Origin: a virus
Reading direction: 5' to 3' (one strand)
Virus record (IMG/VR): IMGVR_UViG_3300037331_000025
Span: 1-27,945 of that record
Length of the DNA stretch: 27,945 nucleotides
A program made the translations under genes and the position numbers. Positions 1 through 27,945 of the stretch are shown here, piece by piece; position 1 is the first letter of the stretch, and every line of letters starts with the position of its first letter. The notes under the pieces were generated by a model, which ran no database searches, was not told the origin of the DNA, and was given only the letters and a program-made list of their open reading frames with translations.

Positions 1-300
1 TGCATATCTTGCGGTAAGATCACAAACGAAATGGATGGGGGGCATTTTAAAAAAGCAGAAATTTACAGCGGTGTTATATTTAACGAAAGTAACTGTCATA
101 GCCAGTGTCGAAAATGCAACCGCTTTCAAAATGGTAACGAACTTAATTATAGGCTTGGATTGATTGAAAGATATGGCCTAGAATATGCTAATAATATTGA
201 AAAGTTAGCTAATGAAACAAGAAATCATAAATTTACTAAAGAATATTTGATTGAAAAAAAAATGCAATATAATTTAAAATTTAAAATAAATAGAAAATGA
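1..300 (+). CDS. NinG/Rap-like recombination protein, 5'-truncated by window edge
   Basis: The frame is open from base 1, so the start lies outside the window and only about the last 99 residues are visible. It opens with a CxxC pair (CISCGK), then DGGHF, then N-HSQC-CN and GN--Y, and ends in a basic tail. This Cys/His pattern with the DGGHF and HSQCxxCN blocks is that of the lambda NinG (Rap) family, a structure-specific DNA-binding or nuclease protein of phage recombination that acts on branched DNA in the cytoplasm. The stop overlaps the next start (ATGA), so the two genes are translationally coupled. A gene of this kind normally belongs to the replication and recombination region, which suggests that this module continues to the left of the window. 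The family call is good; activity is inferred. Confidence 0.8.
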   Translation, partial: CISCGKITNEMDGGHFKKAEIYSGVIFNESNCHSQCRKCNRFQNGNELNYRLGLIERYGLEYANNIEKLANETRNHKFTKEYLIEKKMQYNLKFKINRK

Positions 301-530
301 TAACGCCTTACTCAATAAAAGTACAATTGTGGTTAGAAGAGGATGATGACCCGCTAGGAATGTCTGGTAGGTTTATAGAACTAATAATTAAAGTAGATTC
401 TATAGATGGATATTGGGAAGAATCAGAAGATGAAATTTCCTTGCTAATATCAGGCAATGTGTTTTATGTAGAAAATGAAGAGAGTTTAATTAATTTTTTA
501 AAACAATATTTTAATCCAATTAAATTATGA
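297..530 (+). CDS. Small acidic hypothetical protein
   Basis: The product is 77 aa, acidic in its first two thirds, with an alternating hydrophobic pattern compatible with a small beta-rich fold and no membrane segment. The start overlaps the stop of the NinG-like gene by 4 bases, and its own stop overlaps the next start by 3 bases. I do not recognise the family. Tight coupling on both sides supports it as a real gene in the small-gene run between recombination and packaging genes. Confidence 0.6.
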   Translation: MITPYSIKVQLWLEEDDDPLGMSGRFIELIIKVDSIDGYWEESEDEISLLISGNVFYVENEESLINFLKQYFNPIKL

Positions 531-646
531 AAGTAAAAACAAATTTACAAAGAATAGTGAGAATTATGAATCATTTGCATCGACGAGGTAACAACAGCGA
601 AAGAGTAAATGAAATTTACCGCAAAATAATTAAATGCAAGTGTTAA
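527..646 (+). CDS. 39-aa basic hypothetical protein
   Basis: This short gene starts inside the stop codon of the previous one (ATGA overlap). The product is strongly basic (MKVKTNLQRIVRIMNHLHRR at the start) and ends in CKC. The length is marginal, but the overlap and Lys/Arg-rich composition fit a small phage gene. The conserved promoter begins 25 bases after its stop, so it is probably the last gene of the transcription unit that includes the NinG-like gene. No function can be assigned. Confidence 0.45.
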   Translation: MKVKTNLQRIVRIMNHLHRRGNNSERVNEIYRKIIKCKC

Positions 647-670
647 ATAAATCACAATGTTTTTAATAAA

Positions 671-704
671 AGTATTGTTTTAATTAAAGTTATTTGTATC
701 TTTA
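671..704 (+). promoter_or_regulatory. Promoter of Bacteroidetes type with shared AGTATTGTTT box
   Basis: The -33 element TTG (675-677) sits in AGTATTGTTT (671-680), and the -7 element TATCTTTA is at 697-704, 19 bp apart. The form is the Bacteroidetes primary-sigma consensus TTG-N17..23-TAnnTTTG. The upstream stretch AATAAAAGTATTGTTT is the same as at the promoter at 22148. It should drive the gene at 740 and probably the small-gene run towards the terminase genes. Confidence 0.75.
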
Positions 705-739
705 CACCAGCAATAAAGCTAAACAATAAAAAAAATATT

Positions 740-916
740 ATGAAAACTTACTCAATTATCAAAAGAATTTTTGGAAAAGAATTAAAACAAGTAAATGTTA
801 AAATTTACGCAACAAAAGAAGCAGCTACAAATGCAGGTAATTATTGGGGAAATGATTGTACCATTCACTCACGAATTAGAAGCCTTAGAAACTTTGAAGT
901 TATAGAAAATAAATAA
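740..916 (+). CDS. 58-aa hypothetical protein, first gene after promoter
   Basis: The ATG lies about 35 bases after the -7 box at 697-704, so this is the first gene of that unit. The product is basic and soluble (MKTYSIIKRIFGKELKQ at the start) and has a middle ATKEAATNAG segment that may be a short helix. No family is recognised. Promoter proximity and a clean open frame up to TAA support it. Confidence 0.55.
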   Translation: MKTYSIIKRIFGKELKQVNVKIYATKEAATNAGNYWGNDCTIHSRIRSLRNFEVIENK

Positions 917-1007
917 AAATTATGAAAAACAGTAACTTTATTTTACGTTTAATTTTTAATATTTAAAAGAAATCGTAAACACATAAATTCAATAAATTAA
1001 AATAAAA

Positions 1008-1151
1008 ATGTTAGAAAATAAAAAAGCAGGTAGAAAAAAAATACAATATAATCAAAAGTCTTTACAAAAAAAAGTTCCTTATGATATTTATAAAGATTGT
1101 ATGAAGTGGTTAAACGACCAAGTTAAAAAATATCAATTAAATAATAAATAG
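1008..1151 (+). CDS. 47-aa lysine-rich hypothetical protein
   Basis: The ATG follows an A-rich leader (AATAAAA), typical of starts in this window. The product contains KAGRKKIQ near its N-terminus and a helical, charged second half (YKDCMKWLNDQVKKY). The AGRKK-plus-helix pattern resembles short DNA-binding phage proteins related to ribbon-helix-helix domains, but it is too short to be sure. The next gene follows after 2 bases, consistent with one operon. Confidence 0.5.
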   Translation: MLENKKAGRKKIQYNQKSLQKKVPYDIYKDCMKWLNDQVKKYQLNNK

Positions 1152-1153
1152 TT

Positions 1154-1306
1154 ATGAAACCAAATTACGAAATTACTCATAGTGGTATTAATAATCCAGA
1201 AACTTTATTAGTTGCTAACTTTAAACGGCTAAATGAAGTTTGTTTTTACGGATGTGAAGTTAACAGAGATAACGTCATAGGGAAATGGAACATTAAATAC
1301 AAATAA
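1154..1306 (+). CDS. 50-aa hypothetical protein
   Basis: This is a small open frame starting 2 bases after the previous stop and ending 2 bases before the next gene's ATG. Tight packing is the main support. It has two cysteines close together (CFYGC) and no membrane segment. I do not recognise it. Confidence 0.5.
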   Translation: MKPNYEITHSGINNPETLLVANFKRLNEVCFYGCEVNRDNVIGKWNIKYK

Positions 1307-1308
1307 TC

Positions 1309-1761
1309 ATGAAATACGAAATAACAAAAGAACAATTAATAAGCCTTACAAATCCTACAGTAAAAGAGATGTTTACAGAGGCGTATGTGAATTTTTTAGA
1401 AGTTGATAAGTGGTATAAATCTAATTATGGAAATTTAGTTTTTAATAACGGTAATTTTGAAATTAACGGGACTTATGGTTTTGCATATTCTACAAAAGTT
1501 TTTTTAGATAAAATTACTTTTAATAAAGATTTTACATGGCAACTAGCAACAAATGCTGAATTGCTAGAAGCATTAACTAAAGAGGCTAAGGAAAGATGTT
1601 ATGAAAAAGGTTTTTATTGGTTTTTAAATGATGATATTGTAGTTATTGAAGATGATACTTTTAGATTAGCTAATTTTAAAAATCCTTCTTTGGTAATGGG
1701 AAATCAATATATTTTTGAAAACGGAAAATGGGCTCAAATAATCAAGAAAAAATTATTATAA
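1309..1761 (+). CDS. Hypothetical phage protein, 150 aa
   Basis: A 150-aa soluble protein, rich in aromatic residues, with a central patch of alternating Asn/Gly and hydrophobic residues. The segment ATNAELLEALTKEAKERCYE looks like a long helix, and an acidic stretch follows (DDIVVIEDD). The overall look is that of small phage proteins carrying a helix between beta strands, but I cannot name a family. The stop (TAA, 1759-1761) shares its last base with the next ATG, so translation is probably coupled. Confidence 0.7.
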   Translation: MKYEITKEQLISLTNPTVKEMFTEAYVNFLEVDKWYKSNYGNLVFNNGNFEINGTYGFAYSTKVFLDKITFNKDFTWQLATNAELLEALTKEAKERCYEKGFYWFLNDDIVVIEDDTFRLANFKNPSLVMGNQYIFENGKWAQIIKKKLL

Positions 1762-2012
1762 TGAAAATATCACAACTACCACAAGAGGTAAAAGACAAAG
1801 CATTGGAGTATCAAAAAAACAGTAATAAATTTTGGGATAAAAAAACAGATTCATTATCTTTAGCTTTTGATTGGGAAAATACAAAAGAAGATAAATATTA
1901 CTGGGAAGAATGGGCTAGAAAAAAAATTAATATTAAAAATTTACTAGAAATAATATACGACAAAATATCAAAGTATTTATTTGGTGGAATTAATTGTAAC
2001 CCTAAAGGATAA
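1761..2012 (+). CDS. Hypothetical protein, 83 aa
   Basis: I chose the ATG at 1761 (MKISQLPQEVKDKALEYQ) because it overlaps the preceding stop as TAATG; the frame also extends upstream to 1728 inside the previous gene. The product is highly charged, with tryptophans in a DWENTKEDKYYWEEW segment. The opening ISQLPxEVKxxALEYQ pattern is common in small phage proteins of unknown function. It belongs to the run of small genes between the promoter at 671 and the terminase genes. Confidence 0.6.
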   Translation: MKISQLPQEVKDKALEYQKNSNKFWDKKTDSLSLAFDWENTKEDKYYWEEWARKKINIKNLLEIIYDKISKYLFGGINCNPKG

Positions 2013-2016
2013 AATA

Positions 2017-2163
2017 ATGAAAAAGTTAAAAAAATTATCAGAAACAATGGGCAATGCAGATTTTTTAGTTGGGACTTTAATATTAGGTTTCTTTTGCATG
2101 GCTATTATGTGGGGCGTGATGGAGATAATATTTGAATTACTAAGGCTAATTTTTAATTTATAA
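2017..2163 (+). CDS. Small single-pass membrane protein, 48 aa
   Basis: The ATG at 2017 lies 4 bases after the previous stop. The basic N-terminus (MKKLKKLSETMGNADF) is followed by one strong hydrophobic segment from about residue 17 to the C-terminus (FLVGTLILGFFCMAIMWGVM). The likely topology is one inner-membrane helix with the charged end in the cytoplasm. It ends 40 bases before the small terminase gene. Such one-helix proteins are common near phage packaging genes, but no function can be given. Confidence 0.55.
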   Translation: MKKLKKLSETMGNADFLVGTLILGFFCMAIMWGVMEIIFELLRLIFNL

Positions 2164-2169
2164 ATTTTG

Positions 2170-2177
2170 TACATTTG
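2170..2177 (+). promoter_or_regulatory. -7 box TACATTTG before terminase genes, weak promoter
   Basis: TACATTTG matches the TAnnTTTG -7 consensus 25 bases before the small terminase start. No TTG is present at the expected 17-23 bp upstream, so this is only a candidate. Confidence 0.35.
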
Positions 2178-2202
2178 AATCAAATATTGAATTGTATTGA
2201 TT

Positions 2203-2505
2203 ATGAATAATAGATCGTCAAATGGTGGAAATAGTACCAAGGCTTTAGGATTAGATAAGAGGAAGAATCCTTTAAAAGATGTCTTTAAAACAGTAATAAC
2301 TCCAGAAGAGATAAAAGCTCTTTTTATAATGTTATACACAAAAGCTATTGAAGAAAAAGATATAAATGCAACGAAGATACTACTACAGTACTGTATCGGT
2401 ATGCCAACTCAAATGGTAGTTCAAGAAAATATTAACTATAAAGAAAAAGAACTTTCTGAGGCTGAAATAAAGCGAATAAAGAATGAAGTAAATGAAACTT
2501 ACTAA
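2203..2505 (+). CDS. Terminase small subunit (probable)
   Basis: A 100-aa protein with the start chosen at the ATG (MNNRSSNGGNSTKALGLDKR). The N-terminal half is flexible and basic, as in DNA-recognition regions. The middle is helical (TPEEIKALFIMLYTKAIEEK) and the C-terminus acidic and helical. It lies directly upstream of, and overlaps by 14 bases, the large terminase gene, which is the usual place for the subunit that recognises the packaging site and loads the ATPase. The call rests mainly on position, size and charge layout rather than on a strong motif. Another small packaging-associated protein is possible. Confidence 0.65.
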   Translation: MNNRSSNGGNSTKALGLDKRKNPLKDVFKTVITPEEIKALFIMLYTKAIEEKDINATKILLQYCIGMPTQMVVQENINYKEKELSEAEIKRIKNEVNETY

Positions 2506-3877
2506 TAAGCAGAACTACATAAAGATATGGTCTGAAAGGCATTTGCTTAACTTTACCAGATACATATACAAAGAGAATCACAGGCGCACTTTTACGGTAG
2601 CGCCTCACTTTGTTTTAATGGCTAACGCATTAATGAAAGTTATTAACGGAGAAACTAAGCGGTTAATAATAAATATACCGCCACGCTACGGAAAAACTGA
2701 ATTAGCTGTTAAAATGTTTATTGCTTACGGTTTAGCAATTAATCCTCAATCAAAGTTTATTCATCTTAGTTATTCGGATGATTTAGCATTAGATAATAGC
2801 AGTCAAACAAAAGAATACATTGAGAGCGATAGTTTTCAATCTTTATGGAATATGGAACTTAAAAAGGATTCCAAAGGTAAAAAGAAATGGTATAATAATT
2901 ATGGCGGTGGTGTTTATGCTACAGCTTCTGGTGGCGCAATAACAGGTTTTGGTGCGGGTGTTACCGATAGCGAAATATTTAGCGGTGCTATTATTATAGA
3001 TGACCCATTAAAGCCAGATGATGCCTATAGCGAAACTAAAAGAAAAGCTATTAATGAAAGATATAACGGAACTATTAGAAGTCGTGTAAATGATAGAAAT
3101 ACTCCTATAATAGTTATTATGCAAAGACTGCATGAAGATGACATGAGTGGCTTTCTTTTGGATGGTGGAAGTGGCGAAGAATGGGAGCATTTATGTTTAC
3201 CCGCATTAGATAAAAACAATTTACCACTATGGGAGCAAAAACACACGTTTGATGAATTAGAACAAATAAGACAGGCAAGTCGTTATAATTTCGCAGGACA
3301 ATATATGCAGATACCCGCACCAGAAGAGGGTGGGGAATGGAAAAAGGAATGGTTTAAGATAATAGATAAAAAAGATTTGCCGCCTGCTATTGAGTGGGAA
3401 ATGTTTATTGATGGAGCGTACACAAAAGACACTAAGAACGACCCTACAGGAATACAAATAGGAGCGAAGATAGGTAACAACTATGTAATTTATTCAAGCA
3501 TTGATAAATACCTTGAAATGCCCGAACTAATTAAATTTATACCTGCTCACATTAGCGCATTAGGGATAAAGGTAAAAATGATTTATGTAGAGCCTAAAGC
3601 AAGTGGGAAGTCTATAAAACAGTTAATACAATCTCAAACTAAACTAAACATAGCAGAGATTAAAAGTAATTTTGTGAGCGTTTCTAAAATAGAAAGAGCT
3701 AGAACTACAGCGCCATATATTGAGAGTGAACGTGTTATATTAGTTAAAGGTTCTTGGAATGATGCTTATCTTCATCAAGTTGCAATGTTCCCAAATGCTA
3801 AGCACGATGAACATATTGACCTTACTGCATACGGTGTTGAAAAAAACTTAATTACAGTTGAGAGTTTCTTCTTTTAA
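2492..3877 (+). CDS. Terminase large subunit
   Basis: A 461-aa phage packaging motor: an N-terminal ATPase drives DNA into the prohead and a C-terminal RNase H-like nuclease cuts the concatemer. The Walker A-like block IPPRYGKTE is at about residues 62-70 and the Walker B block GAIIIDDP at 165-172. VIMQRLHEDDMSG follows at about 208-220, matching the coupling region of this terminase group. The nuclease domain starts near FIDGAYTKDTKNDPTG (about 305-320), with further acidic residues in YVEPKASGKS and near the C-terminus in AKHDEHIDLTAYG. All key motifs are present and the length is normal. It overlaps the small terminase gene and is followed by the portal gene. TerL of this type is usual in HK97-fold siphophages. 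Confidence 0.95.
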   Translation: MKLTNKQNYIKIWSERHLLNFTRYIYKENHRRTFTVAPHFVLMANALMKVINGETKRLIINIPPRYGKTELAVKMFIAYGLAINPQSKFIHLSYSDDLALDNSSQTKEYIESDSFQSLWNMELKKDSKGKKKWYNNYGGGVYATASGGAITGFGAGVTDSEIFSGAIIIDDPLKPDDAYSETKRKAINERYNGTIRSRVNDRNTPIIVIMQRLHEDDMSGFLLDGGSGEEWEHLCLPALDKNNLPLWEQKHTFDELEQIRQASRYNFAGQYMQIPAPEEGGEWKKEWFKIIDKKDLPPAIEWEMFIDGAYTKDTKNDPTGIQIGAKIGNNYVIYSSIDKYLEMPELIKFIPAHISALGIKVKMIYVEPKASGKSIKQLIQSQTKLNIAEIKSNFVSVSKIERARTTAPYIESERVILVKGSWNDAYLHQVAMFPNAKHDEHIDLTAYGVEKNLITVESFFF

Positions 3878-3896
3878 ATATATTAAATATAATTAG

Positions 3897-3904
3897 TATA
3901 TTTG
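3897..3904 (+). promoter_or_regulatory. -7 box TATATTTG before portal gene, candidate promoter
   Basis: TATATTTG is a perfect -7 element 17 bases upstream of the portal ATG, in an AT-rich gap after terL. No well-placed TTG is seen, so it may be weak or may need an activator. Confidence 0.4.
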
Positions 3905-3920
3905 TATTATAAACACTATT

Positions 3921-5312
3921 ATGGCGAATAGATTTTCTAGTGCATTTAATGCGTTAATTGGTAAAGATACAGTAGTTAATAAGCTCAACGAGGCTATATT
4001 TAGTATTTTTGGTGGAGGTTTCACAAGATACGATAATACAAATACAGAGATACTTAATAAAGGATATGGAGACAATCCTGATGTATTTGCGGTTATAAAT
4101 CAAATGTCAGTTAAAACCGCATCTATTCCTTATTCGATTAAAAAAGTTAAAGATAAAAAGGCAAGAAACGAACTAATTAATCTTTATAAAGCAACTAAAA
4201 ACAATCTTAGTTACTTACAAAACAAAACAAAACTATCTTTACTTACTAAGGCTTATGATGATGAAGAGCAGGTATTTCCAATGCTTGAGCCTAACCCAAA
4301 CCAAACTTGGGGCGATATATTAGCCCTTTACAAAACTTATCTTAAAACTACAGGTAATTGTTATTTTTATAAAGTATGTCCTAAAGAAGGTCCTAATGCT
4401 GGTGTACCTTTGCAATTGTATGTACTCCCTGCGGATAAAGTAGAGATTGTGCTTAAAACAGGAACTTTAATGTATGGTTTAGAATCTCCTATAGACCATT
4501 ATATTATTTACAATCTTAAATCATTTGTTGAGTTTTATCCTTACGAGATAATTCACATAAAACGTCCTAATCCTTTCTATGATGAAATGGGTAGGCACTT
4601 GTACGGTTTAAGCGAACTATCGTCAGCGTTAAGAAATATACAAACATCAAATGAAGCAATAGACAACAACGCTAAGACAATGAGTAATAGTGGTGTATTT
4701 GGCTTTATACATGGAAAAGGAACTCCATTAAGTGCTGAGCAGGCTATCGGGATAAAAGATAGAATAAAGCAGATGGATAGCGAGAAGGGAAGGTTTGCTA
4801 ATATCTCTGGTTCTAGTGGTGAGTTAGGATTTACACGCATATCTCTTACTACAGATGAACTAAAACCTTTCGAATATTTAGCATTTGATAGAAAGACTAT
4901 TTGTAATGTATTGATTTGGAATGACGAGTTATTAAACAATGATAGTGGAAGTGGTTTAAATAGCAGCGATAGTTTAAAAGCCGCACAAAAAAGGGTTTTA
5001 ACCGATAACATTATGCCAGATTTAATGCTTTTTAGCGAAGCATTTAGCAAAGGATTTATTCAGAAGTTTAAAGGATACGAAAATAGTATAATGGAATTTG
5101 ATGCAAGCGAATTGCCAGAGATGCAGGAGGATATGGGTTTTATGGTTAATTGGTTAAGTAAAGCACCTATAACGCCTAATGAGTTTAGAACTGCTTTAAA
5201 ATATGAAACATCTGATTTAGAAGGAATGGATAATATTTATATGCCAATGAACTTAATGCCTATAGGAGTAGATACAGTAAGCAATACAGATATTAATCAA
5301 GCATTTGAATGA
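3921..5312 (+). CDS. Portal protein, HK97 family
   Basis: A 463-aa protein in the position and size range of HK97-type portals, the dodecameric ring at the capsid vertex through which DNA passes. Typical features are the early NPDVFAVINQMSVKTASIPY segment, LKTTGNCYFYK followed by LYVLPADKVEI, YEIIHIKRPNPFYDEMGRHL, and the long stem-like helical part. The C-terminal third carries FSEAFSKGFIQKF and LSKAPITPNEFRTAL, also found in the family. The start follows a -7 box and an A-rich leader. The stop overlaps the next gene's start by 4 bases. It stands between terminase and head morphogenesis genes. Confidence 0.92.
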   Translation: MANRFSSAFNALIGKDTVVNKLNEAIFSIFGGGFTRYDNTNTEILNKGYGDNPDVFAVINQMSVKTASIPYSIKKVKDKKARNELINLYKATKNNLSYLQNKTKLSLLTKAYDDEEQVFPMLEPNPNQTWGDILALYKTYLKTTGNCYFYKVCPKEGPNAGVPLQLYVLPADKVEIVLKTGTLMYGLESPIDHYIIYNLKSFVEFYPYEIIHIKRPNPFYDEMGRHLYGLSELSSALRNIQTSNEAIDNNAKTMSNSGVFGFIHGKGTPLSAEQAIGIKDRIKQMDSEKGRFANISGSSGELGFTRISLTTDELKPFEYLAFDRKTICNVLIWNDELLNNDSGSGLNSSDSLKAAQKRVLTDNIMPDLMLFSEAFSKGFIQKFKGYENSIMEFDASELPEMQEDMGFMVNWLSKAPITPNEFRTALKYETSDLEGMDNIYMPMNLMPIGVDTVSNTDINQAFE

Positions 5313-6130
5313 CAACTGATCAATATAGAAAGACTTATAGTATCCTACAAAATAGTTATGAGAAGCAAGCCTATAGAATTGTAAAAAAGCATTTAAAGAT
5401 GATAATAAAAGGCTTATCTTTAGGAAATGTAACGGTTGATAATGCTCAAATGACAGTAGATGATGGTTTTGATAAAAAACACGTTAAAACTATGTATTTA
5501 GAGCTTTACAAGACTATAGGTTTAAAGCATGGTGAGTTTGTCGTTAGAAACATAGACAATGACACAAAAGATATAGGTTTGACGTTTTTTGAAGTGTTTT
5601 TTAATAATCTTATTAATACGGTATTGATAAATAGTATAGGCTCTAGAATTACAACGGTATCTGAAACTATGATTGATGAGATAGTTAAAATAATTAAAGA
5701 AGCATATAATACTGAGGATTTAAACATAATGCAAGTTAGAAAATTAATTTATGATAAGGTTAGAGATAATAACTTTTATAGGTGGCAGGCTTTAAGAATA
5801 GCACGCACTGAAACAACAACCATCAGCAATTACGCTACATTGCAAGCGGGAAGAGCAAGTAGGTTAGTAATGACAAAAAAATGGGTGTCTATTCAAAGCG
5901 AACGAACAAGGGTTACACCTGAAGACCAATTCGACCATTTAAATATGAATAATAATACAGTTGATTTAGAAGATTTATTTGTTGTTAATGGTAAAGATGG
6001 TGATAATGCAGTTATGTATCCTGGAGACCAAGAACTAGGATTGGCGGGTAATATAATAAATTGTCGCTGTGCTATGACATTAGTACCAAAGAGAAATGCA
6101 ACGGGTGGGTTAATAAGAAAAGAACAATAA
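5309..6130 (+). CDS. Minor head protein, phage Mu F / SPP1 gp7-like
   Basis: A 273-aa head morphogenesis protein. The C-terminal MuF-type domain is clear: RIARTETTTISNYA (about 163-176), KKWVSIQSERTRVTPEDQFDH, then PGDQELGLAGNIINCRCAM near 240-255, with the conserved Arg-Thr-Glu and final Asn-Cys-Arg-Cys. Proteins of this family sit inside the procapsid near the portal and may be ejected with DNA; no toxin or enzyme domain is fused here. The gene overlaps the portal gene by 4 bases and precedes the protease, the normal gene order. Confidence 0.9.
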   Translation: MTTDQYRKTYSILQNSYEKQAYRIVKKHLKMIIKGLSLGNVTVDNAQMTVDDGFDKKHVKTMYLELYKTIGLKHGEFVVRNIDNDTKDIGLTFFEVFFNNLINTVLINSIGSRITTVSETMIDEIVKIIKEAYNTEDLNIMQVRKLIYDKVRDNNFYRWQALRIARTETTTISNYATLQAGRASRLVMTKKWVSIQSERTRVTPEDQFDHLNMNNNTVDLEDLFVVNGKDGDNAVMYPGDQELGLAGNIINCRCAMTLVPKRNATGGLIRKEQ

Positions 6131-6142
6131 ATAAATAAACAA

Positions 6143-6787
6143 ATGAAATTTAAACAAATTGCATACGATTTAAAAGATTTAGACGAAAGCAAAGGTATAG
6201 TAATGGCGTACGCTAATGCTTACAATAATACAGATGCTGATGATGATATTTCAATGTTTGGCTCTTTTGACAAAACAGTAAAGGAAAACTTTAAAAGAAT
6301 TAGAGTTCTTAAAGACCATAATTCTAACATGATGCTAGGCGTTCCATTAGAGATAGATACAATGGATGAGTACGGTCTTATGACGACATCGCAATTCAAC
6401 ATGAATAAAGAGATGTCTAGGGATATGTTTACCGATGTCAAAATGATGTTTGAAAACGGTATGAACGCAGAGCTATCTATAGGATACCAAGTTATGCAAA
6501 GAGACCAACGCAATAAATCAATGATAACCGAATATAAATTATTTGAATATTCATTCTTAACTTCGCATGCTGCTAATGAATTAGCCACTGTGCAGGGAAT
6601 GAAAGGATTAAATAGTTTTTATGGAATCATGGAGATAGCACAAAAGGCATACAATTTAGACTATTCAGACACTCGTTTAAGAGAGTTGGAAACAATATTA
6701 AAAGCACTATCTAAAGAGCCGATAGAAACTATCACTTTAAATGAACAGCCGCTTATTTTAGACACGTTAAAATCATTTAAATTTTAA
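6143..6787 (+). CDS. Prohead protease, HK97 gp4 / U35 family
   Basis: A 214-aa serine protease that cleaves the capsid scaffold region and itself during head maturation. The fold signature is present: GIVMAYANAYNNTDADDD near 18-35, then FGSF, the catalytic His in VLKDHNSNMMLG (H59), and the catalytic Ser in NAELSIGYQ (S112). A following acidic residue in EYKLFEYSFLT (about 130-140) matches the third position of the family. The length fits. It lies between the MuF-like protein and the major capsid gene. The last 60 residues are variable and helical. Confidence 0.92.
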   Translation: MKFKQIAYDLKDLDESKGIVMAYANAYNNTDADDDISMFGSFDKTVKENFKRIRVLKDHNSNMMLGVPLEIDTMDEYGLMTTSQFNMNKEMSRDMFTDVKMMFENGMNAELSIGYQVMQRDQRNKSMITEYKLFEYSFLTSHAANELATVQGMKGLNSFYGIMEIAQKAYNLDYSDTRLRELETILKALSKEPIETITLNEQPLILDTLKSFKF

Positions 6788-6796
6788 AACAAAACA

Positions 6797-7960
6797 ATGG
6801 AAGCATTAGAAATTAAAAACGCTTTAGAAGCGATTAAGTTGCAAGTAGAAACTAAATCTACTGAAAACGCAACAGAGGTTAAGGGTATGATTGAAAGCCT
6901 AGAGGGTAAGATGGTAAAAGGTGCAGACCTTGAAGACATGAAAGCAGAATTAAGACTAGAGCTAAAAGCCATCCAAGATTATGCTGATTTATTAGATGTT
7001 AAATTAAACGAAAAAAAGGGAACAGAAGTGAAAGAAGGTAAAAGTTACGGTGAGGTAGTTGTAAAATCAATTAAAGAAAATGCTGCAGCAATTGGAGAAG
7101 TAGGAAACAAGTCTACTAAATTGCAAATTGACATTAAAGCAGTTGGAAACATGACTTTAGGCGCAAACCTAACAGGAGACCAAAACAGAGATTACTCTGA
7201 TAACATTCAAATTGTTCCTTCTCAGTTACTAAACTTTAGTGATTTAGTTTCTACAGTTGCTATCTCTGGTGGTACTTATACCTTTCCAAGAGAGACAACA
7301 AGCGAAGGGTCTATCTCTACTGTTGCGGAAGGTTCTGATAAGTCACAAATTGACTATGACATAACAATGGTAGATGTATCTACTGATTATTTGGCAGGTC
7401 GTGCTGTTTACTCTAAGAAAATGCGTAACAACTTACCATTCCTTGAGTCATTCATCCCACGTGCTTTAAGACGTGATTATTTCAAGGCTGAAAACGCTAA
7501 ATTTAGTGGAGAACTAGCTGCTGTAGCTACTGCATCTGTTTTAACAAGCGGTAATAGAATTGAAAGATTAATTCAAAACGTTGCAGTTTTAGAAGGAATT
7601 GACTATGCAGTTAATGGAATTGTCATTACCCCAGCTGATTATTGGGCTATTATGTTGATTGAAAAATCTACAGGTGCAGGATATGGCTTACCGGGTATTG
7701 TAACTATGGAAGGTGGTACACTTAGAGTTAATGGTATTCCTTTGTTTAAAGCTACATGGTTAGCTGCAAACAAGTATTTTGTAGGAGATTGGTCTTATGT
7801 TCAAAAGGTTGTAACCGAAGGACTAACTCTAGAGTTCTCTACAGAAGATAAAGATAATTTTTCAAAGAATAACATTACGGCTAGAATTGAGTCTCAAATC
7901 GCACTAGCAGTTGAAAGACCTAATGCTGTAATATTTGGAGATTTCACAACTGTAGCATAG
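6797..7960 (+). CDS. Major capsid protein, HK97 fold
   Basis: A 387-aa capsid protein with its own scaffold. Residues 1 to about 100 are charged and predicted coiled coil, like the HK97 delta domain that the upstream protease removes. The mature part starts around residues 105-120 and carries family features: PSQLLNFSDLVSTVAISGGTY, a following beta-rich segment, the central AVNGIVITPADYWAIML, GLPGIVTMEGGTLRVNGIP, and the C-terminal ARIESQIALAVERPNAVIFG. Start ATG is 9 bases after the protease stop. A strong stem-loop terminator follows 18 bases after its stop, so this gene can close a transcription unit. Confidence 0.93.
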   Translation: MEALEIKNALEAIKLQVETKSTENATEVKGMIESLEGKMVKGADLEDMKAELRLELKAIQDYADLLDVKLNEKKGTEVKEGKSYGEVVVKSIKENAAAIGEVGNKSTKLQIDIKAVGNMTLGANLTGDQNRDYSDNIQIVPSQLLNFSDLVSTVAISGGTYTFPRETTSEGSISTVAEGSDKSQIDYDITMVDVSTDYLAGRAVYSKKMRNNLPFLESFIPRALRRDYFKAENAKFSGELAAVATASVLTSGNRIERLIQNVAVLEGIDYAVNGIVITPADYWAIMLIEKSTGAGYGLPGIVTMEGGTLRVNGIPLFKATWLAANKYFVGDWSYVQKVVTEGLTLEFSTEDKDNFSKNNITARIESQIALAVERPNAVIFGDFTTVA

Positions 7961-7978
7961 TATTATAGGTTTTATTTT

Positions 7979-8010
7979 AAACCCACTAATTAATTTTAGT
8001 GGGTTTTTTT
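7979..8010 (+). terminator. Intrinsic terminator after major capsid gene
   Basis: A perfect 11-bp stem is formed by AAACCCACTAA (7979-7989) and TTAGTGGGTTT (7996-8006), with a 6-base loop and a T tract continuing to 8010. It would end the packaging and head transcript after the capsid gene. The stem closely resembles that at 22083. Confidence 0.85.
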
Positions 8011-8270
8011 ATAAATTTTAAGACATTTATATCGATTAGCAATAAGTTATAAAACATTAAAAAGATTTTATAACATTTTATATAAGTAATGGCTGTTATT
8101 GGATTTCAGCAGAAAATAAGTCCTTCATATTTCGTTTAGTTTTTATAATTAATTTTTCGTATCGGCAACTGCACCAAGCGGCGGGAGCGTTAACAAATGT
8201 ATAAATACTTTTTAAATAAACAATACTTTATTTAATTTATTTACAAAAATAATTATAAAATATTTATTTG
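8011..8270. other. Noncoding insert between head genes, with leftward promoter
   Basis: Together with the terminator, the gap between capsid gene and next gene is 334 bases and holds no gene of credible length. It contains a 90-base stretch (about 8090-8190) of clearly higher G+C with blocks such as GGCAACTGCACCAAGCGGCG and GGGAGCGTTAAC, unlike the surrounding AT-rich phage DNA. The only frame with an ATG in the leftward transcript is a 10-codon one (8096-8128, minus strand). TTATAAAA and TTTTATAA (8046-8084 area) can pair. It looks like an inserted repeat or cassette remnant rather than phage coding DNA. Confidence 0.5.
8194..8227 (-). promoter_or_regulatory. Leftward promoter with shared AGTATTGTTT box
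   Basis: Read on the minus strand, AGTATTGTTT (8227-8218) holds the TTG -33 element, and TACATTTG (8201-8194) is the -7 element, exactly 19 bp apart as in the three sister promoters. It points into the noncoding insert and the 3' end of the capsid gene, with no gene to serve. It may give an antisense or small RNA, or be carried passively with the insert. Confidence 0.65.
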
Positions 8271-8278
8271 TATATTTG
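8271..8278 (+). promoter_or_regulatory. -7 box TATATTTG restarting transcription of head-tail genes
   Basis: TATATTTG is a perfect -7 element 17 bases before the ATG of the next gene and downstream of the terminator at 7979. A restart here makes sense, because the terminator would otherwise silence the connector genes. No TTG lies at 17-23 bp, so the -33 element is poor. Confidence 0.45.
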
Positions 8279-8294
8279 ATAAAAATATTATATT

Positions 8295-8471
8295 ATGAAA
8301 ATAAAATTTTTATTAGAATCAATGGGTCACGACATTTTGTATAAAGTTGGGGATATAGCTGACTTAGGAGATAAAAGAAATAAAAGTGCAGTAGAGCGTG
8401 GGAGAGCTGAATGGGTTGTAGAAGATGTTAAAGAAGTTAAAATACTTAAAAAACTTAAAAAAGTTAAATAA
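8295..8471 (+). CDS. Small head-associated protein, 58 aa
   Basis: A short protein starting MKIKFLLESMGHDILYKVGD and continuing IADLGDKRNKSAVERGRAEW, with a Lys-rich tail. The pattern of a beta strand, a KxGD turn and then an Ala/Arg helix ending in a GxAEWV-type strand is common among small proteins encoded between capsid and connector genes in siphophages. Their exact role is mostly unknown. Its stop overlaps the next start (TAATG). The ATG follows a TATATTTG box by 17 bases. Confidence 0.65.
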   Translation: MKIKFLLESMGHDILYKVGDIADLGDKRNKSAVERGRAEWVVEDVKEVKILKKLKKVK

Positions 8472-8920
8472 TGAGTTATTTATCAATAATTACATTAGCA
8501 CAAGCAAAGAGGTATCTAAGGATAGATGAAGATCAAAACGAAACAGACGACGAAATTATATCAATGATTGAGGGGTCTTTGTCATTTATTGAGAAACGTA
8601 CTAATCATATACTATATCCACGAGATAGAACTTACTATGCTGATAGTATAGCAAATGTTTACGACTTTCCAATTAACACAATACCTTCAACTTCTGTACA
8701 ACTAATTTACAGCACCTATTCCGCTATAACGACATTAGATAAAGTTGTTGTGTTAAATATCGGATACAGTAACGTAGCTAATATTCCAGAGGAATTGAGA
8801 CAAGCCGCTTTTCAAATGCTAAAAGTGTTTTACTTTGAAGCGGAAAAGCAAGTTAATACAACTTTAATACCTGAATCAGTATTAATGATCTTAGATATAA
8901 ATAAGAGATATATATGTTAG
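8471..8920 (+). CDS. Head-tail connector protein, HK97 gp6-like
   Basis: A 149-aa protein with the typical opening ITLAQAKRYLRIDEDQNETD, followed by DDEIISMIEGSLSFIEKRTN. These are the two N-terminal helices of gp6-like connectors, which form a ring below the portal. The middle carries PINTIPSTSVQLIYSTYS and the end a helical EELRQAAFQMLKVFYFEAEK segment. Order and length fit the family. It is translationally coupled to the gene before it and overlaps the next by 7 bases. Confidence 0.88.
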   Translation: MSYLSIITLAQAKRYLRIDEDQNETDDEIISMIEGSLSFIEKRTNHILYPRDRTYYADSIANVYDFPINTIPSTSVQLIYSTYSAITTLDKVVVLNIGYSNVANIPEELRQAAFQMLKVFYFEAEKQVNTTLIPESVLMILDINKRYIC

Positions 8921-9240
8921 CTAGAAATTACAATAAAAGAGTTGAAATATGGAATCTTACAGAAGTTAGCGATACCTTTGGAGGATTTATTGTTTCTGAA
9001 TCTTTGTTAATTAAAAGATGGGCTAATATTGAAACTAAAAACGCTATAAGAACTACTGACAATGGAAAAGTAGAAAACTTTTATACAACTGTTTTTAAAT
9101 TTCGTGGTATTAATTCTTTTATGTTAAGTGAAAAATTAAATTACATAAAGTATAAAGGAAATAAATTTGTCATTGACCGAATAGAAAACATAAATTTAGT
9201 TGATATTGATATAATTGTTTATTGCACAGCACAAAATTAA
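8914..9240 (+). CDS. Head-tail adaptor / stopper protein (SPP1 gp16, HK97 gp7 type)
   Basis: A 108-aa beta-rich protein. The start NKRVEIWNLTEVSDTFGG, followed by RWANIETKN, and the C-terminal GNKFVIDRIENINLVDIDII, match the head-tail joining family, which closes the connector and receives the tail. The position between the gp6-like and gp10-like genes agrees. It overlaps the preceding gene by 7 bases. Confidence 0.85.
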   Translation: MLARNYNKRVEIWNLTEVSDTFGGFIVSESLLIKRWANIETKNAIRTTDNGKVENFYTTVFKFRGINSFMLSEKLNYIKYKGNKFVIDRIENINLVDIDIIVYCTAQN

Positions 9241-9244
9241 TTTT

Positions 9245-9712
9245 ATGGCTTTTAAACCGCAAATAAGAGGACTAGATAAAACAATATCGGACTTAAAAAA
9301 GTTTGGGGATAAGGCTAAAGATACTTTGTCTTTAGTTATGGAAGTGACAGCCAATGAAATGGAAGATTTTGCTACAAAAGAGTGCGAGAGGGTTATTGGT
9401 AAAACTAAATTTAGAAAGTTAACGGGTAAATTAATCCAGTCTATAAATGTAATTGTTGTGAATGATATGAACTACATTGTAGAAGCAGGAGGAGGACTAG
9501 CGCCGTATGCGCCATATGTAGAATTTGGAACTGGTGGATTAGTTAGCGTACCTAAAGAGTTTGATGAGCAGGCACGTAGGGCATTAGGTAAAGGAATAAA
9601 GCAAGTTAATCTACCTCCACGGCCATATATGTACCCTGCTTATATTTATGGCTTAAAACGCATAGAAGAGAATCTAAAAACAGAAATTGAGCAATTAACA
9701 AAAAAAATATAA
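9245..9712 (+). CDS. HK97 gp10-like head-tail joining protein
   Basis: A 155-aa protein; I chose the ATG at 9245 (MAFKPQIRGLDKTISDLKKF) because the upstream extension runs into the previous gene. It has an N-terminal helix and the clear family signature LAPYAPYVEFGTGG, then LPPRPYMYPAYIYG near the C-terminus. The family (HK97 gp10) takes part in tail completion or connection of tail to head. A bidirectional terminator follows directly, and the next tail gene is displaced 1 kb downstream by the reverse-strand insertion. Confidence 0.88.
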   Translation: MAFKPQIRGLDKTISDLKKFGDKAKDTLSLVMEVTANEMEDFATKECERVIGKTKFRKLTGKLIQSINVIVVNDMNYIVEAGGGLAPYAPYVEFGTGGLVSVPKEFDEQARRALGKGIKQVNLPPRPYMYPAYIYGLKRIEENLKTEIEQLTKKI

Positions 9713-9717
9713 TTAAA

Positions 9718-9747
9718 AACCCGCTACGATTAATAGCGGGTTTTTTT
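9718..9747. terminator. Bidirectional terminator between convergent genes
   Basis: The stem AACCCGCTA (9718-9726) with TAGCGGGTT (9734-9742), a short loop, and T7 on the plus side. On the minus side the stem is followed by TTTTTAATT-type sequence, so it can stop both the head transcript and the reverse-strand gene that ends at 9752. Confidence 0.85.
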
Positions 9748-9751
9748 ATAC

Positions 9752-10498
9752 TTAAAATCTAAGATTTATTTTTTCTCTTCTTCGATAATTATATATTTCC
9801 TCAATTAAAACCTTATATTGACCTACATTTGTGCAGTCTTGCAGTGTTGTAGGTTGTTGTTTAAGTTTTGAAATAAACTCTGTAAACTCAAAGTTTTCGT
9901 TTTTAAACATCTGATAAATAGCTAGAATAAAACTTCTTCTTAAAAACCCCTTATAGTAGGGTTCTATCATTAATATCTTATCCGCTTTCCTTTTTGCATT
10001 TTCTAAATTTTTTACTTTAAAAAGTCCTGCCTTAAATCTTGTTGCAGCAGAATTAGAGTTTCCTCCAGCTTGTTCATCAGAAAGAAGCATTATTGCGACC
10101 TGATTTTGAAAACCATAATCAGCTACAAATTGACGATAAACCTCATAGTCTTTGTAACCTAAATCACAATAACCATTCACGTAGTCTACAGTTTGCCAAT
10201 TCTTCATGTTAGCATTTAAAATCTGAACTTCTTCAAGTCCATAATCTTTTCTAATAATATAATTAATAGGTAATTTTAAATCTTGACTAATTAAAAAACG
10301 GTGCTGTCCGTCAATTATTTCAAATTTTTCATTAACCATTATAATAGTGGTTAAGTGTTTTTTATTCATGCTTTCTTTTAATCGTGTCAAATGCAATTGA
10401 TTTACATCACGATTTCCGTTTAAAGTTTTAAATAAAGAATAGTCTTTTGTTGTGTGTACTTGAATATCATTCATTGGTACGTTTTCAATTAAATTCAT
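9752..10498 (-). CDS. ParB/Srx-like domain protein, reverse-strand moron
   Basis: A 248-aa protein with an N-terminal ParB/sulfiredoxin-like domain: MNDIQVHTTKDYSLFKTLNG, HLTRLKESMNKKHLTTIIMV, then FEIIDGQHRFLI (DGQHR at about 63-67), the variant of the ParB GERR-type nucleotide-binding loop seen in phage and mobile-element proteins. After it comes VDYVNGYCDLGYKDYEVYRQ and a helical C-terminal half. ParB-type domains bind nucleotide and DNA; some phage versions are nucleases or regulators, and none can be chosen here. It is the only reverse-strand gene, has its own promoter (10535-10568) and terminator, and splits the head-tail operon. Domain call good, role open. Confidence 0.78.
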   Translation of the reverse strand: MNLIENVPMNDIQVHTTKDYSLFKTLNGNRDVNQLHLTRLKESMNKKHLTTIIMVNEKFEIIDGQHRFLISQDLKLPINYIIRKDYGLEEVQILNANMKNWQTVDYVNGYCDLGYKDYEVYRQFVADYGFQNQVAIMLLSDEQAGGNSNSAATRFKAGLFKVKNLENAKRKADKILMIEPYYKGFLRRSFILAIYQMFKNENFEFTEFISKLKQQPTTLQDCTNVGQYKVLIEEIYNYRRREKINLRF

Positions 10499-10534
10499 GA
10501 TTTTTAATTTTAGTGTTTAGCGTTATTGCTTATG

Positions 10535-10568
10535 CAAATATATAACTAACTTTTAAATAAACAATACT
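10535..10568 (-). promoter_or_regulatory. Promoter of the ParB-like gene, shared AGTATTGTTT box
   Basis: On the minus strand AGTATTGTTT is at 10568-10559 (TTG -33) and TATATTTG at 10542-10535 (-7), spacer exactly 19 bp. The upstream AATAAAAGTATTGTTTA is the same word as at 671 and 22148. The leader to the ATG at 10498 is about 30 bases. The gene is thus likely co-regulated with the replication operon rather than with the structural genes around it. Confidence 0.8.
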
Positions 10569-10656
10569 TTTATTGTAAAATAAATTAAAATATTTTTGCA
10601 TACAATAATTTATTATATTTACCAAGTCTTTTCATAATTATTTTTTAGTTGGTTTA

Positions 10657-10686
10657 AAACACGTTGCATTAGTAACGTGTTTTTTT
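10657..10686. terminator. Symmetric hairpin overlapping the tail promoter
   Basis: AAAACACGTT (10657-10666) pairs with AACGTGTTTT (10674-10683) around a 7-base loop, and T continues to 10686. It can terminate in both directions and would insulate the ParB-like unit from the tail genes. Its left arm also contains the TTG -33 element of the tail promoter. Confidence 0.7.
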
Positions 10687-10695
10687 GTATATTTG
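10664..10695 (+). promoter_or_regulatory. Tail operon promoter, nearly leaderless
   Basis: TTG (10664-10666) and TATATTTG (10688-10695) are 21 bp apart. The ATG of the tail completion gene starts at 10699, only 4 bases after the -7 box, so the mRNA would begin about at the start codon. Confidence 0.6.
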
Positions 10696-10698
10696 TAT

Positions 10699-11124
10699 AT
10701 GGATAAATTAAACCCGAGTAAATTTATTAGAAAATCAATTTTTACAGCTATCAATGGAATGGTTGTAAATGGTTTAACAATTCCATGCTATGACACAAGG
10801 GTAAGACCTAGTGAAAACCCACATTTTTATGTTTTAATGACTACGCAAAGTAAGCGTGTTTTAAAACAAAATAAGTGTGAGTATTTTTGGGAAGCAGACA
10901 TTTTACTAGATATAGTGACAATATATAACGGTTCAGGAAATACAGGTAGCCGCTTGTTAGTTGATGACATAGAAAATCAAATAAAGTCATTAACACAAGA
11001 TTTAGTTATTGAAGGGTTTACAACAATAATTCAATCCGAAGATTTTCCTAACAACTTAGATAACATAAACGATAATCAAATAGTTTACAGAAATTTTATT
11101 AGATACACATTAACACTTAATTAA
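10699..11124 (+). CDS. Tail completion / tail terminator protein (probable)
   Basis: A 141-aa protein that begins MDKLNPSKFIRKSIFTAING. It has the alpha-beta layout of siphophage tail terminators: an N-terminal helix, PCYDTRVRPSENPHFYVLMT, a strand CEYFWEADILLDIVTIY, and a later helix DIENQIKSL followed by two C-terminal strands ending in YTLTLN. Tail terminators cap the tube and join it to the head. Position before the tail tube gene is as expected; the family call comes from layout and position. I took the first ATG (10699); the frame has a TTG two codons upstream. Confidence 0.7.
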   Translation: MDKLNPSKFIRKSIFTAINGMVVNGLTIPCYDTRVRPSENPHFYVLMTTQSKRVLKQNKCEYFWEADILLDIVTIYNGSGNTGSRLLVDDIENQIKSLTQDLVIEGFTTIIQSEDFPNNLDNINDNQIVYRNFIRYTLTLN

Positions 11125-11131
11125 GCAATCA

Positions 11132-11581
11132 ATGAGCAATTTTATCAAAGGAGAAGTATCAATTCTCTCAATTCACGATGGAACGTCCTACAAGCCTGTG
11201 GCGTGCCTAACTTCTAACGCAATAGCTACTGATTTATCAGTTATTGAAAGTACAACAAAATGTAACCCTGGAATTATGGTAAGACAGCCAGGTATGTTTA
11301 GTTATTCCGTAACCGCAGAAGGTCAATATATTGACACTACTACTGTAGGTGGAGATGATGCTAAAAGATCGCATGATGCTTTGCTAGCTAAGCAATTAAC
11401 AAAGACTTTGGTTAATTTTAAATTAGACACTAATGTATCTAACACTGAATCAATTAAATATTTCGGTTCTGCGGTTATTTCTAGCCTTTCAGCTGATTTT
11501 GGAAGCGGTGATGATTTAGCTACGTTTTCTTTGACATTAGATGGAAACGGATTGGTTTTACTAACAGACCCATTGGTATAA
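11132..11581 (+). CDS. Major tail tube protein
   Basis: A 149-aa beta-rich protein. It opens SNFIKGEVSILSIHDGTSYK and continues PVACLTSNAIATDLSVIEST, then SVTAEGQYIDTTTVGGDDAK and a C-terminal FSLTLDGNGLVLLTDPLV, the pattern of TP901-1-type siphophage tail tube subunits that stack as hexameric rings. It precedes the frameshifted chaperone pair and tape measure, as in most siphophages. A paralogue with the same opening (FIKGE--ILSI) occurs at 16283. The start is the first ATG, 7 bases after the previous stop. Confidence 0.85.
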   Translation: MSNFIKGEVSILSIHDGTSYKPVACLTSNAIATDLSVIESTTKCNPGIMVRQPGMFSYSVTAEGQYIDTTTVGGDDAKRSHDALLAKQLTKTLVNFKLDTNVSNTESIKYFGSAVISSLSADFGSGDDLATFSLTLDGNGLVLLTDPLV

Positions 11582-11582
11582 T

Positions 11583-11915
11583 ATGAAAACTAAAATAAAT
11601 ATTGAAGGACAAGATAGAGAGTTTGGGTTTGGTTTAGGGTTTTTAGGCGATATGTTAGAGGGTTTAGATTTAGGGTTTATTGAATTGTCAAATAAATTAG
11701 ATAGCAATCCGTTTAAGTATATTCCACTAGCTATGTTGTACTCTTACAATAGCGTTAATGAGCCTAAAATAACTAACGATACTTTATTACAATGGTTAGA
11801 AAATGATGGTGGTATGCACTCAAATGCTTTAAAAGAATTTAGAGAGGGGTATGTTAAGTCGATGACTAAAAATGTACCTGTTTCTAATTCTAAAAAAAAA
11901 ATAGTGAAGATTTAG
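11583..11915 (+). CDS. Tail assembly chaperone, short form (gpG-like)
   Basis: A 110-aa protein with a hydrophobic GFGLGFLGDMLEGLDLG opening and helical body, starting 1 base after the tube gene's stop. Near its end runs A10 (11892-11901), read as AAA AAA AAA in frame 0, and the zero frame stops at TAG 11913-11915. This is the classic arrangement of the siphophage gpG/gpGT chaperone, which binds tape measure and tube subunits during tail assembly. The short form is the normal product; a -1 slip makes the extended form. Confidence 0.8.
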   Translation: MKTKINIEGQDREFGFGLGFLGDMLEGLDLGFIELSNKLDSNPFKYIPLAMLYSYNSVNEPKITNDTLLQWLENDGGMHSNALKEFREGYVKSMTKNVPVSNSKKKIVKI

Positions 11916-12259
11916 CAATAAATTGGAATGAAGATGTTATATCTTTTGCAATAGGCGAACTCCAAGTTCAGAACTTACAGTCAGTATATGATATGACGTG
12001 GGCTGAGTTTCAGATTCGCCTTTTTGCATATAACCGAATTCAAAAAATGGAATGGCTTAAATTAAGGGAATTAGCATGGGCTTCATTAATTGGCTCGCAT
12101 TATGACCCTAAAAAGTTACCAAAAAGCAAAGATTCATTTATGCCTTTAGATTTTGATAGGTCAAAAAGTATAGGAGTTTCAGAAGAACAAAAGGCTGCAT
12201 TTATAGCGGCAACAAAGCAATATTTAATAAAATCTAGCAATGCCAAAAATAGAGATTGA
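11583..12259 (+). CDS. Tail assembly chaperone, long form by -1 frameshift (gpGT-like)
   Basis: The -1 frame is open from the A10 run to 12259. After the slip (heptamer A AAA AAA at 11894-11900, next codon 11900-11902) it reads NSEDLAINWNEDVISFAIG, then LQSVYDMTWAEFQIRLFAYN and a C-terminal domain with IGSHYDPKKLPKS. The product is about 225 aa. There is no good start codon between the slip site and the ATG at 11993, and the -1 frame is stop-free across the zero-frame stop, both expected of programmed frameshifting. The end overlaps the tape measure start by 20 bases. The long form carries the domain that contacts tube or tape in lambda. Confidence 0.8.
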
Positions 12260-14399
12260 AATAGGTGGGGACGTTAGTGAATTAGAAGCTAAGATATTAA
12301 AAGCCAAAGAATTACTAAAAGAATTACAAACTAAATTAAAAGAAGAGAAACTTTTAAAAGTAGATACTTCTGAAACTTTGGCAGCTATTAAAATAGCTAA
12401 ATCTGAAATAGTTTCTTTACAAGCTGTTTCCAGTAAAAAAATAGCAGTTAAAATAGATGTAGATGCTGTCATTCCTGCTGATGTTGTTGCTAAAGTTGAA
12501 GATATAGCCGATACGGTTGAAAAAACCAGTAAAAAAGTTAAAAAGGTTATAATACAACCTACAATTGAAGTAGATACTAAGCCATTAGTGGAAGCGGATA
12601 AAGCGGTTGTTAATTTAAAAGAAAAGGTTGCTAAGCCTATTCCTTCGCCTAAAATAGATTTAGGAGATAAAATAGTCAATGAAACAGAAAAGGCTGGAAA
12701 AGGTTTAAATAAGCTAGGGCAACAAGCTGAAAAAACCGCAATATCTACTAATAAATTAACTAAGGCTACGGGTAACGGTAGTAACACGTTAATGCAATTT
12801 AGTCGTATTGCTCAAGATGCACCTTTTGGTATAATGGGTATCGGGAATAATATTACCGCAACTGCTGAAAGTTTTGGATATCTTTCTAAATCTTCTGGTG
12901 GTGCAGGTAACGCATTAAAAGCCGTTGCAAGTTCGTTGCTTGGCACAGGTGGTATATTATTAGCTGTTTCTTTGGTAACTTCTGCGCTTACTTATATGTC
13001 TCAGAATGGTATAACTGTAGGCGATATTTTTGATAAATTATCTGGGAAATTTGATGCGGTAGGTAACTCAATGAAAAAAGCATTTGAAGAAGGTGCTAAG
13101 AGTGCGTTTGAAGAACGTGCTGGATTATTAGGTTTAATTTCAGTTGCGCAAAGCGATGTAGTATCACGTAAAGCAAGAGCAAAAGCCGTAAAAGATTTAC
13201 AAGATAAGTACCCTGCTTACTTTGGCAACCTTACCAAAGAAGAAATTATGTACGGTAATTTAACCAAATCTGTAAATGAAATTACAAAAGCGTTAATAAG
13301 CAAAGCAGTTGCTGAAAAATTAGCGACAGATGCGGTGCAACCTACAATAGACTTATATAAAGCAAATGCTCAATTAGTTGCTCAAAAAGGAGAGCAATTA
13401 AAAATGGAGCAAGCACTTGCTGCCGAAAATAAAAAAAACAAAGATGCTGGTTTCGCAGGGGCTAGTAACGCAAGTGTTAATTTAAAAAACTCTATAGCAA
13501 ATAATAATTTGGCTATAACAGAAACTAGGTCAAATATTGTAGATTTAACTAAAGTAGTAGATAGTTATCAAAAAAACATAAATAAATTTAACCAAGCTAG
13601 TTCACAATTATTAATAGAGCCTGATCCTATAAAAACTATTTCAAGACCTAAATTAGAGGCAATAGAAATAAAAACTAAAATAACTACAACCGCAGTTATT
13701 GAAGATAAACAAAAAGAAGGTAGAAAAGTATTAAAAACAATACAAGATACTTTAAATATAGCAGAGAGTGAGTTTCATCCAAAAGATATTAAATTCTATA
13801 TACCATTAAAACCTGAAATACCCGCTACATTTATAACAGATGCTCAAAAAAAGCTATTTGAATTAGAAGATAATTTAACAAGTATAATTGAAAATTCTTT
13901 AGCTAATACATTGGGTGGTATAGGTAGTGCTATTGGTGAAGCATTAGCAACTGGAGGAAATGTTTTACAAGCAGCTGGAGGTGCTTTATTAGCTGGATTA
14001 AGTAGTTTCTTATCGGACATGGGTACTGAACTTATTAAATACGGTACATTAGCTGTAATTAAAGGTCAATTAGATATCTCAATTGGTGCTGGAGGACCCG
14101 TTGCGATTGCTGCGGGTATAGCCGCTATCGGAGTGGGAATAGCATTAAAGGCAGCAGGTAGTGCCCTAGGCGCTAGGGCAAAAAAAGGTCAAGGAGCAAA
14201 TAGTGGAGGTGGGGGCGTATCTACAGATACAGGTAACAATTCATTTAGAGGGTCAACAAGTGGCGGTTCTAGTGTGTCAACAAGTGGAGGTTTTCAATCA
14301 GTTGTATTTGAAATTAGCGGTAATAGTTTAATAGGAGTATTAGAAAACTCTTTGCAAAAAAACAGAAGGTTAGGTGGTAATTTAGCAATAACATCATAA
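12240..14399 (+). CDS. Tail tape measure protein
   Basis: A 719-aa protein in the canonical place after the chaperone pair. Residues 1-170 are charged and helical, in part coiled coil. SRIAQDAPFGIMGIGNNITA (about 188-207) is a motif frequent in Bacteroidetes phage tape measures. Hydrophobic segments lie near 226-255 (SSLLGTGGILLAVSLVTSAL), 555-600 and 620-645 (VAIAAGIAAIGVGIALKAAG), followed by a Gly/Ser-rich linker. Tape measures set tail length, fill the tube and help DNA pass the membrane. The length implies a tail of roughly 100 nm under the usual proportionality. No peptidase or lysozyme domain is seen. Confidence 0.92.
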   Translation: MPKIEIEIGGDVSELEAKILKAKELLKELQTKLKEEKLLKVDTSETLAAIKIAKSEIVSLQAVSSKKIAVKIDVDAVIPADVVAKVEDIADTVEKTSKKVKKVIIQPTIEVDTKPLVEADKAVVNLKEKVAKPIPSPKIDLGDKIVNETEKAGKGLNKLGQQAEKTAISTNKLTKATGNGSNTLMQFSRIAQDAPFGIMGIGNNITATAESFGYLSKSSGGAGNALKAVASSLLGTGGILLAVSLVTSALTYMSQNGITVGDIFDKLSGKFDAVGNSMKKAFEEGAKSAFEERAGLLGLISVAQSDVVSRKARAKAVKDLQDKYPAYFGNLTKEEIMYGNLTKSVNEITKALISKAVAEKLATDAVQPTIDLYKANAQLVAQKGEQLKMEQALAAENKKNKDAGFAGASNASVNLKNSIANNNLAITETRSNIVDLTKVVDSYQKNINKFNQASSQLLIEPDPIKTISRPKLEAIEIKTKITTTAVIEDKQKEGRKVLKTIQDTLNIAESEFHPKDIKFYIPLKPEIPATFITDAQKKLFELEDNLTSIIENSLANTLGGIGSAIGEALATGGNVLQAAGGALLAGLSSFLSDMGTELIKYGTLAVIKGQLDISIGAGGPVAIAAGIAAIGVGIALKAAGSALGARAKKGQGANSGGGGVSTDTGNNSFRGSTSGGSSVSTSGGFQSVVFEISGNSLIGVLENSLQKNRRLGGNLAITS

Positions 14400-14404
14400 T
14401 ATAA

Positions 14405-16249
14405 ATGGCAAATAGAATTTATAACATAGAGTATAAAGACACAAATAATGTTGAATATATAATTAATATATTTAAGGAAGGCTACACAGGCGAATCTACT
14501 TTAATAGGTGGATATGCTGTACTAGAATATGGAGGTGTACGCAATAATTTAGAAACAATTAGAGGTAATGGCTTGTCATTAATTTTAGAAGCTAATCTTG
14601 ATTTAACTTTAAATGATTTATATAGCGAAAACGAAAATACATTTAAAATAGAACTAAAACGCAATAATGAATTGTTTTTTATTGGTTTTATAAAGCCAGA
14701 TGGTATATTTCAAGATTTCGTTAATGATAAATGGGAAATAACACTAGAGTGTGTAGATGGTTTAGGATTATTAGAAAACCTAGCTTTTGTTAAAGAAAAC
14801 GGTGCGCCATACAGTGGTAAACTTTCAGCGTTAAGCATTATTGAAAAGTGCCTACGACGTTCTAATTTAAGTTTAGCTATTAATACGGCTGTAAATATTT
14901 ATTATGAAGGTCAAACTCCTAGTGATGAATTAGACCCATTAACTGAAATTTACTTGAGCGTTAATAGATTTGTAAAAGACGACAAAAATACTATAATGGA
15001 TTGCGCGGAAGTTTTAACATCTGTGCTAAGTTTATTTAATGCTGCAATAGTACAGCTTAATGGTCAATGGTATATTTATAGACCTAATGAGATATACAAT
15101 AATTCTACAGTTAAATTTAGAAGATATATTTTAACTGCTGAGGGGTTTTTATACCAAAACATAAACGAAAGAAATTTTGAATTTAATTTAGGAAGTCATA
15201 TAAATAATAAGTACCCACATCATTCAAATGGCAATCAAAGAATAGGAATTAAGGGTAGTATTTCTGCTTATAGAATAAATTATAAATATGGTTTTGAAAG
15301 TGGTTTGTTTGCAAATTCATCTTTTATTCACGAAGGATTAAATTATAATAGTTGGGTAGTACTTGATAGTAATTTAATAGTTGATGAGCCAAATATATTT
15401 ACAGGAGTAAAAATAATTAATTTAGAGAATGAGTCTTTATCTCCTGTTATATCTAGCGAATCTTTAAATTTAGATGCAGATCAAATTTTTGATTTAAATA
15501 TTACTTATGTTGCTGAGCCTAACACAATTATAGCAATAACATTAAAATTAGCAAAGGAAGGTTCTCCTTCGCTATATTATCAAGGAGCTACAAATACATG
15601 GATAAATAACAATCAGGCTGTAATTAATATTTTTGCAGATTCTGGAGGTGGAGTATCAATAACTTCATTAGCTGCTTTGCCAAATAGCGGAAAATTAACT
15701 GTAACTATAAACCAACCATTTCAAAATGATGAAGTTACTGGAAATACTTTATTTAACAAATTAAACATTGTAAATAAAAATAAAAGTTTTGACGTTAAAA
15801 AAGGGGAGTTCCATACAGCGTTGAGAAAAAGCAGACCTAGCTCAATAGCAAAAGATACTGTGCAAATATTTAACGGTGATAGTCCTTCTATAATATTTGA
15901 AGGTGCAATATTTAAAACCGACAACGTTACACCAACAACAACGTGGTTTAGAAGAGATGTAAATGAAAATTTTAAGATATTGCAAATAGCAGTAGAAGAT
16001 GTTTTAAGAGCATCTCAGCTACCTTCTAAGGTTTTTAGTGGAAATGTTTATGGTTATATTCCTTATTTATCATTAATTGAAATTGATGGTGTTGATGGTA
16101 AATTTATGCCTATTGAATATAGTTTTGACACTAAAAATAATTTAACTACTTTAAAGAGTTTAGAATTGTTTGGGAGTGAAATAGTTGATGACATTGATTA
16201 TAAATTGACCTTTGATTTTGGCAATACAGTTAAGCCAACTATTCTATAA
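14405..16249 (+). CDS. Large tail-tip / baseplate hub-type protein
   Basis: A 614-aa protein that follows the tape measure, where siphophages encode distal tail and hub proteins. The N-terminal third is beta-rich (IYNIEYKDTNNVEYIINIFK, IELKRNNELFFIGFIKPDG, WEITLECVDGLGLLENLAFV). Then follow ALSIIEKCLRRSNLSLAINT and MDCAEVLTSVLSLFNAAIVQ with LNGQWYIYRPNE, which look like the core of the Bacteroidetes tail-tip proteins. The C-terminal part repeats short strands, consistent with a jelly-roll or carbohydrate-facing region. I cannot separate Dit and Tal roles, and no separate Dit gene is seen, so one protein may serve both. Confidence 0.7.
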   Translation: MANRIYNIEYKDTNNVEYIINIFKEGYTGESTLIGGYAVLEYGGVRNNLETIRGNGLSLILEANLDLTLNDLYSENENTFKIELKRNNELFFIGFIKPDGIFQDFVNDKWEITLECVDGLGLLENLAFVKENGAPYSGKLSALSIIEKCLRRSNLSLAINTAVNIYYEGQTPSDELDPLTEIYLSVNRFVKDDKNTIMDCAEVLTSVLSLFNAAIVQLNGQWYIYRPNEIYNNSTVKFRRYILTAEGFLYQNINERNFEFNLGSHINNKYPHHSNGNQRIGIKGSISAYRINYKYGFESGLFANSSFIHEGLNYNSWVVLDSNLIVDEPNIFTGVKIINLENESLSPVISSESLNLDADQIFDLNITYVAEPNTIIAITLKLAKEGSPSLYYQGATNTWINNNQAVINIFADSGGGVSITSLAALPNSGKLTVTINQPFQNDEVTGNTLFNKLNIVNKNKSFDVKKGEFHTALRKSRPSSIAKDTVQIFNGDSPSIIFEGAIFKTDNVTPTTTWFRRDVNENFKILQIAVEDVLRASQLPSKVFSGNVYGYIPYLSLIEIDGVDGKFMPIEYSFDTKNNLTTLKSLELFGSEIVDDIDYKLTFDFGNTVKPTIL

Positions 16250-16270
16250 TTTACATAAATTAAAATTGAT

Positions 16271-16278
16271 TATCTTTA
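16271..16278 (+). promoter_or_regulatory. -7-like box just before second tube-like gene
   Basis: TATCTTTA lies 4 bases before the ATG at 16283, in a 33-base gap after the tail-tip gene. If used, the transcript would be almost leaderless, as at 10688. No TTG lies at the usual distance; weak candidate. Confidence 0.25.
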
Positions 16279-16282
16279 CGGC

Positions 16283-16792
16283 ATGATTATATTTATTAAG
16301 GGAGAAGATAGAATTTTATCAATAGGTTTTGAGGGCGTTTTTTATCCTATAGGCTGCCTAAGTGACAATTCATTTAGCGAAAGTTCTGAAATGCTAGATA
16401 CTACAACTAGAGAATCAAATGGATGGGCAACAGCGCAAGCTGTTAAACAAAATTATAACATATCTTTTAATGGATTGCAAATAAATACAACAGTAAGCGG
16501 TGGGGATACTTCAAAGTTTTCATACGATACATTAAAGCAAATTAAAAGAAATAGAGAAAAAATACAATGGAAAATACAAGGCACACAAGTGCCAAGTATA
16601 GACTATGGATTTTGCACAATTAATGAAATTTCAGAGAGTACCCCTGTTAATGAATTTATAACATTTACAGGTAATTTACTTGGTTTTGGTCAGCCTTTTT
16701 TTGCGGCGAGCGCAAACGACCCTGTATTTGTTCAATTTGAAGATAACGACTTGCAAATATTACAAAATAACGACAATTATATATATAGATAA
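16283..16792 (+). CDS. Second tail-tube-like protein (paralogue of 11132-11581)
   Basis: A 169-aa protein that opens MIIFIKGEDRILSIGFEG and goes on FYPIGCLSDNSFSESSEMLD, matching the tube protein opening FIKGEVSILSI--G--YKPVACLT. The later blocks YNISFNGLQINTTVSGGDTS with KFSYDTLKQ also match YSVTAEGQYIDTTTVGGDDA with KRSHDALLAKQ. The C-terminus has an extra tail rich in Asp and Asn. It is encoded beyond the tail-tip gene and before the fibres, so it may form a special ring at the tail tip or a fibre-attachment ring. Homology by eye is clear; the role is inference. Confidence 0.72.
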   Translation: MIIFIKGEDRILSIGFEGVFYPIGCLSDNSFSESSEMLDTTTRESNGWATAQAVKQNYNISFNGLQINTTVSGGDTSKFSYDTLKQIKRNREKIQWKIQGTQVPSIDYGFCTINEISESTPVNEFITFTGNLLGFGQPFFAASANDPVFVQFEDNDLQILQNNDNYIYR

Positions 16793-17319
16793 TGGCAAAC
16801 AAAAAACTATCAGAATTAGCGGAAAAAGCAGCGCTTCCATTAGATTCATTAATACATATAGTAGACCCAAATGACCTATCAGACAGTCCTCAAGGCTCAG
16901 ACTTTAAGTTTAAAGTTAATAAAATAGTAGAAACTAATACATCTTTACAAACTAAACGACCAATTAAAACAATTGAAGGCAATATATTAGAAGGTAATGG
17001 TAACGTTCAGCTAATAAATAAAGAGGACGTATCAAAAAAACAAAATAACTTAGATTTTGACGGAACTGGAAATAAATACCCAACTGTCGATGGTGTTAAT
17101 GAGGCTATAAGTAAAATAAAAGAAGATAAAAATTTTATTTACAATCAAACAAATCCTTCAGCGGTATGGAATGTTACTCATAATCTTGAAAAAAGACCAA
17201 CAGCCACAGTTGTAGATACTGCTGGGAGTCATGTTGTAGGACAAATAGACTATATAAATGACAATGAAGTTATAATCACTTTTGGAGCTTCTTTTAGCGG
17301 TTACGCATATTTTAACTAA
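16792..17319 (+). CDS. Fibre-type tail protein, small
   Basis: A 175-aa protein sharing one base with the previous stop. Residues 1-70 form a leader typical of adhesin-associated tail proteins (KKLSELAEKAALPLDSLIHI, then VDPNDLSDSPQGSDFKFKV). The middle contains IKTIEGNILEGNGNVQL, the fibre repeat type also present at 19067, and TVDGVNEAISKI. The C-terminal 60 residues (WNVTHNLEKRPTATVVDTAG, then QIDYINDNEVIITFGASFSG) are a compact domain found at the end of many phage tail fibres. It is probably a structural part of the host-contact complex. Confidence 0.7.
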   Translation: MANKKLSELAEKAALPLDSLIHIVDPNDLSDSPQGSDFKFKVNKIVETNTSLQTKRPIKTIEGNILEGNGNVQLINKEDVSKKQNNLDFDGTGNKYPTVDGVNEAISKIKEDKNFIYNQTNPSAVWNVTHNLEKRPTATVVDTAGSHVVGQIDYINDNEVIITFGASFSGYAYFN

Positions 17320-17337
17320 ATAATAAAAAACACACAA

Positions 17338-19065
17338 ATGGCAGGAATAAAATATTTAGTCGATTTAGATTTAACAAAAAATCAACTATTAAACGTAGTT
17401 ATTCAAAACTTAGCAGTAGCACCAAGCAACCCAAAAGATGGGCAGATTTATTGGGACACAGCCGACAAGACTCTTTATGCATGGAAGGAGTACTTTCCAG
17501 TTCCATCAACAGCACCTTTTGGAATATGGCTAGACTTAGGGACGACAGGTGTTACTGATTTAGCTTATACATCTTCAGATACAAATGGAATAGTTACTTC
17601 TAGCGCAGGTACTGATGCAACTATACCTTTAGCAACACTTGTAGCGGGAACGAATAAAGCAGGACTTTTATCCCCAGCTGAAAAAACAAAAATAGCCTTA
17701 GCAGTATTGACAAATCAGACTGATTTAACTGCTTCTTTTTTAAGCACAAGTGAAAGTCTTGTGGAAAATTCAGATACTAAATTAGCATCGCAAAAAGCCA
17801 CTAAATCATATATTGATAATTTAGTGTTGACAAATGGGTCTTTAGTTTTTAAAGATGCATATAATGCAGATACAAATAGTCCTAATTTAGACAGCACTCC
17901 AATTGCTGGAATTAAGAAAGGATGGACGTATGTAGTTAGCGTTGCGGGTACTTTTTATGATGAGCCGGTAGATGCTGGAGATATGGTTATAGCGAAACAA
18001 AATGACCCTACAACACTATCACATTGGGCATTAATAAACAAAAATATACCTGAAGTATTGACTACAGTTTTAGTTGGATTTATAGTAGGCGCAAATTCTA
18101 CAATAACTTCAGCAGATAGTATTTTAGTTGCTTTTGGAAAAGTTCAAGCGCAACTAAACAATAAAGAAGGTGGCATAACTGCAGGTACAACTTCTCAGTA
18201 TTTTAGAGGTGATAAAACTTTTCAAGAATTAAATAAAGCAGCGGTAGGACTTGCTAATGCAGAAAACACTTCAGATTTAAATAAAGTAGTTTCTAATCCC
18301 ACTCAAACGGCTTTAAATTCAAAAGCTAATTTGGCTTCGCCATCGTTTACAGGCACAGTTACAGCACCCACTTTTGTTGGAGCATTAACAGGTACAGCAA
18401 GCGGTAATTTACCATTGACAGGAGGTACTTTGACTGGAATATTAAATGGAACTTCATCTAGGTTTAGATCTCCTTTAGGAGGTGTTTTAGGTAATGAAAG
18501 CGAATTTTCACTACTTGGATCACAGTCTGGAAATAGAGGGATAAGAACCTATTCGTTAAGAACAGCAACAGGTCTTGATTGGACTACTGAAGATCATTTT
18601 ATTGAAAGGTTAGTTGATACTGTTAAAATGGGATTTATTAGATTTAAAGGCTCTGGTTTGTCTTTTGGCAATTTATTTGGCGAAATGATTTCTATGCCAA
18701 CCTCAGGAAATACTGGATATGTAGGAATAAAACAACCAAACCCCACAGAAAGCCTCGACGTCGTAGGTAACGGTAAGTTTAGTGGCAAAGTGACAGCGTC
18801 ACCAGCAACTTTATCAACTGAGTTGGTTACTTTAGGTCAGTTAAATTCTAAAACAGGAAAAGTTGTCTCTGTTTCATTAAGCACTTCGCTTGTATCTACT
18901 TTTGCGATAGCTCACACTTTTGGAACTGATGTAATAGCAAATGCAAGATTTGTTAGTGACAATACAGTGTTTTTATGCGAAGTTATTATGACAAATAATT
19001 TAGTCACCTTTAATGTGAATACACCAATTGCTGCTAATTCAGTTAAATTTATAATCATAGGATAA
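17338..19065 (+). CDS. Tail fibre protein, main
   Basis: A 575-aa protein and the best candidate for the receptor-binding fibre. The N-terminus (DLDLTKNQLLNVVIQNLAV, then NPKDGQIYWDTADKTLYAWK) is a virion-attachment module known from Bacteroidetes phage fibres. The centre has TAGTTSQYFRGDKTFQELNK and the classical fibre repeat SFTGTVTAPTFVGALTGTAS. From about residue 365 to 470 lies a less repetitive part that may be the receptor domain, followed by TGYVGIKQPNPTESLDVVGN and a short C-terminal domain (FAIAHTFGTDVIANARFVSD). The start follows an A-rich leader 18 bases after the previous stop. Confidence 0.82.
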   Translation: MAGIKYLVDLDLTKNQLLNVVIQNLAVAPSNPKDGQIYWDTADKTLYAWKEYFPVPSTAPFGIWLDLGTTGVTDLAYTSSDTNGIVTSSAGTDATIPLATLVAGTNKAGLLSPAEKTKIALAVLTNQTDLTASFLSTSESLVENSDTKLASQKATKSYIDNLVLTNGSLVFKDAYNADTNSPNLDSTPIAGIKKGWTYVVSVAGTFYDEPVDAGDMVIAKQNDPTTLSHWALINKNIPEVLTTVLVGFIVGANSTITSADSILVAFGKVQAQLNNKEGGITAGTTSQYFRGDKTFQELNKAAVGLANAENTSDLNKVVSNPTQTALNSKANLASPSFTGTVTAPTFVGALTGTASGNLPLTGGTLTGILNGTSSRFRSPLGGVLGNESEFSLLGSQSGNRGIRTYSLRTATGLDWTTEDHFIERLVDTVKMGFIRFKGSGLSFGNLFGEMISMPTSGNTGYVGIKQPNPTESLDVVGNGKFSGKVTASPATLSTELVTLGQLNSKTGKVVSVSLSTSLVSTFAIAHTFGTDVIANARFVSDNTVFLCEVIMTNNLVTFNVNTPIAANSVKFIIIG

Positions 19066-19066
19066 A

Positions 19067-19582
19067 ATGGCAAAACAAAAAATAAAAGCAGATTTAGAAG
19101 TAGATGGTACAGTTTCAGCAGCCAATGGAACAACATCTACTCATTTAGTAACTAAAGGACAGTTAGATACAAAACAAGATAGCTTATCGTCAGGAAATAA
19201 TATTAAAACCATAAATGGAAGTAGTGTTTTAGGAAGCGGTAATTTAGTCGTAAATACAGCATTACCTTATAAAGTTTACACAGCTATATTAAGTCAAACT
19301 GGAAATAATAATCCCGATGTTTTAGTATTTCAAAATACTTTTAATTCTTCTTTTTCATGGGTAAGGACTTCAATGGGAGTATATACTGGTACTTTAACTA
19401 ATGTTTTTGAAGTTCCTAATAAAAACTACGCTTCGTTAACACAAAATTATAACACAAAACAAGGTATAGAAATTGGGTCTGTCAGTACAGCTATAATTAG
19501 AACTTCAGAGGCAAATAGTAGTCCTGTTCCTGGAGATAGCAGTCTAAATAACACACCTGTGGAAATAAGAGTATATAACTAA
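19067..19582 (+). CDS. Accessory fibre-type tail protein
   Basis: A 171-aa protein starting 1 base after the main fibre stop. The first 65 residues hold fibre repeats (THLVTKGQLDTKQDSLSSGN, then IKTINGSSVLGSGNLVV); the LVTxGQL block also appears near the end of the main fibre. The second half is a small unique domain with many Asn, Thr and Ser. Co-location with the fibre and before the lysis genes suggests a fibre-tip subunit or fibre-associated structural protein. Confidence 0.65.
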   Translation: MAKQKIKADLEVDGTVSAANGTTSTHLVTKGQLDTKQDSLSSGNNIKTINGSSVLGSGNLVVNTALPYKVYTAILSQTGNNNPDVLVFQNTFNSSFSWVRTSMGVYTGTLTNVFEVPNKNYASLTQNYNTKQGIEIGSVSTAIIRTSEANSSPVPGDSSLNNTPVEIRVYN

Positions 19583-19583
19583 A

Positions 19584-19778
19584 ATGATAAAATTTATTCT
19601 AAACATATTAAAATCAGATACACCTGAAAGTAGTAAAAGACTTGTAGGTGTTTTAGGTTCTATAAGTTTAATCCTATCAATGTTTATATGGCACACAGAT
19701 ACATTAGTAAATGCTGTTTTAGTTTTAAGTTTAGGCTCATTGGGTATTACAGCAGTCGAGAAAATATTTAAAAAATGA
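19584..19778 (+). CDS. Putative holin, 64 aa, two membrane segments
   Basis: Residues about 20-38 (LVGVLGSISLILSMFIW) and 43-58 (NAVLVLSLGSLGITAVE) are hydrophobic and separated by a short HTDT turn, followed by a Lys-rich C-terminus. This class-II-like topology, small size and place directly before a second small membrane protein and the endolysin support a holin, which forms the membrane lesion that frees the endolysin. The next gene starts inside its stop (ATGA). Confidence 0.6.
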   Translation: MIKFILNILKSDTPESSKRLVGVLGSISLILSMFIWHTDTLVNAVLVLSLGSLGITAVEKIFKK

Positions 19779-20017
19779 ATAATATTAAAGAGGTTTTAAA
19801 TTGGTTAGACGTGTTTTTTAGCGTTGTTTGGGGAGTTACTGTAATTGATTTAATACCTTCAATTTCTATGGGTTATGTTTTTACGAGCGTAGATAACGTG
19901 ATTAAAATAGCATTTAGCTTAGTGGGTTTGGTTTATGCGCTTTGCAGACTTATTTTTTACGTAATAAAATCACAACAAGAAATAATTAAAATGAAACGAG
20001 AAAATGGAACTAAATAA
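19775..20017 (+). CDS. Second small membrane protein of lysis cassette, 80 aa
   Basis: Two hydrophobic segments (about 11-32, WLDVFFSVVWGVTVIDLIP; about 43-64, VIKIAFSLVGLVYALCRLIF) are followed by a charged helical C-terminus. It overlaps the preceding holin candidate by 4 bases and the endolysin by 14 bases. It may be the holin itself, an antiholin or a pinholin partner; sequence alone cannot say which. Confidence 0.58.
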   Translation: MNNIKEVLNWLDVFFSVVWGVTVIDLIPSISMGYVFTSVDNVIKIAFSLVGLVYALCRLIFYVIKSQQEIIKMKRENGTK

Positions 20018-20540
20018 AAAGTATAAATCTTTATTTGATTCTTACCACATAAATACTCCTTTAAGAAAAGCGCATTTTATGGCTCAAATTGAACATGAAA
20101 GTGGATTAAAGCCTATTACTGAAAATCTTAATTATAGTGCCGCAGGATTGCTTAAAACGTTTGGTAAGTACTTTAATTCAGTAACGGCTAAACAAAATGA
20201 AAGAAAGCCAGAACAAATAGCAAATATTGTTTATGGCAATCGAATGGGTAATAACGAAATAGGTGATGGTTGGAAATATAGAGGTCGTGGTTTTATACAA
20301 ATAACAGGAAAAAATAATTATATATCTTTATCAAAAGACACAAGGATAGACTATCTAAACAATCCTGAATGGTTATTAAGGGAAAGTGATAGCTTAATTA
20401 GTGCTTTATGGTTTTGGAATAAAAATAAGCTAAACGAATTAGCCGATAAAAACGATATTTTAGGAATAACTAAAAAAATAAATGGAGGTATAAACGGCTT
20501 AGAACATAGAAAAGAATTACTAAAAAAATACTTACAATAA
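20004..20540 (+). CDS. Endolysin, GH19 chitinase-like
   Basis: A 178-aa glycoside hydrolase family 19 protein cutting peptidoglycan or chitin-like beta-1,4 bonds. The catalytic-core signature is clear: FMAQIEHESGLKPITENLNY with the acid Glu in HES (E32), NYSAAGLLKTFGKYF, then GDGWKYRGRGFIQITGKNNY, and a late ALWFWNKNKLNELADK. No signal peptide is seen, so release needs the holin. It covers the whole domain with no added cell-wall binding domain. It overlaps the previous gene by 14 bases. Family 19 endolysins are common in phages of Bacteroidetes and other Gram-negative hosts. Confidence 0.92.
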   Translation: MELNKKYKSLFDSYHINTPLRKAHFMAQIEHESGLKPITENLNYSAAGLLKTFGKYFNSVTAKQNERKPEQIANIVYGNRMGNNEIGDGWKYRGRGFIQITGKNNYISLSKDTRIDYLNNPEWLLRESDSLISALWFWNKNKLNELADKNDILGITKKINGGINGLEHRKELLKKYLQ

Positions 20541-20546
20541 TAGATA

Positions 20547-21023
20547 ATGAGAAAAGAAAAAAATAATATTATTTTATTATTCATTATAATTATATCAATT
20601 TATAGTTGCGGAAGTAGAAAAGTAGAATCTAATAAAATAGATAAAGAAATAACTATTGAAATTGAAGAAATAAAAAAAGATAGTTCATTCACGAGTACTA
20701 AAAACAATATATTTAAAACAGTAGATTTGGAAACTGTTATTTACGAACCAATTAATAATGACAAGCCATTTGTTATTAAGGGAATAAGCTACATAAACAC
20801 ACGTTTAATCAATCAAAAACGTAAATCTATAGTAGTAGATACAACGGTAAAAAAAGAGGTTAAAACAGCTGTTTATAATAAAAAAGAAACAAAGCAAGTG
20901 AAAGAAATAATTAAAGAAAAAAAGATACATAAAAAGTCTAATTATTTTTCAATATTTTTAGTTTTATTATTGTTTATAGGTATTTATTTTGTAATTAAAA
21001 AGTATTTTACTAGGTTTTTATAA
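20547..21023 (+). CDS. Putative unimolecular spanin (lipoprotein plus C-terminal TM)
   Basis: A 158-aa protein. Residues 7-20 are hydrophobic and are followed by Cys21 (ISIYSCGSRK), a lipobox, so the N-terminus should be lipidated and sorted to the outer membrane. The middle is Lys- and Glu-rich and periplasmic, with a helical charged stretch around 95-128. Residues about 131-150 (YFSIFLVLLLFIGIYFVIKK) are a strong membrane helix near the C-terminus. Outer-membrane lipid at one end and inner-membrane helix at the other is the layout of u-spanins such as T1 gp11, which fuse the two membranes at the end of lysis. It directly follows the endolysin (6 bases). Confidence 0.7.
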   Translation: MRKEKNNIILLFIIIISIYSCGSRKVESNKIDKEITIEIEEIKKDSSFTSTKNNIFKTVDLETVIYEPINNDKPFVIKGISYINTRLINQKRKSIVVDTTVKKEVKTAVYNKKETKQVKEIIKEKKIHKKSNYFSIFLVLLLFIGIYFVIKKYFTRFL

Positions 21024-21061
21024 TATTTTATTTAATTTTACGCAACTAAAATAATTAATTT

Positions 21062-21937
21062 ATGAAAAATAAACGTAGAAGGTATCGACTTAGTGATTAT
21101 CAAGCTGCAAATTTAGGCTTAGAATTAAAGAAAATTAATCGGTATAGCTTAACCTTAGAGCAAGAAGAAAAGCATTTAAATAGCTTTTCAAACTTAGAAA
21201 ACACAACAAGGAAAAGTATTTTAATAGATGCATTTAATAATCAAGACAATCTAAAACCTTTGCCAAAAAATATAAAGATAAGTAAAACAGGCAAAAGGGT
21301 ATTAGTAATTGGAGATTTGCACGAACCATTTTGTTTAGATGGATATTTAAATCATTGTACTAATACTTATAAGAAGTATAAATGTGATACAGTTGTTTTT
21401 ATTGGAGATATTATAGACTCACATTTCTCATCATTTCACTAAATTTGTACAGATGCTTTAGGTGCTGATGAAGAATTAAACGCATCAATAATTAAATTAA
21501 ATAAATGGTATATAGAATTTCCAGAAGCTACGGTTATTATTGGCAATCACGATAGGTTAGTAATGAGAAAAGCAAATACTGGAGGTATTTCCTCAAAATG
21601 GATAAGACCATATAACGAGGTTTTAGAAGTGCCAAATTGGATTTTTACTGAAAGAAGAGTAATTGATGATGTACAATATATACACGGAGAATCTGGCAGA
21701 GCATCAAAGAAAGCAAAAGATGATATGATAAGTACTGTACAAGGTCATAGGCACTCGGAAATGTTTGTAGAGTGGATTGTGGGGTATAAACAAAAGATTT
21801 TTGGTTGTGCAGTTGGTTGTGGTGTAGATATAAATACCTACGCTATGAGATACGGTAAAGCATTTAAAAAGCCAGCTATTGGCTGTGCTGTTATTGAAGA
21901 TGGTTTATTAGCTACTAACGTACCAATGGAGTTATAA
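21062..21937 (+). pseudogene. Metallophosphoesterase interrupted by one in-frame TAA
   Basis: Frame 21062 runs on to 21937 with a single TAA at 21440-21442, between ...IIDSHFSSFH and ICTDALGADEELNAS. All motifs of calcineurin-like phosphoesterases are kept on both sides: GDLHEPF (about 81-87), FIGDIID (about 117-122), IIGNHDR (after the stop), HGESG and QGHRHSE. In related phage proteins this place usually reads S-H-E followed by a DP-D-like stretch, so a GAA to TAA change is the simplest explanation. The second part could be translated from the ATG at 21563, but that product would lack the first two metal motifs. The cause could be a recent nonsense mutation, sequencing error or readthrough. 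Lies after the spanin. Confidence 0.75.
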
Positions 21938-21938
21938 A

Positions 21939-22079
21939 ATGGATTTAAAAACTTGTACAAAATGTAAATTTAAATAACCTATCTTAGGGCAGAGTAAAAT
22001 AGTAAAGCAAGGAATTAAATACCGTTAGTTTAAGTAAAATGAAGATTATTCCTTAGATGATAGTTAGAAAATCTATCAC
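21939..22079 (+). pseudogene. Decayed zinc-finger / HNH-like reading frame
   Basis: Starting 1 base after the phosphoesterase, the frame reads MDLKTCTKCKFK, stop, PILGQSKIVKQGIKYR, stop, FK, stop, NEDYSLDDS, stop, KIYHG. This is the look of the CTKC--KPI-F-KS-K--G-KYRCK-C class of small HNH-endonuclease-type phage proteins, with four nonsense codons, two of them where a zinc-binding cysteine pair would be expected. It is therefore a relic. The remaining bases to 22202 hold the terminator at 22083 and the promoter at 22148. Confidence 0.5.
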
Positions 22080-22082
22080 GGT

Positions 22083-22113
22083 AAACCCGCTAATTAAATT
22101 TAGTGGGTTTTTT
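22083..22113 (+). terminator. Intrinsic terminator closing the structural/lysis unit
   Basis: AAACCCGCTAA (22083-22093) can pair with TTTAGTGGGTTT (22099-22110, one G-T pair), followed by a T tract. The stem is nearly the same as the one after the major capsid gene. Confidence 0.82.
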
Positions 22114-22147
22114 ATTGTCTTAAATTTTTGTTAAATTAATTAATAAA

Positions 22148-22181
22148 AGTATTGTTTAAATAACCTTATAAACTATCTTTG
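22148..22181 (+). promoter_or_regulatory. Promoter of replication/recombination operon, shared AGTATTGTTT box
   Basis: AGTATTGTTT (22148-22157) holds TTG at 22152-22154; TATCTTTG is at 22174-22181; spacer 19 bp. The upstream TAATAAAAGTATTGTTT word is also found at 664-680. The leader to the ATG at 22203 is about 15 bases. It is expected to drive the early-type genes to the right. Confidence 0.82.
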
Positions 22182-22202
22182 TAGAAACAAAAAACTTTAA
22201 TT

Positions 22203-22421
22203 ATGGAACAATTAACAATTAATTACGAAGGTTTAGATTTTACGGTTTGGGGATATTATACAAAAGAGCATAGACCTATATCATATTACGAAAGACCAGA
22301 GGATGCAGATTTTGATATTAGAGAAGTATATTTATCAGATGAAAATATTATTGAATTATTAAAAGAATATGTTGTAGATCAGCTTCAAGAATTAGCATTA
22401 GAACAATTAAAAAATAAATAA
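22203..22421 (+). CDS. Small acidic hypothetical protein, first gene of early operon
   Basis: A 72-aa acidic soluble protein, first gene after the strong promoter at 22148. It starts EQLTINYEGLDFTVWGYYT and has a C-terminal helix (NIIELLKEYVVDQLQELALE). The first half looks like a short beta hairpin. First genes of phage early operons often encode small regulators or host-takeover proteins, but no family is recognised. Confidence 0.65.
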   Translation: MEQLTINYEGLDFTVWGYYTKEHRPISYYERPEDADFDIREVYLSDENIIELLKEYVVDQLQELALEQLKNK

Positions 22422-22422
22422 T

Positions 22423-22539
22423 ATGAGAGAAGTAGAAAAATTTTACGATTGGTTATTAAAGTGTAAAAATGTTTATTTAAGCGACAACAATAAAATTAAT
22501 AATTCATTTTTGATAGTTTTAGAAAATGGAAAGCAATAG
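22423..22539 (+). CDS. 38-aa hypothetical protein
   Basis: A tiny open frame starting 1 base after the previous stop (MREVEKFYDWLLKCKNVYLS) and overlapping the next gene by 14 bases. Close packing supports it, but it is short and could be chance. Confidence 0.4.
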   Translation: MREVEKFYDWLLKCKNVYLSDNNKINNSFLIVLENGKQ

Positions 22540-22762
22540 AGATGTTTTTTTAAAAATGACCGAGGAACACTATATGGATATTCCTTCGCTAACTAGACAA
22601 ATGTTTTTGACTTCTAAAAGAATTGACAGCGATAGTTATGATTGGCAAGAAAATATGAAAGACGAGTTTTTCTCTAATCTTTACTATTTAAAAAAAGAAG
22701 CAACCAAAAAGCTAGAAGAAAGACAGTACCAACTTAGAGAATTAAGAATTAAAAATAAATAA
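22526..22762 (+). CDS. Hypothetical charged helical protein, 78 aa
   Basis: A 78-aa protein with a long charged C-terminal helix (NLYYLKKEATKKLEERQYQL). It overlaps the small frame before it and ends 2 bases before the ERF-family gene, so it is in the recombination operon. It may be a helper of the annealing protein, but this is only from location. Confidence 0.6.
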   Translation: MESNRDVFLKMTEEHYMDIPSLTRQMFLTSKRIDSDSYDWQENMKDEFFSNLYYLKKEATKKLEERQYQLRELRIKNK

Positions 22763-22764
22763 TT

Positions 22765-23304
22765 ATGAAAAATATTATTATTGCATTGCTAAAAGCACAG
22801 AAAGAAATGGGTAACGCAACAAAAGACAATGTTAACCCTTTTTTTAAGTCAAAATACGCAGATTTAAACAGCGTGAGAGAAGCAGTAACACCTTTACTTA
22901 ACGCTAATGGAATTGTAGTATTACAGCCTATGTGTACAATAGATGGAAGTGAATATGTAAAGACAGTTTTAATGCACGAAAGCGGAGAAGTTTTAGAGAG
23001 TTACACTAAAATTATTTGCAAGTCTCAAAACGATCCTCAGGCATACGGTAGCGGTGTTACTTATGCTAGAAGATATGGTTTGCAATCATTTATAAGCATT
23101 GGAGCAGATGACGACGATGGAAATAAAGCAAGCAAACAAGAAGTTTTTAAGCCAACTAAAGAGCAAATATCTAATGAATTGTTAATTGCAAATGCTGAAA
23201 ATTTAGAAAGTTTATCTAAAATATTTAAATCGTTTGACTTACAAGAACAGAAAAGATTAACTAAGTTTACAACTGAAAGAAAATTAGAATTAACAATTAA
23301 ATAA
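22765..23304 (+). CDS. ERF-family single-strand annealing protein
   Basis: A 179-aa recombinase of the ERF superfamily, which anneals complementary single strands during phage recombination and concatemer formation. Key blocks: ALLKAQKEMGNATKDNVNPF (about 8-26), FFKSKYADLNSVREAVTPLL, ANGIVVLQP, then SQNDPQAYGSGVTYARRYGL and ADDDDGNKA at about 113-121. These are the family hallmarks. The remaining 55 residues are helical and probably a partner-binding tail. It starts the functional core of the early operon and is followed by the DUF3127 gene, the phage's candidate SSB-like protein. Confidence 0.92.
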   Translation: MKNIIIALLKAQKEMGNATKDNVNPFFKSKYADLNSVREAVTPLLNANGIVVLQPMCTIDGSEYVKTVLMHESGEVLESYTKIICKSQNDPQAYGSGVTYARRYGLQSFISIGADDDDGNKASKQEVFKPTKEQISNELLIANAENLESLSKIFKSFDLQEQKRLTKFTTERKLELTIK

Positions 23305-23311
23305 ATAAATT

Positions 23312-23557
23312 ATGCTAGTTTTAAGTAAAAATTTAGAAGAAGGTATCGACGCTAGAGACATGAAAGATGGCGAAATTGCTGTTGTTGTTTCAGGAACTTA
23401 CAAAAATATAATAGTTCAAAGGTATGAAGATATTTTAATTTCATTAGGAAATGAAAGCGGTAATTCTTACTCCTTTATTTTAAATCGTAGTCGTTGCGAA
23501 GAAGGAAAGATGTTCGTAAGAGTCTTACAAAAAGGAGAAAAATTAACAATTAAATAA
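23312..23557 (+). CDS. Hypothetical beta-rich protein, 81 aa
   Basis: An 81-aa protein between the ERF and DUF3127 genes. It starts LVLSKNLEEGIDARDMKDGE and contains ILISLGNESGNSYSFILNRS, alternating strands as in small barrel folds. The ends of this gene and of the ERF gene share the tail LTIK and very similar following DNA (ATTAACAATTAAATAAATAA-type), which may be a small duplicated junction. The role is unknown; location suggests DNA metabolism. Confidence 0.6.
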   Translation: MLVLSKNLEEGIDARDMKDGEIAVVVSGTYKNIIVQRYEDILISLGNESGNSYSFILNRSRCEEGKMFVRVLQKGEKLTIK

Positions 23558-23564
23558 ATAAATT

Positions 23565-23891
23565 ATGGAAATTTTAGGTAAGGTTATCGTATTAGGCGAT
23601 ACACAATTAGTAGGAAGTGCAGGAACTTTTAAAAAAAGAACTGTAGTTATTGAGACAAGCGAACAATATGCGCAGACTATTCCTATTGATTTTATTCAAG
23701 ATAAATGCGATATTCTTAACGCTTATAAATTAGGCGATAATGTAAAAATAGGCATTAACATTAGGGGTAACGAATATAACGGAAAATACTACGTGTCGTT
23801 AAATGGATGGAACATAAATAAGACAGATACATCAAGTACAACAGTAAAATCTACGGAATTAGTTGAAGAATCAAATGATTTGCCATTTTAA
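23565..23891 (+). CDS. DUF3127 protein, SSB-like
   Basis: A 108-aa protein that matches the DUF3127 pattern: MEILGKVIVLGDTQLVGSAG, KKRTVVIETSEQYAQTIPID, a KLGDNVKIGINIRG strand pair, then NGKYYVSLNGWNI. The layout is a small OB-like barrel typical of Bacteroidetes and their phages, and it ends in an acidic hydrophobic DLPF tip like SSB tails that bind partner proteins. Directly after the ERF gene, it is probably the phage's single-strand binding partner. The family is recognised; its binding role is inferred. Confidence 0.85.
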   Translation: MEILGKVIVLGDTQLVGSAGTFKKRTVVIETSEQYAQTIPIDFIQDKCDILNAYKLGDNVKIGINIRGNEYNGKYYVSLNGWNINKTDTSSTTVKSTELVEESNDLPF

Positions 23892-24066
23892 TATTAAAAA
23901 AAACATTTTGAAGTATAACAAAGAGCAAAAGTATATTTTAAAACTTACAGGAGGTCCATCATTTAGAGGTGGATTTCCAAAAAACACACCTACATTTGTA
24001 ATAAAAGATGGTTTTAAAATAATAGAAAGTAAAATGAACAATTTAACAAATAATAAAATGAAATAG
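23863..24066 (+). CDS. Small hypothetical protein overlapping DUF3127 gene
   Basis: The open frame has its first ATG at 23863, which overlaps the DUF3127 gene by 29 bases; a TTG at 23908 would start after it (KYNKEQKYILKLTGGPSFRG). The rest is basic with a GGPSFRGGF patch. The TTG start is the neater one, but neither is certain. No function assigned. Confidence 0.45.
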   Translation: MKNQMICHFNIKKNILKYNKEQKYILKLTGGPSFRGGFPKNTPTFVIKDGFKIIESKMNNLTNNKMK

Positions 24067-24205
24067 TATTAAAAAGCCTTTCAATACATTAATAGGCTGG
24101 GTTAAGGTGCAAACAGATAATTTTTATTTTAATTAGTGAGATTTTTACGAATTAAATTATCGGGTTACAGGTTTCGAATACCATTGCATCACTAAAATTA
24201 AAATT
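24067..24205. other. Gene-free spacer with nested inverted repeats
   Basis: 139 bases without a gene. AGCCT and AGGCT face each other near 24075-24105, and TTAGTGA (24133-24139) can pair with TCACTAA (24189-24195) over 49 bases containing a TTCGAA palindrome. The length and T-loop-like TTCGAAT suggest tRNA at first sight, but no cloverleaf closes. It may be a structured RNA or a relic. Confidence 0.35.
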
Positions 24206-24601
24206 ATGATAAATGAAAATAAAGTTAAAATAGGAGATGTTTATAAAATTTGTTACAATAAAAAGATAATTATTACAGAAGATAATTGGGATTCTATAAA
24301 CTATAAAGAAGTAGAGAGATTGCCTTTAGATAATTTAGTGTTAATGTCTTTTGGTTTTAAGCAATCTTTAGATTTGTTCACTTATATTTTAGATGATTTT
24401 GAAATTATTACAAATGAGTTTAGATTTAAAGCTTTAAATTACCAAAAAATTAACAATATTTATTATAATAATGGTTTTGAATTTAAAGTTATAAATCAAT
24501 TTTTTTATAAAAACGAGTTAATGTCTCCAGTTAATTATGCTGATGAATTACAAAGCATCTATTTTATGCTTACTAAACAAAAATTAAAATATAAATTATG
24601 A
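24206..24601 (+). CDS. Hypothetical protein, 131 aa
   Basis: A 131-aa soluble protein rich in Asn, Lys, Tyr and Phe. Alternating strands fill the first two thirds and a helix ends it (NYADELQSIYFMLTKQKLKY). The C-terminal pattern resembles that of small phage proteins of unknown function common in flavobacterial phages. It is coupled to the next gene by an ATGA overlap. Confidence 0.65.
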   Translation: MINENKVKIGDVYKICYNKKIIITEDNWDSINYKEVERLPLDNLVLMSFGFKQSLDLFTYILDDFEIITNEFRFKALNYQKINNIYYNNGFEFKVINQFFYKNELMSPVNYADELQSIYFMLTKQKLKYKL

Positions 24602-24804
24602 TTCCATTATACTACTGCAAAGTTTGTAACGAAAAATACGGCTACAAGCAAAATTCAATTAATTGCTGCTTACCAAAATGGGTTAAATTAAAGGAGCTTT
24701 ATGAGCCGACCATAGCACAGTACCAAAAAAGTTATTACGAGCGCAAAAGCGAAGTTATTAAGGCTCAAAGCGCAATTAATTATAGTAAAAGTAAATTAAA
24801 ATAA
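24598..24804 (+). CDS. Small Cys-rich protein, possible zinc ribbon
   Basis: A 68-aa protein starting inside the previous stop. CKVC (residues 7-10) and a later CC (about 23-24) give four cysteines in the first 25 residues, as in short zinc ribbons. The rest is a basic helix (YYERKSEVIKAQSAINYSKS). This combination suggests nucleic-acid or protein binding; no family named. Confidence 0.6.
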   Translation: MIPLYYCKVCNEKYGYKQNSINCCLPKWVKLKELYEPTIAQYQKSYYERKSEVIKAQSAINYSKSKLK

Positions 24805-24810
24805 AAAATT

Positions 24811-25062
24811 ATGATTAAAGAAATTAAATTAACAAAAAGTGACGAAGAAAATCTTTTTATAAATATTAAAAACGAAATCATTTTAAAACTACAACATATT
24901 AAATATACAGGACACCTTGATGACTTGGGAAATGAAATAGGCATTGCTGTATCTAACCATATTTGTAAAAAAGAAAAATCATTAAATATATTTGGTTTTG
25001 ATAAAGAATCTTTTATTGATGGATTTGAGCATGGTTCTTCATTAAAAGATGGAACTCATTAA
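24811..25062 (+). CDS. Hypothetical protein, 83 aa
   Basis: An 83-aa acidic/basic mixed soluble protein with a helical first half and a C-terminal FDKESFIDGFEHGSSLKDG. This IDGFxxG ending resembles other small phage proteins of unknown role. It is last in its gene cluster; a promoter and structured RNA follow. Confidence 0.6.
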   Translation: MIKEIKLTKSDEENLFINIKNEIILKLQHIKYTGHLDDLGNEIGIAVSNHICKKEKSLNIFGFDKESFIDGFEHGSSLKDGTH

Positions 25063-25114
25063 AATATTAATAAAAATAAAATTTAAAAAATACTTTTAAT
25101 TAACAAATTAGTTG

Positions 25115-25122
25115 TATATTTG
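25115..25122 (+). promoter_or_regulatory. -7 box TATATTTG of small RNA/leader
   Basis: TATATTTG at 25115-25122 would start RNA near 25128. The -33 region at 25093 reads TTT rather than TTG. A copy of the AGTATTGTTT decamer (25126-25135) sits right at the predicted start point instead of at -33, as an operator would. Confidence 0.55.
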
Positions 25123-25127
25123 CTTAG

Positions 25128-25216
25128 TATTGTTTGGTAGAGAACTCGATACGTTTTAAAGCATTTTTATTATCCTATCAGGAAGGTACTCTACTACCGA
25201 CTTGATAGGATTTTTT
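25128..25216 (+). ncRNA. Probable structured small RNA or attenuator leader
   Basis: About 89 bases run from a predicted start point to a perfect 9-bp terminator stem, ATCCTATCA (25172-25180) with TGATAGGAT (25203-25211), and T6. Inside the terminator loop, GGTA and TACC (25185-25188, 25195-25198) form a small hairpin whose loop CTCTAC (25189-25194) is exactly complementary to GTAGAG at 25137-25142 near the 5' end, a pseudoknot-type or switch-type pairing. No open frame of use is present. The gene at 25228 lies just after the terminator, so either a small RNA is made or its readthrough controls that gene. Confidence 0.6.
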
Positions 25217-25227
25217 AATTTAAAATT

Positions 25228-25869
25228 ATGGCAGAAAATAAAAAGTCATTTACAGCATATTGCGATTGGAACACTACATTTAATTCTTTGCCTGATGCTA
25301 AAGCAGGACAATTAATAAAGCATCTTTTATCTTATGTAAATGATGAAAACCCAGAAACAAATGATTTACTTATAAATGCAGTTTTTGCAAGTATAAAGGC
25401 TACTTTAAAAAGGGATTTAATTAAATGGGAAGCTAAGAGCGAAAAAAATAAAGAAAGCGCATTAATACGTTGGAATAAAAATAATGCAAATAAATGCGAA
25501 CGCATAGAACGCAATGCGAAACATGCCGATAGTGTTAGTGATAGTGTTAGTGATAGTGATATAAAAGTAAATAACAACCTGTCGGTTGATTGGGTGGCAC
25601 TTTTAAAATTCTTTAATGATGTAACAGGAAGAAACTTTAAAGTTGTAACCCCAAAAGCTAAAAAGCAAATAAAAGACAGATTAAAAGAAGGCTATGTAAA
25701 AGCTGATATTATAAATGCTGTTAATAATTGCTTCTTAGATAAATATCATCAAGAAAATCCTCACTTTTTAACTCTTGAATTTATAAGTCGAAGCGATAAG
25801 ATGGATAAATACTCAACGGATGCTTTAAAAACTAAACCAAAAAAAAATAATATAAATATTAACAATTAA
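25228..25869 (+). CDS. Replication protein with phage C-terminal DnaD-like domain
   Basis: A 213-aa protein of two parts. Residues 1-75 (SFTAYCDWNTTFNSLPDAKA, GQLIKHLLSYVNDENPETND) match the DUF6291-type N-terminal domain found in Bacteroidetes phage replication proteins. Residues about 115-185 (ALLKFFNDVTGRNFKVVTPK, IKDRLKEGYVKADIINAVNN, HFLTLEFISRSDKMDKYS) match the conserved phage C-terminal domain related to DnaD and helicase loaders. They are joined by a repeated SVSDSVSDSD linker. It probably helps start phage DNA replication by bringing in helicase. A structured leader with a terminator lies directly upstream. Confidence 0.82.
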   Translation: MAENKKSFTAYCDWNTTFNSLPDAKAGQLIKHLLSYVNDENPETNDLLINAVFASIKATLKRDLIKWEAKSEKNKESALIRWNKNNANKCERIERNAKHADSVSDSVSDSDIKVNNNLSVDWVALLKFFNDVTGRNFKVVTPKAKKQIKDRLKEGYVKADIINAVNNCFLDKYHQENPHFLTLEFISRSDKMDKYSTDALKTKPKKNNININN

Positions 25870-25879
25870 ATTATAAAAG

Positions 25880-26077
25880 ATGAAAAAATTTAGATTTATT
25901 TTAGCTTTATTATTTCTTACAGAAGTAATAGTAGGAATTATGCATATTGTTATAGGAGTTTTTTTAAAAGAGACTTACCCGTTTATAATGTATATAATTA
26001 TGCCTTTAGCTATTCTAGCTTGTGTTTTATTAACCTTTATTTTGTCGCCTATTCTTAATTGGATAATGAGGGGTTAA
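25880..26077 (+). CDS. Small two-helix membrane protein, 65 aa
   Basis: Residues 5-28 (FRFILALLFLTEVIVGIMHI) and about 35-60 (FIMYIIMPLAILACVLLTFI) are hydrophobic, and the N-terminus is basic. It starts 10 bases after the replication gene. It looks like a generic small inner-membrane protein. The G+C-rich spacer that follows marks the beginning of the cassette-like tail. Confidence 0.6.
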   Translation: MKKFRFILALLFLTEVIVGIMHIVIGVFLKETYPFIMYIIMPLAILACVLLTFILSPILNWIMRG

Positions 26078-26260
26078 GCTCAGTTATAACGGGATTCGGC
26101 TTTAAGCATTTGCAAATTTCGGAAACGTAAATTTTCCGTTACTACTAAATTTTAAGCGAAATACCAACACGAATTAACCAAATATTTTTCCGTTGCTTTC
26201 AAACCGATGTTGTGCGATGGTGCTTTTAACAACTAATATTAATCAATTAAAAACAAAAAA
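26078..26260. repeat. attC-like palindromic spacer A
   Basis: A gene-free spacer of 183 bases with richer G+C than its neighbours. It begins TATAACG 8 bases after the stop and ends GATGTTGTGCGATGGTGC before the next gene. Outer parts pair imperfectly: TCGG-(C/T)TT--AAGC near 26096-26107 against GCTTTCAAACCGA near 26195-26207. CGGAAA and TTTCCG (26120-26125, 26133-26138) make an inner hairpin. The layout of an AAC-type left end, imperfect palindrome and GTT-type right end is attC-like. Confidence 0.4.
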
Positions 26261-26494
26261 ATGAAATACATAAACAATTTTTTAGAATACAAAAAAAATA
26301 AAATAGAAAAAGCTATTTATAGGGTTAACGATAATAATGGGAACACTTATTATAGCAGCGATTATGTTAAATGGTTGGAAGATCAATTAACTATACCCGC
26401 TGTTGTAAAATCTTTGTTACATTACAAAACCTGTGAATTTTGTAAATTACCTACTGATGGCAAGAAATGTTATAGTAAGAGATGTCCTGTATAG
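26261..26494 (+). CDS. Hypothetical protein with C-terminal zinc-ribbon-like cysteines
   Basis: A 77-aa protein. The body is helical and charged, and the last 25 residues hold CEFC then KKCYSKRCPV, a four-Cys set like a zinc ribbon. The start of its unit (GTTGT at 26209) is complementary to ACAAC found about 16 bases after its stop, as in an integron cassette. No family known. Confidence 0.6.
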   Translation: MKYINNFLEYKKNKIEKAIYRVNDNNGNTYYSSDYVKWLEDQLTIPAVVKSLLHYKTCEFCKLPTDGKKCYSKRCPV

Positions 26495-26587
26495 TGGCTA
26501 TGTTTTACAACAGCCGTATAAGCGCAGTTTTAATTGTTCCTATACTTTGTTAAAAATAAGAAATAATTAAATAAAAAAATATAACAG
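26495..26587. other. Spacer B of cassette-like tail
   Basis: 93 gene-free bases with ACAACAGCCG soon after the stop and TTTGTTAAAAATAAG about 40 bases later. It is shorter and less structured than spacers A and E. Confidence 0.25.
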
Positions 26588-27085
26588 ATGAGTTGGAAAC
26601 TAGAAAATAATACTAAACGCATATACAACGTTTTTAAGCGTTCAAAATCTCAAATCTATAGTGAAGATATAGAAGCTTTAAAAGAGGTCTTAAATCACGT
26701 AAATGAAGGTAACAAAGCATTAGTAAACGATAATTTACTTTTTGCAAAACTATTATCTATTCATTTAAGGCAGAATTTAAACTATTATGGTTCTATAGGT
26801 GGTGCAATAGCTGCGACAAAAGAATTACTAAAAGAACCATTAAATAATAGCTTAGAAATGCTTAGAATTGATTTAAACTCTGTAGATTTACAAAATTATT
26901 TTAAAAGCATTGGAATTGTAGATGAATATACAACTGGGCAAAGATTAAATAATAATTATTTACTAAGCGAAAATCAAAAGGAAATAGTAGATAAATGCAA
27001 AAAAAATTGGACTATTGAAAAAGTAGAAAAATCATTGATTAATAGCGTAAATGATTTTTTAAAGGATGTAGACAATTATAAGTAA
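26588..27085 (+). CDS. Hypothetical helical protein, 165 aa
   Basis: A 165-aa, mostly helical soluble protein (SEDIEALKEVLNHVNEGNKA, LLFAKLLSIHLRQNLNYYG, GGAIAATKELLKEPLNNSLE). It is the largest gene of the tail. The fold may be a helical bundle, but I recognise no family. Its stop codon forms the first bases of a TAACGGC motif found repeatedly in the spacers here. Confidence 0.65.
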   Translation: MSWKLENNTKRIYNVFKRSKSQIYSEDIEALKEVLNHVNEGNKALVNDNLLFAKLLSIHLRQNLNYYGSIGGAIAATKELLKEPLNNSLEMLRIDLNSVDLQNYFKSIGIVDEYTTGQRLNNNYLLSENQKEIVDKCKKNWTIEKVEKSLINSVNDFLKDVDNYK

Positions 27086-27144
27086 CGGCTAAGGCTATGA
27101 AGCCTTGCTGATTAAAAGGCACTAACTTTAAAATTAAACACAAA
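27083..27144. repeat. Spacer C with short perfect hairpin
   Basis: TAACGGC (27083-27089) overlaps the stop codon; AAGGCT and AGCCTT (27090-27095, 27100-27105) then form a perfect hairpin around ATGA. No T tract follows, so it is not a good terminator. Confidence 0.35.
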
Positions 27145-27354
27145 ATGAGTAAAGAAAACGAAAACTTGGATAAAGCACAAAACGGCAATGATTTTATAGC
27201 CGATGTTAGCAATAGTACGGTATTAGAAAAACCTACTATGGGAAAATACGGATGGTACAGAAGTACTTCATTTGAAGGAGAAAGTGGATGGATTTTCGAA
27301 GGTGGTGAAGATGCTTATTATGAGGCACTAAAGATTTGGGAAGCACAACAGTAG
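27145..27354 (+). CDS. Hypothetical protein, 69 aa
   Basis: A 69-aa acidic protein with PTMGKYGWYRSTSFEGESGW in the middle, aromatic and Gly-rich, and a C-terminal helix EDAYYEALKIWEAQQ. It stands alone between spacers, with no sign of operon coupling. Function unknown. Confidence 0.55.
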   Translation: MSKENENLDKAQNGNDFIADVSNSTVLEKPTMGKYGWYRSTSFEGESGWIFEGGEDAYYEALKIWEAQQ

Positions 27355-27507
27355 TATTGTTGCTAACGGCGGAATATAAGAGCAGTAGCCGACAAATAAA
27401 AACTGTTCTTTCAGATTAAAACTAATATTAACAAATATACAATAGCCTTAAAATTAAGCACTATAACGGCTATTGCTTTTATACTATGTTATGGTGCGTT
27501 TATTTTT
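27355..27507. repeat. attC-like spacer D
   Basis: 153 gene-free bases. GCTAACGGCGG begins soon after the stop; CAATAGCC (27440-27447) and GGCTATTG (27468-27475) are a perfect inverted pair; GTTATGGTGC (27488-27497) ends it before the next gene. Confidence 0.4.
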
Positions 27508-27702
27508 ATGGGATATATAATTGTTTGGAGAAATAGCCACAGAGAACCGCATATTGACGTTGATAGTCATAATTTTAAAGAAGAGTATAGTACTTACGAA
27601 AGTGCCAAAGAATCAGCTGAGGAAATATTAAGAAATGAAAACGAAAACGAGAAAAGCCCTTGGTATTTTGACTTCCAAATTTACGAGGAATCTACTTCTT
27701 AA
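27508..27702 (+). CDS. Small hypothetical protein in a cassette-like unit
   Basis: A 64-aa acidic protein starting GYIIVWRNSHREPHIDVDSH, followed by a helix (TYESAKESAEEILRNENENE) and WYFDFQIYEE. The strand-helix-strand layout resembles a small orphan family seen alone in Bacteroidetes genomes. The gene is embraced by the inverted pair GTTATGGTGC (27488) and GCACCATAAC (27705), as one integron cassette would be. Function unknown. Confidence 0.6.
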   Translation: MGYIIVWRNSHREPHIDVDSHNFKEEYSTYESAKESAEEILRNENENEKSPWYFDFQIYEESTS

Positions 27703-27908
27703 ATGCACCATAACGTTATGCCGCTTTGAGATGGTGTGTGCTTCGTAACCGCTAATTTTCCGCTGAACGAAAACGCGGTGCGATACGGTAATTCCACTAA
27801 GTACACACTAGCTCAAAGCGGCGGTTGGCAAATCGGTTTTTTATTTATTTTAATATTCGGTTACACTTCTGCACCGTTTAAGTCGGAAGTATTTTAAAAT
27901 TTATTATT
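27703..27908. repeat. attC-like spacer E with long imperfect palindrome
   Basis: 206 gene-free bases. GCCGCTTTGAG (27720-27730) is complementary to CTCAAAGCGGC (27812-27822), and the arms go on with GTGTGT (27734-27739) facing ACACAC (27803-27808) and ACCGC facing GCGGT inside. It begins CATAACG after the stop and ends CGGTTGGCAAATCGG. The centre is far richer in G+C than phage genes here. Confidence 0.5.
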
Positions 27909-27945
27909 ATGCTTAGTATAAATAAAAATGAATTACTCAAAATCA
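27909..27945 (+). CDS. Start of a gene cut by the window end
   Basis: An ATG at 27909 after an A/T-rich leader opens a frame (MLSINKNELLKI) that runs off the window. Only 12 codons are visible, so the product is unknown. It is the next unit after spacer E. Confidence 0.35.
   Translation, partial: MLSINKNELLKI

Follow-up and report, generated by a model that had tools for sequence, protein, structure and literature searches.

Can a phage carry an array of mobile gene cassettes without an integron integrase, and if so, how is each cassette built and moved? Integrons are the textbook system by which bacteria capture genes, and the question was raised by the end of a viral contig (IMG/VR record IMGVR_UViG_3300037331_000025). 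The window analysed here is this whole contig of 27,945 bases, which carries genes for terminase, portal, capsid, tail and lysis. The original prediction, made from sequence alone, read positions 26,078–27,908 as an integron-like cassette array without integrase. We consider it likely that the window holds the visible end of a phage-borne cassette array, integron-like with reversed polarity and a different recombinase; the role of the recombinase, the use of strands and the existence of circles are inferred. The window itself displays the anatomy, and mobility is displayed by its relatives.

Layout of the array in the window

A replication-initiation-like gene (DUF6291 / Phg_2220_C; 25228–25869, + strand) lies directly upstream of the array, and 3' of it small same-strand genes continue to the contig end. 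Elsewhere on the contig, a ParB-like gene (PHROG 12305; 9752–10498) was found on the opposite strand within the tail module, ORFs 11132–11581 and 16283–16792 resemble, by eye, distant tail-tube-like paralogues, and ORFs 21062–21442 and 21563–21937 resemble two parts of one phosphoesterase-like protein, possibly divided by a frameshift or by an error in sequencing.

Four single small genes in one direction had been predicted, and these were confirmed as ORFs on the + strand at 26261–26494, 26588–27085, 27145–27354 and 27508–27702. Every AACG-type and GTT-type motif quoted in the prediction was also present, the former at 26085 (TATAACGGG), 27082 (GTAACGGC), 27362 (GCTAACGGC) and 27709 (CATAACG), and the latter at 26209 (GTTGTGC), 27488 (GTTATGG) and 27824 (GTTGGCA). 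The claim that spacers separate all four genes held only in part, the gap at 26494–26588 being without such a motif. The claim that only some spacers have GTT ends required correction: the spacer starting from GTAACGGC ends at a GTT at 27205, which falls inside ORF 27145–27354, and the site therefore overlaps coding sequence. Measured from AAC to GTT, the regions termed H are 118, 118, 120 and 109 nt long. Searches of Pfam and PHROGs gave no confident match for the four small proteins, and an Rfam search returned nothing.

The window contains two complete units, one unit that the contig end truncates and a further, degenerate one, all on the + strand. At 26085–26208, an R'' (TATAAC) that closes the preceding unit is followed by the attC-like, non-coding H_A (26091–26208, 118 nt), with its R' (GTTGTGC) at 26209. 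H_A has a 6/2-nt spacer layout, matching other phage H, and gave no folding signal alone. The segment 3' of it (26209–27086) holds the genes 26261–26494 (77 amino acids) and 26588–27085 (165 amino acids) and an R''-like end, TTATAAGTAAC; its two ends mismatch, so at least one boundary has been lost. A perfect 12-nt inverted repeat (26399–26410 and 26503–26514; GCTGTTGTAAAA and TTTTACAACAGC) has one arm inside gene 26261–26494 and the other just 3' of it, and could possibly be a decayed unit end.

The first complete unit, U_D (27087–27367, 281 bp), consists of H_D, R', gene body and R'', and its ends pair (GTTAGCAATAGTACGG with GTTAGCAACAATACTA). H_D (27087–27204) is an attC-like region with an A-rich leader, an ATG at 27145 and 20 codons (MSKENENLDKAQNGNDFIAD), and it opens a 69-amino acid ORF (27145–27354) that spans the junction between H and gene at GTT 27205. 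As the start codon and 20-residue leader sit in the hairpin, the gene body of U_D has no start of its own. The junction layout is the same in Cellulophaga phage phi17:1, whose homologous unit is one of the swapped blocks. The second complete unit, U_E (27368–27714, 347 bp), comprises H_E (27368–27487, 120 nt), R' (GTTATGGTGCGTTTA) at 27488, gene 27508–27702 with its own ATG, and R'' (TAAATGCACCATAAC); a homologue of H_E, also non-coding, occurs in Cellulophaga phage phi46:3. Next comes H_F (27715–27823, 109 nt), a strong hairpin (GCCGCTTTGAG and CTCAAAGCGGC), and then R' GTTGGCA with the beginning of the next unit (27824–27945). The contig, at 27.9 kb, thus ends within the array.

Pairing of unit ends and start codons within sites

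Within each unit, the first ~14 nt after GTT are complementary to the last ~14 nt before AAC. Two such GTT/AAC end pairs were found in 22000–27945 against a shuffle mean of 0.16, and across phage loci 104 end pairs matched at 10 of 10 positions against 3 in one Markov shuffle. Some of these loci overlap or are related, and the end-pair and arm counts are accordingly not independent events. For 19 leader-type cassettes, own ends matched far better than the ends of other cassettes (0 of 10000 shuffles), with position 11 never matching. An unbiased set, in which selection was on end positions 1–10 only, gave 61 phage units and 83 units from 40 host IntI loci. In the phage units the match fell to 0.10 at position 11 and was about 0.80 at positions 12–14, whereas host units gave 0.69, 0.45, 0.41 and 0.37 at positions 11–14. 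Position 11 of the phage units is mostly G on the start side and T on the end side, that is, a G.T pair on the coding strand. Separately, cassettes at host IntI loci (L086–L125) were seen to have end complementarity that reaches past the R box of 7 nt as far as about position 11.

Complementary R''/R' and L''/L' arms like those of attC were present, with paired H arms in 32 of 35 cases, a length of mostly 113–120 nt, a 5' spacer of about 4–7 nt and a 3' spacer of 1–3 nt; this spacer layout is unlike that of arrays at host IntI loci. Folding gave weaker support. As single strands, most H of the window showed no excess stability over shuffles (spacer A, z +0.2/+0.6), the exception being 27709–27831, which contains H_F (z −4.7 for the top and −4.2 for the bottom strand). 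RNAalifold of 20 leader-type sites returned a stable stem without double-sided covariation, the copies being too similar to each other.

By DNA search, parts of the window region matched Cellulophaga phages phi17:1 and phi46:3. Fourteen viral loci share the N-terminal part of ORF 27145, with C-terminal parts that mostly differ. A 25-base core of the leader-type site, GGCAATGATTTTATAGCCGATGTTA, occurred exactly in 21 viral contigs versus 1 of 84,980 genomes of bacteria or archaea; allowing up to 3 mismatches, the count among 396 Bacteroidota genomes was 2, including the exact-match genome. Around the core, a conserved inverted repeat (CGGCTAT..TTGCCG / CGGCAA..ATAGCCG) encloses the A-rich leader, the ATG and about 20 codons. 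In 24 non-redundant copies the frame continues from ATG through GTT into the gene body, the length is the same in 20 copies, and several other copies have altered loops with the frame kept. One common type of H holds the RBS region as well as an ATG and a leader of about 20 codons that reads in frame into the gene body. Variation in these codons is about equal at positions 1, 2 and 3, which together with the kept frame fits our inference that the leader is an initiation tail with a selected frame and not a conserved domain. Among the 61 phage units, the frame crossing the junction was open in 31, versus 5 and 6 in the other two frames; host units showed no such bias.

Movement of units in related phages and the putative recombinase

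Sister phages isolated in a single North Sea season are distinguished solely by the gain or loss of whole cassettes. Seven of the Polaribacter phages Freya_1–10 were compared (Freya_1, 2, 5, 6, 8, 9 and 10), and these have a common core of 43,114 bases with 0–4 differences. Between gene 66 and the integrase gene, their arrays are set apart by exact blocks measuring 842, 902, 472 and 307 bp; a further, internal block of 902 bp is missing from Freya_8. Every left joint reads ...AAC↓ (the arrow marking the joint), the integrase-side flank is always ACCCCTATAAC, the integrase-end joint is ACCCCTATAACAACAATAAG, and each block has H first and its own R'' last. Most differences lie directly 5' of the integrase gene, beside a constant, attI-like AAC↓ACCCCTATA. 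The criterion of an attI-like entry site adjoining the integrase is thus met in Freya, with the direction of gain inferred. Likewise, Danklef_1 carries an exact 781-bp methyltransferase unit at TAAC↓ that is absent from Danklef_2, and Cellulophaga phages phi17:1, phi18:1 and phi12:1 swap units between TTTAAC↓ and TAAC↓ or CAAC↓, the swapped unit of phi17:1 (2431–2745) carrying the leader-type H of the window. P12002L and P12002S are 99% identical in shared parts and break near AAC joints, which is consistent with AAC-joint units. A search for empty sites among IMG/VR loci found no clean pair.

Gain, loss and swapping in these relatives, then, involve exact AAC-bounded blocks, each built as AAC↓, H (a 5' spacer of about 4–7 nt, L arm, loop, L arm and 1–3 nt), R' (GTT), gene and R'' (NNNNAAC)↓. 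What moves is H together with the gene that follows it, an order opposite to that of an integron cassette, although the ancestral state is undetermined for any single pair. The integron anatomy of a gene followed by its attC is therefore not seen, as joints fall on the AAC side and not at GTT, and attC stands at the 5' end of the unit. We also considered that the next cassette to land takes its leader from the cassette upstream, as a canonical G↓TT joint would imply; this was rejected, Freya showing that H travels with the downstream gene.

Over longer times, bodies and leaders are exchanged too. The body DIVDSDIATIEALHDLL occurs as free-standing genes (L059–L063), behind three different leaders (L053/L055, L056 and L057) and, in L054, as a fusion with a resident protein of the phage. 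A zinc-finger-like body lies behind leaders in L136 and L138, has its own start in L139 and L140, and is fused to a 111-amino acid N-terminal part in L137. The window's own U_D body recurs in L006 with another leader and a different H on both sides. Where H differs, identity is mostly 0.7–1.0 within the ends versus 0.1–0.6 in the 30 nt outside. Since the same gene body is found with different H, the GTT boundary is also a breakpoint, at which H or leader and gene body are swapped over longer time scales. In L035, a unit without ATG has a full N6_N4_Mtase domain after a 21-amino acid leader. DNA methyltransferases were frequent unit cargo (L028, L035, L062 and L158), and in-frame fusions of unit bodies to N-terminal parts of longer resident proteins were noted at L054:221–535 and L137:868–1407. 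The same site types were thus found with other genes and the same genes with other sites, and gene order varies among relatives; an order fixed in all of them would have refuted the prediction. Its idea of a mobile integron-like cassette cluster of Bacteroidetes phages was supported by this reshuffling and by the gain and loss of whole units.

The predicted lack of an integrase held for the contig; no integrase gene above the search threshold was found in it or in the phi17:1 record. A CALIN is defined by at least two attC sites with no intI nearby; the contig offers two complete units and no integrase, but it breaks off within the array. In relatives (G004, G009, G018, Leef_1 and Freya), short tyrosine recombinase genes lie directly downstream of the array on the same strand. 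Their products (267–287 amino acids) match PF00589 and PF13495, with best models NF040815 (XerA-like) and TIGR02224/5, all below curated cut-offs. A catalytic PF00589 domain with an N-terminal SAM-like domain, the criterion for a Xer-type enzyme, was met by these integrases and by nothing in the window. They are not IntI: they score 97–158 bits on TIGR02249 (cut-off 265 bits), which none of 29 phage records passed, and they lack a segment of ~37 amino acids found in IntI. AAC↓RCCCCTATA precedes the integrase gene in G009, Leef_1 and Freya. That the array-end recombinase moves the units is inferred from its position. In published work the integrases of Freya, Danklef and Leef are read as a sign of temperate life, with no mention of cassettes (PMC8776804).

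In the mechanism that we propose, R'', H and R' would join into one folded site in an excised circle, and it is inferred that the 14-nt pairing between the ends of a unit exists because they meet there. The short Xer-like recombinase at the 3' end of some arrays would cut AA^C in R'' and insert units at the attI-like site; for phages without the gene, such as the window contig as sequenced, the enzyme would be supplied in trans. Several points stand against this model. Circles have not been observed, the choice of strand is inferred, and most H in the window fold no better than shuffles. Danklef_1 and Danklef_2 differ by a unit despite a truncated integrase (L158/L159), annotated at 43 amino acids; the Danklef recombinase possibly acts in trans or was lost recently. 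The GTT breakpoint implied by gene bodies with different H, and the lack of an integrase in this contig, also count against it. Finally, attC2 of P12002L recombines with IntI1 in E. coli via the strand that its authors name the 'bottom strand', in keeping with ordinary attC behaviour (PMC9892861).

Alternative explanations and relation to integrons

The alternative that survives best, which we still regard as unlikely, is that these are ordinary integron cassettes (CALIN) in phages, mobilised in trans by host IntI. True IntI occurs in 105 of 396 Bacteroidota genomes, phage CALINs are on record and a site of P12002L is a substrate for IntI1 (PMC9892861), and host cassettes too have extended end pairing. 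Against it, joints at AAC↓ with H before the gene are found in Freya, Danklef and Cellulophaga phages; the position-11 signature, spacer layout and frame-crossing ORFs are unlike arrays at IntI loci; the leader-type core is all but absent from the bacterial and archaeal genomes searched; and a different recombinase stands at the array end. Phage mosaicism, meaning homologous recombination at conserved intergenic hairpins with no dedicated recombinase, appears very unlikely. Phage genomes are mosaic and similar H types recur, but the joints have no more in common than the AAC core, in some cases with a few further bases (up to 11), the units are exact, and several different units occur at one point beside the integrase while the 43-kb core is unchanged. 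That leader-type ORFs form one gene family, conserved at the N terminus and hypervariable at the C terminus, with spacers that are promoters or terminators, is suggested by the MSKEN...NGNDFIADV common to many ORFs but is all but excluded by bodies that elsewhere stand free with their own ATG or behind other leaders, by leader codons varying about equally at all three positions, and by breakpoints at GTT and AAC with flank identity at or near chance.

Phage attC clusters (CALIN), including that of Polaribacter phage P12002L, were already known (Qi et al. 2023; PMC9892861), and P12002L has the same unit signature as the present phage units. Its divergent attC directions, noted by those authors, could reflect the mirrored polarity, although this is only an inference. 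Like integron cassettes and phage CALIN, the phage units are single-gene units with a complementary R''/R' core bearing AAC and GTT, L arms and exact gain and loss, and the array lies in a phage. Unlike integron cassettes, they run from attC to gene and join at AAC↓ and not at G↓TT (G^TT of R' in integrons), with 14-nt end pairing, a fixed G.T at position 11, a start codon in some sites and no IntI. The recombination site also supplies translation initiation to cassette genes in attI1 (ORF-11, ORF-17 and ORF-18) and in short ORFs of attC (PMC8876359), but these act through coupling to, or reinitiation after, a separate short peptide, whereas the phage leader is read in frame and belongs to the cassette protein. 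Coding fusion across cassette junctions is known from class 1 integrons (PMC4670013), where it arises via attC loss; the phage site stays intact. XerC, XerD and XerA are the best family models for the array-end integrases, yet the phage enzymes accompany cassette arrays and not chromosome dimers. The system is integron-like by function, which is inferred, but falls short of integron membership on IntI and cassette polarity. In the literature searched, which lacked preprints and most subscription papers, we found nothing that describes 5' attC cassettes, in-frame starts encoded by attC or variation of the Freya array. Within that literature, the 5' attC, the attC-encoded start, the link to a recombinase and the gain and loss between isolates are apparently new.

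A bolder reading, towards which the balance tips only slightly, is that flavobacterial phages encode their own cassette capture apart from IntI integrons, with a short Xer-like recombinase, a downstream attI-like site and 5'-attC cassettes. A site placed in the 5' coding region would then allow N-terminal leader swaps and domain fusion to resident proteins (L054 and L137), an exon shuffling without introns. Sites doubling as start codon and leader show that a recombination site can become part of a protein. The proposal is directly testable, with variant phages and hosts in culture. If true, a mirrored phage-encoded integron would be a second solution to gene capture, using another recombinase and varying among isolates of one phage, and it would explain much of the turnover of small genes and DNA methyltransferases in flavobacterial phages.
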